A stretch of DNA of 64,000 bases from Cryomorpha ignava (lineage in GTDB: Bacteria > Bacteroidota > Bacteroidia > Flavobacteriales_D > Cryomorphaceae): contig NZ_JAAGVY010000025.1 of NCBI RefSeq assembly GCF_010686655.1, forward strand, positions 1 through 64,000, written 5' to 3'. Below are positions 1-64,000 of the stretch, one piece after another; the first letter of the stretch is position 1; each line of letters starts with the position of its first letter. The position numbers and the translations under genes are program-made. Under the pieces are notes generated by a model, which saw nothing but the letters and a program-made list of their open reading frames with translations, did no database searches and was not told where the DNA came from.

Positions 1-224
1 CAAACCTGAAAGACGATGTAGTGTAAACACTCATCAAGGGCTCGTAGGCCTTATGCACCAGGTCGATATATCTTGTATAGACAACAATATAAAGACCCGG
101 ATTTAATAACAAAAATTAATCTTGATAATAAATCATTGCAAACGTAAAAGGGCTTTTGTTTGTTATTCTTTATACCACAGGGTTTCGCGGCGCTAATGAC
201 GATAAATGTACATTATGTTCCATT

Positions 225-360
225 CGCTCTGCTTCACCCTGTGCTTTTAAATATCGCCCTTTTGACCGTAGGGAATCCGTATGGACGGGCTGTACGTAAA
301 GAGTTTATCCGATTTTTCAGCTGGACAATCTTTATTGTCGCTAGTAAAAATGCAAATGAC
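225..360 (+). repeat. Diverged intergenic repeat, copy A
   Basis: This non-coding stretch left of the first gene resembles 29881-29998. Shared words in the same order are CACCCTGTGCT, CGCCCTTT, CGTATGGAC followed by (G/A)GGCTGT, and AAAAATGCAA. Copy B has about 20 extra bases between the second and third words. Both copies lie in gene-free DNA. I see nothing coding in 1-388; the short open frames there lack credible starts or domains. A decayed dispersed repeat is the simplest reading. Confidence 0.45.
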
Positions 361-388
361 TCGCAATCTAAAGGAGAAATCCTTACAA

Positions 389-2005
389 TTAGTTTTCTAC
401 CACTATTTTCTGGGTCGCCTTCTCATAACCCGTTTCAATGGTGATATAATACATCCCGCCATTGACAATCTGTTCTATTTCCTTTGAATACGTATTTTCA
501 CCAACTTTCAAATTTTTAAGCGTCGTATTCTCTATTAGCCTACCATTTGCATCTTGAATGTTAATTGTAACATCTGAACTTTTTTTAAGATTAAATTTCA
601 CAATAAAGTTGCCATTATTTGGATTGGGATAAACCTGCATGTGAAGTGTACTCGTGCTTTGCTTATTCAACTCGTGAATGCCTACGGGAGAATTTTTAAT
701 AACATACACTTTAAATATCTGACTGCTTGCGCTGCTTTGAGTGCCGTCATTTGTAAAAAAGATATTAGCGGCTGTGCTGCTAATACCACCGTATATATAC
801 CCCACCAGGGTGGTGTCGGCAGTAAAATCATCCAATTTCAACACTTCATTATTGAATTGTGGTATGTTTGCAGCGGGAATAAATTCAGACCCTGCTCCGA
901 GAAACGCAGGCATTTCAATAGGCAATTTATACTCGGCCATTGTGCCACTTGCGTCTCGTGTAACACGGGCAATGGTTTTTACAAAAGGAACATTGTCGTC
1001 CTGTACAAGCTCACCATCGCTTTCATAATATTGTGCAATACCACCAAAAAAGACGGTATGCATTTCATTATTTTCAGCACTATACAGCGGTATATGCGCA
1101 CAATGGTAATGATTGTAGTATTGCGAAAAATCATTGTTAACCGTATATCCGTTAATGTCAATGTTTACACAATTTAGGAAAGGCAAGTCAGCATCTACTT
1201 GAAAAACGCCCGAAAACACCGTTAATCCTTCTTGTCCTGACGGCATAATTTGAGGCACAACATTTAAATCTCTTCTGTGCAAATTTGTAGCATCATAAAT
1301 TAACGGCAGATGAGAAACTGAAAGGTTAACGCCATCATCTAAAATTGTAAATCTTCTGATAGAGTTAGAATAATTCTGAATAAAACCCGGACCATGATCT
1401 GGCCCCATTGGGTTGTATCTGCCCATAAATTTCTGACCGCCCGTTAGGTAAAATATGTCATTAATTTTACTGAGATATCCACCTGTAACTGCAAACATTG
1501 TATCTGTTATTTGGCGAAAGCCAGAAATGATTGAAGCCCCATTTACAATAGCGTTTATTACGTCAGGAACATGAACTGCGCTAAGCTTTGAGTATGTAAT
1601 GTGATCGCCAGCGGTATTGCTGTAGCCGTAGCCACCAAGGATGTATAAATAATCTCCTTGCTGATAAAACTCCATATTGGTAGAGCTCAATTGTTCGCGC
1701 AAACCAGTTGGTAGTGACGCTAAAGGAGCCGACCATTTTTGTTGTGTTACAGGATCAACCACAGTGATCTGCGTATTAAGCCCGGCCACATCAAAAGCAG
1801 CAAAGGGTTGCCTGCGATGCAATCCATCCAGTCGACCACCAATGATTAACCACTTGCCATTATCCTGGCCAAAGGCATAAGCTTGCAAACCACCCAAGTC
1901 GGGTATATCCATTGGCTCGATGGCAATTTGAAAGGGTGGTGTTTGCGCATAGCTATTCGCAGTGAAGGCTATTAAAAGAAATGCTAAAATTTTAATTCTG
2001 ATCAT
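389..2005 (-). CDS. Secreted kelch-like protein with T9SS sorting domain
   Basis: A 538-residue exported protein. Residues 1-20 form a signal peptide ending SYA-Q. The middle carries kelch-like beta-propeller strands with repeated glycine pairs (WLIIGGR, YLYILGGYG, FYLTGGQ), as expected for a surface or extracellular propeller. From about residue 459 the C-terminus has YPNPNNGNF and ends in a beta-strand-rich tail, the hallmark of a type A T9SS cargo domain, so it should cross the outer membrane by type IX secretion. Its ATG overlaps the stop of the upstream small membrane gene (ATGA), suggesting translational coupling. The binding partner or substrate cannot be told from sequence. Confidence 0.88.
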   Translation of the reverse strand: MIRIKILAFLLIAFTANSYAQTPPFQIAIEPMDIPDLGGLQAYAFGQDNGKWLIIGGRLDGLHRRQPFAAFDVAGLNTQITVVDPVTQQKWSAPLASLPTGLREQLSSTNMEFYQQGDYLYILGGYGYSNTAGDHITYSKLSAVHVPDVINAIVNGASIISGFRQITDTMFAVTGGYLSKINDIFYLTGGQKFMGRYNPMGPDHGPGFIQNYSNSIRRFTILDDGVNLSVSHLPLIYDATNLHRRDLNVVPQIMPSGQEGLTVFSGVFQVDADLPFLNCVNIDINGYTVNNDFSQYYNHYHCAHIPLYSAENNEMHTVFFGGIAQYYESDGELVQDDNVPFVKTIARVTRDASGTMAEYKLPIEMPAFLGAGSEFIPAANIPQFNNEVLKLDDFTADTTLVGYIYGGISSTAANIFFTNDGTQSSASSQIFKVYVIKNSPVGIHELNKQSTSTLHMQVYPNPNNGNFIVKFNLKKSSDVTINIQDANGRLIENTTLKNLKVGENTYSKEIEQIVNGGMYYITIETGYEKATQKIVVEN

Positions 2006-2409
2006 TTGATGTTTTTTAAATTAAAGAAGGCTATTCCAAGCCATACTACTGATATTGTCATTGCTATTGCGCCTACTAATACCAAGACTGGCGGAAGCCC
2101 TAAATACACTTCTGACAAAATGCCAAGTGGCATAAGCAGCCCTATTAAAGCCAACCACGAAATAGTTGTGACATGCTTTAATTTGTCGTTAAATCTGATG
2201 AGTAAATAACCAATAAGAATATTTAAAAAGGCGAATAAATTTCCGTGTACGTGAGCTAACCTGGTTTCAAAATGTTTTCCAAATGAATACGAGTTAACCC
2301 ATTCTTCTTTTCCAGGCGCAAAATCTCTAAGGTAGATAAGTAAGAATCCAAAAGCCATAAAAAAACCCATTGAAAGAAACCCGATTGCGATGTTGTTCTT
2401 ACCTTTCAT
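2002..2409 (-). CDS. Small four-helix membrane protein
   Basis: A 135-residue protein with four hydrophobic segments at about 8-28, 52-70, 82-99 and 105-128, so an inner-membrane protein. An HVHGN motif sits at the start of the second helix; histidines in such a place can bind metal or haem, but this is only a suggestion. It overlaps the start of the T9SS kelch protein by 4 bases (ATGA), so the two are probably co-transcribed and coupled. I do not recognise the family. Confidence 0.75.
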   Translation of the reverse strand: MKGKNNIAIGFLSMGFFMAFGFLLIYLRDFAPGKEEWVNSYSFGKHFETRLAHVHGNLFAFLNILIGYLLIRFNDKLKHVTTISWLALIGLLMPLGILSEVYLGLPPVLVLVGAIAMTISVVWLGIAFFNLKNIK

Positions 2410-2642
2410 GCTGTTTAGGTTTTTGGATTATTCAATTGTTAATGAACAATTTGTATAAAAGTAAACTTTGTATTTATCAACTTAGGTGACAAATATTACA
2501 CAGCTCCTATTCTATTAAATGGAATCACATTTTTTTATTTGAATGCAGATATTTGATTTACCATTGAAATTAGGCTCTGTTGATTATCCACTTTTAAAAC
2601 TTACTATTTCAGCCTAAAGCATACTTTGCTGTTTTGTACAAT

Positions 2643-3585
2643 TTATTCTTTCTTCAAATTAACCGTTGGAATATTGACAATCTCGAAGGTAGCAGAAGCC
2701 AGAACGACTTTTCCATTGGTTTCCATAATTTTCTTGCCAATTTCTTCATTTAGAAGATTCTTAGTAAACCTTCTCTTTTTGTAATCGACTATGTATCGCA
2801 AGTTAAATTGAACCCAATTGTCAGTCATTGTGATAGCCAGAGTGGGATCAACCTGTGCATCTTCAATGTAATACTTTGCCACTACGTTTTTCCAGCCTGC
2901 CATTGACTCCTCAACGTAGCTAGCCAAATTTTTTTTGCGCTATTGAGATTACGATTGATTTGGCCAGATCAATATCTGAACCATATCTTATTGGCAGATT
3001 AAATTCGTCCCATACAAATGGAAAATCGTAGGAGTAGTTGTAAACCGGCCCTTTAAAAACAAATGCATTGCTTAATTTCACTATTCTGCCTGTGTAATTA
3101 TCGCTGGAGACCCACTCGCCAATTTCCATCATGGTTGTGTATATACTGTCAATGGCAATTACATCACCTTTTATACCGTTAATTTCAATTCTTTCTCCGG
3201 GCTTATAGACTTTAACAAAAAAGATATAGAAAGATCCTGCTATACTTAAGACTAGCTCTTGGAGCGTAATGGTTATACCCGCAGTAAGTAAGCCAATAGC
3301 AAGCCCAATATCTTTAATACTTCCGGTAAAATAAGTAACCGTAATGAGTGCCACAATTATGTAACCAATTATTTCAATTGCCTTCTGAGACTTGTATTTT
3401 ACTTCGTTGCTCGGAAAGCTCCTTTTCAACCATCTTTTTATCACCACAATAAGGATAAAAACCAATACAATCCATACCAAATACTTTATGACATTTGCTG
3501 AAATTGGATGATCTATGAACCATTTTTCTAAATTTTCCATCAATTTTTGTTTGGTTAATATTCCGCTACGGTTAACTTTTACCAT
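2643..3585 (-). pseudogene. MscS-family mechanosensitive channel, frameshifted
   Basis: Two consecutive minus-strand frames together make one small-conductance mechanosensitive channel. The first (3585 to about 2922) has transmembrane helices near residues 28-50 and 68-86, a pore-type helix near 95-123 (AGITITLQELVLSIAGSF), then the start of the cytoplasmic beta domain. It stops just after a run of eight A (2929-2936 on the plus strand as T). The second frame (2927 to 2643) carries the rest of the MscS C-terminal domain, including DNWVQFNLRYIVDYKKRR. Removing one A gives continuous reading through KNLASYVEES. Either the gene is inactivated or the A-run was miscounted. The start could also be the ATG at 3540. 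Confidence 0.82.
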
Positions 3586-3674
3586 GCGCTGATTTGAATG
3601 GTTGGACTAATCACAAGATCATTGTTTCAAATTTAACTCAATTTTCGTGACAACTCTAAATTATCCGAAAGCAT

Positions 3675-4337
3675 TTATTCAATCTTTCTTTGAACTCCCA
3701 ACCCAAAAAAATGCCTCATAGATTTAGTGAATTCGGGAAATTCGTCGAATTCTTTTGTCAGTCCAAAATAATTGGAATACTGAGGTGATATCGCCACCTT
3801 ATCTGATTTATTGAGATCGTATGCAATCCTTCCACGCAGTCCAAAATAGGCTTTGGCATTATACCTTTTGTTCTTGTCATTTAAATCGTAACTAAACCCG
3901 TTTGTACCAATACTCCAGCCACTAGAAGTTCCTACAATATTTTCACTAATCAGCGCTCCAGCTTCAAAACCAACGTTTATATCTATCCTGTCTATAATTC
4001 TGAAATTCAAGGGGAACACGCCCACCGAAATGATTGACTTATCAATTTCAGCCTTTGATGTAACTCCTCCACCAAGTCCGCCATCTCTTACGTTAATGGA
4101 GCCGCCATACTGTTCGTAACCTAGAGTAAATCTCCATTTCACGGTATCTATTCTAATGTTTTCTATTGCAATCTGAAATGAATAACCATACTGGGAATCA
4201 TAAGCTGAATTGAAATGACCCTCATCTTTCTCATAATCAAAGAATTTGTTTTTATTCATCCCTCCTATCAATTCCACGTTTTGAGAAAATAAAGTGAGAT
4301 TGAATAGTATAAGAAAGATTGTAAATATCGGCTTCAT
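3675..4337 (-). CDS. Predicted outer-membrane beta-barrel protein
   Basis: A 220-residue protein with a signal peptide (residues 1-19, ending LFSQ). The rest is alternating beta strands with glycine and aromatic residues (RFTLGYEQYGG, INVGFEAGALI, KAYFGLRGRIAYDL), ending in HFFGLGVQRKIE, as in small Bacteroidota outer-membrane barrels. No enzymatic motif is visible. It lies alone between the MscS remnant and a VOC gene. Function unknown. Confidence 0.7.
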   Translation of the reverse strand: MKPIFTIFLILFNLTLFSQNVELIGGMNKNKFFDYEKDEGHFNSAYDSQYGYSFQIAIENIRIDTVKWRFTLGYEQYGGSINVRDGGLGGGVTSKAEIDKSIISVGVFPLNFRIIDRIDINVGFEAGALISENIVGTSSGWSIGTNGFSYDLNDKNKRYNAKAYFGLRGRIAYDLNKSDKVAISPQYSNYFGLTKEFDEFPEFTKSMRHFFGLGVQRKIE

Positions 4338-4403
4338 TTGTCAATGAATTAAGTGTTTATTCGTCTGCTTCTTGTAGGTTTTATTCTGAATTCGTTCGGG
4401 TCT

Positions 4404-4832
4404 TTAATTTCGTTCTTCAAATACAATTTCAAATTTGATTCCATCAAGATCCTTAAAAAAGAGGGCATAGTAATTTTCTCCATGCTGGGGATAAAACTGC
4501 GGTGGGTTCACAATTATAGCTCCGGCTTCCTTAATTTTAGGAAATATTTGGTCTATCTCTTCACGAGAACTCGCCTTAAAGGCCAGATGATGCAGAGATC
4601 CCGGTTTTCTTCGATGCACAGTCTCGCTTTTAAAAACTTCTCTTGGAGAGTTAATGGCGAATATCAATAAAGGATGAGAATATTCAATAACATTGAAATC
4701 ATGTTCCGCTACTGTCCCTTTTGATTTTCGATTTAAATCAAAACCCAAAACAGGCATTAATTTGTCATAAAACGATTCGGCAAGATTGAGATTTTTTACA
4801 GTAATCTGGATATGGTCTATAATGGGTTTCAT
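4404..4832 (-). CDS. VOC-family (glyoxalase/dioxygenase-like) protein
   Basis: A 142-residue cytosolic protein with two beta-alpha-beta-beta-beta halves. The first begins IIDHIQITVKNLNLAESFYD, with the family's N-terminal metal-position histidine; the second begins GSLHHLAFKA and ends DLDGIKFEIVFEE, which supplies the usual second-half His and Glu. Family members bind a divalent metal and act as glyoxalases, isomerases, dioxygenases or resistance proteins. Substrate cannot be assigned. Length is normal for a single-domain member. Confidence 0.85.
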   Translation of the reverse strand: MKPIIDHIQITVKNLNLAESFYDKLMPVLGFDLNRKSKGTVAEHDFNVIEYSHPLLIFAINSPREVFKSETVHRRKPGSLHHLAFKASSREEIDQIFPKIKEAGAIIVNPPQFYPQHGENYYALFFKDLDGIKFEIVFEERN

Positions 4833-5001
4833 TTTTTATTTATTCTTTCTAACACACAACCAAAGCCTTTTAAAATATCACTTATTCCTTGCAGTTTCAA
4901 TCCTAAATTATTTTTAGCTGTGTTTTTCTTTCAATAAATTAAAACAAAATTTTAACAGACTCAAAATATTCTCTCCGCATTTATCATAAGCGAAAAACCG
5001 A

Positions 5002-5063
5002 AGCTAATCTGCTTCAGCGGTCACAGCTGCCGGTTCACAAGGCTATATGACGAAAGATTAGCT
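5002..5063. repeat. Inverted repeat with 9-bp arms
   Basis: AGCTAATCT (5002-5010) is the perfect reverse complement of AGATTAGCT (5055-5063). The 44 bases between are GC-richer than the surroundings and contain a CAGCTG palindrome. A competing small hairpin, GAAGC-TAATCT-GCTTC (5001-5015), uses the left arm. Read on the minus strand the structure is followed by TTCGGTTTTT, so it may terminate the M23 peptidase gene at 5089. The remaining intergenic bases show nothing else. Confidence 0.5.
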
Positions 5064-5088
5064 CACCTCTCAAAATAATCAATTGGAT

Positions 5089-5574
5089 TCAAATAAAACA
5101 TTTTTTCCAGCCCTGACGATCAGAATCCATTCTCCAAACGTATGGAACTGGCGTGAGAATTGAATAGTGAAGATGTGGAGGTTTTCCAGCGGCATTTCCG
5201 GTTGCACCTACTGAACCGATTAATGACTTCATATTAACGAAAGACAAGCGAGACGTTTTAATTTCATCTAAATGGGCATAATAATGCAAGCGCCACTTTG
5301 GACCCAGAATCAAAACAAAATTGCCACCCAAACTTATTTTTCCGGAATGCAAAACTAACCCATAAGTAGCAGTGTGAATCGCAGTTCCTTTTTTTGCAAA
5401 AATATCTACTCCGTTGTGCGTAATGGATTTCCCCCAGGGATAAAACCAAAATGATTGAGTGTGGTAGCTTGATTTACCAGCGCCATCTACAGGCATTTTT
5501 AAATTCTGCGGAAGCAGGAAACCGATGATTAAAACGGTAAGTAAGCTAATTAAAATTTTCTTTCTTTTTTTCAA
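5089..5574 (-). CDS. M23-family metallopeptidase, membrane-anchored or secreted
   Basis: A 161-residue protein beginning MKKRKK and a hydrophobic segment (8-22), so exported or anchored facing the periplasm. It carries the zinc-site pattern of LytM/M23 endopeptidases: HNGVD, then YYAHLD, then HLHYS (the HxH motif). Members cut peptide cross-links in peptidoglycan. It is short for the family, consisting of little more than the catalytic domain. A small membrane-protein gene lies 71 bases upstream on the same strand. Confidence 0.85.
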   Translation of the reverse strand: MKKRKKILISLLTVLIIGFLLPQNLKMPVDGAGKSSYHTQSFWFYPWGKSITHNGVDIFAKKGTAIHTATYGLVLHSGKISLGGNFVLILGPKWRLHYYAHLDEIKTSRLSFVNMKSLIGSVGATGNAAGKPPHLHYSILTPVPYVWRMDSDRQGWKKCFI

Positions 5575-5645
5575 TTTGATTGGGCTATGGGTTGTCTTCT
5601 ACAGGGGTTTAGTCAGAAGATGTCTCCTTTGGAGACTAATTTTCT

Positions 5646-5843
5646 CTACTTTTTATACTTTGCGTACACGCCATAAGATCCTATTGCCGAGATTAACAAA
5701 CAAGTGCAGGTAATGATAAGAATGTACTTTGATTTATTGTATGCCCATGAAAAATTGGAATAATCAAACGAGAAAAAGAGGGCGCAAAATAAGCCGGTAA
5801 CTGCGAAAACAATAATAATTTTTGCGACTTTAAATAAATCCAT
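5646..5843 (-). CDS. Small two-helix membrane protein
   Basis: A 65-residue protein with two hydrophobic helices (about 8-26 and 39-59) and a basic C-terminus YAKYKK. It lies just upstream of the M23 peptidase on the same strand. A perfect 6-bp inverted repeat, GTCTCC-TTT-GGAGAC (5622-5636), lies between them. No family recognised; such short hydrophobic ORFs are easily overcalled, but the basic ends and clean helices favour a real gene. Confidence 0.5.
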   Translation of the reverse strand: MDLFKVAKIIIVFAVTGLFCALFFSFDYSNFSWAYNKSKYILIITCTCLLISAIGSYGVYAKYKK

Positions 5844-5963
5844 CTATTGGTATTGTATTATTAAGACTGGATGTAGTATCAATAAGAAGTGATAACCATT
5901 GGCTCTTGATGCTCACTATTCTTACCGCATCACTATGTGAATGTCCATGCCTATCTTACCCAA

Positions 5964-6836
5964 CTATTTAATAAATCTCAATCCAACGGATAAATCAAAA
6001 CGGCTTATATTCTCGTATTCTCCTTCTTCTAATTTTATTGTTTGCTTATTTGTGCCATCGCTAAAGACATATTCTGACAGCGTACCGGCGAGTAATGAAA
6101 CTTGAAAGCCCAGAGCAAAATTTTCTGACAAGCCGATATCATAACCAATATCAAGGCCAAAACCGACTGTATTCCCAGTCATTTTAAAACTGTCAATGAC
6201 TACTTTGTCATTTACATAATCCATATATCCAATTGATATAGAAAATAGTAAAGCATTCTTTTTATTATAGTTTAATGTCCTTACCGAAAATGACGGACCA
6301 ATAAATGAGATCTTTATAGCATCGCTCATTTTACCATAAGTTATATTGCCATCAACATCCTCCACATAAATTTCATCTAAACTATATGAAGATTTAAAAA
6401 CGTAATACTTAGCGCCAAAACCCAATGATTCACTGAAAAAAAAGCTCGCATCGCCGCCTAAATGGTTGCCCGATTTTAATTCTTTAATGTAATCTCTAAA
6501 TTCTGAAGGAACTTTATCCGAAATCTTTCCAGTCATATAGCTGAAACCTCCATTTACAGCAATTCTAAACTGGGGATAATCCTTATAGCTCTCGAGCTTT
6601 TCTTTGGGAACCTCGCTGGTTATATAATAATCAACCTGATGATGTAGTACTTGAGAAGTGGGCAATAAGGTGTTTCTTATTTCATCTTTATGTTTGAAAG
6701 TAAAATATATATTCTCTGCTTTTATTTTAGTTATCTTACAATTGATGGAATCACCGTCGTTTGTTACAATTAAATCTTGTGAATAAGAAATACTTACAGC
6801 ATAAAGCGACAGGAATATAAGGAGTAGAATTTTCAT
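5964..6836 (-). CDS. Secreted protein with N-terminal beta domain and barrel-like C-terminus
   Basis: A 290-residue protein with a signal peptide (1-19, SYS-Q). Residues about 20-65 (DLIVTNDGDSINCKITKIKAE) form a small beta motif seen in Bacteroidota envelope proteins where a given 'DG' property is followed by a glycine/charged strand; the gene at 8058 starts the same way. The rest is beta-strand-rich, consistent with an outer-membrane barrel ending SVGLRFIK. It overlaps the upstream lipoprotein gene by 4 bases (ATGA), so they are translated together. Function unknown. Confidence 0.75.
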   Translation of the reverse strand: MKILLLIFLSLYAVSISYSQDLIVTNDGDSINCKITKIKAENIYFTFKHKDEIRNTLLPTSQVLHHQVDYYITSEVPKEKLESYKDYPQFRIAVNGGFSYMTGKISDKVPSEFRDYIKELKSGNHLGGDASFFFSESLGFGAKYYVFKSSYSLDEIYVEDVDGNITYGKMSDAIKISFIGPSFSVRTLNYNKKNALLFSISIGYMDYVNDKVVIDSFKMTGNTVGFGLDIGYDIGLSENFALGFQVSLLAGTLSEYVFSDGTNKQTIKLEEGEYENISRFDLSVGLRFIK

Positions 6837-7549
6837 TGATTCTTGGCATTAAACGATTCGAATTCTGTTTTTCCGGTTTTAAAGTCAATCAAGTCCAGTT
6901 GTGGTTTGCCCACAAATGCGCCCATCGCGATTCCACAGCGCAAATAGTATGTTCTTCCCATTTCAAAATCAACTGGTACTTCAGATTTTGATTCGGTTTT
7001 TGCCCAGAGCATATTCATACCGTCTTTCTTAATGTGAAGGGTTGTTTTAAAATTATTTTGTACTCGGCAAATTACGGAATCTCCCAGATGTAAATCGTAA
7101 CTCACTAATGAACCGGCACCTCCGTAGCGATAGACGTTTAAAATTGCATAGTCAACATCCAAAATGGGTTCTTGCAATTCTTTCGCTACAAAATCAGTAT
7201 CTGTTTTCAGTATGCGTGCGGTAATTCTATGGCAAGTGCTTCCCAGCGCTGATGGTAGTCTGTGTTCAATTATCTTTATTGCATTGCCTCCAGCCTTTCT
7301 TGCCGCTAGTTTTGCTTTGTTGATTACGATGTCGTAGCCGCACTTTGTGCTAAACCCGGTATCGGTAATTTTTACCTCTCCAATGTATTCAGAATTTTCG
7401 GGCTCTTGCTGGCTCAATCCAATTACTATTACCTCATCTCTGTAATCAAGTGCTGGTAGGGTCTTCGTTAAACTTGTTGAAACCTTGGGATTGCAGGAAC
7501 TTAAAAGAATTAGTACTGTGATAAACAGTAAACGGTTTAAATATTTCAT
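6833..7549 (-). CDS. Lipoprotein, possibly DUF2846-like C-terminal domain
   Basis: A 238-residue lipoprotein: hydrophobic leader ending LILLSSC, with lipidation expected at Cys19. Residues about 35-110 form an alpha/beta domain containing KAGGNAIKI, as in small heavy-metal-binding-type folds. The C-terminal half (YRYGGAGSLVSYDLHLGDS, then GRTYYLRCGIAMG) looks like a beta-sandwich of the DUF2846 kind; that name is tentative. It precedes and overlaps the barrel-like gene at 5964 by 4 bases, suggesting a two-gene envelope unit. Confidence 0.72.
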   Translation of the reverse strand: MKYLNRLLFITVLILLSSCNPKVSTSLTKTLPALDYRDEVIVIGLSQQEPENSEYIGEVKITDTGFSTKCGYDIVINKAKLAARKAGGNAIKIIEHRLPSALGSTCHRITARILKTDTDFVAKELQEPILDVDYAILNVYRYGGAGSLVSYDLHLGDSVICRVQNNFKTTLHIKKDGMNMLWAKTESKSEVPVDFEMGRTYYLRCGIAMGAFVGKPQLDLIDFKTGKTEFESFNAKNQ

Positions 7550-7784
7550 TATTGATAAAAGTTTATCTGTTCGCTTATTTCATTTCGTAGATGTGAGCAT
7601 TTGCAGAAAATTCATCATAAATCCGCAAATTCAGACGCCACATTTTACTATCACTATAAAAGTTGATCTTCAGATTGCCAAATATAGCCAAAAATTTAAA
7701 TTTACAATTTCCTGTTGGAAACTGTAATTATGAAATAAAGGGGAGGTGTATTATGCTCGCGTGTGAGGACGGACGCCGGCATCG

Positions 7785-7880
7785 CCACCTTTTACAGCGG
7801 GTTTGCAGTGCGTGGCTGCGATACAGCGACCAGAGGAAGCTCGTTTCGCAGACTTACGCAATGCACTCGGTGAAAGGTGG
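7785..7880. other. GC-rich long imperfect hairpin, candidate structured RNA or palindromic element
   Basis: In the 508-base gap between 7549 and 8058 this stretch folds into a long stem. 7785-7795 (CCACCTTTTAC) pairs with 7870-7880 (11 pairs, one G-U). 7804-7813 (TGCAGTGCGT) pairs with 7856-7865 (9 of 10). 7816-7821 (CTGCGA) pairs with 7846-7851 (6 of 6). About 26 pairs surround a 24-base loop. CGCC/GGCG (7774-7777, 7886-7889) could extend it. Composition is clearly richer in GC than the flanks, and no convincing protein frame covers it. The rest of the gap shows nothing. Confidence 0.5.
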
Positions 7881-8057
7881 GATAAGGCGGTAGGCCGACC
7901 CCGGGATTAAATTAAGATGAATTTCATGACTGGAAAATGGAAGTTGATATTCGCGAATTACATTGAAAACCACAGAGCCCGGGGGCACACCCGAAAAAGA
8001 TAACCGAAATAGATATGTAAGCCTTGCTTGGCAAACGCTGCTGCAAAAACCTTGTTT

Positions 8058-8798
8058 TTAGTTTATCACAAAGCCAATCATGAAGCCCACTCTGTGCAAA
8101 TCGGCCGAGCCGGTGAAGGAATGAATATCTGAAAAAGGGAAGGCATAAGACGCCTCGCTGAGATGGATATAGCGGTAGGTAAGATTGAGCAGAAAAGCGA
8201 AATGCGGGCCGGTATATGCCGCAAAACCTATGCGACCGCCTATAAAACCGCCTTTCTCATAGTTGTATTGGTAGTAGTTGCCACCGTATTGTTCGTTTTG
8301 AAGTGGAATCAAAAACCCGCCATTGATACCCACCAAGGGACTAAAACTTCCTTCCGAAATGTGGTAGCTATAGTCTGCATAAATGGGCGCATACCAGCTG
8401 CCTACATGATTTTCGAGACCCAGCCCAATACCCGCATGATGGCCGTTTAGCTTGTATCCGTTTACCAAATTAAAGGCAAAGGTAATTTGGGTATTGTTGT
8501 TTTGGCTATTGCCAAACTGCGGGCCTGCGAGGGTATTGTTGTAGTAGCCCTTTGATTTGATATCAAAATTCTTCTTGATTATGCTTGCTTCGCCTACATT
8601 TAAGCTGAGTATATTTTCGGCTTTTACGCTTATTATTCTACCGTCGAGAAGTTGTATGGTAGCATGATCTTCTGGTATGTATTCGGTGATATTTCCTTTG
8701 AAAAAGGAGCCATCTTTGAGGTTGATAATGTCGTAGGCTTCCTGGGCGCTAACTAAGGTGGCGATGAAGAAAAGGAATAGTGTAAATATCAGTTTCAT
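8058..8798 (-). CDS. Predicted outer-membrane barrel protein
   Basis: A 246-residue protein with a signal peptide (1-18, VSA-QE). Residues 20-70 (YDIINLKDGSFFKGNITEYI) repeat the short beta motif seen at the start of the protein at 5964. The remainder has amphipathic beta strands and ends RVGFMIGFVIN, fitting an outer-membrane barrel. It lies 6 bases downstream of the LVIVD lipoprotein gene on the same strand, so the two form an operon. Role unknown. Confidence 0.75.
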   Translation of the reverse strand: MKLIFTLFLFFIATLVSAQEAYDIINLKDGSFFKGNITEYIPEDHATIQLLDGRIISVKAENILSLNVGEASIIKKNFDIKSKGYYNNTLAGPQFGNSQNNNTQITFAFNLVNGYKLNGHHAGIGLGLENHVGSWYAPIYADYSYHISEGSFSPLVGINGGFLIPLQNEQYGGNYYQYNYEKGGFIGGRIGFAAYTGPHFAFLLNLTYRYIHLSEASYAFPFSDIHSFTGSADLHRVGFMIGFVIN

Positions 8799-8804
8799 AG
8801 ATCG

Positions 8805-10091
8805 TTAGTTTACGGGAATGAGGCTTAGTTCTTCAATATTCAGCGGATCGGAGTAATCGTACTGGTAAATGCCTTCTTTTGCCGACATGATGAGCACATC
8901 GTTATACGGAATGACATCAAAAGTATTGATTTGCTGATAATGCGAAATGAGGTGATCTGTAATGGTCATATCATCTGCTGCATCAAACACTTTAAGGCCG
9001 GCGCTGCCATCGCAAATAAACAAGGTGTTTCCATCTATTCCCAGGCCGTGGGGATTGGTGAGATTGTATTCTGCGAGTAAAGCCGGAGCATTGTAATCGG
9101 AAATATCAATTACCATCAGTTGGTTTATAAATCCCTGACAGGCGGTGCCGCTGCGGACGGTTACATAAGCTCTATTGTCTTGAACCACCACCGGATCGCA
9201 GGCGGTAAGGTGCGAAATGGCGCTCACATATTCGGGCGTAGAGGGATTGTTGAGATTAAAAATCATCATTCCCGACGAGGTGCCCAAAAAGAGGTGATTG
9301 TTGTAAGGAAAAATCGTTTCGGCATTCCATCCCACCGGAGTTACAGAGCTCTGCTGAGGGCAAAGATCGGAGCCCAGATTAAATGATGTAATTGACGCAG
9401 GACGAAGCACGTAAAGGAAATTTCCGGTAACGGTGAATTGCGCCATGCTTCCGCCAATACCAGTAGAGCTACCTATATTAACGGCTGCATCATTAATGGC
9501 CCCCATTCCAGTTCCAATTGCTGTTTCAAAATCATTATTGAAATTTATTGATTCATACCCTACGGCATCGCGGCTAATTTCTTTTTGAGACCAACTAACA
9601 ATCACCCCTTTTGCAGGATCTATTCCCGTAAAGGGAAGATCGTCCTGATAACCCTTTATTAAAGTCCAATTGTCAAAATCGAATGCATCAGCAATGCGAC
9701 ATTGCAAATCAGGCTGGGCAGGATCGCTTATATCGAATGAAAGTAAATCGTAATACGAATCTACGTAAAGGGCATTGTTAAAAACGGCTAGGTCAACGCA
9801 TCCCGGGATGGTTAAAAATGCCAGGTTTTGCGGTGCGGCGGGGTTGGCATTATTTAAAATATGCACCCCTACTCCTCTTTCTACAATGAAAAGATAATCC
9901 TGATAGATATAAATTTTTCCCGGTTCAGATAAGTCACGCGGATTTTCTGCGGCTATGTCCATAGCTCTCCAGTCGTCCAGATTCATATATTCAGGCACAT
10001 TGGCGGTGTAAGATTCGGTAAATTTGTCGTTGCAAGAACTCAATGCGCCGAGCGCTATGGCCATTATAAGCAGGAGAGAATTGTTTTTCAT
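8805..10091 (-). CDS. LVIVD-repeat lipoprotein
   Basis: A 428-residue lipoprotein with lipobox LSSC (Cys20). The body repeats blade-like units of the LVIVD type: a strand such as DYLFIVERG or NALYVDSYY, then a turn of the LLSFDISDPAQPDLQ or LMVIDISDYNAPALL kind. These build a surface beta-propeller. It is co-directional with the barrel protein at 8058, 6 bases away. Its upstream region is the degenerate 14-bp repeat tract, beyond which lies the sigma/anti-sigma pair; whether that sigma factor drives it is only inference. Confidence 0.82.
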   Translation of the reverse strand: MKNNSLLLIMAIALGALSSCNDKFTESYTANVPEYMNLDDWRAMDIAAENPRDLSEPGKIYIYQDYLFIVERGVGVHILNNANPAAPQNLAFLTIPGCVDLAVFNNALYVDSYYDLLSFDISDPAQPDLQCRIADAFDFDNWTLIKGYQDDLPFTGIDPAKGVIVSWSQKEISRDAVGYESINFNNDFETAIGTGMGAINDAAVNIGSSTGIGGSMAQFTVTGNFLYVLRPASITSFNLGSDLCPQQSSVTPVGWNAETIFPYNNHLFLGTSSGMMIFNLNNPSTPEYVSAISHLTACDPVVVQDNRAYVTVRSGTACQGFINQLMVIDISDYNAPALLAEYNLTNPHGLGIDGNTLFICDGSAGLKVFDAADDMTITDHLISHYQQINTFDVIPYNDVLIMSAKEGIYQYDYSDPLNIEELSLIPVN

Positions 10092-10150
10092 GGTTTAAGA
10101 TTGTTGTGTACTATGATGATGCAGGTTTTTAAAAAATGGTTGCATGGATT

Positions 10151-10329
10151 TTTGATTTCAGATTGATGATTTCAGATTGATGATTTATGATTTGAGATTT
10201 ATGATTTGAGAATTGTGGTTTGAAATTTTTGATTTCAGGTTTTTGATTTCAGGTTTATGATTTCAGATTTATGATTTGAGAATTTTGGTTTGAGAATTGT
10301 GGTTTGAAATTTATGATTTTGAGATTTAC
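10151..10329. repeat. Degenerate 14-bp AT-rich tandem repeat
   Basis: About 12 variants of a 14-base unit close to GATTTCAGATTTAT follow one another, with forms such as GATTTGAGAATTGTG and GTTTGAAATTTAT. The tract fills almost all of the space between the end of the anti-sigma-like gene (10348) and the start of the LVIVD lipoprotein (10091). It is not coding. Such tracts can bend DNA, vary in length by slippage, or be mere junk. Confidence 0.75.
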
Positions 10330-10347
10330 AAATAAGCAAACCAACAA

Positions 10348-11793
10348 TCAAAAAGAAATAAGCGCTCCAAACCGCATCCCTGGCCAAAGGTTTTGCTGGC
10401 TGTAAAAATTGCTACCGGTTATGGAATAATACCGCATGAGCGACCCTTCGGCAAAAAGGCCGAGATGCTTAGTGAACTTAAAACTCATTCCAAGACCAGC
10501 ATATAAGTTAGCCTGATTGCCTTTTGGTTCATCGCTCACACTGCGGCTTTCGGTAGTTTGACCATCAAAAAAAGTCTCCGTAGTTTTTTGCCAAATCAAT
10601 AAATCTATAGCATTGCCGGCGGTTGTGTAGGCCGTGAATTTGGGTTTATCGACAAAATTAAATTTGAGATAAACCGGAATAGAAAGGTATTTCGATTCTG
10701 TCTCCTTGGCTAGTGTTTGAAGTCCATACTTACTTTCAGCTGTGGTTTGCATGCGCAAATAGCCGAGGCCTAAACCGGCAGAGAGGCGTTTCCAAAATTT
10801 AATTTCTCCATTTACACCGTAATAAATAGGTGTTGAGTATGTTAGAGACGTTGGAACTGAACTGTCGGCAGTGCCAATTTCACTCCCCGGACTGAAGCCA
10901 GAAGCCACATCAAAGTTATTTGCTTCAGCCATATCCATGTCGCCGCTTCCGGCAAATGCGAGTTGAGAACCGGCGAGTATCGCAAATTGATTTTCTGAAG
11001 TTGTCTCGGTTCCGTCATAAAACGGAGAGCTTTTTTGTTTTTTATGATCGGCAGATAGATTTGCGGGTTCCACAGTTTTTATTTCGCCGGCTAAAGCTGC
11101 CGTGAGAACTGGAAAGTCTATTTCCGGATCTATTCCAATTATTTTCGTGGGCAATATTCTTTTAACACGAGTGGGCGTTTTGGAAGTATTTCCATTCACC
11201 AGCCCATTTTCGGGAATAGTCAATTCCGTTTCTCGTCCGGCTATTTTTTTATCGGCTAAGCTTACTTGGCCGGTACTTCCAGAATGGGCGTTATCTGGTC
11301 TGCTATTGCTTTTTTCGCTTTTAGGTTTGTTTGTGGCGGTTGTTATTGAGGTATTCGCTTCCGCGGATGTTGAATTTGATTCGATATTGTTAGTTTCCGA
11401 CCCAATAGATTCGGTGTCCGGTTTGGCAGTTTCAGAATCTTTTTTCACATCCATTCTTGTTTCGGAGTGCTTACCGGCAATCTGGCTTTGATTTTCAGGC
11501 GCATTAAATTGCAGAAAAGCGAAATATCCAAACAGCAAAACTGCAGCCGCGGCTCCATACCACCACCAGCCAGCAAAGCGCTTGCGGGATGACGGTCGCA
11601 GAGTAGCTTCTATTCCACGCCAAACATTCCGTGAAGGTGAAACGGAGTGTGCTGAAAATTTCTCACCCAAAAATCCGACGCCACTTCCCGAAGGAATACG
11701 CGCCGAGATAGCATCCCAATTGGTATCGTCAACGGGATAAGAAAAGTCTTCAAACTTCTTGTTCAGATTGCTATTTTGAGATTGCTCTTTCAC
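10348..11793 (-). CDS. Candidate dual membrane-spanning anti-sigma factor (cytosolic domain, one TM, barrel)
   Basis: A 481-residue protein without a signal peptide. Residues 1-72 are cytosolic and contain W/P-type helices (FEDFSYPVDDTNWDAISARI). One transmembrane helix follows at about 77-95, then a Ser/Thr/Asn-rich low-complexity linker (about 100-250), then a C-terminal beta-strand region with outer-membrane-barrel character ending GMRFGALISF. This plan matches Bacteroidota proteins described as dual membrane-spanning anti-sigma factors, where an outer-membrane barrel is tied through the periplasm to a cytosolic sigma-binding domain. It overlaps the ECF sigma gene by 23 bases, supporting the pairing. 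Sigma binding itself is inferred. Confidence 0.72.
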   Translation of the reverse strand: MKEQSQNSNLNKKFEDFSYPVDDTNWDAISARIPSGSGVGFLGEKFSAHSVSPSRNVWRGIEATLRPSSRKRFAGWWWYGAAAAVLLFGYFAFLQFNAPENQSQIAGKHSETRMDVKKDSETAKPDTESIGSETNNIESNSTSAEANTSITTATNKPKSEKSNSRPDNAHSGSTGQVSLADKKIAGRETELTIPENGLVNGNTSKTPTRVKRILPTKIIGIDPEIDFPVLTAALAGEIKTVEPANLSADHKKQKSSPFYDGTETTSENQFAILAGSQLAFAGSGDMDMAEANNFDVASGFSPGSEIGTADSSVPTSLTYSTPIYYGVNGEIKFWKRLSAGLGLGYLRMQTTAESKYGLQTLAKETESKYLSIPVYLKFNFVDKPKFTAYTTAGNAIDLLIWQKTTETFFDGQTTESRSVSDEPKGNQANLYAGLGMSFKFTKHLGLFAEGSLMRYYSITGSNFYSQQNLWPGMRFGALISF

Positions 11794-12325
11794 TTATTAT
11801 ATTTTCTTTTTCAATCATTTCTCTTAGTATTGCTTTGCTGCGGCTGTATTGCGATTTGCTAGTTCCCTCGCTAATGCCCAGTTTGCTTGCTATTTCGTGG
11901 TGCTTAAAACCCTCAATGGCGTAGAGGTTAAAAACGGTTCTGAAACCAATAGGCAGGCGCTGTAAAATAGCCATCAATTCATCGGCAGCCATTCGGCTCA
12001 ATACATCTTCGCTTACTTCGCGCAGGTGCAGGTCTGTATCTTCCACATGCAAAAACTGCACATTTTTACTTTCGCGGTAGCGCTGCAGAGCAATATTTAT
12101 CATAATCCGCCGCATCCATCCGCCCAGAGCGCCCTGCCCTGTATATGAATTAAGGTGGTGATATACTTTTATAAAACCATCTTGAAGAATATCTTCGGCA
12201 TCGGCCACGCAGGAACTATACCGCATACAAATCCCCATCATCTGTGGAGCATACAGTTGATACAGTTTCTTTTGGGCGCTATAATCGCCATCTATACACG
12301 CCTCTACCAGCGCTTTGTCATCCAT
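11771..12325 (-). CDS. ECF-type RNA polymerase sigma factor
   Basis: A 184-residue sigma-70 family protein of the extracytoplasmic-function group. Region 2 lies at about 22-85, with the core-binding and -10 elements DAEDILQDGFIKVY and GWMRRIMINIALQRYR. Region 4 lies at about 115-175 with the helix-turn-helix KHHEIASKLGISEGTSKSQ. It would direct RNA polymerase to a stress- or envelope-linked regulon. The overlapping downstream gene encodes its likely membrane-tethered regulator. No anti-sigma of the FecR type is present. Confidence 0.93.
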   Translation of the reverse strand: MDDKALVEACIDGDYSAQKKLYQLYAPQMMGICMRYSSCVADAEDILQDGFIKVYHHLNSYTGQGALGGWMRRIMINIALQRYRESKNVQFLHVEDTDLHLREVSEDVLSRMAADELMAILQRLPIGFRTVFNLYAIEGFKHHEIASKLGISEGTSKSQYSRSKAILREMIEKENIISERAISK

Positions 12326-12691
12326 TGGCTTTCGATATTCTTCGTATGTCGTCTATAAAATTTGCTTTCTGCACGCAGTTTTATTCAGATGATAGTTCGC
12401 TAACTAACCAAGATATTGATGCATACCCGCAGACTCTATCCACAATCTTTATAAATATACTAAGTTAATGATGCAGATGAGAATGAAAGGGTTGCACGGA
12501 CGGGGTAAAATTTTAGAGGAATATTATTGAATTACCTATTTGCCATTTTCTTAGTTTGCTCATAGCAGTTTGAATAGCTTGCGTTTTTACATTTTAAAAT
12601 GAGCATTATTCAAGTCATGTCCATTTTAATTTATTGCTAATGTCTTCGTTTTTAGCACTATTCGCTAGATGCACATTATTGCTGGCAATAG
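12326..12691. other. Intergenic region, no gene seen
   Basis: This 366-base gap separates the sigma-factor start from the stop of the glycosidase-like lipoprotein. It must hold the sigma-factor promoter, but I see no clear TTTG/TAnnTTTG pair on the minus strand and no strong terminator. Short open frames reaching in from the right are shadows. Confidence 0.6.
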
Positions 12692-13813
12692 TTATTTATT
12701 GAAAACCAAATCCCAGGTAGAAAGGGCTTGCTTCTCAATTCCATCCTCATTAATAATACCTGTGCTTATCCATAATTTCCCCAAATCTTTAACTTCTTCC
12801 GGAAAGGATTCCCATAATTCATTATAATCTCTATGCGCCCACCAGATTATATACTTGTAGTCATTTTCCTGCGCATTTATTAGCAAGGTTTCTAAGTATT
12901 CATTTTGTTCATACTGGCTTCCCAGAATATATATATTTAATGACTCAACGCTTAGCGTTTCTGATAAATGGCTTGTTTCGGCAAATGCTATAGGTTTATT
13001 GATTTTCTGATGCAAGAAATCGAAAGCCTCCTGAAAGTCATCTTTAGTTTTTAAACCTTTGAAGAAGGGATAAAAACTTATAGTCACAAATCCCAGAGAG
13101 TTAGCGTAATCAGCTATTTCAGCAATGTACTGCGCAGAGTCTGGCACATCTGGTTGATAAAAATTGTGCAATGTAACCGACTCAGAAAGGATTAGTGACG
13201 GAAACTCCTGCATTATTCTTGCCCTTATATTAGCCATAAGTAGCTTATATGAATCCCATTTTTCAGGCGCATTTTTAAATAACTCGTTCACTTCAATGGC
13301 CATTACAAGGTAATCGGGATTTAATTGATTGGTAATATATTTAAGATGCTCAAAATAGGCATCCTCAATATGAGCGTCATTGATTGCAGTATAATTTGGA
13401 ATTGTTCCATCAAAATCAAATGCAAGTTCATCTCTCGAACTATTTAATAAACTCACCGATACCGTCAATTTAGCATTTGGAATTTTTCGTGAAGCTTTGG
13501 ATTCGATCTCATTAATAAATTCTGCTGGTAAAGGCAAACCGTTAATCCAGGCATCCCAAGGGATGCTGGAATCAATATGCTCAGAATATACATCACCGTT
13601 ATTGCTCATAAACTGATAAGTTGCATCAACAGACTCAACAGTAGGTGCATATGGCCAGGTACTAAATCCCATCTCAAAACTGCGCGATGTGTACTCACTG
13701 AAAAAACTACTTTTGGAAGAGTCCTTTGGCTGATTGTCCTTCTCCTTCTTGCAACCGATGAAGAAAAATGTCATGGTTAGTACCAAAAGTAAATGTATTC
13801 TATTTTCGTTCAT
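12692..13813 (-). CDS. Glycoside-hydrolase-like lipoprotein (TIM-barrel type)
   Basis: About 373 residues from the ATG at 13813, chosen because it gives a clean lipoprotein leader (TFFFIGC, Cys21); an upstream in-frame ATG at 13843 would add ten non-leader residues. The sequence reads like a (beta/alpha)8 glycosidase: YLVMAIEVNEL places Asn-Glu after strand four, VTISFYPFF is a later strand, and IAFAETSHLS offers a second glutamate after a strand, with IIWWAHRDY as the penultimate strand. Glu pairs in these places act as acid/base and nucleophile in clan A enzymes. Substrate and family number cannot be assigned; it has no sugar-utilisation neighbours. Confidence 0.65.
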   Translation of the reverse strand: MNENRIHLLLVLTMTFFFIGCKKEKDNQPKDSSKSSFFSEYTSRSFEMGFSTWPYAPTVESVDATYQFMSNNGDVYSEHIDSSIPWDAWINGLPLPAEFINEIESKASRKIPNAKLTVSVSLLNSSRDELAFDFDGTIPNYTAINDAHIEDAYFEHLKYITNQLNPDYLVMAIEVNELFKNAPEKWDSYKLLMANIRARIMQEFPSLILSESVTLHNFYQPDVPDSAQYIAEIADYANSLGFVTISFYPFFKGLKTKDDFQEAFDFLHQKINKPIAFAETSHLSETLSVESLNIYILGSQYEQNEYLETLLINAQENDYKYIIWWAHRDYNELWESFPEEVKDLGKLWISTGIINEDGIEKQALSTWDLVFNK

Positions 13814-13973
13814 TGTTGCGGTAATTGTAGCAATTAGAGCCAACGGCCAGCGGGACTTTCTTATAAACTTTGATTATATAAAGCTACATAAAAATTTTAA
13901 GATTGGATGAGTAAAACCCGTATCAATACTATGGAACATATCTGCTGTTTTGGCAGTTGGTGTGTTTTTGAAA

Positions 13974-14453
13974 CTAATTTAGATAGGTTCTGATTTCAGG
14001 TATTTGATCATTATCTTCGGCTAAGGCATCTTCTATAATAAGTGAAGTTTCACTCAACTCAATGATTTTCCAATATTCAACTACAGAACCTCTCCCTTCA
14101 CCAGAAAATTTGTATTTCATTCTCAACACAGTTAAATCATCAATAATTTTCCATGTGTCACCTACTTTATTTAAGTCATTTTCAAAACAATTTAAAACAC
14201 CATCTTCATAATTGAATTTGGTGGCGTCTTCAAATAATAATATGTCATCCAAATCACAATCGTTAGTAATATCTACACCACCTTGTGTTCTTGATGTTAA
14301 ATGCCAATTCTTTTTGGTTAAAAGCTCCAAATCTTCAAAATCGTCAGTTTTATTACATCCCGTTAAGAGTGGTAAAGTTATTAGTGACAAGAAAACAAAC
14401 CAATTTTCTAAAAATGGTTTGTTGCGAATTAAAGTTCTTTTTTCTCTATTCAT
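13974..14453 (-). CDS. Lipocalin-like small lipoprotein
   Basis: A 159-residue lipoprotein with an unusually long basic N-region and lipobox LLTGC (Cys33). After the linker, KKNWHLTSRTQGGVDI and the later short strands (DTWKIIDDLTVLRMKYKF, VVEYWKIIEL) match the lipocalin-like folds common among Bacteroidota lipoproteins, with two cysteines (about 62 and 87) that could pair. It stands alone; function unknown. Confidence 0.7.
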   Translation of the reverse strand: MNREKRTLIRNKPFLENWFVFLSLITLPLLTGCNKTDDFEDLELLTKKNWHLTSRTQGGVDITNDCDLDDILLFEDATKFNYEDGVLNCFENDLNKVGDTWKIIDDLTVLRMKYKFSGEGRGSVVEYWKIIELSETSLIIEDALAEDNDQIPEIRTYLN

Positions 14454-14932
14454 GGCGTATTACTTTTAGAATCAAATGTATGTCGCTTTCTGGTATTGTG
14501 CACGACACCCTACAGCGAGTATAAATTTAGAGCCGACTTTCGAAGGGTTAACTTTCAATTTACTGTAGTGTTTGTTGCTTGAAAGATAATCAATTTTGGA
14601 GGTATGGCCATTATAATGCTTATATAATGTGGCCAGTCGTGCTTATTTTCCGACGGCCTCTAATTTGCTTTTATATTAGCTTTTAATTCATCGAAAGTTA
14701 TATTTTGAGTTTCAGAACTAACTGATTCTTCATTCAACGATGTGCTTAAAATGAAGCTTAAATTTGCAGTTGTCTAAGATATTCGTTTCCAATCAATCCA
14801 CAACCTATCGCGTTTAGGTATGGTTTCACTCAAGGTTCAAACATCCTATAAAGTTAGAGAATGAGTTTTATTTTTTCAATTTGCTACTTCAAATTTACGC
14901 TAGAAGCTAGGCACTAACAAAACGAGTACTCT
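14454..14932. other. Intergenic region with a possible gene remnant
   Basis: No complete gene is visible in these 479 bases. On the minus strand a stop-to-stop stretch ending at 14660 reads LNEESVSSETQNITFDELK near its end, which looks protein-like, but it has no start codon and only about 35 codons. It may be the tail of a lost gene. No RNA gene or terminator stands out. Confidence 0.5.
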
Positions 14933-16105
14933 TTACAATTTCAATAATTTATTCATGAGGTCAGGTAAAGAAATGGCGGTAACATCTTGATTCATTTTAA
15001 ATGTGTCCTGGCCAGCATAAACAACAAATTTTTGGCTGGCTTTAATGTCATCACAGGCCACATAAAACCCTTTCGAAAGGCTTGGTGCTGAACTTCTTTT
15101 AATCTCTATCGCCCAGAGCTCGTCCATACCTAATTCAAGTACTAAATCGATTTCAGCACCTCCGCTGGTTTTATAAAAATACGGTTTTGTGGTACGAGGA
15201 ATCACTGATAGAATATTTTCTACAACAAAGCCCTCCCAACTGCCCCCAACCACAGGATGGCTCAGTAAGTTGTTGTAGTCGGCAATATTCAACAAAGCGT
15301 GCACAACCCCTGTATCCCTTACAAAAACTTTGGGTGCTTTGACCAATCTCTTGCCAATATTAAAAAGATAAGGCTGTAGCCTTCGTACCAGCAATAAATC
15401 CACCATCAGATCAAGGTACCTTCCAATGGTAAGGCTACTTACCTCTAAGCTACGAGCCAGTAACGATGCGTTAAGTATTGTACCTTGTCTATGAGCCAGC
15501 ATAGTCCAAAACCGCTCCAGTGTCTGTGCGGGAATCCGTGGCCCCAATTGCGGAATATCTCGCTCCAAATAAGTTTTTATGAAATCTTGTCGCCAGGTCA
15601 AACTATCGCGGTCAGTCACGGATAATAAACTTTCAGGAAACCCACCACGAGTCCATAGCAGATTCGTTTTTTCCATACTGTTTCCGGCGTATTCCAATAC
15701 ATTTATCGGAAAAAGTTCCAGATATGAAATCCGCCCGGCAAGCGACTCTCCCGATTGCTGTATCAAATCTATGGATGCAGATCCTAAAAAGAGAAATTGC
15801 CCCTTCTTGTTCCCTTTCCGTCTTTCTTTATCGATGATGCCTCTGAGCTGAAGAAATATTTCAGGCAAGCGTTGAACTTCATCAAGTATGATTAGTTTGC
15901 CGCTATTTTCTGCCTGAAATATGGCGATATCCCTAACCTTGATTAGATCCAGGCTGTTTTCAAGATCCAAATATACCGAAGAGTCTTTCTCAGCTACGTA
16001 AAGAGCCAGTGTGGTTTTGCCGACCTGCCGCGGACCCAAAAGTGCCACTGAGGAGCTTCGGTTTAGGGCGATTTTTATTGCGTCTTCTAAAATACGTTTA
16101 ATCAT
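14933..16105 (-). CDS. AAA-family ATPase with DUF4143 domain
   Basis: A 390-residue protein of the AAA_14/DUF4143 group. Walker A is GPRQVGKTT (24-32, Lys30), Walker B LIILDEV (Asp75-Glu76), and sensor-like FLFLGSAS follows near 125. A winged-helix-like middle (about 200-260) leads to the C-terminal DUF4143 region with SWEGFVVENIL, GGAEIDLVLE and WAIEIKRS, the shape of a PD-(D/E)xK nuclease-type fold. The biological role of this group is poorly known. It stands alone, with no toxin, transposase or defence gene beside it. Confidence 0.9.
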   Translation of the reverse strand: MIKRILEDAIKIALNRSSSVALLGPRQVGKTTLALYVAEKDSSVYLDLENSLDLIKVRDIAIFQAENSGKLIILDEVQRLPEIFLQLRGIIDKERRKGNKKGQFLFLGSASIDLIQQSGESLAGRISYLELFPINVLEYAGNSMEKTNLLWTRGGFPESLLSVTDRDSLTWRQDFIKTYLERDIPQLGPRIPAQTLERFWTMLAHRQGTILNASLLARSLEVSSLTIGRYLDLMVDLLLVRRLQPYLFNIGKRLVKAPKVFVRDTGVVHALLNIADYNNLLSHPVVGGSWEGFVVENILSVIPRTTKPYFYKTSGGAEIDLVLELGMDELWAIEIKRSSAPSLSKGFYVACDDIKASQKFVVYAGQDTFKMNQDVTAISLPDLMNKLLKL

Positions 16106-16362
16106 CCATGCAAATTTAACATTAAACTTTAAATATGCAAGGTTGTTTCTGTTTTATTGATCTATATTGTAACACTTTAGTTTTGTCTTAGCCTATATGC
16201 CATTACTAGGTTTCGCACCTGTTTACAACCAATAAATTAGATTTCGATCAATTATCCACAAGCAAAGAAAATTTCCTCTTATACACTGACTCAGCTCAGC
16301 AAACAGATTCGTGGCAAAAAAACATGTTATCATTTTTAAAATGAAATCAATCGACAACCAGA

Positions 16363-16397
16363 AATTCACAATTCGTAATTCGTAATTCGTAATTCGT
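16363..16397. repeat. Five-copy 7-bp tandem repeat
   Basis: AATTCAC followed by four exact AATTCGT units. It lies 18 bases downstream of the DUF1801 gene's stop in the 310-base gap beside the AAA ATPase start. Nothing else is visible in the gap. Simple repeats of this kind can change copy number by slippage. Confidence 0.85.
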
Positions 16398-16415
16398 AAA
16401 CTTAACCTCTTGATT

Positions 16416-16853
16416 TCAATTTGGTTTCAATGTTTCTGGATACTTTAATTTTAAATAACTTATTGTTTCGCTCATCACCTCTTTTAGTACGTTGAGGTCT
16501 ATATCCTCTACTTTTTTGATATAAATACAGGCCTTCCCTTTTCTGAATTTTCCGAGGTTTTGTACCAAGTGTTCGTGCTCTGCCATTCCGGTAAATACAT
16601 ACAGCGAAAATTCTTTTTTTCTTGGTGAAAACCCAACCAGTGGGCCTTCTCCCTCGTGTCCACTGTCGTATTTGTAATGGTAAGAACCATAGCCAATAAT
16701 TGAAGGTCCCCACATCTTAGGTTTATATCCGGTGTGTTCCTGCATTATTTTCAAAAGAGCAAAGCTGTCTTCTCTCTTTTGTTCAGTATCTGCAAGTGCG
16801 TTTATAAATTCTTCAACACTCGCTGCCGTTTCCGATGTTTTATTCTTCGCCAT
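16416..16853 (-). CDS. DUF1801 domain protein
   Basis: A 145-residue cytosolic protein. Recognisable DUF1801 elements are the helical start (VEEFINALADTEQKREDSFAL), the central KMWGPSIIGYGSYHYKY, the GFSPRKKEFSLYVF strand pair, and GKACIYIKKVEDID near the end. The family shares a fold with YdhG-like proteins and has no established biochemical role. The start ATG at 16853 fits the usual N-terminus. Confidence 0.88.
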   Translation of the reverse strand: MAKNKTSETAASVEEFINALADTEQKREDSFALLKIMQEHTGYKPKMWGPSIIGYGSYHYKYDSGHEGEGPLVGFSPRKKEFSLYVFTGMAEHEHLVQNLGKFRKGKACIYIKKVEDIDLNVLKEVMSETISYLKLKYPETLKPN

Positions 16854-16981
16854 TTTTTATAATTATATAGTTTTAGCAACCAAAGCGGTATATTTCCAAT
16901 TAGACGGAATCAGGCAATTTTAGACCGGTTAAAACTCTAAACAAATTGAAATAATAGTTACAAAAACAATACGGTGTTCTT

Positions 16982-17455
16982 TTATTTGGTTGTTTTACCA
17001 CCCATTTCAGTAAACACTTTGTCGACAGGCTCCCAAAGTTCGATTTTATTTCCTTCAGAATCCATAATGTGAACGAATTTTCCATATTCAAACGTTTCGA
17101 TCTTATCTAATACAGTCACTCCGTTGGCATTTAGTTTTTCTACTAATCCCTCTATATTTTGAACGCGGTAGTTAATCATAAAGTCTTTTTTAGAAGGTGA
17201 AAAATAGTTACTTCCCTTTTTAAACGGACTCCATTGCAGATAATTTATTTCATCGGGTCGGTGCGTATTTCTGAATTCAAAGCTTGAGCCCCATTCATTC
17301 ACGTCAAAACCCAAATTATCAGCATACCACTTCTTGATATCATTGGGGTTGTCTGAAAAAAAGAATATTCCACCAACGCCGGTTACCTTTGGAGTTGTGT
17401 AATCTGGCTTAATGCTATCTTTTTTTGCTTTTTTCGAATTTTCCATTTTTTGCAT
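16982..17455 (-). CDS. VOC-family protein
   Basis: A 157-residue glyoxalase/bleomycin-resistance fold protein. VGGIFFFSDNPNDIKKWYAD starts the first half; the second half contains DFMINYRVQNIEGLVEKL and ends FVHIMDSEGNKIELWEP, the usual metal-site glutamate strand. The first-half metal histidine is not obvious, so it may not bind metal like classic glyoxalase I. A basic 20-residue N-terminal extension precedes the fold; the ATG at 17446 is an alternative start. Confidence 0.85.
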   Translation of the reverse strand: MQKMENSKKAKKDSIKPDYTTPKVTGVGGIFFFSDNPNDIKKWYADNLGFDVNEWGSSFEFRNTHRPDEINYLQWSPFKKGSNYFSPSKKDFMINYRVQNIEGLVEKLNANGVTVLDKIETFEYGKFVHIMDSEGNKIELWEPVDKVFTEMGGKTTK

Positions 17456-17684
17456 TTAATAGTTTTATGCTGTAGTGTTAATTAAAAACCGGATATATTA
17501 TCATATTAAAACACGGTAATTCATTTGAGACATATTCCACAATTTTTGGCTGTCTGGAATGCATTTTCCATCTAAACTACTAATCTTATTCTGTTTTTCT
17601 TAATTGTACAAAGATTTTTAAGAACCTGGAATTCTTATTCGTGTTCGTTTAAAATTATCGTTTCGAAACACTCAATTACAGTCC

Positions 17685-18665
17685 TTATTCATTATTTCCC
17701 ACGTCTGCCACTATGAGCACCACATTCCCTGTTTTCTGGCCGGATTCTACATATTTATAAGCCTCAACAATTTGCTCTAGCTTGTACTGCCTGTCAATTA
17801 CCGGCGTATACGCTCCATTTTCTATTAGCGCTTTCAAAAAGTTTACAACCCCCTTGTCAAATGAAGGAATAGGAAAAAGCACTTTCTTACCACCGCCCAG
17901 TGGAGTTATTAGCGCCAGAAAAACGTTTTCTCCATTCTTGCCAAGTTCTGTAGATATATAAATGCCTTTTTTGGTGAGTAATGGTTTACATTGCTTAAAT
18001 GAACTTTTGCCAACGGCATCAAAAACAAAATCAAACTTCTGTTCCGTTTTTGTAAAATCCGTGGAGGTGTAATCTATCACCGTATCGGCGCCAATCGATT
18101 TCACCAATTCCATATTTTGGGTGTTGCATACCGCCGTTACCGTCGCACCAAAATACCTAAGCAGCTGAACAGCCGCCGACCCGATTGCACCTGTAGCGCC
18201 ATACACAAGCACTTGCTGGCCGCTTGCCACCCCTGCTGCACGAACGATGCTCAATGCGTAATGCGCTCCCTCTGTTATGGGTGCAGCCTGAGAATAGCTT
18301 ATACTTTTGGGCATGGTAGCCACTGCATCTGTTTCAGCCAAAGTCATATACTCGGCGTGGCCGCCAAATTTTACATCATTATAGCCAAATACTTTATCGC
18401 CAGTTTCAAAAGAATTTACGTTTTTTCCAATGGCCTCTATCTCTCCGGCAAATTCGCATCCAAGTGTTTTGTATTTGGGTTTTAATAATCCGCTCCAAAA
18501 TCTTGAAATAAAATATTCCGCACTCCGAAAACCACAATCTGTTCTATTTACTGTAGAGGCAAATACTTTGATTAATATTTCATTATCTCTGGGAACTGGC
18601 TTTTCAATCTCGGTTAGTTTCGCAACTTCCGGTGGTCCGTATTTGGTGTGTACAATGGCTCTCAT
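17685..18665 (-). CDS. Quinone-oxidoreductase-like MDR dehydrogenase
   Basis: A 326-residue medium-chain dehydrogenase/reductase. The N-terminal GroES-like domain (about 1-125) has the family word LGCEFAGEIEAIG and a VNRTDCGFR region. The Rossmann domain carries VYGATGAIGSAAVQL (GxxGxxG type) for NAD(P)H. The structural zinc cysteines of true alcohol dehydrogenases are absent, pointing to the zinc-independent quinone reductase or enoyl reductase branch. Substrate unknown. It stands alone on the minus strand. Confidence 0.9.
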   Translation of the reverse strand: MRAIVHTKYGPPEVAKLTEIEKPVPRDNEILIKVFASTVNRTDCGFRSAEYFISRFWSGLLKPKYKTLGCEFAGEIEAIGKNVNSFETGDKVFGYNDVKFGGHAEYMTLAETDAVATMPKSISYSQAAPITEGAHYALSIVRAAGVASGQQVLVYGATGAIGSAAVQLLRYFGATVTAVCNTQNMELVKSIGADTVIDYTSTDFTKTEQKFDFVFDAVGKSSFKQCKPLLTKKGIYISTELGKNGENVFLALITPLGGGKKVLFPIPSFDKGVVNFLKALIENGAYTPVIDRQYKLEQIVEAYKYVESGQKTGNVVLIVADVGNNE

Positions 18666-18810
18666 GAATTGGCTAAAGCTTTTACCGCTAGATTTATTTA
18701 CTGATTTACGATGTTAAAATGAATGAGAAAATGAGAAGATTTATTCATTGCAGTTTCATATTTCCAATCTCTGATGTTCATTGAGCTTACGAGTAAATCA
18801 AGACAAGGTA

Positions 18811-19731
18811 TTATTTTTCTTCCTCCCACTTCAGTGGAACATCTGCAACAGATTGATCTACAATTGTTAACAACAGTTCTGCAAATGCCTTATCGTCAAG
18901 AGGCTCTTTTTGGTTTTTTAATAATTCCCAAAGGTTTTGAAAGGTCACAATGCCTCCGTTTTCGTAAATATTGGCAGCAGCCATATGCCACCGGCATTGA
19001 TACCAGCCATAATTTTTAGGATATTGCTTGCCAATTAACTCATAATTTGCCTCGAGTTCATTTAAGGTGGTATATTTTAAATCCTCCTTATTTGTAGAAT
19101 TCACCACCATGGTTGGAAAAACCGTTAATGCGGGCAACATTTCGGGTTCTTTTGTAGCTATATACGTATGCAGAAATATGTTGGCAAATAATTCTCCCAT
19201 CCAATTGCGCTGCATTTTAAGGCCACCTTGTATATGAAATGCGTGCCCTAGTTCGTGAATTGCCAGCAAATCAAAAAAAGCTTGCATGGTTAATTCGCCC
19301 TTCTGATCTGAATAGGTGCTTGCAATTTCTTGAGAAAGTGATGGACGCAAGATGTCTAATGGCGGTATAAAGCTTTTCCAAAAGGTGTTGTCTTCAGAGG
19401 CTACTACAAGAAATTGTGGATCGTTGTAATGAGGCATTCCATACACCGGAAAATCGGTGTACTTGGGCCAATCGTCGGGCGACAATACCAATAAGGTAAC
19501 GGCAGGTTTAAAATTAATAAGCGCATAGTAAAAAGAGATTACACTATCGCACCTTACGGCCATTGTTTCTGCCTGTACTTTGGCTCCAGTGCTGTAGTAG
19601 GTTTTTGTGCTATGACCTTCCAGACTATTTAGATTTTCAAACGTTTGGGCTTGTGCTGGAGATATAGCTATAAATAGCATTACACTTAGCATCAGAAAGA
19701 TAGCTTCGCGGTGAATGATCTTTGTTTTCAT
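18811..19731 (-). CDS. Secreted HExxH protein, gluzincin-like
   Basis: A 306-residue exported protein (signal peptide about 1-29, ending AQA-Q). It contains AIHELGHAFH, an HExxH zinc motif at His159-Glu160-His163, and a glutamate 17 residues later in GELFANIF (Glu180) that could be the third zinc ligand as in gluzincins. No other peptidase family mark is clear, so protease activity is inferred from the motif alone. The leader before the ATG (AACCAACCAACCC on the minus strand) is typical of Bacteroidota 5' ends. Family not recognised. Confidence 0.8.
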   Translation of the reverse strand: MKTKIIHREAIFLMLSVMLFIAISPAQAQTFENLNSLEGHSTKTYYSTGAKVQAETMAVRCDSVISFYYALINFKPAVTLLVLSPDDWPKYTDFPVYGMPHYNDPQFLVVASEDNTFWKSFIPPLDILRPSLSQEIASTYSDQKGELTMQAFFDLLAIHELGHAFHIQGGLKMQRNWMGELFANIFLHTYIATKEPEMLPALTVFPTMVVNSTNKEDLKYTTLNELEANYELIGKQYPKNYGWYQCRWHMAAANIYENGGIVTFQNLWELLKNQKEPLDDKAFAELLLTIVDQSVADVPLKWEEEK

Positions 19732-20114
19732 GGGTTGGTTGGTTAAGGTTAGTCATTAAAAAGCAATTTTCATCCGAATGCAGCCCGTTTTCAAACGCGA
19801 AATACACGTATAAAACTCCATTGGGAATATTAATGCAGTAGATTATGATAAAAATATGAATAATATTGGCAGGTTGATTCTCCTGAAATAAAAAAGCATC
19901 AGATTTCTTATGTGGTTTGTTTTTGGCAATTTCAAATCTACACTTATATACTTCTGAAAAGTCAAAAAAAATGACAAGGGTCTCCAAGTTCGTCTATTGG
20001 TAAAAAGCGAAGCAATAACAAACACATTAAAAACTAACAAGAAGTGAGTAAATGCGTTAGCAATAGTAACTAGACGAAGTGGATAGAAAAAAAGCTGTAA
20101 AAATCTTCTTTTCG
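19732..20114. other. Intergenic region, no gene supported
   Basis: This 383-base gap lies between the HExxH protein start and the stop of the response regulator. Minus-strand open frames here lack domains and starts with a credible leader. It must contain the promoter of the HExxH gene. No hairpin terminator for the regulator operon stands out. Confidence 0.55.
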
Positions 20115-20513
20115 TCAGCCAAAAATTTTAAGCAGGATTTCTTTGTTGAGTGGTTTTTCTAGAAAATCTATAACGCGCGGATTTGAATTTGCTCGATTCA
20201 TGTCGCTTGGGTCAATAGATGAGGAGAGGATGTAAATATTGTATTGATCCTTTATTGATGCATCGAAAAGCTCAAACGCTTTCAAGAACTCCCATCCTGA
20301 TATTATAGGCATATTGATATCGAGTAAGAGAATTGTTTTTCCATTAGGAGAGTTAGGGCTTGTTTCAGATTTTATAAATTCCAATCCTTCTTCAGGAACA
20401 GTAAAATCGTCAATGTGCACTTCGTTAAATGATCTTTTCAGTAACACTTTATTGATGAAATTGTAATTCGGGTCATCGTCAACGAGGAGGAACCGTTTTG
20501 TTGCGTGTGTCAT
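20115..20513 (-). CDS. Single-domain response regulator
   Basis: A 132-residue receiver domain with no output domain. The acidic pocket is DDD at 12-14, the phospho-acceptor is Asp65 in LLLDINMP, the switch residues follow in ILSSS, and the conserved lysine is Lys120 in LEKPL. It lies 18 bases after the seven-PAS kinase and is the last gene of the operon, so it is the probable phosphorylation target. Such single-domain regulators act by binding other proteins. Confidence 0.93.
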   Translation of the reverse strand: MTHATKRFLLVDDDPNYNFINKVLLKRSFNEVHIDDFTVPEEGLEFIKSETSPNSPNGKTILLLDINMPIISGWEFLKAFELFDASIKDQYNIYILSSSIDPSDMNRANSNPRVIDFLEKPLNKEILLKIFG

Positions 20514-20531
20514 TCTATTTCAATTTCAGAT

Positions 20532-23500
20532 TTAAATTGCAAATGCTATGGTAAATTCAGTTCCTTTATTGGGTTCACTTACAATTGTGATTTTCCCTCC
20601 GAGTGATTCTACTTGAGTTTTTACCATAAATAGTCCCATGCCTTTGCCTTCCATATGTGAATGAAAGCGCTTGTAGAGGCCGAAAATTTTATCGCCTTGT
20701 GTTTTCATATCAATGCCTAATCCGTTGTCTTTAAATATGAGCATTATTTTTCCATCTTCTTTTTTGCTTTTTATTTCAATCAGCGTCTGTTCATTTGGCT
20801 TACTGTATTTAATGCTATTGCTTATAAGGTTGTAAAAAATGCTGTACATATACACTTTGAGTGAGTAGATTTCATCCACTTCTGTAAAGTCTGATCTCAT
20901 GCGTACGCGATGTTCGTCAACAAGGTTGCCAAAGCTTATTTTGACATCGTTAATAAGTTTTGAAAAGATGATCACTTCTTTTTTCTCGTTGACTTCACTT
21001 TTTACCTGCAAGATGCTGTTCATGTCTCTGATAACGGAATCGAGTGCAGTCACGGATTTAGAAAGACCCTGAAGAAGTTCTTTTTGCTCCAATAGATTGA
21101 TGGTTTCATCCTGTAAAATTTCTGCGAAACCAATAATATTAGCTGTGGGGGCGCGAAGGTTGTGTGATACGATATAAGAAAACTGCTCGAGATCGCTATT
21201 GCGCTGAACAATATCAGAAATCATTTTTTCTTTTTGATGCTGTTCCTCTTTTTCTTTCGTAATGTCATAAACAAAACACGAAAGCCCAATAATGGTTTTG
21301 TTTGCCCAAATTGGGTAAATAGTGAAGCTGAAACAATTATAGACTTCGCCAGTAGTAAATTCTTTTTCAAATTTAACAGTTTCACCTTTTAGGGCTTTTG
21401 AATATATTTCATTCCAGCCTTTTGCTTCTTCGGGTTCTAATTTTTTGAGAAAACTCAATGTATTGTCACCTATTTTTAATTCTATACCGTATGTCTGTTG
21501 TACCAAATTGTAAAGGCTTTTGTTGAAAGCGATGTACTTTAATTCAGTGTCGAGCGAATAGATGGTAGCTTCTGTATTTTCTATAATGGCTTGCAGGTTC
21601 AATTGTGATATGCGCAATGCTTCTGCGGCTTTTTTACTTTCAGTAATATCCTGGCAAGTACCAATTGCAATTATAGGCGAACCCTGTTCATTTCTGGTAA
21701 CGGACCAATTTTCTTCTACCCATTTTTCAATACCCTGCAAGGTAATAATTCGGTGTTCCACACAATTAGAACCGCTTTTGGAAAGTGAGTCCTGAAAGAC
21801 TTTATCTATCATTTTTCTGTCTTCCGAATGAACAAAACTTTGAATGGGTGAATAGGATGGTTCAAAATTATTAGGATCTGTTCCATAAATACGGTGCATT
21901 TCTTCTGACCAGTTTACTTGCCACGTTTGCAAATCTGTTTCCCAACTGCCTACTTTGGCTTCTGACTGCGCTGTAACCAAACGTGTTCGTTCTATCTCTA
22001 ATTCGGAAGCCAGTTTGCGGTACTTTTGCTCACTTTCTCTAATTTTTATCTCGGCATTTTTACGTTCCGTAATGTCTTGGAAACTACCATGTATCCTTAA
22101 ACATTTCCCATTTAAAAATTCTCCTTCACCGATAGTACGCACCCATTTCTCGTTTCCTTTAAAAGTGATTATCTGCAATTCTTCATCCCATGGCGTGCCA
22201 TTTTCTATACATTCCTGTACTTTTTGGCTAATGGTATCTCTATCAATACCTTCCTTAAAATAACTTATTCCCTCACCTAATATCGGAACATAATCTTTAT
22301 CCACTTCACGTATTTCTTTTGTAATGTCTGACCAAAAAACGGTTTCGGTTACAATATCAATTTCCCAGCTACCAACTGCTGCGAGCCTGTTTGATTTTTC
22401 TAAAAGATCTTCTAAATGTTTCTTTTCGGTAATATCTGAAACCATTCCCAATGACCCTTTAAAATTTCCCGTTTCATCAAAAATGGGATTGGCCGACACC
22501 TTAGTGAGAACTCTTTTTCCGTTTTTAGAGATAAAACTATAGTCAAGATTTTCAGCTATTCCTTCTTTTCTTCTTATTAATGCAGTTAGCGCTTTTTCCT
22601 TTCCACCTTTATCCATAAAATAAAAATTCTCTTTCCCCATCATTTCGTCTTCAGCGTATTCAAGTATCTCGCACATCTTTTTATTTACAAAAGTTGTCCT
22701 GCATTTTTCATCGATTTGCCAAATTCCCTCGTTTGCCGTTTCTACAATTTGGCGGTATTGCTTCTCGCTTTTTTCTATTTCTTTCTGGGATATTATTTGT
22801 TCGGTAACGTTATTTATAAAAAAGAAAACGCCTTCTATATCTCCTTTGCCGTTTCTATAGGCCTGGTAAACGAAGTCGATATAGAAATCTGTCATTTCAC
22901 CGTTTCCTTCTGTATCTACCTTGACCAAAATCTCATTGCCAGTGTACGATTCGCCGGTCTGGTACACCTGATCTAAAATCTCTACGAACCCTTGTTCTAC
23001 GACTTCAGGAAGCGCTTCGGCCACTGTTTTTCCTACAATATCTTTTTTGCCGGTCAATTTTAAATAAAGTGGATTCGCCATTTCAAAAACATGATCGGGG
23101 CCTTTCAACATCCCAATAGCCGATGGAGCTTTTAAAAACATATCGTAAAACTGGTCTCTTTCATCTTCTATAGCCTTCTCCAATCTTTTTTTATCCGTTA
23201 TATCCTTCGCTATGCAATACATTAACTGGAGTTTTTCATTCCAATTAACTGACCAAAGCAGCGGAACTACCCTTCCACTTTTGTGCACATACCTGTTTTC
23301 AAATATTGGAATCCGGATCCCGTTAAACATTTTTTCAGCTGCTTTGGAAGTCATATCCACATCTTGATCATACACAAGATTCATGAATTTGCTACCGATA
23401 AGCTCTTCAGGTGCATAACCCCAAACCTGTTGTGATGCAGCACTTACATTTACAAACTCTCCATGTACATTAACGGTACAAATAACATCTAAGGAAGAAT

Positions 23501-24347
23501 CCAGTATTTTATTGAGATCAGTAAGTGTTTTTTGCAACTCGACGGAAGTAGTGCTGAGGTTATTTTCAGCTATCTTTCTTTCGGTAATATTTTGATGCGC
23601 GATAACAACTTTATGCGTATCGCCTCCAAAATTTTTGACGCTAAGTGTAAACCATCGCTTCTCATCAGGAGAATGACAGGGATATTCCATTTCAAAGTAT
23701 GCCCTTTCTTCTTTAAAAACAGACTGAATGCCGGCTAATGCCTGCGCTGCATCACTATCTCCATTTTCGATGGATCGTTTGCAAACATCAAAGTAGTTGC
23801 TTCCTTTTGAGACTTGATCAAGTGCTGTTAGCCCATTTGCATATGCGAAATCATCCCATGCTTTATTAACGGCTATGAGGTTCCCGCTTTCATCTATAAC
23901 GGTAATGTGTGAACTGAGGGAAGAAAGCACTCCCTTGTTGAATACTTCGCTTTCGTGCAGTAGCTGCTCCGCTCTGTTTTTCTCCATAGCATTTACTACT
24001 GCCTGCGGCAATCGATGCAAGCGGTCTTTGAGGATATAATCGTCAGCCCCGGCTTTCATTATTTCTACAGCATATTCATCAGATACAGTTGCTGTAACCA
24101 GTATGATAGGAATCTTTAGTCCTTGTCGCTTGATCATTTTTATAGCTTCTAATGAATCAAAGGAAGGAAGCGTGTGGTCGGAAATGATGATGTCAGGAGC
24201 AAATTCTTTAAGTGCCTTTTCAAAGGCTGTTTTATTGCCAACGACCAATTTCTCAAATTGAATATTGGCTTTTTTCAATTCTCTTTCTACCAATTCTGCG
24301 TCAGTAGGCGTGTCTTCGAGGTGAAGTATTTTTAATTTCGTTTTCAA
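20532..24347 (-). CDS. Cytosolic sensor kinase: REC + seven PAS + HisKA/HATPase
   Basis: A 1271-residue soluble kinase. Residues 1-125 are a receiver domain (Asp57 in IIISDHTLP, Lys107). Seven PAS/PAC modules follow, their PAC ends marked by NITERK (about 253), DITDKK (382), NVTEQI (513), DITEKK (638), DITERK (758), DITESK (899) and DITKEK (1028). The kinase core has the phospho-acceptor His1062 in VSHNLRAPTANIIG, the N-box Asn1177, the G1 box DNGLG (1207-1211) and GKGMGL. No transmembrane helix is present, so it senses inside the cell. It lies 18 bases before one response regulator and 21 bases after another, forming a phosphorelay operon. Confidence 0.95.
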   Translation of the reverse strand: MKTKLKILHLEDTPTDAELVERELKKANIQFEKLVVGNKTAFEKALKEFAPDIIISDHTLPSFDSLEAIKMIKRQGLKIPIILVTATVSDEYAVEIMKAGADDYILKDRLHRLPQAVVNAMEKNRAEQLLHESEVFNKGVLSSLSSHITVIDESGNLIAVNKAWDDFAYANGLTALDQVSKGSNYFDVCKRSIENGDSDAAQALAGIQSVFKEERAYFEMEYPCHSPDEKRWFTLSVKNFGGDTHKVVIAHQNITERKIAENNLSTTSVELQKTLTDLNKILDSSLDVICTVNVHGEFVNVSAASQQVWGYAPEELIGSKFMNLVYDQDVDMTSKAAEKMFNGIRIPIFENRYVHKSGRVVPLLWSVNWNEKLQLMYCIAKDITDKKRLEKAIEDERDQFYDMFLKAPSAIGMLKGPDHVFEMANPLYLKLTGKKDIVGKTVAEALPEVVEQGFVEILDQVYQTGESYTGNEILVKVDTEGNGEMTDFYIDFVYQAYRNGKGDIEGVFFFINNVTEQIISQKEIEKSEKQYRQIVETANEGIWQIDEKCRTTFVNKKMCEILEYAEDEMMGKENFYFMDKGGKEKALTALIRRKEGIAENLDYSFISKNGKRVLTKVSANPIFDETGNFKGSLGMVSDITEKKHLEDLLEKSNRLAAVGSWEIDIVTETVFWSDITKEIREVDKDYVPILGEGISYFKEGIDRDTISQKVQECIENGTPWDEELQIITFKGNEKWVRTIGEGEFLNGKCLRIHGSFQDITERKNAEIKIRESEQKYRKLASELEIERTRLVTAQSEAKVGSWETDLQTWQVNWSEEMHRIYGTDPNNFEPSYSPIQSFVHSEDRKMIDKVFQDSLSKSGSNCVEHRIITLQGIEKWVEENWSVTRNEQGSPIIAIGTCQDITESKKAAEALRISQLNLQAIIENTEATIYSLDTELKYIAFNKSLYNLVQQTYGIELKIGDNTLSFLKKLEPEEAKGWNEIYSKALKGETVKFEKEFTTGEVYNCFSFTIYPIWANKTIIGLSCFVYDITKEKEEQHQKEKMISDIVQRNSDLEQFSYIVSHNLRAPTANIIGFAEILQDETINLLEQKELLQGLSKSVTALDSVIRDMNSILQVKSEVNEKKEVIIFSKLINDVKISFGNLVDEHRVRMRSDFTEVDEIYSLKVYMYSIFYNLISNSIKYSKPNEQTLIEIKSKKEDGKIMLIFKDNGLGIDMKTQGDKIFGLYKRFHSHMEGKGMGLFMVKTQVESLGGKITIVSEPNKGTEFTIAFAI

Positions 24348-24368
24348 TTTTTCAGCAATTTTGTTTGT

Positions 24369-24808
24369 TTAAACAGGGGGTTGATTCTTAAGCAACCAAT
24401 AAAAACCAAGGTCTGTTACTACTTTTGCAAACTCATCAAACTCAACAGGCTTTACAATGTAGCTGTTAGCACCAAGCGCATAGGCGCGCTCTATATCCGG
24501 ATGCTCGTTGGAAGAAGTGAGTACCACTACAGGAATTGCTTTTGTGTGTTCGGTTGCCTTTATCTGTGTCAGAACTTCAAGCCCGTCCACTTTCGGCATT
24601 TTAAATCGAGCAGTATGACTTTTGGTTTTTTGCTAATGTCTCTGCCTTCAAACTTTCCTGTTCCAAAGAGAAACTCAAGTGCTTCAGCTCCGTTTTTAAG
24701 ATGGATAAGTTTGTTGTTGAGATTGCTTTTGCGAAATGCACGAATGGCTAGCTCTGCATCGTTCTTATTATCTTCTATGAGCAGTATTTCGACTATATCA
24801 TTTTCCAT
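24369..24808 (-). pseudogene. Rcp1-type response regulator, frameshifted
   Basis: A receiver domain read in two frames. From ATG 24808, MENDIVEILLIEDNKNDAEL gives the acidic pocket and continues to VILLDLK at the phospho-acceptor aspartate; then the frame breaks near 24600. The next frame resumes as [14 protein letters not shown] and carries VVVLTSSN and the conserved lysine in IVKPVEF to the stop at 24369. The join reads TTTAAAATGCCG where one more A would restore LLDLKMPKVDG exactly. Placement between two kinases, 16 bases from the upstream stop, says it belongs to this operon. Either a real loss or a base-call error. Confidence 0.88.
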
Positions 24809-24824
24809 GATTAATTGCTTTAAA

Positions 24825-26102
24825 CTATTCGTTTTCAAATGTTTGTTCACCCATGTCGGGTAAACTGAAAAAGAAGTTTGCTCCTTCATCCTCTTTCCCT
24901 TCTGCCCATACCTTTCCATCGTGCTTCTGAATAATGCGCTGTACGATTGCAAGCCCTACACCTGTGCCCGAAAATTCATCATCGGAATGAAGTCGCTGAA
25001 ACACCCCGAAAAGTTTATTTACATAGTGCATATCGAAGCCTACCCCATTGTCGCTAATAGAATAAATAAGTTCCCCATTTTTACGCTCCGATTTTATTTC
25101 TATCAGCGGGTTTTCTTTTTTAGACGAATATTTAATCGCGTTTGAAAGAAGGTTGGTAAATACGTGCTGCAATAAATTATAGTCTGCAACTGCGGGAAGC
25201 AGATTGCTAAACTTTATTTTGGCGCTATGTGTAGTACTTTGAGTGATTTCTGAAACCACAGTTTCTACCAGCTGATTTATATCTACTCTTGACTTTGTTA
25301 TTCCTTTTCTACCCAACCTGGAAAATGTAAGAAGGTCGTCTATCAGCACACCCATTTTTTTTGCATTGCTTCTCACTTCACCCAACAATCGTTTTCCTTC
25401 GCCATCAAGCACGGTATCGTAATCTTCTTCCAGCATTTGTGCGTACCCATTTATGGCACGAAGTGGTGTGCGTAAATCATGCGATACCGAATATGAAAAT
25501 GATTCTAAATCTTCGGTGCGCTCTTTTACCCGCTGTTCCAATTCGTCAACCTCTTTGTTAGAATCTATCAATTCAACGGCTCTCTTTTTCTTTTCCTCTT
25601 TTTGAAAAACGAGTTCTTTGTTTGCAATGATTAGTTCTGCTGCCCGTTTTTCTTTTTCCTCTTTTTGAAAAGTGAGTTCTTTGCTGGCGATGACGAATTC
25701 AGCCGCGCGTTTCCCTTTACCCTCGTTTTGAAAAGCCAGTTCTTTAATAGCAATGACGAGTTCTGCTGCGCGTTTCTCTTTTTCCTCGTTTTGAAAAGAG
25801 AGTTCTTTGTTGGCAATGACGAGTTCTGCTGCGCGTTTCTCTTTTTCCTCGTTTTGAAAAGAGAGTTCTTTATTGGCAATGACGAGTTCTGCTGCGCGTT
25901 TCTCTTTTTCTACGTTTTGAAAAGCGAGTTCTTTATTGGCAACGACGAGTTCTGCCGCGCGTTTCTCTTTTTCCTCATTTTGAAAAGCGAGTTCTTTATT
26001 GGCAACGACGAGTTCTGCCGCGCGTTTCCCTTTTTCCTCGTTTTGGAATACGAGTTCTTTGTTGGCAAAGATGAGTTCTACTGATTTTGCTTTTTGACCC
26101 AT
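24825..26102 (-). CDS. Histidine kinase with 21-residue coiled-coil repeats
   Basis: A 425-residue soluble kinase. Residues 5-188 are eight-plus copies of a 21-residue heptad-compatible unit (KRAAELVVANKELAFQNEEK type), a long coiled coil with no sensor domain attached. The kinase core follows: His208 in YSVSHDLRTPLRAI, N-box LLSNAIKYS (Asn321), G1 DNGVGF (351-356), G2 GTGVGLAI. It resembles the C-terminal half of phytochrome- and PAS-type kinases, but here the repeat rod is the entire N-terminus. It heads the operon, so it may pair with sensors or regulators from the genes that follow. Confidence 0.92.
   Translation of the reverse strand: MGQKAKSVELIFANKELVFQNEEKGKRAAELVVANKELAFQNEEKEKRAAELVVANKELAFQNVEKEKRAAELVIANKELSFQNEEKEKRAAELVIANKELSFQNEEKEKRAAELVIAIKELAFQNEGKGKRAAEFVIASKELTFQKEEKEKRAAELIIANKELVFQKEEKKKRAVELIDSNKEVDELEQRVKERTEDLESFSYSVSHDLRTPLRAINGYAQMLEEDYDTVLDGEGKRLLGEVRSNAKKMGVLIDDLLTFSRLGRKGITKSRVDINQLVETVVSEITQSTTHSAKIKFSNLLPAVADYNLLQHVFTNLLSNAIKYSSKKENPLIEIKSERKNGELIYSISDNGVGFDMHYVNKLFGVFQRLHSDDEFSGTGVGLAIVQRIIQKHDGKVWAEGKEDEGANFFFSLPDMGEQTFENE
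25539..26090 (-). repeat. 63-bp in-frame tandem repeat inside the kinase gene
   Basis: Eight full and one partial copy of a 63-base unit encode the 21-residue coiled-coil repeat. Central copies differ at only a few bases, so the tract is prone to copy-number change by recombination or slippage, each step adding or removing three heptads without breaking the frame. The antisense strand is also open across the tract, an artefact of the repeat. Confidence 0.9.
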
Positions 26103-26747
26103 TCTGTTTTTTTATTATTCTTTCTGTTTTAAGAACTGGACTTGGTACCCAATGAATAAATGAAGTGTGATATACGCTATGTGATTGCCATACTTAACTT
26201 CTTACGAAGATTTTGAATTAACGTTAAGTGTGTTTTCTATGATGCTCCAAAGGTCGTCATTAAAGATAACATTTTGGTTTTAAAAAGGTTTGGTGGTGAA
26301 AGGATAACAAGCAATAGGTCAGACCGAGTATTGACATTATTGCCGAATAATAACAAAATTAGTTGGTCTCTATATAAAATGGTTTCCTTTTAATTGATCG
26401 CCTTTAAGTGGTTGTTGCCACGTCGGCTAAATTGTTCTTAAAACTCTTAAAGGCAGATGGTTTCCGAAATTCTAGGAATTTCAATCTTACAGGCGATTGT
26501 GGAGACATATTGCGCAATTCTAAATATTATTCATATCAGTGTGCAGGGTGCATTTTCAGACAGTTTGTTTCTGGCGAATCAAATGCTGCTGCCTAAAGTT
26601 CTTCTTCCTTTCTAAGGTTTAATGTTGCGGCTATATGTTCATCACATCAACTGGTGATTTGTGTAGCCATTACATTTTATAATGTAACAACTCTTTGATT
26701 AAACAGTATTATGATATTAATAGCAAATAAAGTTAAAATAGCAACAT
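26103..26747. other. Intergenic region between divergent operons
   Basis: These 645 bases separate the divergent kinase operon and the secreted-protein genes. Apart from the palindrome at 26670-26687 and the nearby TTTG at 26694, no RNA gene, repeat or credible ORF is seen; an open frame at 26408-26596 has no domain or leader. Confidence 0.55.
26670..26687. promoter_or_regulatory. Palindromic operator-like site
   Basis: TTACATT-TTAT-AATGTAA is a perfect inverted repeat with 7-base arms. It lies 60 bases before the ATG of the secreted protein at 26748 and just upstream of a TTTG (26694-26697) that may be the -33 box, followed about 14 bases later by TATTATGA. The position fits a repressor or activator site. 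No regulator is identified. Confidence 0.4.
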
Positions 26748-28139
26748 ATGAAATTAATATCATTTGCTTTTTTAATCCTCCTTTTGTATCCCACTTATTC
26801 GAACGGGCAGGTACAAAACAATGGCAACTTGAGAATGCATGAAGGGTCTGACATAGGGTTTTTTGGAGATTTCACAAATAATGGAGTTTTCACCAATAAT
26901 CGAGGTACGCTTAATGTTGTAGGTTCAAATTCTCAAAAATTTAACGGAACGAGTATAATTCATGCCAACAACTTAGTTATTAACAAAGCAAGCAATTCAC
27001 TACAGCTAGACAATGAATTGCAAATTGCTGGCGTCCTCAATTTCACAAAAGGCCTAATACTTACTGATCGCGTAGATATTGACACTGAATTTGTCAACTT
27101 TCTGGATGGAGCTACCTATACCGGTGCTAGCAACACAAGCCATATTGATGGCGTTATTCGCAAAACCGGAAAAGATGCATTTGTTTTTCCTACCGGGGAC
27201 AATACTCTTTTGAGAACAATAGGCATTTTAGCCTCAGGCGCTGACACCAATCACTTTACGGCGTATTATATCGAAGATAATCCCGACGGGCTCTACAGCA
27301 GGGCTTCGCTCGCTGCTGGTTTAGACCATGTTAGCGCTTGCGAATATTGGACATTAAACCGAACTGGGGGTAATTCTGAAGTACCGGTAACATTATCCTG
27401 GGCTTCTAATTCGTGTGGTGTCGATTACTTGTGCGATTTGGTGGTTTCGCAATGGGATGGAAACAAATGGACATCTGCAGGAAATGGAGGCGCCACCGGT
27501 ACTGCAATGTCAGGAACCTTGATATCAGGGAAAGATTGCTCAGCTTCGACTTCTGTAAAAGGCTTTGGCCCCTATACCCTAGGCTCAATTTCCAGTTTTA
27601 ACCCATTACCTATTACCCTGGTTTCATTTGAGGCTCAAGTTTGTGGAAACTCGGTTTGTTTATCGTGGCAAACAGCATCAGAATTCAATAACGATTTTTT
27701 TACTGTAGAAAAATCAGATGATGCATTGATCTGGAAAAAAGTTGAAGACGTAATGGGTGCAGGAAACTCACACACTATTTTAAATTATAAGACCATCGAT
27801 AATTATCCTTTTGCTGGTCTTTCCTACTATAGGCTAAAGCAAACCGATTTTAATGGCAACTTTCTGTATTCTTCAGTAGAATCTGTTCATTTTAAAAACC
27901 ACGGTGATAAGGGGTTGATAATTTACCCGAACCCGGCTAGAGATAATACGACAATAAAAGGCCTCTTATGTGAAGTATGGAAGATTCATATTTATAATTT
28001 AATTGGACAGGAAGTCACCCCTTATGTGAATATCACAAGGAGTAGTGAGTCAAGTTTACAACTTGATATTTCACGTCTAAAACCGGGAATTTACCATGTA
28101 AAAACTGACAACACTTTTAGTTCATTCATCAAGCAATAG
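26748..28139 (+). CDS. Secreted surface protein with T9SS sorting domain
   Basis: A 463-residue exported protein. Signal peptide about 1-20 (YSNG-Q). Residues 21-290 are beta-rich repeats with many Asn/Gly/Thr (GDFTNNGVFTNNRGTLNVVG), typical of Bacteroidota adhesin-like surface proteins. Then LPITLVSFEAQ begins a fibronectin-like domain, and from about residue 393 IIYPNPARDNTTI starts the T9SS type A sorting domain. The last residues IKQ are short for the family but the signature strands are present. The next gene, 78 bases downstream, is another secreted protein. Confidence 0.87.
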   Translation: MKLISFAFLILLLYPTYSNGQVQNNGNLRMHEGSDIGFFGDFTNNGVFTNNRGTLNVVGSNSQKFNGTSIIHANNLVINKASNSLQLDNELQIAGVLNFTKGLILTDRVDIDTEFVNFLDGATYTGASNTSHIDGVIRKTGKDAFVFPTGDNTLLRTIGILASGADTNHFTAYYIEDNPDGLYSRASLAAGLDHVSACEYWTLNRTGGNSEVPVTLSWASNSCGVDYLCDLVVSQWDGNKWTSAGNGGATGTAMSGTLISGKDCSASTSVKGFGPYTLGSISSFNPLPITLVSFEAQVCGNSVCLSWQTASEFNNDFFTVEKSDDALIWKKVEDVMGAGNSHTILNYKTIDNYPFAGLSYYRLKQTDFNGNFLYSSVESVHFKNHGDKGLIIYPNPARDNTTIKGLLCEVWKIHIYNLIGQEVTPYVNITRSSESSLQLDISRLKPGIYHVKTDNTFSSFIKQ

Positions 28140-28217
28140 CGATGGATTATCTCAACTTCTGTTGCACAAATAAAAAAACGCAATGATTAGCAAAAATTTT
28201 ATTAATACCTCACTGTC

Positions 28218-29633
28218 ATGAAATTCTTACCCGTTTTATTCTTGCTTTTTTTAACTCTTGGGGCACAAGCTCAAGTAAAAATAGGTGATGATCCAAACAC
28301 CATTAATCCGGCCTCAATTTTAGAGATAGCGGATACAACGCGTGGTGTTTTGATACCACGAATGACCACTACTCAACGTGATTCTATTTCATCTCCGCCG
28401 GATGGGTTACAAGTTTACAACATCACAACCAACACCATGGACGTATACCGCAGTGATAATTGGGCGTCAACAGCATATACCAAGCCCGATGATAGGCTCG
28501 TGTATGTCTATTCGCTGGCAGATCTTCCAGCTCCATCTGGCAGTACCATAACGCTCGATGCCAACTCTATGTATATTTTTAAAGGTATTGTTGATATCAC
28601 GCCTTACTATCTGGAATTGAATGGTGCCAATTTGCGGGGCATTGATCCCGCACGTGATGGAGTGACATCAGCCGTTGGCGGCGCCATCCTTAGAAGTACG
28701 GATGTATCCGTGTTTATGCAAGATCTGGTTGTAATTCCCTTAAGTGGCAGTACGAAGGCTTACGATTTTAGAGATGCCACAAAAACGAAGTTTTGCAACC
28801 TGTTTTCGGGTAATTCAGTGGTTGAAATCGGTATCCCCAGCTTGGGTGTTGGTCAGATTAGTGGCTTTAAAGCCGCAACGATCGTCAAAAACTACTGGAG
28901 CTGCTCTGACGGTTTAAAAGTAACCGGCAACATGGGTAAATTTGCCTGCGCTTTCACTTTTATTACCAATGTTACTTCAGGTGCAGGGATTGAATTTTTG
29001 GGAACCTTGGTGATTGATGACATTGACCTTTCCAACAACTACTTTGTTTATAATGGACAATCAGGAGTGAAACTCAATGCTGGGGCTGTAGTTGACCGTG
29101 GTCGCATGACAACGAATATGTTCAGAGATGTTGCAACGCCTTTAATGGGTCTAGACTCTTATACTGCTGGATGGAGCATGAGACAAAACACCAATATACC
29201 AGACTCCAGAGCGTTTAGTTTTATTTACTTTTCGGGTAATTCAACTGTTACATCTTTACCGAGCGCTTACCCTTTTTTTTATAAAATTGCCGGAGCTACC
29301 ACCACAATTGACGAAAAGCGGTTTTCAGCAAGCGATAATAAAATTACATACAATGGTGTAGATCCTTTATCAGGAAAAGTTTCGATAGTCATTAGTGCAA
29401 AAGCGCCAGCAAATAATTCTGATTTTTCAATTGGTCTTGGCAAAAATGCAGCTGCGCTAATAGCACCTGTATCATCTATGGCCGCTGCATCTAATGGGCA
29501 ATCATTTCAAATTATTTTGAATGCCGAAGTGGATTTAGTTTCTGGCGACTATCTCGAAGTTTATATTACGAGAAATAATAATAATACCTCGTCAATTAAA
29601 GTTGAGGAGTTGCAGTTTAGAGTAACTGATTAG
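28218..29633 (+). CDS. Secreted beta-helix-like surface protein
   Basis: A 471-residue exported protein, signal peptide 1-18 (GAQA-Q). Residues 19-85 (ADTTRGVLIPRMTTTQRDSI) form the N-terminal motif common to Bacteroidota surface proteins that start with a list-like element resembling phage tail-fibre attachments. The remainder reads as a right-handed beta helix, then a jelly-roll-like C-terminus. It lacks the YPNP sorting signature, so it is not an obvious T9SS type A cargo. Probably co-transcribed with the gene 78 bases upstream. Confidence 0.78.
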   Translation: MKFLPVLFLLFLTLGAQAQVKIGDDPNTINPASILEIADTTRGVLIPRMTTTQRDSISSPPDGLQVYNITTNTMDVYRSDNWASTAYTKPDDRLVYVYSLADLPAPSGSTITLDANSMYIFKGIVDITPYYLELNGANLRGIDPARDGVTSAVGGAILRSTDVSVFMQDLVVIPLSGSTKAYDFRDATKTKFCNLFSGNSVVEIGIPSLGVGQISGFKAATIVKNYWSCSDGLKVTGNMGKFACAFTFITNVTSGAGIEFLGTLVIDDIDLSNNYFVYNGQSGVKLNAGAVVDRGRMTTNMFRDVATPLMGLDSYTAGWSMRQNTNIPDSRAFSFIYFSGNSTVTSLPSAYPFFYKIAGATTTIDEKRFSASDNKITYNGVDPLSGKVSIVISAKAPANNSDFSIGLGKNAAALIAPVSSMAAASNGQSFQIILNAEVDLVSGDYLEVYITRNNNNTSSIKVEELQFRVTD

Positions 29634-29880
29634 AGTTTTTTAGCTCTGTATTATAGCCGTTTGTTAGTCTTCAGAAAATACTAAATGTTGAGTCACTGAT
29701 TATTTCTGAAACCATATAACTATGGTTATGAATAGGGTTACCCATTCAAGTCGCATAAAATATAATTCACCCCTCATTCTTTGCAGTTTATTATCACCCT
29801 TTTACGTACGCACTCCCCTCCTATCGCAGGGCTTTAGACTGTCACTTTCTCTAATACACAAGGGTTTTCACGTCGCTTCA

Positions 29881-29998
29881 TATTGTTGCACCCTGTGCTA
29901 TTGAATGGCGCCCTTTCGACTAAAAGGAGTACACATGTAGACCGAAGAGAATTCGTATGGACAGGCTGTCAGTCGTTGATTTGGAAAAATGCAATCAC
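29881..29998 (+). repeat. Diverged intergenic repeat, copy B
   Basis: This is the second copy of the sequence at 225-360, in the 426-base gap before the TPR kinase. It holds GCACCCTGTGCTATTGAATG, GCGCCCTTTCGAC, CGTATGGACAGGCTGT and GGAAAAATGCAATCACT, in the same order as copy A. CACTCCCCTCC and CGCAGGGCTTTAGACTGTC upstream may belong to it. The gap shows no gene. Confidence 0.45.
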
Positions 29999-30059
29999 TT
30001 CCGTAAGCGCTCCCCTAAATTTCTGCATTTAAAACCATAAAATATGCTACTTTTCTGAC

Positions 30060-32807
30060 ATGAAAAGCCCATTCGCTTTGTTTCTGATTTGGTTGATACC
30101 GGGCGGAGTTTTTGCTCAGGATGCATCGCTCGTACCCCAAGACCTTCATGAATTTCAGACACTTAAAAGCGATAGTGGCCGGTGTGTGGCACTTATTCAT
30201 GCCTGCTTTAACAGTTCACGTGCCGCACCTGCTGAAGGAGTTGGTTATGGCAAGAAGGCCATAGTACTAGCTACGGAAGGCGATTTTGAAAAATTGCTTG
30301 CCGATGCGCACAACAGTATTGGGCAATGTTACGATACTTATGGAAAAGCCGATAGCGCAATGTTTCATTTCAAAACATCCTTAACCTTGCTTGAAAAATC
30401 AGGTTATAAATGTGATATTGCTGCTGTTTACGCAAATATCGGAACAGCCCATCGCCGCATAGGTGAATATACTAAGGCACTTAAGTCTTTCACAAAGTGC
30501 CTTGAAATTCAGGAGGATTGCGGAGAACTCGCGAACAGGGGAATGGTGCTTCAGTCGATTGGGTCGAGCTATAATTCACTACAGAATTATGATAAAGCCA
30601 TCGAATACTTTGATGCCGCCATAGCCATGGAGGAAGCCCATGGAATTGAAAGTCGTCTTGGGCCTATCTACCAAAGCAAAGCCAATTCTTATCTGGGTCT
30701 GAAACGTTTGGATGAGGCAACCCGTCTAACAAAAATGGCCATTCTGAGTTTTGCGAAAAGTGGAAATGAATACAACTTGGCATATTCATTTGAAAGCTTA
30801 GCTCATATTCAGTTAGAGCAGGAAAAATTAGATAGTGCCATTTATTACGGCACCCGGGCATTAACTATTTTTCAGGGAATGAACGCAACCATTGACATTG
30901 TGTACGAGCAGATTTTTATATCAGAACTATTACTCAAAGCCAAAGATTATCAAACAGCAAAATCTAAATTGCTCGAAATACTTCCTATCACAGTATCAGA
31001 AAATCTCCCACATGACCGTATGTCCGTGATGGAACTTTTATCAAAGGTTTATGCCGAAATGGGCGATTATAAGTTGGCTTACGAATACCAGTTTAAACAA
31101 ATGGCTCTCAAAGACAGCCTGAATGTGGATGAGCAAAAAACCGAAATGACGGCTTTGGTCAACAAGTTTGAAACCGATAAGCGGGATAAACAGATAGCAC
31201 TTGAGCAGGCGCAGAAGGCGCAGATTCAAGCGGAAAGTGATCGTCAAAAGCAACAGAAGTACTTTTTATTGATAGGTGTAATTCTTCTTAGCCTTCTTAT
31301 AATGGTATTGATAAACAGATATTTGCAAAAGCAAAAAAATGCACGGGAATTGGCTCTTGTAAATGTGCAAATGGGAAAAGAAAAGGCACGAGCCGAACGG
31401 AGTGAAAGAATGAAACAAGAGTTTCTTTCAAATATGTCTCACGAAATAAGAACCCCTTTAAATGCCATTAATGGACTTTCGCATTTGCTACTTGATCAGC
31501 AACACGACACAAAAACGCAGGAGTTTCTTCAGGCAATTAATCATTCGGGAGAACACCTTATGGTGATTCTAAATGATATTTTGGATGTGGCCAAAGTCGA
31601 AGCAGGAAAACTCGACATTCTTCAAAATCCAATCTGTCTCACCGAGGAATTGAAGATGGTGTACACCATTTACCACGAAAAAGCTGCCGAAAAGGGACTA
31701 TCCCTTACTGTATTTGTGGATGACACGATACCTGATTTATTGCTGGGAGATGCCGCTCGGCTCTCACAAGTACTCGGAAACCTGGTGAGCAATGCGATAA
31801 AATTTACCAAAAGCGGAAGGATTGAAGTGCGTGTTGAGAATTCCGGAAACAATACCTTTCTTTTTTCTGTAGAGGATTCGGGAGTTGGGATTTCTGCCGA
31901 AAATGTAAAGCGAATTTTTGAGAGTTTTGAGCAGGTCACGAGTACAAATTTCAGTCAGGTAGGTGGTACCGGATTAGGCCTTACCATAGCCCGGAAATTG
32001 GTTGAATTAATGGGTGGTAACTTGCACCTAAAAACGGAACCGGGCAAGGGTTCCCAATTTTATTTCAGCCTAAAGCTTGTGCCTGATGATGGAGTATCTG
32101 AAAAGATTCCTGAAATTCAAGAGATAGTAGATAAGACGTTTCATATCATTGTGGCTGAAGACAATGAATACAATTTTTGGGTCACCCAAGGGGTTCTTCA
32201 AAAGCACTTTCCGAATGCAGCCATTTACCGCGCCAAAACAGGAAATGAGGTTTTAGATCTTTTGGATGAAGATGAGTACGATTTAATAATCATGGATGTT
32301 CAAATGCCTGAACTCGATGGCTTGAAAACCACCGAATTGCTTAGACAAAGACGGATTGAAATTCCGGTGCTTGGCCTCACAGCAAGCGTTTTAAAAGAAG
32401 AACAGGAAAAATGCCTGACGGCAGGAATGAATGGATTCGTTCAAAAACCGTTTAAAGCAGAGGTAATAACTGGTATTTTATGGCAACTGCTTCAGCCTCA
32501 TCACCAACCAAAAGTGGGCATTGCTGATGACAGGTCAAAACGAAATGATGACCAGTTCTTGAAGTACATGCCAGAGAATCTGATTAAATTTGAAGAAGGC
32601 TTTAAAAAGAAGGAATTGGCAACCATTAAATCAGTTTCTCATCAAATGCGCCCACTGAGCATAGATAGCGGAATGAAAGAGCTGAATGCTACATTGATTG
32701 AACTGGAAAATGCCAACCTTTGGGATGCTGAAGTGGAGCGTGAAATCGAAACAGTAATAACGATCATTCGCGCTAAACTGAACCAAACCACTAAAAACAC
32801 CGAATAA
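30060..32807 (+). CDS. Hybrid histidine kinase: TPR sensor, TM, HisKA, HATPase, REC, HPt
   Basis: A 915-residue kinase. Signal peptide 1-19, then about six TPR-type helical pairs (60-350) in the periplasm, a coiled segment, one transmembrane helix at 401-419, the HisKA box NMSHEIRTPLNAI (His461), N-box Asn578, G1 DSGVG, G2 GGTGLGL, a receiver domain with Asp746 in IIMDVQMPELDG and Lys796, and a C-terminal HPt-like helix with SHQMRP (His861). All phosphorelay sites are in one chain. The LytTR regulator starts one base after its stop and is its likely output. Confidence 0.94.
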   Translation: MKSPFALFLIWLIPGGVFAQDASLVPQDLHEFQTLKSDSGRCVALIHACFNSSRAAPAEGVGYGKKAIVLATEGDFEKLLADAHNSIGQCYDTYGKADSAMFHFKTSLTLLEKSGYKCDIAAVYANIGTAHRRIGEYTKALKSFTKCLEIQEDCGELANRGMVLQSIGSSYNSLQNYDKAIEYFDAAIAMEEAHGIESRLGPIYQSKANSYLGLKRLDEATRLTKMAILSFAKSGNEYNLAYSFESLAHIQLEQEKLDSAIYYGTRALTIFQGMNATIDIVYEQIFISELLLKAKDYQTAKSKLLEILPITVSENLPHDRMSVMELLSKVYAEMGDYKLAYEYQFKQMALKDSLNVDEQKTEMTALVNKFETDKRDKQIALEQAQKAQIQAESDRQKQQKYFLLIGVILLSLLIMVLINRYLQKQKNARELALVNVQMGKEKARAERSERMKQEFLSNMSHEIRTPLNAINGLSHLLLDQQHDTKTQEFLQAINHSGEHLMVILNDILDVAKVEAGKLDILQNPICLTEELKMVYTIYHEKAAEKGLSLTVFVDDTIPDLLLGDAARLSQVLGNLVSNAIKFTKSGRIEVRVENSGNNTFLFSVEDSGVGISAENVKRIFESFEQVTSTNFSQVGGTGLGLTIARKLVELMGGNLHLKTEPGKGSQFYFSLKLVPDDGVSEKIPEIQEIVDKTFHIIVAEDNEYNFWVTQGVLQKHFPNAAIYRAKTGNEVLDLLDEDEYDLIIMDVQMPELDGLKTTELLRQRRIEIPVLGLTASVLKEEQEKCLTAGMNGFVQKPFKAEVITGILWQLLQPHHQPKVGIADDRSKRNDDQFLKYMPENLIKFEEGFKKKELATIKSVSHQMRPLSIDSGMKELNATLIELENANLWDAEVEREIETVITIIRAKLNQTTKNTE

Positions 32808-32808
32808 G

Positions 32809-33555
32809 ATGGCGTTAAAAAGTGTAATAATTGATGACGATGCATATATAAGAGAAGAATTGAAAACCATGATTTCAGCTTCTTTTAGTGATGATATCAA
32901 ACTACTTGGCACATTTTCAGAACCCCGATTAGGCCTTGATTTTATTCGGAAAAACGATGTGGATTTGATCTTTCTCGACATTTTTATGCCCGGTATGTCT
33001 GGCTTTGATCTCTTAGATAATCTTGGCAACACCAATGCAGCGATCATCTTTATCACCTCATTTAATGGTTATGCCATTCGGGCCATAAAATATAGTGCTT
33101 TAGATTACCTGCTGAAGCCTGTTAAAAGTGAAGAGCTGCGCGCCGCTATCAACCGACTTAACGAAAAAACGGAACGTCAGTTCCTGAATACCCGAATTTC
33201 TAATTTGCAACACAATCTTTTGGCAGAGAATGACGCGTCTATGCAGCTGGTTTTGGGGTCAAAACAAGGCGAACATCGATTTTCATTGAATGATATTATT
33301 CGCTGCGAAGCAGACTCAAACTATACACTCATTCACCTAAAGGCAAATAAAAAGTTTCTGGCTTCTAAAACATTGGGCGAGATTGAAGATATGCTTTCAG
33401 AATCCCGGTTTCTTAGGGTGCATAAATCTCACTTGGTAAATCCCGAATTTATTGATCATATTACGACCTCCAACGAATTGGTTTTGAATGAAGAAAGCCG
33501 TATACCCATTTCCCGAAGACGGGCAAGCGAAGTGAAGAATTTCTTAAAGAAATGA
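32809..33555 (+). CDS. LytTR-family response regulator
   Basis: A 248-residue regulator. The receiver domain (1-120) has acidic residues 9-11, phospho-acceptor Asp57 in LIFLDIFMP and Lys103 in YLLKPV. The LytTR DNA-binding domain (about 145-248) shows the motifs DIIRCEADSNYTLIHL, LGEIEDML and FLRVHKSHLVNPEFI. The ATG follows the kinase stop by one base, so they are translated together. The pair most likely regulates nearby secreted genes or its own operon; that is inference. Confidence 0.94.
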   Translation: MALKSVIIDDDAYIREELKTMISASFSDDIKLLGTFSEPRLGLDFIRKNDVDLIFLDIFMPGMSGFDLLDNLGNTNAAIIFITSFNGYAIRAIKYSALDYLLKPVKSEELRAAINRLNEKTERQFLNTRISNLQHNLLAENDASMQLVLGSKQGEHRFSLNDIIRCEADSNYTLIHLKANKKFLASKTLGEIEDMLSESRFLRVHKSHLVNPEFIDHITTSNELVLNEESRIPISRRRASEVKNFLKK

Positions 33556-33584
33556 TGATTTAAATGCCTTCTGAATTAGTTAAA

Positions 33585-33609
33585 ATAAAAACCCCGGCTT
33601 TCACCGGGG
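33585..33609 (-). terminator. Rho-independent terminator of the T9SS gene
   Basis: CCCCGG-CTTTCA-CCGGGG (33592-33609) is a 6-bp GC stem. On the minus strand it is followed by TTTTTATTTTA, so it terminates the gene at 33642. The plus-strand regulator gene ends on the other side and lacks a T-run there. Confidence 0.85.
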
Positions 33610-33641
33610 CTTCGAATTCAAACTAAAACGAAAGGTTTTGG

Positions 33642-35633
33642 TTAAAGCTTTATCCATTTTTTGGCTCCAAATTGGCCATTGTCGAATTCAATGCGCATAA
33701 AATAAGTTCCTTTTGCTTCTGAACTCAAATCAACCGAGTGATTCTTTTCAGAAGTTTTGAGTTTCTCTGAATGAACAATCCTGCCTGCAATATCTATCAC
33801 CTGGAGTGATATGGGATTTTCTGTTCCATGAAATTCTAGAATAAAAAATTCGCTTCCCGGATTGGGATAGAGAAGAAAACCGGCAGCTTCTTTTTCTTCG
33901 ATGGTTGTAACAAGTACTTCCACACAATCTGAGACGGAAACACAATCTCCATTGGTGATTTCCAGAGAATAAGAACCACTTTCGGTCACCACATAAGTTG
34001 GCCCGGTGGCTTCGTCAATAAATTCCTCTGTGTTGCAATCTATCCAGCGAAAATCTCCGTCATATAGAGAAACCAGGGTGTTGCCATCCAGTGAGATTTC
34101 CGCAATATTCTGTACAATGGTCAATTGCAGCGTTACCACCGTATCCTGAAGGTCAATAACATACGTATCACTTTGGTCGAATGTCTGGCCATAAGCCGTA
34201 TATTCATTGCATGCTGTGACAGTCTCGGTTACCTGCACAGCCGGCAAAGTTACTTTTGAAATGTAAATATTGTCGGCACCGCCTGAAGGGACAGAGCGGG
34301 CACTTACAACTAAGAATTTCCCGTCGGTGTACACCACATTAAAGTCTGAGTAAAAGGGCGCAAAAATATTGGTCAGCGCAATTACGCCGGCAGGATCCCA
34401 CACCAAATCTCCATCAGTTGTTACCTTCTGCGCCATAAATCCGGGAGAGGCTTTGTGAGCGATGCACATGGTATTATTTTCGTCTAAGTCAAATTCAGGG
34501 TTTGGAATGTAGGTGTTTAAATCTGCCACTTCCACACCATTTTCTTCCCAAAGAATAACACCGTTTGTAGTGAATTTTTGTGCGTAAATAGCAGAATTGC
34601 CCACTACTCCCGGCCGGCTGTCGGCCCACGTGATATAGTAATTGCTTCCTGATTTTTTCCAATAAAAGTTATGTTGATTTCCATCAGCCACACAGATTAG
34701 CTTGGTAGTTGCATTCCAGCCTAAGGAGCCATTGGCTGCCAATAAACGACGGGCATAAAGATTTGTACTCGTTCCTTCCGGCCCACTGCCCTGCCAGACA
34801 AAAGTGATTCCGGTATTGTCGCCGATGCCACTGTATTGATAATTTAAACCTTGTGAGCCGGCGATAACGGATGTCCAAGCAGTCCATTGATTTACAAGAT
34901 CGCTTTCGCCTGCTACAAGCATACATTTCATACCTGCACCTGACCCGTTTCCGTTGTTGTGATACACATATAAGCCTCCATTGTTATCAGACGAAATCCC
35001 AAAACCGCCAAAACCAGTCATAGAGGTGGGAACTGTTCCGCCATAAGGCCAAAGAAGATCACCATCTCCGTCGAATTTGGAGATTCTCAAAACATTTGCT
35101 CCGCCAATAACAGTGGCTTGTGAGGCGAGATAGTAAATTCCTGCCGACTCAACAAAAGCTATATTTGAAATACCATTTGTATAGTTTGAATCACCACGCA
35201 GTTTTAAAGTAGTTGACCATACAAAATCACCATTTACATTGAGTCGCTGCACAAAAACTCCATTGCCTGTATTGATCGCGCTGTATTGAACACTCCAGCC
35301 AATTAGAAATTGTCCATTTGCAACTGAAAGAATTCGGAAGATGTTGATCTGTCCATCATTATTTATAATCTCTTTTCCTCCTGACTCCCATTGGGGAACC
35401 CCTTGCTCGTTGTAATGTTGTCCGTATACATCCCATTGATTATTTCCGGTGCGGGCATCAAGCCAAAAGGTATAAATTCCTCCGGACCCATCGGCAAAAG
35501 ATTGAACGCCTTTTTGGATACCCGTTTCCGTGCAAACGGCAATTGGTGCGGCCGGATCTGAATTCCATTGTCCAAAAGCGGAGCCGGATAGTAGTGTCAG
35601 CAAAATTCCAGTGTATTGTAAAATTGTTTTCAT
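33642..35633 (-). CDS. Large secreted protein with T9SS sorting domain
   Basis: A 663-residue exported protein, signal peptide about 1-21 (SAFG-Q). The body repeats units with a QWDVYGQHYNEQGVPQW or IYAQKFTTNGVILWE pattern, a propeller-like blade repeat of secreted Bacteroidota proteins. A YDGDFRWIDCNTEEFI region (about 520) precedes the sorting domain, which starts at LYPNPGSEFFILEF and ends KKWIKL. It is predicted to be exported by type IX secretion and anchored or released. Its terminator is directly downstream. Confidence 0.88.
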   Translation of the reverse strand: MKTILQYTGILLTLLSGSAFGQWNSDPAAPIAVCTETGIQKGVQSFADGSGGIYTFWLDARTGNNQWDVYGQHYNEQGVPQWESGGKEIINNDGQINIFRILSVANGQFLIGWSVQYSAINTGNGVFVQRLNVNGDFVWSTTLKLRGDSNYTNGISNIAFVESAGIYYLASQATVIGGANVLRISKFDGDGDLLWPYGGTVPTSMTGFGGFGISSDNNGGLYVYHNNGNGSGAGMKCMLVAGESDLVNQWTAWTSVIAGSQGLNYQYSGIGDNTGITFVWQGSGPEGTSTNLYARRLLAANGSLGWNATTKLICVADGNQHNFYWKKSGSNYYITWADSRPGVVGNSAIYAQKFTTNGVILWEENGVEVADLNTYIPNPEFDLDENNTMCIAHKASPGFMAQKVTTDGDLVWDPAGVIALTNIFAPFYSDFNVVYTDGKFLVVSARSVPSGGADNIYISKVTLPAVQVTETVTACNEYTAYGQTFDQSDTYVIDLQDTVVTLQLTIVQNIAEISLDGNTLVSLYDGDFRWIDCNTEEFIDEATGPTYVVTESGSYSLEITNGDCVSVSDCVEVLVTTIEEKEAAGFLLYPNPGSEFFILEFHGTENPISLQVIDIAGRIVHSEKLKTSEKNHSVDLSSEAKGTYFMRIEFDNGQFGAKKWIKL

Positions 35634-35882
35634 TTGACTTGTTTTTCGTTTAAGATTGATTGAATTCGAGAACCAATTTACCTGATGATAATGGAAGGCT
35701 CCTGACTTTTTGAGTTAACGCAACCCATATTGAGCGAACGGTAAAATGAAGATTAGTTGGTTTTTATATTATTGAAGCTATCCACATACTTCACAGAATT
35801 TGAAGTGAGATGCTTGTAATAGAGAAATCAAAACTTTGTCAATTTCAAAAATTCGATTGCTTGACCCCCACTCTATTTCCAC

Positions 35883-37412
35883 TTATTCGCGGAAGCTTTT
35901 TTCATTTTCAATTTCTGCTTTAACCCTTTTTGTAATATCTGTTTTGGGATTGCTGAAAACGAATATGGTGGTTCTGTACTCTCTAGCCAGCGGGTTTTCT
36001 ACCGAATCTGCTTTAGAGCCAGTTAGAAAGTAGGGCGTGGTGCGGATTAGTTCTTCATCGGCATCGTTATATTCTTTAACGCGAATTAAATTGTAAATAT
36101 CCGTTTCGAATGTAAACCAGTTTATATAATCTGCATTAAACGAAAGTGCGCTGATTTTTTTATTTTTAGAATAGTAGTTTATGGCTCCTGCCTGGCCATA
36201 GTTATCGCATAATATGAGTGTGTGCTGCTTATTCGGTAATTCATTGTGAGCATCATCAACCTTCTCAGCTAGCTCCTGCCAGCCAAGCATATCGGCAAAA
36301 TCTTGTGGCAGAGCATGGTTCTTACCATCTTCCCAGAGCAACAGACCCAAATCCCTGTACGCTGATTCTCTTTGGAGAATGTAATCAGGACTTTTTATGG
36401 AAAACACCTTATCAAACAAGAGGATATACAACACAATTGGAATGGCTAGAAGAACAGGTTTTAAAAATCGCGCACGCCCTGCACTTAATACATTGCCAAG
36501 AAAAACTACACCAAAAGAAATATAAATCGGATACAGCCCAACGGCATAATAACTTTTTGCCTTAAACCAGGTAAATGCAGCAAGAGTAAAGATGAGCGAC
36601 CAGAAAAACAGACGAAATTTTTTATAAGGTGCATAAAACAAAAAGGCGTATAGCGAAGCAAGAATAGCCGGCAGAGCCCCGATAAAAAAGTAAGATTGCT
36701 CTTTAAGAAAATCTATTCTACTCACATTCACCAATTGTTTGGCTGCCAATTCTTTGAGATGATGAAAAACAGGAAATTCATTTTGATATTGCCAGATGAG
36801 ATTTGGTAGAATGAGTAACATACCCAACGCCAGCGCAAAATAGAACTCCTTTTTTGCAAAAACCTTTCGGTGATAGGTAAGCAGTACCGCCGGAAAAAGG
36901 CCAATGAGCAAGAAAGCAATATTGTACTTATTTAAAAAACCCAATGCAAAAACAAGGCTACCGGCATAGAGCCATTTTACATTTTGAGAATTGATGTATT
37001 TGATGAGTACAAAATAAAAAGCTGTCCAGCAGAGAATATCTAATGAATTGGGCTGAAAAAGAAAGTTTAAGCGTACCAAAGCCGAAAGCAATAAACAGGT
37101 CGCTCCTAAAATCAAAGCGTATAAATTGCCTTTTAATTCTTCAATGGTTTTCCAGGCCAGCCAAATAGTGAGCGCCCCAAAAAGAGCCGGGAAAAACTTT
37201 ATCCAAAACACACCGTTGCCGAGTATTTTTATAATGAAGGCAATCCACGAGGTAACCGGTGGCAGTGATTGAAAACCCCAGGCTAAATGATTGGCTTGAT
37301 CTAAATGGAGATATTCATCGCGCTGGAGATCGTAGATGGGATTGTAAAGGATATACTGCATCAGGAATTTCAGCAATATAAAGCCTATTAAAATAGAGGT
37401 CTTTTTGGTCAT
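35883..37412 (-). CDS. GT39-type membrane glycosyltransferase
   Basis: A 509-residue protein with about ten transmembrane helices in the first 360 residues. The first periplasmic loop contains YDLQRDEYLHLDQANHLAWG; its Asp-Glu after Arg31 matches the catalytic acidic pair of ArnT/PMT-like glycosyltransferases, which use polyprenyl-phosphate sugars. The soluble C-terminal part (about 360-509) faces the periplasm. Its acceptor (lipid or protein) is unknown. Confidence 0.88.
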   Translation of the reverse strand: MTKKTSILIGFILLKFLMQYILYNPIYDLQRDEYLHLDQANHLAWGFQSLPPVTSWIAFIIKILGNGVFWIKFFPALFGALTIWLAWKTIEELKGNLYALILGATCLLLSALVRLNFLFQPNSLDILCWTAFYFVLIKYINSQNVKWLYAGSLVFALGFLNKYNIAFLLIGLFPAVLLTYHRKVFAKKEFYFALALGMLLILPNLIWQYQNEFPVFHHLKELAAKQLVNVSRIDFLKEQSYFFIGALPAILASLYAFLFYAPYKKFRLFFWSLIFTLAAFTWFKAKSYYAVGLYPIYISFGVVFLGNVLSAGRARFLKPVLLAIPIVLYILLFDKVFSIKSPDYILQRESAYRDLGLLLWEDGKNHALPQDFADMLGWQELAEKVDDAHNELPNKQHTLILCDNYGQAGAINYYSKNKKISALSFNADYINWFTFETDIYNLIRVKEYNDADEELIRTTPYFLTGSKADSVENPLAREYRTTIFVFSNPKTDITKRVKAEIENEKSFRE

Positions 37413-37638
37413 TGAAGGAAGTGGTTAGTCTCGGAATGGTCTATTGGTCTGGTTGATTTTTTATAGAAGCAAATGTATCAGATTCAAAAATAAATCAAAA
37501 TTTAAGAACATTCTTTTTACAGACGCATATAATTACTTTTCCGTGGGGCGAATCGACTATAAATCCATACTTCTAGATTTTGGATCTGCGATTAAAAATA
37601 GTAACTCAGCACCGAAAAATTGCATGTTCATCTCGCGG

Positions 37639-37910
37639 CTAACCCTCCAGTCCATCAAAATCTTGTTCTTTAAGCTCGATTATTTCATCTGTTTCACCAT
37701 CTCTCAAGATCCAATCGGTGTAGAGATCAGAGAGTTTAATTATCAATATTATCCTCTTTTTTTTATCTGGGTTTTTTTCTAATAAACCTAAAATAATTGT
37801 TCGACCACTTGAGAAATGCGTTGTTGCCGCATTAGGACAGAGATTATTTGTCCATTTAGAATTGTAGAAACAGATAAAGTGGCCAGTAAGATTAATAATG
37901 TTATTTTCAT
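37639..37910 (-). pseudogene. Broken small secreted-protein gene
   Basis: From ATG 37910 the minus strand reads MKITLLILLATLSVSTILNG, a clean signal peptide, then leaves frame and stops after 40 codons. The -1 frame continues from about 37850-37790 and reads LGLLEKNPDKKKRIILIIKL, then DLYTDWILRDGETDEIIELK, to the stop at 37639, with acidic/hydrophobic composition that looks coding. Joined, it would encode about 90 residues. The break could be a true decay or a base-call error; the exact join is uncertain. It lies in the 557-base gap downstream of the SDR gene, same strand. Confidence 0.42.
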
Positions 37911-37969
37911 TGTTTTGTCATTCAAGATTTAATTTTATTTCTGACCTTGCAAATGAAGCACCTACTGCC

Positions 37970-38860
37970 TTATACATCTTTGGAAGCGGTAAATTTTAGT
38001 CTTTCTCCTTGAATGAATTCTGCTATTGTTGTTGGTTCTCTACCCGTTATATTTTTAAAGCTGTCAGAAATTTCAGGCTCCTTTTGAAGTCTGGGTAAAA
38101 AATGAAGAATTGTCATTACCAGCGCAAAGCCCCTTTCAAGTTTTTCCTTACTCTTTTTAAAGTAAAAGAGTATCGGGTTTATATTTTTAAAAGTGATTTT
38201 TACACCTGTCAATGCGCTCATTAAATCAGTTACTTCCTTAAAGCTCTTATTTTCTGATCCTGTAACTTCATAAGCCTTGTTCTGATATTTATCAAAAGAG
38301 TTTATCAGTATCGCAGTGGCCTCTCCAATATTTTTGACGTCAATCCAGTTAAATTTCGCTTTTCCTGAAGGAAGGGTTATTGTTTTGCTAATCAATATTT
38401 CCGGTAGCAATGTAGTTGTCAAGTTTTGCATGAAGTAACCCGGGCGAACAAAAATGTAATTGAATTGAAATGATTTAATAAGTCGCTCAATTTTGTTATG
38501 AGGAATAACCCTACTTTTTTCGGCTCCCTGTACCGAAAGAAAAACAATATTCTTTACGCCGTTTTCCTTAGCTGATTCTAAAAGAGGCTTGAAGTATGCT
38601 GCAACTTGGGAGATATGTGGGGGTCTTAGAAGAAATAGAATTTCTATGTCTTTGAATGCTGAATGAAATGTATGGGTAGCTTCAATGTCAAACTGCCTAA
38701 AACTTAGGTTAGCGTTTTCAGGGATTTTTCTTCTGGCACTCTCAACATTTCGAACGGCTGCAATAATTTCAATATTTGTATTTAATCTGCTTAGATAGTG
38801 AATTACTTCTTTTCCAATATTACCGGTGGCACCTGTTATGAGTATTTGCTTCATTTTCAT
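37970..38860 (-). CDS. NmrA-like NAD(P)-binding SDR protein
   Basis: About 296 residues from ATG 38860, chosen because it puts KQILITGATGNIGKEVIHYL at the N-terminus; the upstream in-frame ATG at 38902 adds 14 unlikely residues. GATGNIG is the glycine-rich cofactor loop of atypical short-chain reductases, and IFVRPGYFMQNL is the usual NmrA-type strand. The Tyr/Lys pair of classic SDRs is not in the standard place, so it may act as a redox sensor or an isoflavone-reductase-like enzyme. Substrate unknown. Confidence 0.88.
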   Translation of the reverse strand: MKMKQILITGATGNIGKEVIHYLSRLNTNIEIIAAVRNVESARRKIPENANLSFRQFDIEATHTFHSAFKDIEILFLLRPPHISQVAAYFKPLLESAKENGVKNIVFLSVQGAEKSRVIPHNKIERLIKSFQFNYIFVRPGYFMQNLTTTLLPEILISKTITLPSGKAKFNWIDVKNIGEATAILINSFDKYQNKAYEVTGSENKSFKEVTDLMSALTGVKITFKNINPILFYFKKSKEKLERGFALVMTILHFLPRLQKEPEISDSFKNITGREPTTIAEFIQGERLKFTASKDV

Positions 38861-39033
38861 ATAGTGCGACCTGTCGTATCTATAACACGCACAAAGTACC
38901 ACTAATTCTCTTTAATTTTCAAATTCAACAAATAGTCAGTACACCTTCTATTTCTTAATGCGATCACTTAATGCGATCAAAGGTCATTTTTGGGAGAATT
39001 TGGTGGCTAGAGTTGATGGCAACATGTAGGCGG

Positions 39034-39528
39034 TCATTTATTCTTATACAATTCAGTGATCTTATTAAAATCCATTAAATCATCAATTTGATAGAAATAA
39101 TTCAATTGCCATTTTTGAGTTTGTGTTGCTTGTTTACTTTTCGCTATATCCCAATTGGGGTAAACCCGAAATGCTCTTTTCCCTTCTTTCTTATCGGTTG
39201 AGATTATTCCCTTTTTTATAAGCAGCGATTTTGGAAAAACAAATTGACCAAACTCCTTTTCAGTCCGAACGTTGACAGTGAATAAATCAAATCGATCGGT
39301 TTCATGAAAAGGTTCAATCGGCCCTTTACCATTTCGCTTCCAGAACGTTACAAATTGCCCGATTTTTTTAGGGGTAATTTTGGCGTTTCTGCTTATGATA
39401 TGGCGCCCGCTTAATTCATATTGGCAGGCATCATATTCTTTACTTTCCTTTTCTGGTCCGAAATCGGATATTTCAAACCCACATTTCTGGAAAACCTCTG
39501 TTCTGATCTTGTACAGGTTAGCGTTCAT
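39034..39528 (-). CDS. MepB-family protein
   Basis: A 164-residue cytosolic protein. Characteristic segments are CQYELSGRHIISRNAKITPK, IGQFVTFWKRNGKGPIEPFH and FGQFVFPKSLLIKKGIIST, ending with AFRVYPNWD; these match the MepB family named after a gene in the Staphylococcus aureus mepRAB locus. The biochemical role is not established. There is no MepA or MepR partner here. Confidence 0.87.
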   Translation of the reverse strand: MNANLYKIRTEVFQKCGFEISDFGPEKESKEYDACQYELSGRHIISRNAKITPKKIGQFVTFWKRNGKGPIEPFHETDRFDLFTVNVRTEKEFGQFVFPKSLLIKKGIISTDKKEGKRAFRVYPNWDIAKSKQATQTQKWQLNYFYQIDDLMDFNKITELYKNK

Positions 39529-39668
39529 TTATTCTATTTCGGTTCTTTTTATGAACCTGATTATCTTAACAGTATTTCGAACGGTTCGCCTTAATTTTTG
39601 AATTGTGCCGCGTTCACATTTCTCGGTTCAAAGGTGAAATAACTATTGACTTATGCCTTGTGAAACAA

Positions 39669-40112
39669 TCACTTGGCTGGGTTTAATTTCATTTGTAAGT
39701 ATTTTCTATATTGTGGGTCTGACAGTGCCATTTTCATGCTTTCATCTTCCTGATTGTTAAGATCCTGCAAAGTATAATTCCCCAAGCCATGGGTCTTCAT
39801 AGTGTTCAATCTCTCATTATAATTTTCTTCAAATTGCTCAATATCGCGGGTGGTCATGCCTATACTGTTATAAAGATCGCTCCTGTCAGCATTCAATTTC
39901 GACGCATAAACAGAATCGGTTAATGTTTCGTTTAATGCATTGTCGTCTTTACGTCGGTTTAATACTTCTTCATAATCGCGCAGGGTATCACTATCGTCAT
40001 AGATTTCAACTTCACGATGTTCTTCCCTTTTCACCTCCCTTTCCGTGGGATTATTACATGAAGAAATTGCAATTAAACTAAGGGCGAGTATCGAGATTAT
40101 ACTTGTTTTCAT
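39669..40112 (-). CDS. Small lipoprotein of unknown function
   Basis: About 147 residues from ATG 40112, which gives a proper lipobox (IAISSC, Cys19); the in-frame ATG at 40145 would add 11 residues before it. The mature part is highly charged and helical (REVKREEHREVEIYDDSDTL, TTRDIEQFEENYNERLNTM), as in small periplasmic helical-bundle proteins. It is divergent from the BrkB gene at 40450. No family recognised. Confidence 0.75.
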   Translation of the reverse strand: MKTSIISILALSLIAISSCNNPTEREVKREEHREVEIYDDSDTLRDYEEVLNRRKDDNALNETLTDSVYASKLNADRSDLYNSIGMTTRDIEQFEENYNERLNTMKTHGLGNYTLQDLNNQEDESMKMALSDPQYRKYLQMKLNPAK

Positions 40113-40449
40113 AATTTTTTGTTGTTTGGTGAATGTACTTTTCATCTAGCTGTACATTGCTCAAAAATAGTTCCATATCGTTTTTGGCAATTAGCCAGGA
40201 TTTTCAAAGGCAATAATGTAGATAATTCTACCGCATGGGGTTAATTTTCACCAAAAGATATGCAGAAATTCTTATTTTTTTTCGATTTTACCTTTTCATT
40301 ATTATTGGATATGACGTAATATCTTGATAACAAACCAGTTCGTTATAGGCATTTACCAAGCCTTCAATTCCGCGAGCAACATTTTACAGTATTATTATTG
40401 GTCGGGAAATTGCAAAACATTAAGAACTGCAAATTTTTATTGAATTGAT
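40113..40449. other. Divergent promoter region, no gene
   Basis: These 337 bases lie between the divergent lipoprotein and BrkB-family genes and must carry both promoters. No ORF, hairpin or strong consensus pair could be picked out with confidence. Confidence 0.5.
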
Positions 40450-41481
40450 ATGACTAAATCAAAATCAGCAAATTTTAGACTCACACATTTGCCAAAATTA
40501 TTAAAGCAAACTTTTGTGGAATGGAATGGAGATAATCCGTGGCGCTTGAGTGCCATAGTAGCCTATTATGCCGTATTATCGCTACCCGGCCTGGTGGTTG
40601 TGATTATTAATACAGTAGGTGCTATTTGGGGAGTTGAGATTGTACAGGGAAGGCTAACCGATGAAATGTCTGCCGCTATTGGGCCTGGCGCGGCAGAGTC
40701 TGTTAAAGAAATAATTGAAAGCACTCAGGGAGGCGAAAAAAGTTTGATTTCAACCATTATCGGTGTAGCGACGCTTATTTTTGGAGCTACCGGAGTGTTT
40801 TATCATTTACAACTCTCTATAAATAAAGTCTGGGATTTACGCCAGGATGATAATGCCGGAATTAAAAAAGTAGTTATAGACCGGCTAATGGGTTTTGGAT
40901 TTGTGCTAGTTGTAGGATTTTTGCTATTAATAAGTTTTGTGCTTTCTACCGCATTAGCCGTTTTAAACGGATATCTTGAAAGGATTTTTTCAGACTTTTC
41001 AGTTTATATAGCCATAGCAACTAGCGAAATTTTATCACTTGGGGTCGTTACCGTATTATTCGCGCTGCTTTATAAATTTCTTCCCGATGCTAAAATCCAA
41101 TGGCGATCAGTATGGATAGGTGGTTTTCTTACGGCATTATTATTCACAATTGGTAAATATTTACTCGGTCTGTATTTTGGCTCTGCCGATCCGGGCTCCA
41201 CCTACGGCGCGGCAGGTTCGATGGTCTTAATTTTACTTTGGGTTTCATATTCATGTCTCATCTTATTTTTCGGAGCCGAGTTTACTTGGGTATATGCAAA
41301 TACTTACGGCCACAGCATTCAACCCAACGAGAAAGCGGTGTTTATTAATGAAAAGGATAGCAATGCTGACATGGAAGAGTCAGTAGCAACAGCAGATAAA
41401 TTGGATCCCGACAAAAATGATTCAGCCTTATTTCTAAAGCTGAAAAGGAGGAATGAGAGAAGAAAACCAAATCAGAAGTAG
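40450..41481 (+). CDS. YihY/BrkB-family inner-membrane protein
   Basis: A 343-residue protein with six transmembrane helices. Family marks are the start WNGDNPWRLSAIVAYYAVLS, the loop GATGVFYHLQLSINKVWDL and YGAAGSMVLILLWVSYSCLI near residue 255-275. The C-terminus (about 295-343) is a charged, low-complexity tail. The family was once thought to include RNase BN, an assignment since withdrawn; its role is unknown. It stands ahead of an acidic secreted protein and a catalase gene, all plus-strand. Confidence 0.92.
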   Translation: MTKSKSANFRLTHLPKLLKQTFVEWNGDNPWRLSAIVAYYAVLSLPGLVVVIINTVGAIWGVEIVQGRLTDEMSAAIGPGAAESVKEIIESTQGGEKSLISTIIGVATLIFGATGVFYHLQLSINKVWDLRQDDNAGIKKVVIDRLMGFGFVLVVGFLLLISFVLSTALAVLNGYLERIFSDFSVYIAIATSEILSLGVVTVLFALLYKFLPDAKIQWRSVWIGGFLTALLFTIGKYLLGLYFGSADPGSTYGAAGSMVLILLWVSYSCLILFFGAEFTWVYANTYGHSIQPNEKAVFINEKDSNADMEESVATADKLDPDKNDSALFLKLKRRNERRKPNQK

Positions 41482-41691
41482 TGCTTTGTGCTAATTTTTT
41501 TAGCGTCCAAAATTGTGTGTTGTGTGATGTATTTCTTTGCCATTATAAGAAAGCCATGGTAACCAATTTACACCACATTTTTGGGAATCATTTTACTCAT
41601 TCTCTTAAAAGATTTATATTGTAAATCAGATACTTATCGAATGGTATAAGCCTTGCTATAAATTCGTTAATTAACCCCTTAAAGCAAACTT

Positions 41692-42198
41692 ATGAAGTAT
41701 TTAGCTCTAATAATGGCTCTGACCCTCGCTGGAATTGCCACTTCCGTGAATGGACAAACAGACAGAGATTATCAAAATTTGGAAAACTATGTAGACAGCG
41801 TAGAGAATAAAATGGGCAATAAAGCCGATGCCAATTGGGATAAAGTAGAAACCCGGTATGAAATGCTTAAAGCCAAAGTGGATGAAAAATCAGATGATTA
41901 TAGTGATGAAATGGCTGACAAGTATGATAACCTTGAAGGTAGATATGAAGATTTCAAAAAAAATGCGCGTCAGAAATCAAACGATATAGAAGATCAAGCC
42001 GATAAACGCTTAACCAAAGCTGAAAAATGGCTCGCAGAAAACAAGGAAAAGACCAAAGACAATCTTGAAGATACCGGAGACGACTTAGAAGATGGCTGGG
42101 AAGATACTGAGGACTGGTTTAGCAAAAACTACGACAACCTAAAAGAAGGAACCCGCAAACGCTACGATGATCTGAAAGATAAGTTTGACAACGACTAA
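41692..42198 (+). CDS. Secreted acidic helical protein
   Basis: A 168-residue exported protein, signal peptide about 1-21 (SVNG-Q). The mature part is almost all charged helix with repeated WD/YD pairs (NWDKVETRYEMLKAKVDEK, DKYDNLEGRYEDFKK, GWEDTEDWFSKNYDNL), predicting an elongated helical or coiled-coil periplasmic protein. It is reminiscent of hydrophilic stress proteins but no family was recognised. A terminator follows at 42224. Confidence 0.78.
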   Translation: MKYLALIMALTLAGIATSVNGQTDRDYQNLENYVDSVENKMGNKADANWDKVETRYEMLKAKVDEKSDDYSDEMADKYDNLEGRYEDFKKNARQKSNDIEDQADKRLTKAEKWLAENKEKTKDNLEDTGDDLEDGWEDTEDWFSKNYDNLKEGTRKRYDDLKDKFDND

Positions 42199-42223
42199 AG
42201 GATATGCATTTATCTGAATATTT

Positions 42224-42263
42224 AAAATGGTGTGGTAACAATTGGTGCTACACCATTTTTTGA
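42224..42263 (+). terminator. Rho-independent terminator
   Basis: AAAATGGTGT (42224-42233) pairs with ACACCATTTT (42250-42259), 10 bp around a 16-base loop, followed by TT and GATTTT. It ends the transcript of the acidic helical protein and separates it from catalase. Confidence 0.75.
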
Positions 42264-42334
42264 TTTTAAAATATGGCCAACCTCCATAATAAAATTCTTA
42301 AACCCCTACCCTATCAAAACCATATACTTACAAC

Positions 42335-44476
42335 ATGAAAAAGCAAGAAAATAAAAAACAACCCGATACGGATAAAATAGCCGACCTAAAAAAAGACTAT
42401 AAAGATAAAACCGGAAAACCGCTTACCACTAATCAAGGTTTGAAAGTAAATGATACAAACAACTCATTAAAATCTGGAGAACGTGGGGCTACCCTGCTTG
42501 AAGATTTTCTACTGCGCGAGAAAATTACAAATTTTGACCATGAGCGCATTCCTGAAAGGGTGGTGCACGCCCGGGGAAGTGGAGCTCACGGACATTTTGA
42601 GCTGTATAAAAGCATGGATAAATATTCAAAAGCCGGCCTTTTTACAGATACCAATCGCAAAACTTCTGTTTTTGTGCGTTTCTCTACAGTAGCCGGTTCA
42701 AAAGGATCTGGCGATTTGGCAAGAGATGTGCGCGGTTTTGCAGTAAAATTTTACAATCCGGAAGGAACCTGGGATTTAGTGGGCAACAATATGCCAATAT
42801 TTTTTATTCAGGACGCTATCAAGTTTCCGGATTTGATACATTCAGTAAAACCCGAACCGCACCGGGAAATTCCTCAGGCGGCTTCTGCCCACGATACTTT
42901 TTACGATTTTGTATCACTCTCTACCGAAACGCTGCACAATCACATATGGGTAATGAGCGACCGTGGTATTCCCCGCAGTTTTAGAATGATGGAAGGTTTT
43001 GGCATTCACACTTACCGACTGATTAATGAAGCAGGTAAATCGCATTTCGTGAAATTTCACTGGAAACCATTGCTTGGTGTGCATTCTGTAACCTGGGATG
43101 AAGCCGTGAAAATAAATGGTGCCGACTCTGACTTTCACCGCCGCGATCTTTGGGATGCCATCGACGCTGGCCATTTTCCAGAATGGGAATTAGGTTTTCA
43201 AATCGTGCCCGAAGAAGATGAGCACAAATACGACTTTGACCTTTTAGATCCTACCAAGCTAATTCCCGAAGAAATGGTACCTGTAATCAAAGTAGGTAAA
43301 ATGACACTGAACAGAAATCCTGAAAATTTCTTTGCAGAAACAGAGCAAGTGGCATTTCTACCCGGACACATTGTACCAGGTATAGATTTTTCAAATGATC
43401 CATTACTGCAAGGCCGGTTATTTTCGTACCGCGATACACAATTGTCGCGTTTGGGAAGTCCTAATTTTCATCAAATACCTATAAACAGACCCATTGTAGA
43501 AACCCATAACAATGAGCGCGATGCCCACATGCAAACATCAATACCAAAAGGAAAAACAGCCTATTTTCCAAACAGTATAGGAGGTGGGTGCCCGCATTTG
43601 AGCAAAATTTCTGAAGGCGCGTTTCATACACATGAAGAGCGAATAGACGCTAAGAAGATCCGCACCCGAAGTGAAAGCTTTAGTGATCATTATTCTCAGC
43701 CAGCCCTGTTTTACCGCAGCCTGGCAGATTGGGAAAAGGATCACATAGCTGGCGCATATACATTTGAATTGGGTAAATGCACATATCCTCACATACAAGA
43801 ACGCATGTTGTATCATATTAATCAAATAGATGAGACATTGGCTAAGAAGGTAGCTGAAGGATTGGGTTTGAAGATTCCTAAAAAAATAGATCAACCAGTA
43901 AATCAGGCCATAGGTGCTGATGCCGATGTAGAAAAACACCAACCCGGCAAGAAGAAAATCTATTTGGAAAAAGATCCGGCCCTTAGTCAGGCCAATACAC
44001 GGTTTGAAAGCATTGCGACCCGGCAGGTTGCGGTACTGGTTGCAGACGGTTTTGACATGAAGGCTTACAAAAGCATGAAAAATGCGCTTGAAAAAGATGG
44101 CGCTATGCCTAAAGTTATTGCCCCCCATGGCGGCACCATAAAATGCGACCAAAAAATGGATCACAAGGTAGATGCAGCAATTGCCACCACAGAAAGCGTA
44201 CTTTTTGATGCGGTGTATATTCCCGGAGGAAAAAAAGCTGTAGATGCACTACTGAAAGAAGCCAAGTTTACCAAGTTCGTGAATGAAGCTTTTAAGCATT
44301 GCAAAGCAATAGCCGCAGATGGTGACGGAGAGCGATTACTGGATAATACTTTTGTAAAAGAGAATAAAAAGGATAATGCCATACTTATCAATGCCAAACC
44401 CGAAGCATTTAAAAAGGCTATAGCCAAACACAGAAACTGGGACAGAATGGAAATAGCGAAGAATATACCGGTTTAA
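42335..44476 (+). CDS. katE: Catalase, large-subunit (HPII/KatE type)
   Basis: A 713-residue monofunctional haem catalase that splits hydrogen peroxide into water and oxygen. Active-site residues: distal His78 in RVVHARGSGAHG, Ser117, Asn151 in LVGNNMPIFF, and proximal haem ligand Tyr365 in RLFSYRDTQLSR. After the core (to about 500) comes a linker and a C-terminal flavodoxin/DJ-1-like domain (about 565-713, VAVLVADGFDMKAY), which marks clade 2 large-subunit catalases; small catalases end near 500. The plain N-terminus (no leader) makes it cytosolic. A terminator follows directly. Confidence 0.96.
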   Translation: MKKQENKKQPDTDKIADLKKDYKDKTGKPLTTNQGLKVNDTNNSLKSGERGATLLEDFLLREKITNFDHERIPERVVHARGSGAHGHFELYKSMDKYSKAGLFTDTNRKTSVFVRFSTVAGSKGSGDLARDVRGFAVKFYNPEGTWDLVGNNMPIFFIQDAIKFPDLIHSVKPEPHREIPQAASAHDTFYDFVSLSTETLHNHIWVMSDRGIPRSFRMMEGFGIHTYRLINEAGKSHFVKFHWKPLLGVHSVTWDEAVKINGADSDFHRRDLWDAIDAGHFPEWELGFQIVPEEDEHKYDFDLLDPTKLIPEEMVPVIKVGKMTLNRNPENFFAETEQVAFLPGHIVPGIDFSNDPLLQGRLFSYRDTQLSRLGSPNFHQIPINRPIVETHNNERDAHMQTSIPKGKTAYFPNSIGGGCPHLSKISEGAFHTHEERIDAKKIRTRSESFSDHYSQPALFYRSLADWEKDHIAGAYTFELGKCTYPHIQERMLYHINQIDETLAKKVAEGLGLKIPKKIDQPVNQAIGADADVEKHQPGKKKIYLEKDPALSQANTRFESIATRQVAVLVADGFDMKAYKSMKNALEKDGAMPKVIAPHGGTIKCDQKMDHKVDAAIATTESVLFDAVYIPGGKKAVDALLKEAKFTKFVNEAFKHCKAIAADGDGERLLDNTFVKENKKDNAILINAKPEAFKKAIAKHRNWDRMEIAKNIPV

Positions 44477-44519
44477 GCTTTCGGTATAAATACCCTTTTC
44501 TATAAATCATTAGTATATG

Positions 44520-44555
44520 AAAAACCCCTGAACTTATTTCAGGGGTTTTTCTTTT
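44520..44555 (+). terminator. Bidirectional rho-independent terminator
   Basis: AAAAACCCCTGAA-CTTAT-TTCAGGGGTTTTT is a 13-bp perfect inverted repeat, followed by CTTTT. It ends the catalase transcript, and because the arms begin with A and end with T it can also stop transcription arriving from the right. Confidence 0.9.
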
Positions 44556-44691
44556 GGATGATTATAGCTGAAAGCCAAAAGTTAAGTATGCCCATCTTTT
44601 GAAGCCTACAGCTAAAAGCAGGTGGCTATTTCCCCACTTAATTCTCCCTCGAGGCCAGAGACTCAGGACTTGCGCCTATCTCTCAACTAAA

Positions 44692-44943
44692 TTATTCCGC
44701 ATCGAGCCGCTTTATGTAAGCCTTCATTTCTGCTATTTCCTTTTCCTGAGCTGCTATAATTCCGTCGGCGAGTTTTCTTACTTCCGGGTCAGTAATATTA
44801 GCCCAATTACTGGTAAGTAGACAATTAACAAAACCGTAGGACTGACATTCCGGAGCCACAAAATCATGACGCATCATTGGCCGCAGCATTGCAACTTCGT
44901 GAAGCGGTTTCAGGACTGCAGGAACTCCGTGCGGATGAAACAA
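44692..44943 (-). CDS. Short ORF resembling a DUF305-type C-terminus
   Basis: An open frame of about 83 residues ending at 44692. The tail ITDPEVRKLADGIIAAQEKE, then IAEMKAYIKRL, resembles the C-terminal helices of DUF305 proteins, and an MMRHDFVAPECQSYGF segment precedes it. No ATG lies at the 5' end: the nearest start is a TTG at 44943, and the frame is open a little further to a stop. It is probably a 5'-truncated remnant rather than a working gene, since DUF305 proteins are usually longer. The neighbouring 44556-44691 shows nothing. Confidence 0.5.
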   Translation of the reverse strand: MFHPHGVPAVLKPLHEVAMLRPMMRHDFVAPECQSYGFVNCLLTSNWANITDPEVRKLADGIIAAQEKEIAEMKAYIKRLDAE

Positions 44944-45001
44944 ATCAATGCAGCGAAGAGAGATTGCAATGAAAAACTAACTTAATAAAATCACAAACAA
45001 A

Positions 45002-45574
45002 TTACTCGCTTTTCTTCCTGTCCTTCTCCATAAACGATTTCACCAAATCTTCATCACTTTGGTCAATATTTTCCAATCGCGCAGAGGCTTGCTCTGCCCA
45101 TTTATCGCCGGGATATCTCTCAATCACGATGTGATAAGCTTCTTTGGCTTGCTCTTTTTGCTTTAAATCTTCATCGTAGGTAAATGCCATTAAAAAGGCC
45201 ACTTCCGGATTTCTTTCGTAATCGGGATAGTCTGCAAGAATTTTATCGTAGAGTTTTATTGCTTTTACCGGAAGGTTTACCGCACGACTTATTGCTGCCG
45301 ACTTATAAAGATATTCAGGAGTTTTCTTTTTGTCGCCAATAAATTTCTGGGTGTACTCATTGTAAGCTGCCATCAATTCGGCTGTTGGGGCATTATCCAA
45401 ATCGGCATTTTCGTCATAAACAATTTTCTCCAGACTATCTATTTTGGCCATAAGCCGCTTGCTGTCTTGCACATTTGAAAGTAAATCGCTTTTCACAGAT
45501 TCATCTTCTGTAGTACCGCAAGATAATAACAGGGTGCCTAAAAACAGGGCAAGTATATAAGTCAGTTTATTCAT
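45002..45574 (-). CDS. TPR-type outer-membrane lipoprotein
   Basis: A 190-residue lipoprotein, lipobox LLLSC (Cys19). The rest is helical; residues 80-175 read as two or three TPR-like pairs (EYLYKSAAISRAVNLPVKAI, then DYERNPEVAFLMAFTY). It overlaps the deformylase stop by 4 bases (ATGA), so it is translated with def. Co-occurrence with def is common in this phylum, without known mechanistic link. Likely a periplasmic scaffold. Confidence 0.85.
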   Translation of the reverse strand: MNKLTYILALFLGTLLLSCGTTEDESVKSDLLSNVQDSKRLMAKIDSLEKIVYDENADLDNAPTAELMAAYNEYTQKFIGDKKKTPEYLYKSAAISRAVNLPVKAIKLYDKILADYPDYERNPEVAFLMAFTYDEDLKQKEQAKEAYHIVIERYPGDKWAEQASARLENIDQSDEDLVKSFMEKDRKKSE

Positions 45575-46158
45575 CGCTTTTTAGCTTTTAGTATTGGAAA
45601 CTTCATTTTATAATTCACGTCAACTTCTCCTCTGGAAATACCTTGAAGTTTTCTTTTGAGCATTCTCTTTTTTAATGGATTGAGCAGATCGGTAAACAAG
45701 ATACCATCGATATGATCATACTCATGCTGAATAATGCGTGCGGCATAACCGTCAAATTCCTTCTCTTGATAGTGCCAGTTGCGGTCGTAATATTGAATGC
45801 GTATAGTAGATTCGCGGTTTACATCCTCACGGATATTGGGAATACTTAGGCACCCCTCCTGAAAAAGCCATTCATCGCCTGCTCTATCAACTATTTGCGC
45901 GTTGATAAATACCTCTTTAAAATCTTTGACTTTCAAAGCTTCGGGGTCATCTTCATCTTCGCCGAAAGGCGAAGCATCAACAATAAAAAGCCGAATTGAC
46001 TTTCCTATTTGAGGCGCTGCCAGCCCTACACCACTAGCATTGTACATGGTCTCAAACATGTTGTCTATTAACTTATCGAGCTCGGAATAATCTTTGGAAA
46101 TGTCTGCGGCTTCCATTTTTAAAACTGTATCGCCGTATGCTAATATTGGTAAAATCAT
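45571..46158 (-). CDS. def: Peptide deformylase
   Basis: About 195 residues from ATG 46158 (MILPILAYGD; the in-frame ATG at 46167 adds three residues). It removes the formyl group from the initiator methionine of nascent proteins. Motif 1 is GVGLAAPQ (43-50), motif 2 EGCLS with metal-ligand Cys103, and motif 3 QHEYDH with His145, Glu146 and His149. Length and all active-site residues are normal for a metal-dependent deformylase. It is followed by the coupled TPR lipoprotein gene. Confidence 0.97.
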   Translation of the reverse strand: MILPILAYGDTVLKMEAADISKDYSELDKLIDNMFETMYNASGVGLAAPQIGKSIRLFIVDASPFGEDEDDPEALKVKDFKEVFINAQIVDRAGDEWLFQEGCLSIPNIREDVNRESTIRIQYYDRNWHYQEKEFDGYAARIIQHEYDHIDGILFTDLLNPLKKRMLKRKLQGISRGEVDVNYKMKFPILKAKKR

Positions 46159-46258
46159 AATCTGCAAAAGTAATCAGAAGAATCAATCTCTAAAATCATT
46201 CTTGCTGTTTTACACATTAATTAATGAATATTTAATGGTTTTAGGTTCTATATTTTCT

Positions 46259-47599
46259 CTAACGATGCGATACATCCGCTTTTAAAGCCTCTCTCCCTAC
46301 AGAATATTCTTTGCCTAAGAGATAATTTATACGGTCTATCAGCGCATCGATTTGCTCGAGATCCAGATCGTTTGCAATATATTTTTCGGCAGAGAAAATC
46401 ATGCTCTGCATATATTTGGTAAGTAGGTTTTGATATTCTTGCTTATCCCTATCGGCGTAAGCGAGATTCTTTAGACTCTCAAGGATTTTAAGCATGATAG
46501 TGGCATCCGATTTCCCATACTCGCGAATTGGTGTAAGGTTAATGAAGAGTAGCTCTTCAAGCGTAGGCTCACGAAAAAAGATGAGCAGCTTGCCATCATC
46601 ATCCGTTATATAATTTTTTTCATTCAAAGCCATTTTCTCAATAAAAAGAATGGACAACATATCTAGCGACTTAATGGCCGTAGCCGGATCGTTAATTCCG
46701 GGGCTCAGCGCTTTTACGGCTATCTCAGATATTTGCTTAAAGCCAAACAAATAGTGATCTGCCACATGCTCTTCGATATAAAAAATAAAACAACTGCGAA
46801 TGGAATCTGCTGTTTCCACATCAATTTCTTTGCTCACCTTCACCATTGGGTAACCTGATACAAAAAAGAAACCCGGATTTTCGGTGATTTTTACTGTTAT
46901 ATCTTGTAGGCGGCAGATTTTGGCCAGACTTTTTAACTGAATTTGCTTCATATAACCACTGCCAGTTGCGTATATTGAGAACCAACCATCGGTATTTGGC
47001 ATTTCGGCTGGCTTTTCAGGCATGCCTGAATGGCGGATTTGATGCAGCGTTTTCTTAAAAATGCGTTCTAGAACGTTATCAACTTGTATTGATTTGCTAA
47101 TGGAGTCTATGAAATATACAAACATTCCGAGACAGGTGATTGCAAAAATCATGGCAAGCAAAATTCCTAGCGTTGGAATCTGATATTCGGCCGTTTCAGA
47201 TTGGATATTCACGATGAGAATAAGGCAGTAAATGATTGTACCTAAGTACATCCCCAATACCACTTGATGCGATTTTTTAGTAATCAATCCGGGTATTACT
47301 CGGGGCGACAATGTTGAAGAGGCTCTGTTGAGCACAAGCATAACCATAGAAAAACTGAATACCATAAGCGAGAAAATACTTCCTGTAACAGTTCCCAAAA
47401 TCAATCGGGCATTGTCTAAACCCTGCACCAACATGGGTTTTAATCCTTTTTTTAATTCAATAACAAAAGGAATATACTCAATTTGCATGATGAATAAGGA
47501 AAAGAGCAGAAATGCGACTGAAATAATAGCTGGGTAAAAGGCTATGCTGTTTACAATCTGAATATAAATTCTTCTAAAGAAGCGTGTAATCCAATTCAT
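46259..47599 (-). CDS. DUF2254 membrane protein
   Basis: A 446-residue protein with four transmembrane helices in the first 180 residues (about 20-37, 60-86, 108-127 and 140-161) and a soluble C-terminal domain. The motif SLMVFSFSMVMLVLNRASST and the later KALSPGINDPATAIKSLD are signature segments of DUF2254. Function unknown. It is upstream of def on the same strand with 100 bases between, so it could share a transcript. Confidence 0.9.
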   Translation of the reverse strand: MNWITRFFRRIYIQIVNSIAFYPAIISVAFLLFSLFIMQIEYIPFVIELKKGLKPMLVQGLDNARLILGTVTGSIFSLMVFSFSMVMLVLNRASSTLSPRVIPGLITKKSHQVVLGMYLGTIIYCLILIVNIQSETAEYQIPTLGILLAMIFAITCLGMFVYFIDSISKSIQVDNVLERIFKKTLHQIRHSGMPEKPAEMPNTDGWFSIYATGSGYMKQIQLKSLAKICRLQDITVKITENPGFFFVSGYPMVKVSKEIDVETADSIRSCFIFYIEEHVADHYLFGFKQISEIAVKALSPGINDPATAIKSLDMLSILFIEKMALNEKNYITDDDGKLLIFFREPTLEELLFINLTPIREYGKSDATIMLKILESLKNLAYADRDKQEYQNLLTKYMQSMIFSAEKYIANDLDLEQIDALIDRINYLLGKEYSVGREALKADVSHR

Positions 47600-47772
47600 T
47601 TATATCTGGTAGGTGCTGAAGCTTTAAGAACAGAGATACAGCGATTATGTTGATTAAAAGTAAACTAAATTGATGAATATCCCTAAGCTCATAGCCACTG
47701 CACCAGAACCAGATGGTTACTAGAGCACGACGATCTGATTAATGAGGCCTGTTATAGTCTTGCCGAAGTTTG

Positions 47773-47780
47773 TAACTTTG
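47773..47780 (+). promoter_or_regulatory. Bacteroidota -7 promoter element
   Basis: TAACTTTG matches the Bacteroidota -7 consensus TAnnTTTG exactly and lies 17 bases before the ATG of the E1 gene at 47798. No clear TTTG -33 box lies at the usual distance, so the call rests on the -7 box. Confidence 0.55.
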
Positions 47781-47797
47781 CGGCACAAGAATATTCC

Positions 47798-49888
47798 ATG
47801 TCAGAAGATATTAAGAACCCGCCCCGGGAAAAGCGCACCGTTTCCAAAGAGATCCTCTTAAAAGCATGGGAGCTGATGAATACAGCCAATGCAATGACGG
47901 TGCTTTTTGAAAAAAACAAGGAAGTTACTGCAAAGTATGTTCACGCCACAAGCCGCGGTCATGAAGCCATTCAGCTGGCTTGTGGAATGCAATTAAAGCC
48001 TCAAGATTTTGTTTATCCTTATTACCGCGATGATTCAATTTTGCTCGGCATTGGCATTACGCCTAAAGAGCTGATGTTGCAGTTACTAGCTAAAAAAACA
48101 GATCCGTTTTCTGGAGGCCGCACCTATTATTCACATCCGAGCTTGCGCCGGGAAGGAATGCCAAAAATTCCACACAACTCAAGCGCCACGGGTATGCAAG
48201 CTATTCCCAGCGCCGGTGCAGCACTTGGAATTCAGTACCGTGAAAAATTTGAATTGGACGAGAGCACCGACGAGAAACCAATTGTAGTTTGTTCTATTGG
48301 CGATGCTGCAATGACCGAAGGTGAAATAAGTGAAGCATTGCAAATGGCCGCACTGAAACAGCTGCCCTATATTTTTCTCGTTCAGGATAATGAATGGGAC
48401 ATTTCTGCCAGCGCAGATGAAGTGAGAGCAAATGATGCCGCATGGTACGCGCGAGGTTTCAAAGGAATTGAAGTGCGCTCTATCGATGGAACTGATTTCG
48501 AAACTTGCTGGAATACTATAAATGATGTTTTTACGATGGTAAGGAAAGATCGTCGCCCGTTTTTGATTCACGCAAAAGTGCCTCTGCTAAACCACCACAC
48601 TTCGGGAGTGCGCAAAGAAACGTACCGCGATGACTTAGATGAGCATAAAAAAAGGGATCCGCTTCCAAAGTTGGAGAGCTTTCTTTCAAAAATTGGTTTT
48701 GAGTCTGACGAGCTGGAAGAAATTGTTTCGAGAGCTACAAAAAATGTAGAAAACGATTATCAGGCTGCATTAAACGATCCTGATCCAAAACCTGAAGACC
48801 TTTTTACATTCGATTTTGCTCCTACTCCGATAACGGAAGAAAAAGGAAACCGCGCACCAAAAGATGCAGAACTCACCCTCATGGTCGATTGTGCCTTATT
48901 TGCTGTTCAGGAAATTTTGGAAGACCATCCCGAAGCTCTTCTTTACGGGCAGGATGTTGGTAGGCGTTTGGGAGGTGTTTTTCGCGAAGCGGCTACCCTC
49001 GCTAAAAAATTTGGCGACGACCGTGTTTTCAATACGCCTATTATGGAGGCTTTCATTATTGGAAGTACGGTAGGTATGGCTGCCACTGGCTGTAAGCCGA
49101 TTGTAGAAGTGCAGTTTGCAGATTATATCTGGCCGGGTCTCAACCAGCTTTTCACCGAGGTGAGCAGAAGTTATTATTTATCAGACGGAAAATGGCCTGC
49201 GAGTGCCGTAATACGCGTTCCTATTGGAGCATATGGAAGTGGTGGCCCTTACCACTCATCTAGTGTAGAGTCTGTTTTGAGTAACATCCGGGGCATTAAA
49301 GTGGTGTACCCAAGCTGCGGTGCCGATCTGAAAGGACTTTTGAAATCCGCTTATTACGACCCCAATCCCGTAGTAGTATTGGAGCATAAAGGTTTATACT
49401 GGAGTAAAATACCGGGTACATCTAAGGCTAAGTCTAAGTTACCGGATCGTGAGTATGTTATTCCAATCGGCAAAGGCAGAATAGTGTTGGAGGCTGATCA
49501 GAATGAAATTGAAGCCGGAAATTCGCTCGTGGTGGTAACATACGGAATGGGTGTTTATTGGGCTCAGTCAGCAGCTAAAGATTTTCCGGGAAGGATAGAA
49601 GTAATAGACCTTCGTTCGATTTCACCTTGGGATAAAGAATTGGTATTCAAAGCGGTAAGCACTCACGGTAAATGTTTGCTCGTAACGGAAGAGCCAATAG
49701 GATGTTCATTTGCCCGTGGTATCGCCGGCGACATTCAAGATGCTTGCTTTCAATTTCTCGATGCTCCGGTACGCACTATTGGATCAGAAGATTTGCCTGC
49801 TATTCCATTAAATTCAACTTTGGAGGAAGCTATGATTCCAAATGCAGACAAAGTAAAAGATGCGCTGAACAGTTTGTTTGATTACTAA
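47798..49888 (+). CDS. Fused 2-oxoacid dehydrogenase E1 (alpha + beta)
   Basis: A 696-residue thiamine-diphosphate enzyme, the E1 part of a 2-oxoacid (branched-chain type) dehydrogenase complex that decarboxylates a 2-oxoacid and passes the acyl group to E2. The alpha half (about 1-345) has YYRDDS, the TPP motif GDAAMTEG (168-175) ending at Asn198, and HHTSGV; the beta half (365-696) has YGQDVGRRLGGVF, VEVQFADYIWPGLNQL and GAYGSGGPYHSSS. In many bacteria these are two proteins; the one-chain form is common in this phylum. E2 and E3 are not in the window. Confidence 0.93.
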   Translation: MSEDIKNPPREKRTVSKEILLKAWELMNTANAMTVLFEKNKEVTAKYVHATSRGHEAIQLACGMQLKPQDFVYPYYRDDSILLGIGITPKELMLQLLAKKTDPFSGGRTYYSHPSLRREGMPKIPHNSSATGMQAIPSAGAALGIQYREKFELDESTDEKPIVVCSIGDAAMTEGEISEALQMAALKQLPYIFLVQDNEWDISASADEVRANDAAWYARGFKGIEVRSIDGTDFETCWNTINDVFTMVRKDRRPFLIHAKVPLLNHHTSGVRKETYRDDLDEHKKRDPLPKLESFLSKIGFESDELEEIVSRATKNVENDYQAALNDPDPKPEDLFTFDFAPTPITEEKGNRAPKDAELTLMVDCALFAVQEILEDHPEALLYGQDVGRRLGGVFREAATLAKKFGDDRVFNTPIMEAFIIGSTVGMAATGCKPIVEVQFADYIWPGLNQLFTEVSRSYYLSDGKWPASAVIRVPIGAYGSGGPYHSSSVESVLSNIRGIKVVYPSCGADLKGLLKSAYYDPNPVVVLEHKGLYWSKIPGTSKAKSKLPDREYVIPIGKGRIVLEADQNEIEAGNSLVVVTYGMGVYWAQSAAKDFPGRIEVIDLRSISPWDKELVFKAVSTHGKCLLVTEEPIGCSFARGIAGDIQDACFQFLDAPVRTIGSEDLPAIPLNSTLEEAMIPNADKVKDALNSLFDY

Positions 49889-49942
49889 TTGTCAAACAAT
49901 ATTGGTAGATATGAGTTAAAGAAGGGAGTTAAGATTTTAATA

Positions 49943-49973
49943 TTGTCTGAATGGAGCATAGTTAGTACTTTTG
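49943..49973 (+). promoter_or_regulatory. Promoter of the ferredoxin-reductase gene
   Basis: TACTTTTG (49966-49973) fits the -7 consensus TAnnTTTG. A TTGT (49943-49946 region) lies about 19 bases upstream where the -33 TTTG is expected. The start codon at 49993 leaves a leader of about a dozen bases. Confidence 0.55.
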
Positions 49974-49992
49974 CACCGCGAAAAACCCAGAG

Positions 49993-51063
49993 ATGTCACA
50001 TTTCCATAAAGTAAAGATTAAAGATATTAGGCGTGAAACGAATGATTGCGTTTCTATTGCCCTCGATATTCCAGCCGAACTGAAAGATAATTTTGTTTAC
50101 AAACAAGGTCAATATATCACCTTAAAATTAACTATTCGCGGTGAAGAACTTCGCCGTTCTTACTCTGCCTGCTCAAGTCCTGTAGCAGATTCTGATCTAC
50201 GCATTGCTGTAAAAGCAGTTGAAAACGGAAAAGTAAGTACTTTTCTCAACAATGGAATTTCTGTAGGCCAGGAGCTGGAAGTAATGAACCCAATGGGAAA
50301 TTTCTTTGTAGAAATGCCCTCCGATAAGGAACAACACTTCGTTGCCTTTGCTGCCGGTAGTGGAATCACTCCTATTCTTTCGCTTCTAAAAACGGCTCTG
50401 GCGGTTAATGAAACAAATAAGTTCAGCCTCTTTTACGGAAATAAAAGTACTGATGATATTATTTTCAAACAGGAGCTTAACGAGCTGGTAGTCAAATACG
50501 AAAACCGCCTTCAGGTACACCATATTCTAAGTCGCGAAAAGACTGCAGACAAATTATTTGAAGGAAGAATATCACCTGAAAAATGTCTGGATCTTCTCAT
50601 GAATTTTGAAGAAATTCAAAATGCTGATGCTTACTTTCTATGTGGTCCTTATGATATGACAATGGGTTTGAAAGACAAACTTATTGAATTCGGAATACCT
50701 AAGGAAAAAGTTCACTTCGAGCTTTTCACCACTGTTGAAAAAGAAACTGGCCCTGAAATAGGTGAAAGCCCTTCAACTTCTACAGACACCAAAGTTACAA
50801 TTGTGCTTGATGGAGAAGAAACAGAGTTAACGATTAGCGGCAACGAATCTGTTCTTGACGCCGCCCTTGATGCGGGTCTTGACGCTCCATATGCTTGTAC
50901 CGGTGGTTCTTGTTGCACGTGCAGAGCCAAACTTATGGAAGGCTCTGTAAAAATGGATGTGAATTATGCGCTTACTGATCAGGAAGTTGAAAATGGATAT
51001 ATTCTTACCTGCCAGTCTCACCCCACATCGCCCAAGATTGTGGTAGATTACGACGAGCCGTAA
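49993..51063 (+). CDS. PaaE-like NAD(P)H ferredoxin reductase
   Basis: A 356-residue flavo-iron-sulphur reductase. The FAD domain (1-105) has RRSYSACSS (FAD-binding), the NAD(P) domain has AAGSGITPILS (120-130) and YFLCGPYDM, and the C-terminal plant-type 2Fe-2S domain has Cys302, Cys307, Cys310 and Cys340 (pattern CTGGSCCTC ... C). This is the architecture of the phenylacetyl-CoA epoxidase reductase PaaE and related enzymes. PaaABCD are not here, so its oxygenase partner is unknown; it may serve another oxygenase or desaturase. It meets the gene at 51064 end to end. Confidence 0.9.
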   Translation: MSHFHKVKIKDIRRETNDCVSIALDIPAELKDNFVYKQGQYITLKLTIRGEELRRSYSACSSPVADSDLRIAVKAVENGKVSTFLNNGISVGQELEVMNPMGNFFVEMPSDKEQHFVAFAAGSGITPILSLLKTALAVNETNKFSLFYGNKSTDDIIFKQELNELVVKYENRLQVHHILSREKTADKLFEGRISPEKCLDLLMNFEEIQNADAYFLCGPYDMTMGLKDKLIEFGIPKEKVHFELFTTVEKETGPEIGESPSTSTDTKVTIVLDGEETELTISGNESVLDAALDAGLDAPYACTGGSCCTCRAKLMEGSVKMDVNYALTDQEVENGYILTCQSHPTSPKIVVDYDEP

Positions 51064-51441
51064 TTAATTTTGCTCTATTCTACCAGTCATCGACTTTTCA
51101 GGGACTATTTCCATAAAGAAATAAACAACCTCTACAATCGAGCCGAAAAATATGAGCAGAAGTATCCAAATTACTTTCATGGTAATACTTATGTACTTAT
51201 TGGTACCGGCATGAACCAGGTAAAATATCAGCACACCGCAGCTCAATACCCCGAGCACAATTGCCATAATAATAAATTTCCCTATCGAAAGCATCAATAG
51301 CTGTTCTATCTCTGCTTCGTTTCCACCTATAATTACGGGCAAGAATGTCGAAAAAAACCAAATCAGCGCAAATAGCCCTATAAACAGTTGTGCAATAGTG
51401 AGTATTCCGATGATGATTTTACCTGTTTGTGATATTTTCAT
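51064..51441 (-). CDS. Small membrane protein
   Basis: A 125-residue protein with three to four transmembrane helices (about 8-32, 47-74, 83-107) and a Glu/Lys-rich C-terminus. Its stop codon abuts the stop of the PaaE-like gene, so the two converge with no gap. No domain recognised. Confidence 0.72.
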   Translation of the reverse strand: MKISQTGKIIIGILTIAQLFIGLFALIWFFSTFLPVIIGGNEAEIEQLLMLSIGKFIIMAIVLGVLSCGVLIFYLVHAGTNKYISITMKVIWILLLIFFGSIVEVVYFFMEIVPEKSMTGRIEQN

Positions 51442-51578
51442 GGATCTTATGTCTTTTATGAGTCAAATATATTTATCAAGACAGGCTTTTCATTCAATTT
51501 TGTTTAGAGCGGCATAAAAATGTGATTAACGGAAAAATCACCTGCTCGAATTGATTCTAATACTTATTTTCGCGACGT

Positions 51579-52895
51579 ATGAGAAAGGGATTTTTATTCG
51601 CTCCGGCAGACATTGCTCCACTGGCCATTTTCCGGATATTGATGGGGCTGCTTATGGCCGCCGAAGGTTTTGGCGCAATTCTTACCGGATGGGTGCGTCA
51701 GAATTATGTTGAAAGAGATTTTACTTTTAATTTTATGGGATTTGACTTTCTTCAAATGCTTGTTGGCCCCCAGGCCTATGTTCTATTCGCGCTCCTCGGC
51801 GTATTCGGTCTTTGTATCGCACTTGGATTTAGGTACAAATTTGCAATTATAGGTTTTACCATTCTTTGGGCATGCGCCTATTTTGGACAAAAAACCAGTT
51901 ACAACAATCACTACTATTTGCTTTTGCTCGTGTGCTTCCTGTTTATTCTCGTTCCAGCGCACAGGTATGCTTCCGCAGATGTAAAATCGGGAAGAGTTCA
52001 ACAATCCCAAGTTACGCCTTATTGGACTATTTGGGTCTTTAAATTTCTATTGCTCATTGTCTATTTTTACGCAGCTATTGCCAAAATTTATCCCGACTGG
52101 ATTGAGGGTAAGGCAGTTGAGATTTTTCTTACTGGCAAAAAAGATTGGCCACTGTTGGGAATGGTTGCCGACAAAACCTGGTTTTTTCTTCTGCTTTCTT
52201 ATGGTGGTATCGTGTTTGATCTTTTGGTAATTCCTGCTCTGTGGTTCAAACCCACCAGAAAAATTGCTTTTGTGATATCCATTTTCTTCCATCTCTTTAA
52301 TTCGGTGGTTTTTCATATTGGCATTTTTCCATACATGATGCTCATTACGTCAGTTTTATTCTTCGAGCCCGCTTTTATAAGAAAGATGTTTTTCAGAAAC
52401 TCGATAGATATTTCGCATCTCAAAGTTGCAAATTACCTCAATAATAAATTGGTTTACAGCCTGCTTATACCATTTTTTGCAGGAATGATCCTGCTTCCAC
52501 TCCGCCCGTTTTACTTTCCCGGCTCTTCTCATTGGACAGAAGAAGGACACCGACTCTCGTGGCATATGATGCTCAGATCAAAATACGGAACAATTTACTA
52601 TGAAGTAAAGCGCAGTGATACAGGAAAAACGGAAAGGATAAATCCTGAAGATAGAATGTGGAATAAATCTGCCCGCAAACTTGCTACTCGACCCGACATG
52701 GCCTGGCAGTATGCTCAGAGATTAAAACGCGAATACAATGATATAGGAGTTGAAGTAGAGGTTTACGCTTTCGCGAATGCCAGCTTAAACGGGCGTGAAC
52801 TCAAGCCACTAATTGACTCTAAAACAGATTTGGCAGCCGTAAAATGGAGAACTTTTTCTCACAATGAATGGATACTGTTGCATCCAGATCTTTAG
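51579..52895 (+). CDS. HTTM-domain membrane protein (gamma-carboxylase-like)
   Basis: A 438-residue protein with about eight transmembrane helices in the first 300 residues and a soluble tail. Marks of the HTTM (horizontally transferred transmembrane) group, related to vitamin-K gamma-carboxylase, are IFRILMGLLMAAEGFG near the start, GQKTSYNNHYYLLLL and the YFYAAIAKIYPDWIEG segment. The biochemical reaction in bacteria is not established. The start gives a short basic N-terminus (MRKGF). Confidence 0.88.
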   Translation: MRKGFLFAPADIAPLAIFRILMGLLMAAEGFGAILTGWVRQNYVERDFTFNFMGFDFLQMLVGPQAYVLFALLGVFGLCIALGFRYKFAIIGFTILWACAYFGQKTSYNNHYYLLLLVCFLFILVPAHRYASADVKSGRVQQSQVTPYWTIWVFKFLLLIVYFYAAIAKIYPDWIEGKAVEIFLTGKKDWPLLGMVADKTWFFLLLSYGGIVFDLLVIPALWFKPTRKIAFVISIFFHLFNSVVFHIGIFPYMMLITSVLFFEPAFIRKMFFRNSIDISHLKVANYLNNKLVYSLLIPFFAGMILLPLRPFYFPGSSHWTEEGHRLSWHMMLRSKYGTIYYEVKRSDTGKTERINPEDRMWNKSARKLATRPDMAWQYAQRLKREYNDIGVEVEVYAFANASLNGRELKPLIDSKTDLAAVKWRTFSHNEWILLHPDL

Positions 52896-52916
52896 AGAAT
52901 ATTCTAATTTAGAGGG

Positions 52917-53342
52917 TTATTCCACTTTCTTAAAACCGAGTAATTCCTCATCGTTCTTGAAAAAATGCATTCTCTCCTCTTCTATTTTTACCTTGTTTGT
53001 AGAATTTAATGCTTCCACAAAAATGCTTTCGTCTTTGCCCGGACAGGCCATCTTAGTCATGGGGCCCATTGTTATTTCCACACCTCCATCCAGCACTTTA
53101 AATCTCGCACTGTATTGATTGCAACCTGTTGATCCACTAAAAGTGCTGCTATCATTAAAAATTATGCTCGGCGATCCCCGCATATAGTCAATGTCGCTGA
53201 TGGTATCGCCGTGCATGGTTTCTACCATCCAAGTACCACCGGGGATTTTATTCTCAGCCTGTACTTCTTTTTTATTCTTGCACGAATTCACTCCCGGAAA
53301 AGCAAGGATTGCTAAAATCGCGATTGCTAGAAAATTTCTCAT
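52917..53342 (-). CDS. META-domain lipoprotein (HslJ-like)
   Basis: About 141 residues from ATG 53342. Lipobox-like VNSC (Cys21), then GTWMVETMHGDTI, IIFNDSSTFSGSTGCNQYSA and ITMGPMTKMACPG: the META fold with its two conserved cysteines, as in HslJ. The ORF is open upstream to 53372, but that part is encoded by a terminator hairpin, so 53342 is the start. The codon directly follows nine T, leaving no Shine-Dalgarno. Likely periplasmic, stress-related; the role of META proteins is unclear. Confidence 0.85.
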   Translation of the reverse strand: MRNFLAIAILAILAFPGVNSCKNKKEVQAENKIPGGTWMVETMHGDTISDIDYMRGSPSIIFNDSSTFSGSTGCNQYSARFKVLDGGVEITMGPMTKMACPGKDESIFVEALNSTNKVKIEEERMHFFKNDEELLGFKKVE

Positions 53343-53367
53343 AAAAAAAAACCGGCATAAGAGCCGG
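53343..53367 (-). terminator. Terminator abutting the META start codon
   Basis: On the minus strand CCGGC-TCTTAT-GCCGG is followed by nine T and then ATG of the META gene. It is 20 bases after the stop of the gene at 53388, whose transcript it should end. The META gene must therefore use read-through or a promoter inside this hairpin. Confidence 0.75.
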
Positions 53368-53387
53368 CTCAAATTTGCTAATATTTT

Positions 53388-53732
53388 TTATTCTTTCAGC
53401 AATTTAGATTTTTCAACCCAGTTCTTAAACTGTTCGCGTTGGCTATCAGTTAATAGCTTTTGCACATTTTCTTGGTACTGCATTTTGTAGTTTTCCATTG
53501 CCGCAACTACCTTATCCGTTTTGTTTTCAACTTTATCAAATCGGGATTGCTGCTCTACAAGCGTATAATTCTGGCGATAGATAGCAATTTCCTGATCATC
53601 AGTTAAATCAAGTGCAGCGACCATTTTGGTGGTTTCAGCTTTAGCCATTTTCTCAATCTCTTTTGAGCTTTGGGCATTCACGTAAGTATAAGAGAACAAT
53701 ACAAGAGTAAGTAAGAGTAATTTAGATTTCAT
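53388..53732 (-). CDS. Secreted helical protein, Spy/CpxP-like in outline
   Basis: A 114-residue exported protein, signal peptide 1-20 (YVNA-Q). The rest is charged helix with LTDDQEIAIYRQNYTL and LLTDSQREQFKNWVEK, echoing the LTxxQ helix repeats of small periplasmic chaperone-like proteins such as Spy and CpxP. No firm family. It is separated from META by the terminator. Confidence 0.7.
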   Translation of the reverse strand: MKSKLLLLTLVLFSYTYVNAQSSKEIEKMAKAETTKMVAALDLTDDQEIAIYRQNYTLVEQQSRFDKVENKTDKVVAAMENYKMQYQENVQKLLTDSQREQFKNWVEKSKLLKE

Positions 53733-53907
53733 GATTGATTTTGAATTAATTATTAATTGATTTCGCGTTTTCAGATCACTAATTTAATATAAGTTATTGA
53801 CATATGGCAATCTCTGTGAATTGATGACGTAAAGAAAAACTTATAGATGCACAAAATTGTCGAAAAGATTGAATTTAATATAAAATTGGGTGGCAAAATG
53901 GAATTTT

Positions 53908-53915
53908 TAACTTTG
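53908..53915 (+). promoter_or_regulatory. -7 promoter box of the FkbM gene
   Basis: TAACTTTG fits TAnnTTTG and ends only 8 bases before the predicted TTG start (53924). An ATTGGG (about 53885) could serve as the -33 region. The expected transcription start is at or near the start codon, so the message may be leaderless. Confidence 0.5.
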
Positions 53916-53923
53916 CGCAAAAT

Positions 53924-54658
53924 TTGGGATTGAAAAATACAGTTAAAAGACTTTTACAGCGGCTGCTCGGCTTTAATACCTATCTTAAAATCTTTGCACG
54001 ATATAAAATTGCTACTCTCAAAAGTGATAAAAAGGAGGGCGATTTCTTTGCGTTTATGTCTTTACTTAAGAATGAAGGACTGATTCTAGATATTGGGGCC
54101 AACCTGGGAATTATGACCTGGCACTTGCTAAAGGATTTCTCCAATGCAGAAATCTGGGCGTTTGAGCCCATTCCCGAAAACAATAAAATACTTCACGCTG
54201 TTACTGAAAAGTGTCAACACCAACGCTTCCGGATTTTTGATTGTGCACTAGGAGATAAACCAGGCATAGCTAAAATGGTTCTGCCTAATGTTTCGAAGGT
54301 CAAAATGCAGGGGCTTAGCCATATTGTACACGAATCTATTGGTGAATTTAATCAGGGCGATTTCTATGAAGTTGAAATTGATACCCTTGATAATTTAATT
54401 GACAGCACCAAGAAAGTTCAGGGAATTAAGCTCGATGTTGAGAATTTTGAATACTTCGTACTGAAAGGTGGAGAAGAATTAATAGAACGTGACAAGCCAA
54501 TTATTTACACCGAACTTTGGGTTAATGAAAACCGCGAAAAATGCCTGAATTTTATTAAAACAAAGGGCTACGCCGTCAAAGTGCACGTGGGCAATAAATT
54601 AATTGATTTTTCTCCTGAAACTTATTCTGGTCAAAATTTCTTTTTTATACCCAATTAG
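53924..54658 (+). CDS. FkbM-family methyltransferase
   Basis: A 244-residue SAM-dependent methyltransferase. Motif I is LILDIGANLGIMTW (residues about 45-58), motif for the acid is AFEPIPENN, and EVEIDTLDNLID and IKLDVENFEYFVLKG are the FkbM signature near the C-terminus. Members methylate sugars or O-antigen-type glycans, or small molecules. No ATG is available at the 5' end; TTG 53924 or TTG 53930 are the starts. It converges with the DUF4421 gene 14 bases away. Confidence 0.88.
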   Translation: MGLKNTVKRLLQRLLGFNTYLKIFARYKIATLKSDKKEGDFFAFMSLLKNEGLILDIGANLGIMTWHLLKDFSNAEIWAFEPIPENNKILHAVTEKCQHQRFRIFDCALGDKPGIAKMVLPNVSKVKMQGLSHIVHESIGEFNQGDFYEVEIDTLDNLIDSTKKVQGIKLDVENFEYFVLKGGEELIERDKPIIYTELWVNENREKCLNFIKTKGYAVKVHVGNKLIDFSPETYSGQNFFFIPN

Positions 54659-54672
54659 CGATTCTTCATTTA

Positions 54673-55752
54673 TCAGGGTACTTTATTAAACCAGGGCAAT
54701 AATTTAGGTCCCGGTTTAAACCGCTTCACAAAGTTTAATCTGATATTTGATATGCCATAATCAGCATTGAGCAAGCGGCTATCGGTACTTGTGGTGATAT
54801 TGTTGTAAACAATACTCAACCCCAAATACCAATTATTGTCGTTGTAACCGAAAGCAAATCGAGCGAATGCACCAAAATCTCCTTGAAAATCGGTTCTCGT
54901 TCCTTTATCGGGATGATAAGCCGTATTATATCCCATTCCATAGTTCACCGTAAGCGATGCCATAGCAAAAAACTTTTTGGCAATGACCAAATTATAAGCA
55001 TAACCGATGGTAGGTCCGGCTTTTAAAAATCCGATTTTTTCGTAGCCCTTCATTTCCACAAATACTGAATCATCAATAAACGATGGTACCAACGCACTAT
55101 CGGCATTCACCAAGCCGTAATACGCCTCGGCACCTGCCAGAAAAGACCCCGATGACTTAAGCTGCCGCTCGTTTTGAATCAGCGAAGAGCGGTAAGAAAA
55201 TTTTTTATTATTGAAGACATATAGACCTGACAAGCCAAAAATTTGCACATAGATATCGGGTCGCACATAATAAGGATCGCGATAGTTTTGGTTGAGTGTA
55301 AGAGTGTTCTCTAAATACATCCCTTTATAAAACTGGCCAAAGAAATCGATAACGAGCTTGCGCGTGTACACATGCGACTGCAAATCGAGATACCGCGTTT
55401 TACCCTGTCCTTCGTCTGGATTGAGAATCCTGAAACCATAAGCCAGATTGAGTGTAAAAGATTTTACCGTTGCACCAATCCCAAAGTTCAACGAAGTATT
55501 CGGCTGGTAATCAAGATCAGTGCTTTCCTGATTGTCTGTAAGTGCCAGACTAGTAGCTTTTTGAGATAAATATACTCGTGTGGTAATTAATTCGGGATAC
55601 GACTCTATATAAAGTGAATCAAAGTCAATCGAGCCGTTAGGCGCATATCCCCCTTCAAGAGATTGTGCACCTAAAAAATGAACGGAAGCCATAAGCCCTG
55701 TAAAAATAACTGCTTTTAAAAATCGTGGAAACCGCATAGTAAAATAGTTCAT
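54673..55752 (-). CDS. DUF4421 outer-membrane protein
   Basis: A 359-residue exported protein, leader about 1-29 (FLGA-Q). DUF4421 features: SLYIESYPELITTRVYLSQKA near residue 55, NTSLNFGIGATVKSFTLNL, the central NLAYGFRIL and repeated beta strands, ending in a basic tail. The family is confined to Bacteroidota and forms outer-membrane barrels; its function is unknown. The ATG at 55752 gives the leader MNYFTMRFPRFLK with basic residues before the hydrophobic core. Confidence 0.82.
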   Translation of the reverse strand: MNYFTMRFPRFLKAVIFTGLMASVHFLGAQSLEGGYAPNGSIDFDSLYIESYPELITTRVYLSQKATSLALTDNQESTDLDYQPNTSLNFGIGATVKSFTLNLAYGFRILNPDEGQGKTRYLDLQSHVYTRKLVIDFFGQFYKGMYLENTLTLNQNYRDPYYVRPDIYVQIFGLSGLYVFNNKKFSYRSSLIQNERQLKSSGSFLAGAEAYYGLVNADSALVPSFIDDSVFVEMKGYEKIGFLKAGPTIGYAYNLVIAKKFFAMASLTVNYGMGYNTAYHPDKGTRTDFQGDFGAFARFAFGYNDNNWYLGLSIVYNNITTSTDSRLLNADYGISNIRLNFVKRFKPGPKLLPWFNKVP

Positions 55753-55910
55753 GGCAAATTTGCATAAAAATCTTAAAGATGAGCTAGGTGAGATTGGATT
55801 TTGCGCTCCTTAAAAACTGAAAAGACAATTTGCTGACGGTTTTCATAAAAAAAACCCGGATTACAAGTTTCTGGGTTAAACTTTCAAATTCTGGTATTAC
55901 TTTCGCGCCT

Positions 55911-57158
55911 ATGCGGATTATCAAAATGTACTTAAAAAGTTACAGTGGTTTAACTACACCTGCATGGATGCTTGCCCTTGTTTTGTTGATAAACCGTAGC
56001 GGATCAATGGTATTGCCGTTTTTGAGTTTGTACTTGAAAGATGAACTCAATTTAAGCATTGAAGACGTGGCTTTTATTCTCACTATGTTTGGTTTTGGTT
56101 CGCTGGTTGGTTCCTATCTCGGTGGTCACTTAACCGACAAAATTGGAACCTTCGCTGTGCAGTTTTGGTCATTGATTCTAACAGCGGTGGGTTTCGTTCT
56201 GATAGCTCATTTGCGATCTGTAACAGAACTAGCCATCGGATTTTTTGCTATTACTGTAATCTCAGACTCGTTTAGACCTGCAAATGCTGCCGCAGTTGCT
56301 AAACACGCCAAGCCCGAAAATCTTACTCGTGCTTATTCGCTAAATCGGATGGCTATAAACCTGGGCTTTGCAATAGGCCCTGCCGCCGGTGGTTTGCTTG
56401 CCGCCATTAGTTACGATTGGTTATTCTATGTAGATGCAGTTTCCTGTGCCTTGGCGGCAATTGTATTTGCATTATATTTTTATAAAAGGCGATTCAAAAA
56501 AGCAATAATTTTAAATCAGACGGAAATGACAACAGCGAAATCGCCTTTTAAGGATTTCCGTTTTGTGCTTTTTACCATTCTTACAGTTGGCTATGGCGTG
56601 GTATTCTTTCAATTTTTATTTACGCTTCCTGTTTATTACCGCGATTATTATCTGCTTTCTGAAAGCGCAATAGGCTGGCTGCTGGCGTTAAACGGTTTTG
56701 TGGTTTTTGCTCTTGAAATGCCCCTGGTTTATATTTTTGGAAAGCGGTTTGCTTTGAGATCCACTATCCTTAACGGTTGCCTGCTGTTGGTAGCTTCATT
56801 TATGTTTTTAAATCTGGCCGATGGAATAATTATCTTAATCATTGCTATGGTTTTTCTGAGCGTATCAGAAATTCTTGTTATGCCATTTCTTACCACCTAC
56901 ACAGCAAATCGTGGTGGTGAAGCATCGCGGGGTAAGTATTTGGGAATGTATAGTATGGGTTATTCGGTATCGTTTATTGTGGCACCCGCTCTGGGTCTAT
57001 TTATGATTAAGAATTACGATTTTCACGGTTTATGGTGGCTCGTATCTGCATTATGTGTTTTGGTGGGAATAGGTTTTTATTACCTCATTCCCACCGGAAA
57101 GCTAAAAACTGAAGCGGCAAAGATAATCGACGAATCTGAAAGACAAAACAGCTTATAG
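55911..57158 (+). CDS. MFS transporter
   Basis: About 415 residues from ATG 55911, chosen because it follows a TATTACTTTCG promoter-like box at once and matches the normal MFS start; the in-frame ATG at 55830 adds 27 residues in the leader. Twelve helices are visible; the first cytoplasmic loop holds GSYLGGHLTDKIG, the DRxGRR-type motif A of the major facilitator superfamily. It resembles the multidrug-like proton-coupled branch. Substrate unknown. Its 3' end overlaps patatin by 6 bases, convergent. Confidence 0.88.
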   Translation: MRIIKMYLKSYSGLTTPAWMLALVLLINRSGSMVLPFLSLYLKDELNLSIEDVAFILTMFGFGSLVGSYLGGHLTDKIGTFAVQFWSLILTAVGFVLIAHLRSVTELAIGFFAITVISDSFRPANAAAVAKHAKPENLTRAYSLNRMAINLGFAIGPAAGGLLAAISYDWLFYVDAVSCALAAIVFALYFYKRRFKKAIILNQTEMTTAKSPFKDFRFVLFTILTVGYGVVFFQFLFTLPVYYRDYYLLSESAIGWLLALNGFVVFALEMPLVYIFGKRFALRSTILNGCLLLVASFMFLNLADGIIILIIAMVFLSVSEILVMPFLTTYTANRGGEASRGKYLGMYSMGYSVSFIVAPALGLFMIKNYDFHGLWWLVSALCVLVGIGFYYLIPTGKLKTEAAKIIDESERQNSL

Positions 57159-57911
57159 GTTATTGGCTTCTAACCATTTAAGCCCCTCAATTCTTCCTAT
57201 TTCAAATAATTTTTCACTATTGGTAAAATCGAATAGTTGAAATTCGCTGTTGAGTTCAGGCCGTATTAATGAATCGCATTCTGCCATTCCTATACGGCTA
57301 TTGTTGTTGAGCATAATGTAGAACACCTCTATAGCGACATTTTTCATGTTTTTGAGATCGGAGGTGAAATTCCCAAAGTTCACTTCAACACCCAATACCT
57401 TGTCGCAATAATTCTTACAAGCTAATGCCGGGAGATTGTCAATTACTCCACCATCAATATATTTGTCTTCATTTATTTCGACGGGAGCAAATAAAACGGG
57501 TATACTCGCCGAGGCAATAACAGGTTGGTGTAAAGATCCTGAATTAAAGATTACAATTTCATGTCGGCTTAAATTTGTAGCAGCAACAGAGAAAGGAAGA
57601 TTCAACTCTTCAAAAGTTTGAGGCAGATGTTTCTGGAGTACTTTTTTTAGATAACTCATTTCGAGGAAGCCCGAAAAGCTTGCTTTCAGGCTAAACATGC
57701 CCAAAAAACCACGATCTGAAATTAGCTCCAACATCTTTTCAGGTTTCATACCACTTGCATACAAGGCACCTATTATTGCACCTATACTTGTGCCTGAAAC
57801 ACACACCGGCTTAAAGCCCTTTTCTTCAAAAGCTTGCAAAACGCCAATATGAATAATGCCTCTTGCACCACCGCCGCTTAAAGCAAGACCCCAATTTACC
57901 TGATTTTCCAT
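57153..57911 (-). CDS. Patatin-like phospholipase
   Basis: About 252 residues from ATG 57911; the open frame extends to 58025 but those 38 codons overlap the promoter of the gene on the other strand. Lipid acyl hydrolase with the oxyanion loop GGGARG (13-18), nucleophile Ser42 in GTSIG and the catalytic Asp in YIDGGVIDN: a complete Ser-Asp dyad. It resembles small bacterial patatins of the RssA type, cytosolic or membrane-associated. It is convergent with the MFS gene and divergent from the lipoprotein at 58007. Confidence 0.93.
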   Translation of the reverse strand: MENQVNWGLALSGGGARGIIHIGVLQAFEEKGFKPVCVSGTSIGAIIGALYASGMKPEKMLELISDRGFLGMFSLKASFSGFLEMSYLKKVLQKHLPQTFEELNLPFSVAATNLSRHEIVIFNSGSLHQPVIASASIPVLFAPVEINEDKYIDGGVIDNLPALACKNYCDKVLGVEVNFGNFTSDLKNMKNVAIEVFYIMLNNNSRIGMAECDSLIRPELNSEFQLFDFTNSEKLFEIGRIEGLKWLEANNL

Positions 57912-58006
57912 AGAATTGTAGCAAATATAAGGAGTGATTTGAAACGGTATAGGTTTAAAGTATAATTTGGCACGAAATTTATACCTCTCCGTAAAAACAA
58001 ATAAAA

Positions 58007-58546
58007 ATGAAAGTTCTAAAACCAACGCTCTACTTCCTTTCCTTCCTTTTTTTGATTAGTTGTAGTTCTAAATCGCATCTAGGAGAAAAAGTAAAGGAAC
58101 CCTTTACCGGATCTAAATACGAATCAAGTAGCCGCTACTTTAGAGGAACCGGAAAAGGGGTAAGTATAAAAGACAATATTGCGCGAAGCAAAGCTGATTT
58201 GGATGCTAAAAACCAGCTTGCATCGCAGGTAAGCACAACAATGAAAAATGTGACCGATCAATATCTGGGACAAACCGAAAATGAAAACTCAACAGAGGTA
58301 GCCGATAAATTTCAGAGCTTAACCCGTGAAGTGATGAACACAGGACTGGCTGACTTAAGAAAAATAGGTGAGGAAAAATATCACGATGGCACCAATTACA
58401 CTGTTTTTGTAGCATATGAAATTAATAAAAACGCAATGTTTCGATTTATGAAAAAACAGGCAAAAACAGATTCTAAGATTGATAAGCAAACACTCAAAAC
58501 GATAGAAGATATTCTAGATCGCCAGATTGCTGAAACTGAGGAATAA
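58007..58546 (+). CDS. LPP20-like lipoprotein
   Basis: A 179-residue lipoprotein, lipobox LISC (Cys19). The body has RYFRGTGKGVSIKDNIARSK, then DLDAKNQLASQV and VFVAYEINKNAMFRFM, the arrangement of the LPP20 family of surface or periplasmic lipoproteins. Its start overlaps the upstream, non-preferred part of the patatin ORF, supporting the shorter patatin. A terminator follows at 58576. Confidence 0.85.
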   Translation: MKVLKPTLYFLSFLFLISCSSKSHLGEKVKEPFTGSKYESSSRYFRGTGKGVSIKDNIARSKADLDAKNQLASQVSTTMKNVTDQYLGQTENENSTEVADKFQSLTREVMNTGLADLRKIGEEKYHDGTNYTVFVAYEINKNAMFRFMKKQAKTDSKIDKQTLKTIEDILDRQIAETEE

Positions 58547-58575
58547 ATTGCGTATCGACATTCTATAAAAAATTA

Positions 58576-58605
58576 AGGGGAGCCATAAATGACTCCCCTA
58601 TTTTT
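58576..58605 (+). terminator. Rho-independent terminator
   Basis: AGGGGAG (58576-58582) pairs with CTCCCCT (58593-58599) around a 10-base loop, followed by ATTTTT. It ends the LPP20-like gene. Confidence 0.85.
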
Positions 58606-58657
58606 AGGCCTTCTTCCGGCAAAACCGGAGTGAACATTAACCAAAACCTAATCAACC

Positions 58658-58732
58658 ATGATTCAGAAGGCCAAAATATTTTTGTTTCTGATACTAGTTG
58701 TTAGAACACCAAAGAATGGAATATGTTTTTGA
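58658..58732 (+). other. Short leader-like ORF within a stem-loop region
   Basis: ATG 58658 opens 24 codons that begin MIQKAKIFLFLILVV, a signal-peptide-like start, then stop at 58732. The bases before it (CATTAACCAAAACCTAATCAACC) are typical of a Bacteroidota 5' leader. GGCCTTCT (58607-58614) pairs with AGAAGGCC (58665-58672), with a small CCGG-CAAAA-CCGG hairpin inside (58617-58629). This may be a truncated secreted-protein gene or a regulatory leader. Confidence 0.3.
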
Positions 58733-58782
58733 TGTTCGAATGTTTTCGTTAATAATCACAAAAAGTATATCCAGAAGGTGTT

Positions 58783-59118
58783 TTAGGTGATCCGAATTCC
58801 AGAAGCAACAAGATCCATATGCTCTGGATGCTTTTTCAAATAAGATTTTACGTAAGGACAAACCGGAATCATGCGCATATTGTTTTCCCGGACGTAGTCA
58901 AATACATGCTGCACGAGAATTCCTGCCACTCCCCGCCCCTGAAGTGTTTCGGGAACTTCGGTGTGATTTATAAAAATTTTTCCTTCTTTATTGCTTCTGT
59001 ATTCAAGCACGGCATGTTGGTCGTCTATAATTGCGTCAAAAGTTTGACGCTCTTCATCATGATCGAAAGTTATATCTTTCAGATCCACCTTGTTTTTTTC
59101 GTTTCGATTATCGCTCAT
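58783..59118 (-). CDS. GNAT-like N-acetyltransferase (small, YjdJ type)
   Basis: A 111-residue protein. LEYRSNKEGKIFINHTEVPE, the acetyl-CoA loop QGRGVAGILVQHVFDYV and MRMIPVCPYVKSYLKKHPEH are the signature of the small GNAT-related proteins sometimes called the YjdJ group. The ATG at 59118 gives a short basic N-terminus. Acceptor unknown. Confidence 0.88.
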   Translation of the reverse strand: MSDNRNEKNKVDLKDITFDHDEERQTFDAIIDDQHAVLEYRSNKEGKIFINHTEVPETLQGRGVAGILVQHVFDYVRENNMRMIPVCPYVKSYLKKHPEHMDLVASGIRIT

Positions 59119-59593
59119 AATAGATGAATGGATTTCTGTTTTAAATACTTGGTAAGCGTAGCTTGAAATCCTAATAATTTCTTGTTTTCAGAGACTTAAT
59201 CGAGAATTCATAGCTATCAACATCTGCAAATTTAAGGTTTATACGTAAACTTTCCTATTTCAATGATTTAAACGCTACACATCATAATCCTTTGCAGGAA
59301 ATTCATGGCTACTTATCAAGGTCAGAGTAAATTTTCGTCAAATCTTCTACTAACATCCTTTCATAAAAGCTATAATTCAAAAATTCAAAGGGTAGGATTT
59401 GTTAAAAAGTATATAAGGCTCAAAAACATTCTTCGATAAAAACCAACTTTTTAAGGATAAGCACCGTAGATAAATCGGTTAGCTATCCATTTTACTTTTG
59501 TGTACAATTATGCATGCGTAAACAACCGATGGCTGAAAAAAACAAAGTACTTTTGCCCTGACTAAAAATGATAAATTATCCCCTTTTTCACTT
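59119..59593. other. Intergenic region before the coiled-coil gene
   Basis: These 475 bases lie between the divergent GNAT and coiled-coil genes. Two TACTTTTG boxes fitting TAnnTTTG are present on the plus strand, at 59493-59500 and 59548-59555; the second is nearer the ATG at 59594 and is the likelier -7 box. No gene or repeat is seen. Confidence 0.5.
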
Positions 59594-60202
59594 ATGAAAT
59601 TCCTTTCTGTATTTATAATTGCAATACTTCTTACCAGTTCTTTTACAGCTTTTTCGCAAGATGAACCTGAAACGCCCAACGATCTTCAGAATCAGTTTCA
59701 AGAGATGAAATCAAGCTCAAATAACTACCAAATTTATAAGGTGGTGAAAGAAACTAGCCTTGACGACTTTTGGAAAAGCGTAGCTGATACACTTATAGAA
59801 GACAGAAATCAAATTCAATCGCTAAAGGCCGAAGTGGCTGGACTAAATAATGAATTATCTGAATTAAAAAATCAGGTTAGCGAGCGCGACGCAAGTCTTG
59901 AAGAACAAGAATATCAAATTGAACATATGAGCTTTTTGGGTATGGGATTAACAAAGGGAACCTATGTTACCTTTACCTGGGTTTTGATTTTCATTCTTTT
60001 CATTGCTGCACTTATTTTATATTTCAGATTTAACTCGGCCAACAAGATTACTGTAAAGGCTAAGAATGATTATAATTCTCTAGACGAAGAATTTGAAGCC
60101 CACAAAAAGCGCTCGCGTGAAACAGAATCAAAAATCAAACGCGAACTTCAAACCGAATTAAATACAGTACAGGAATTGAAGCAAAAGCTGGGAGAGGCAT
60201 AA
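59594..60202 (+). CDS. Exported coiled-coil protein with one membrane helix
   Basis: A 202-residue protein: signal peptide about 1-22 (FSQ-D), a periplasmic helix, a heptad stretch (IQSLKAEVAGLNNELSEL, about 75-115), a transmembrane helix (about 128-149) and a cytosolic charged helix to the end. Relatives are often misnamed tRNA methyltransferases, but no SAM motif exists here. It could be a scaffold passing a signal across the membrane. The histidine-kinase-like gene starts 120 bases downstream on the same strand. Confidence 0.75.
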   Translation: MKFLSVFIIAILLTSSFTAFSQDEPETPNDLQNQFQEMKSSSNNYQIYKVVKETSLDDFWKSVADTLIEDRNQIQSLKAEVAGLNNELSELKNQVSERDASLEEQEYQIEHMSFLGMGLTKGTYVTFTWVLIFILFIAALILYFRFNSANKITVKAKNDYNSLDEEFEAHKKRSRETESKIKRELQTELNTVQELKQKLGEA

Positions 60203-60322
60203 GTGGTTGTTAATTAAACTTCTATCCTTATACCCAAAGCGTTTATTACTTTTTTTTCAGCATTCAGAAACCTTTTATTAAAAGGGCTCGTAGGAATTGA
60301 TAGCAATTGAAATCCCTGCACC

Positions 60323-61375
60323 ATGACTGAAACCACACTATCAAGAAATCAAAGCCGGAAAAGCGTTAAGCTTTCATATTCTACAAAACTTATTTTCTAT
60401 TCTGTTCTGGGTATTCATTTGCCATTGGTAGGTTTTATAAGTTTTGTAAAATTATCGAGTCTTGCAATAGAACCATCCGCTATAATTTCGCTCTTGCTTT
60501 TTCTAACAGTCGGCGCCACGCTCATTACAGTTCCTATAATTAATCGGATTTTGAATCCATTAAAGGCAAGTTCAAAAGTTCTCGAAGATTATTATGGTGA
60601 AGATATATTACCAAAGCCGGCACAATATAATGCCGAGCGAAGCCACACGTATCTCACAAGGCTTCAGCGCACTGTAATTAGTCTACACGGTCATATTCAG
60701 GAAAAAAAAGATTTATCACGCTTACTCTCACAAGATTTAAGACAACCTTTTGCACAGATGATGGGAATATTTGAAATAATTAAACTGGAAGAAGATCATT
60801 TAAAAATTAATGCTTATTGCAATCAGATGATTGCTGAAGGAAAAAAGCAACTTGGATTTTTAGAATATGTACTTGATGAACTCAACACGAGCCATACTGA
60901 AGAGTCGACAATAGAAAGGTCTTATATTACCGTAAATGAATTGATTAACAATGCTGTTGAAAGCTCAAACACAACAGCCAGGAACAAAAATGTATCATTC
61001 ATGATTGCGAGTAGATGCAATCCGGTACTGGAATTGGAAGAAATGGAAAGCACAGAGGCATTGACCAAAGTTTTGGCCAATTCTATTAAATATTCGTTTC
61101 CTAAAGGAGTTGTGAAAATTCAAACAGCTATGGAAAAGAACTTTGTAGAAATTACCGTTTCCGATTCCGGAATGGGATTTGAAAAGGAAGAGCGAAAAAC
61201 ACTGTTTAAAAGATTCGTTAGAGCTCAAACGGGAACACAGGGCGAAGACTCAACTAAACACTCTCTATATACCGCCAAGGAAACCATTGAAAAGCAAGGC
61301 GGCACAATAGAACTAAGCAGCGACGGACGTGGAACCGGGTCTTCTTTTAAAATTATTCTGCCTTTAACATATTGA
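60323..61375 (+). CDS. Membrane histidine-kinase-like protein lacking the phospho-accepting His
   Basis: A 350-residue protein: two transmembrane helices (about 22-46 and 51-73), then a dimerisation-type helix and an ATPase-like domain. Where active kinases have SHDLRTPL, this one has LLSQDLRQPFAQMMG, with Gln137 in place of the histidine. The N-box Asn253 (LANSIKYS) and the G1 box DSGMGF (281-286) remain, but the G2 box GxGLGL is replaced by TKHSLYTAKET. It cannot autophosphorylate in the normal way; it may be a phosphatase, a partner for another kinase, or a dying gene. A terminator follows. Confidence 0.85.
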   Translation: MTETTLSRNQSRKSVKLSYSTKLIFYSVLGIHLPLVGFISFVKLSSLAIEPSAIISLLLFLTVGATLITVPIINRILNPLKASSKVLEDYYGEDILPKPAQYNAERSHTYLTRLQRTVISLHGHIQEKKDLSRLLSQDLRQPFAQMMGIFEIIKLEEDHLKINAYCNQMIAEGKKQLGFLEYVLDELNTSHTEESTIERSYITVNELINNAVESSNTTARNKNVSFMIASRCNPVLELEEMESTEALTKVLANSIKYSFPKGVVKIQTAMEKNFVEITVSDSGMGFEKEERKTLFKRFVRAQTGTQGEDSTKHSLYTAKETIEKQGGTIELSSDGRGTGSSFKIILPLTY

Positions 61376-61410
61376 TCTATAAAAAAAAAAATTCTGAAAT
61401 ATTGAATTAG

Positions 61411-61446
61411 AAAAAAACCCTTTGAGACATCTCAAAGGGTTTTTTA
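61411..61446. terminator. Bidirectional rho-independent terminator
   Basis: AACCCTTTGAGA-CA-TCTCAAAGGGTT with flanking A-run and T-run. It lies between two convergent genes (the kinase-like gene and gyrA) and can end both. Confidence 0.92.
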
Positions 61447-61485
61447 ATTGAATTACTATTTTGAAGTTTATTCCTCTTTTGAAGT

Positions 61486-64000
61486 TTATTCCTCCGAAAT
61501 ATCGTCTTCGTCCTGAACGTCATCTGAAGAAGTATCAGAATCATCGTCATTCAAGGTATCAGATGAAGCACTTATAATGTTTCCATTTTCATCCAAAATC
61601 TCATCTAACACTTCATCTGCATCTTCTGAAACTTCCACTTTGGCTACAGCTGCAATCTCATCGCCATTTCTAAGGTTTATCAGGCGCACTCCCTGGGTAG
61701 CACGACCCATTACGCGAAGCTGATTTACACTCATCCGAATGGTAATCCCACTCTTATTGATAATCATCAAATCGTCGCTATCAATTACAGATTTAATAGC
61801 AATAAGCGCACCTGTTTTATCAGTGATATTCATGGTTTTAACACCTTTACCACCGCGATTGGTTATACGATAATCGTCAACTTGACTGCGTTTTCCATAA
61901 CCCTTTTCAGAAACTACAAGCACATTTGTATCAGGGTCATTTATACAAATCATACCGATTACTTCATCATCTTTCCCTTCAAGAGTAACTCCTTTCACAC
62001 CTTGAGAATTTCGACCTACTGCCCTAACTTTTTCTTCGTTAAAGCGAATAGCTTTACCGCTTTTCTTGGCAAGGATTATTTCAGTCGTTCCGTTGGTTAA
62101 TCGCGCTTCAAGCAATTGATCACCATCTTTTATAGTAATGGCATTAATCCCATTCTGGCGCGGACGTGAATAAGCTTCAAGCGAAGTTTTCTTCACAACG
62201 CCATTCTTGGTAGCCATTATTACATTGTGAGCATTGATGTACTCATCATCACGCAAGTCTTTGGTATTGATGTACGCCTTGATTTTATCGTCCTGCTCAA
62301 TATTAATCAGGTTTTGGATAGCTCTTCCTTTCGATGTTTTCGATCCTTCAGGAATTTCAAAAATACGCATCCAGAAACATTTCCCTTTTTCGGTGAAAAT
62401 CAGTAGATAATTGTGGTTTGTTGCCACAAATAGGTGCTCAAGGAAATCTGCATCTCTGGTTGTGCTTCCACGAGATCCTACTCCACCGCGACTCTGCGTT
62501 TTGTATTCGCTTAGCGACGTACGTTTAATATAACCCAAATGAGATATCGTTACTACCACTTCTTCGTCAGGAATCAAGTCTTCAATACTCATTTCGCTTG
62601 CAGAGTATTCTATTACAGATCTTCTTTCGTCGCCATATTTATCACGAACTTCAATCAATTCCGTTTTAATAATCTCCATACGAAGCTCTTCGCTATTCAA
62701 AACCGAATTTAAATAATCGATCAACTTCATAAGTTCTGCGTGCTCTTCGCGTACTTTGTCGCGCTCTAAACCGGTAAGCTTCTGCAAACGCATGTCGAGT
62801 ATCGCTCGTGCCTGAATTTCAGAAAGCGAGAATTGCTCCATTAATCCGGTACGGGCGTCTTCAGGTGTTGCACTTGCGCGAATAAGCTTAATAACTTCAT
62901 CAAGATTGTCTAGTGCGATAAGCAAACCTTCCAGAATGTGGGCGCGCTCTTCTGCTTTACGCAATTCAAATTGCGTTCTGCGCACAACAACTTCATGACG
63001 GTGCTCCACAAAATGAACAATCATATCCTTTAAGTTGAGCATCATCGGACGCCCTTTAACCAAAGCTATATTATTCACTGAAAAAGAACCTTGTAGCGCT
63101 GTGTACTTATACAACTTATTTAATACTACATTTGGAATACAGTCGCGTTTTAGTTCATAAACAATGCGCATTCCATTACGGTCTGACTCATCGCGTATGT
63201 CGCTTATTCCCTCTATTTTTTTGTCGTTAACAAGATCGGCCGTCTTCTTAATCATTTCCGCCTTATTTACCTGGTAAGGTATTTCGGTTACGATTATTGC
63301 CTCTCTTCCTTCACGTATTTCTTCAATATTTGCTTTCGCTCTTATAACTACACGCCCTCTACCGGTTTCAAAAGCATCTTTTACGCCTTCGTATCCATAT
63401 ATGGTAGCACCTGTAGGGAAATCGGGAGCTTTCACAAACTCCATTAATCCGGCAATATCAATATCTCGATTATCAATATACGCCATGATTCCATTTACAA
63501 TTTCTGTAAGGTTGTGAGGAGGCATATTGGTGGCCATCCCTACCGCGATACCGCTCGCACCATTTATCAATAGGTTTGGGATTCGCGTAGGAAGAACAGT
63601 TGGCTCTTTTAACGAGTCGTCAAAATTATTTGAAAAATCTACAGTATCCTTTTCAAGATCAGATAGCATCTCTTCTGCGATTTTGCGCAATCGTGCTTCT
63701 GTATAACGCATCGCTGCCGGGCTATCTCCATCTACTGATCCAAAATTCCCCTGTCCGTCAACAAGTGGGTATCGCAAAGACCAGTGCTGTGCCATGCGCA
63801 CCATTGTATCGTAAACTGACGAATCGCCATGTGGGTGATACTTCCCTAGTACCTCTCCGACAATACGTGCTGACTTTTTGTACGCGCTATTAGATCGTAC
63901 TCCAAGATCAAGCATACCATATAATACCCGTCTATGCACGGGTTTGAGACCATCGCGCACATCGGGTAGGGCCCGTGATACAATAACCGACATCGAATAA
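61486..64000 (-). CDS. gyrA: DNA gyrase subunit A (5' end outside the window)
   Basis: At least 835 residues; the frame stays open past the window edge ([14 protein letters not shown]), so the first 25 or so residues are missing. Gyrase A cuts and religates DNA to introduce negative supercoils. The catalytic tyrosine is Tyr97 in MRYTEARL (counting from the MSVIVS methionine). The quinolone region [17 protein letters not shown] has Ser58 and Asp62, equivalent to E. coli Ser83 and Asp87, so no common resistance change. The GyrA box is TNRGGKG near the C-terminal beta-pinwheel, distinguishing it from ParC. The extreme C-terminus is acidic, as in many gyrases. A terminator lies 40 bases downstream. 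Confidence 0.97.

Follow-up and report, generated by a model that had tools for sequence, protein, structure and literature searches.

A predicted dual-membrane-spanning anti-sigma factor and its ECF sigma factor within a recurrent gene cassette of Cryomorpha ignava

How do events at the outer membrane reach transcription in Bacteroidota? A locus of Cryomorpha ignava bears on this question: a gene for an ECF sigma factor overlaps there a gene whose product seems to be built to reach both membranes. We analysed the locus within a stretch of 64,000 nt (positions 1 to 64,000 of contig NZ_JAAGVY010000025.1, assembly GCF_010686655.1), hereafter the window. The initial annotation, made from the sequence alone, had described the partner protein as a cytosolic N-terminus, one transmembrane (TM) helix, a long low-complexity linker and a C-terminal barrel, i.e. 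the plan of the Dma proteins of Bacteroides. From the domain plan, barrel, synteny, gene cassette and motif enrichment computed here we infer an outer-membrane-sensing, autoregulated ECF switch, with a probability of about 0.78.

Domain plan of the partner protein and its proposed tie to the sigma factor

The sigma factor has regions 2 and 4 and is of the ECF type; its nearest PDB chains are SigE, SigH and SigW, and TIGR02937 (ECF superfamily) was the sole NCBIfam match above cut-off among the hits inspected. The sigma and partner ORFs share 23 bases (11771–11793), as had been noted initially. Coordinates of all features are given in Table 1.

Table 1. Predicted features of the locus, in window coordinates
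Feature	Position	Strand	Basis
Small barrel-like protein, 246 aa, N-terminal LKDGS domain	8058..8798	minus	Family HMM; adjoins LVIVD gene in most LVIVD loci
LVIVD-repeat lipoprotein (beta-propeller family), 428 aa, lipobox Cys20; predicted target	8805..10091	minus	LVIVD Pfam match over cut-off
Second dyad copy, GCAACCATTTTTTAAAAACCTGCATC	10118..10143	minus	5′ end 52 b upstream of ATG of LVIVD lipoprotein gene
Putative anti-sigma factor, dual-membrane-spanning, 481 aa, GTG start	10348..11793	minus	ORF, Pfam, AlphaFold2, Foldseek, synteny
Eight-strand outer-membrane barrel, C-terminal, residues 268–481, last residue F	10351..10992	minus	PF13568; AlphaFold2; Foldseek
Periplasmic tether, low-complexity, residues 97–267	10993..11505	minus	AlphaFold2: pLDDT about 40, almost without secondary structure
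Inner-membrane TM helix, residues 70–96	11506..11586	minus	Hydropathy; AlphaFold2 helix 70–96
Putative sigma-binding motif, copy 2, cytosolic, residues 45–66	11596..11661	minus	Conserved P53/W58; modelled helix
Putative sigma-binding motif, copy 1, cytosolic, residues 13–33	11695..11757	minus	P and W..I common to relatives; short helices in model
ECF sigma factor, 184 aa	11771..12325	minus	Pfam Sigma70_r2 (1e-14) and r4_2 (2e-12); phylogeny
Promoter-like dyad, GCAACCCTTTCATTCTCATCTGCATC	12470..12495	minus	5′ end 170 b upstream of sigma ATG; family-wide enrichment

The outer-membrane barrel family PF13568 matches residues 315–448 of the partner (E 5e-10, above the curated cut-off). An AlphaFold2 model, built with 45 relatives (alignment A6), has short helices within residues 13–65, then the long helix, and strands at 268–277, 323–332, 337–356, 359–382, 386–409, 414–439, 444–458 and 472–480. 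The pLDDT is about 95 across most of 321–480 and about 40 in the linker (residues about 101–262). When the modelled barrel was compared with the PDB by Foldseek, the best matches were OmpA, OmpW, OprF and Ail (probability 1.00), with a TM-score (normalised by target) of up to 0.66 for 1qjp. Confident strands, the PF13568 match and the OmpA-type structural matches thus bear out the barrel proposed in the initial annotation; the single TM helix and the low-complexity linker held up as well. By the positive-inside rule, the RKR run that precedes the TM helix puts the predicted N-terminus in the cytosol.

PF13568 proteins are common, with 13 matches in the genome that carries the window, and the partner might be an ordinary outer-membrane barrel that neighbours the sigma gene by accident and has no part in its regulation. 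However, the overlap and the TM/N-terminal motif are conserved in dozens of pairs, and plain outer-membrane proteins do not usually have a charged N-terminus in the cytosol with an internal TM helix behind it; we consider a chance neighbourhood extremely improbable.

As to the class I anti-sigma domain (ASDI), residues 1–70 match no known anti-sigma Pfam family and, in a PDB sequence search, the N-terminus matches no chain of a solved anti-sigma factor; the same search with the whole partner returned nothing useful. What the N-termini of the partners have in common is a motif made of an aromatic residue, then P, then W..I...L, present in one, two or three copies. Among the long-type partners (n = 69) two complete W-motifs occur in the window protein alone; the partner at locus L002 has a motif copy with F replacing the first W. 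P53 and W58 of the second copy are invariant in one alignment of relatives (A5) and P53 is nearly invariant in another (A6); the copy is modelled with a helix at 55–65 (pLDDT about 80). Some sister sigma factors have short partners that lack an obvious sensor domain and carry two or three P-W-I motifs in tandem ahead of the TM helix (L042, L046, L055, L067, L076, L086, L091, L095 and L103). In an AlphaFold2 model of a read-through proxy pair from another species (L046, stop read as Gly, shallow alignment), the anti-sigma part had a pLDDT of 50–65 (pTM 0.37) and no confident placement on the sigma factor.

Taken by analogy with the Reo/Dma plan, together with the synteny, the partner would bind and inhibit the sigma factor; the 481-aa protein very probably reaches from the cytosol to the outer membrane and holds the sigma factor back. 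Some FecR-like proteins are positive regulators needed by their sigma factors, and adjacency plus a membrane sensor cannot separate an inhibitor from an activator. Nonetheless, Dma1, Dma2 and Reo, which have the same plan, are inhibitors by deletion phenotype (PMC13088901, PMC9308784, PMC13114119), and a positive role for the window protein appears improbable. The effect of dma2 deletion works via the cognate sigma factor (PMC13088901).

Related pairs across Bacteroidota

A single-sequence search of 100 relatives gave few matches and alignment-based searches were needed. A profile scan of the genome collection with the sigma alignment detected 80 loci, all from Bacteroidota save one record labelled Chlorobiota. 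The partner gene lies directly 3′ of the sigma gene in 76 of the 77 relatives with a readable sigma ORF; nearly all of these partners have one predicted TM helix, and the overlap is usually a few to about 23 bases. Past the TM helix the architecture varies (n = 79): PF13568 is present in 31 partners, CHU_C (a type-B CTD of the T9SS) in 20 and PKD_4 in 11. A related sigma factor was found in 107 of 119 genomes from the order of Dysgonomonas (E ≤ 1e-35); among the best 30 loci there, nearly all have a long single-TM protein next, with PF13568 in 22. The dual-membrane architecture is widespread in Bacteroidota, and its occurrence outside the gut is not in itself new.

In a maximum-likelihood tree of 107 sigma factors the window sigma groups with those of Crocinitomix, Roseivirga and Cyclobacteriaceae (99/91). 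It stands apart from, and is distantly related to, the Bacteroidales sigma factors sampled, where Das1 and EcfO are not singled out by name. Partner type requires 17 changes on this tree versus 50.7 with shuffled labels; hence, sensor types follow sigma clades, yet have been exchanged repeatedly.

The genome that carries the window has sister pairs of its own. Two of them have PKD plus CHU_C sensors (L023, C6:50752-51303, and L024, C19:57401-57946), and their partners appear to be inner-membrane regulators bearing a T9SS-type (type-B CTD-like) domain. Another (L025) has a short partner with a duplicated motif.

A recurrent cassette and a promoter-like dyad

Downstream of the pair in the window are the genes for an LVIVD lipoprotein and a small protein; because the latter has no Pfam match of its own, its barrel is a putative one. 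Of the 76 collection loci, 18 have an LVIVD homolog beside the pair, and 17 of these 18 have the small barrel gene too; both genes also adjoin the pair in about ten more genomes from the taxonomic order of the window genome. Gene order differs between groups: sigma, anti-sigma, LVIVD, barrel in the window and in Chitinophagaceae; LVIVD, barrel, sigma, anti-sigma in Crocinitomix; and sigma, anti-sigma, barrel, LVIVD in Prolixibacteraceae. The four genes are a recurrent cassette. LVIVD accompanies 18 of 40 long-type partners versus none of the 36 CHU_C/short-type partners (p about 1e-6, a value that overstates the evidence as the loci are related). A literature search found no paper linking LVIVD proteins with sigma factors.

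A search of 395 Bacteroidota genomes detected LVIVD in 56. Among 30 LVIVD loci examined, the majority include the small barrel gene and about twelve the pair; some LVIVD/barrel units have no neighbouring sigma factor related to that of the window. The two genes therefore form an independent unit, which is often but not always coupled to the switch.

The genes of the cassette are also connected by a shared upstream sequence. An unbiased count of dyads over the upstream regions of the cassettes did not rise above shuffles; the motif was picked from the top words of this count and then tested on a wider set with controls, and its discovery is thus partly post hoc. The pattern GCAAC-N14..18-N(G/A)TC, searched in the 300 b that precede the sigma gene, occurred in 60 of 107 pairs, compared with 3 for the reversed pattern, 10 for the reverse complement and 34 of 439 for other ORFs. 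Columns left free in the search turned out to be conserved as well: GCAAC is preceded by A (37 of 50) and T (36 of 50) and followed by C, T/A and TTT in that order, the (G/A)TC box has C/T in front of it, and its TC is followed by no base other than T or A. The resulting consensus, (A)TGCAACC-TTT-N12-(C/T)(G/A)TC, resembles an ECF-type promoter.

The form GCAACYNTT-N13..15-RTC has four matches in the window, where 0.59 are expected and none of 100 shuffles reached four; two of the matches precede the sigma and LVIVD genes. A tighter form has 12 matches in the 5-Mb genome versus four for the backwards control, the sigma and lipoprotein sites being among the 12. Where a sigma gene is nearby, 21 of 30 LVIVD/barrel units have the dyad in front of them, compared with 2 of 18 where there is none (p about 8e-5, again overstated by the relatedness of the loci). 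Its position before both the sigma gene and the lipoprotein gene implies autoregulation plus an adjacent target; with the same promoter signal, the lipoprotein/barrel pair looks like a target of the switch. The best reading of the dyad is an ECF promoter that the window sigma family would recognise directly, with autoregulation and with the LVIVD unit as a target.

Several further sequences were observed around such sites. An A/T-rich degenerate tandem array (10147–10328; 13 copies of a unit of about 14 b, GATTTATGATTTCA) lies between the anti-sigma and LVIVD genes and adjoins the second dyad. Elsewhere in the window genome, a dyad (ATGCAACCATTT-N10-TGCATC; L256, C23:69624-69649) is situated about 20 b upstream of the gene for a 230-aa lipoprotein with no Pfam match, in which CTKNDDDD follows the signal, in a surface-export-like manner; this lipoprotein is a candidate further target. 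So may be a secreted Por_Secre_tail protein (T9SS), whose gene has a dyad about 20 b upstream (L252, C9:87177-87202) and is preceded by another barrel gene.

Could the LVIVD lipoprotein and the small barrel, beyond being targets, also be partners of the anti-sigma barrel, in a sensory complex or a feedback module at the outer membrane? That several families have retained the cassette while its gene order changed speaks for such a role, as do the restriction of LVIVD to long-type loci and its strong conservation: LVIVD homologs at sigma/anti-sigma pairs are 34–42% identical, with C298, C318 and C360 invariant, while anti-sigma identity among relatives is 12–23%. But a plain target role suffices for the dyad before the LVIVD gene, LVIVD/barrel units exist without the pair, and many barrel-type pairs have no LVIVD; we regard the partner role as possible, though doubtful. 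The three cysteines, invariant in alignment A7 besides the lipobox Cys, are suggestive of a disulphide.

A wider and equally tentative proposal, which we place well below even odds, is that all four genes serve a single system of outer-membrane surveillance, in which the LVIVD propeller lipoprotein and the small barrel would be sigma targets and, at the same time, a co-sensor or feedback signal that acts with the anti-sigma barrel; one sigma-locking N-terminal motif would have been recombined with barrel and PKD/type-B CTD sensors across Bacteroidota. For further work, the predicted promoter, the predicted neighbouring target unit and the recurrent cassette supply candidate partners and a reporter that is ready for use; from the shared dyad, regulons can be predicted in many environmental Bacteroidota.

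Proposed signal relay and comparison with known systems

In the proposed outer-membrane-sensing switch, the 481-aa protein would be anchored in the inner membrane by its one helix, its disordered tether (about 170 residues) would cross the periplasm, and the OmpA-like barrel would be inserted in the outer membrane. The cytosolic N-terminus, with its two short helical P-W-I motifs, would keep the sigma factor inactive. A cue perceived by the barrel (a ligand, mis-assembly or envelope damage) may be relayed along the tether so that the sigma factor is freed; it would then transcribe its own operon and the adjacent LVIVD/small-barrel unit from promoters of the consensus given above.

The same anti-sigma factor could, however, be cut in its tether and TM helix by regulated proteolysis and relay its signal in that way, as RseA and RsiW do, instead of coupling the two membranes as an intact protein. 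Single-TM anti-sigma factors usually release their sigma factor by such cleavage, and a long unstructured linker is an easy protease target that could transmit a pull, not a push. On the other hand, most long-type relatives keep the barrel and the TM domain in a single polypeptide, as would be expected if continuity matters before release. We hold proteolysis to be a serious contender, at somewhat less than even odds.

The proposed switch can be compared with several known systems. In FecI-FecR-FecA cell-surface signalling an outer-membrane input also acts on an ECF sigma factor through an inner-membrane regulator; however, receptor and regulator are separate proteins there, whereas the window system joins them in one polypeptide. 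The single-TM PKD/CHU_C partners (L023, L024, L038, L041, L056 and others) share with the window protein the sigma family, the P-W-I motif and the single TM helix, and many of them have the same dyad; where the window protein has a barrel, their sensor consists of PKD and CHU_C domains.

EcfO-Reo (Bacteroides fragilis/Phocaeicola vulgatus) has the same plan. By published description, the anti-sigma factor Reo spans from the cytoplasm to the surface, the sigma gene is strongly induced, and EcfO controls nigD lipoprotein genes, so that the output includes surface lipoproteins (PMC9308784, PMC13114119); we count all three features as likenesses. The predicted lipoprotein target in the window differs in being of the LVIVD family and in adjoining the pair.

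The plan is also that of Dma1/Das1 and Dma2/Das2 of Bacteroides thetaiotaomicron, compared here by published description. Dma2 has an N-terminal anti-sigma part, a TM helix, a long disordered tether and a C-terminal barrel, and is encoded beside an ECF21 sigma factor; Dma1 shares this domain order (PMC13088901). The order in the window protein equals that of Dma1, Dma2 and Reo, in agreement with the Dma-type plan initially proposed. The differences are that the window sigma belongs to another clade than the Bacteroidales sigma factors sampled, that the N-terminal motif is duplicated, and that the genes next to the pair encode an LVIVD lipoprotein and a small barrel in place of NigD. This kind of switch is already known from gut Bacteroides; the cassette, the dyad, the duplicated motif and the other sensors on sister sigma factors go beyond the initial annotation.
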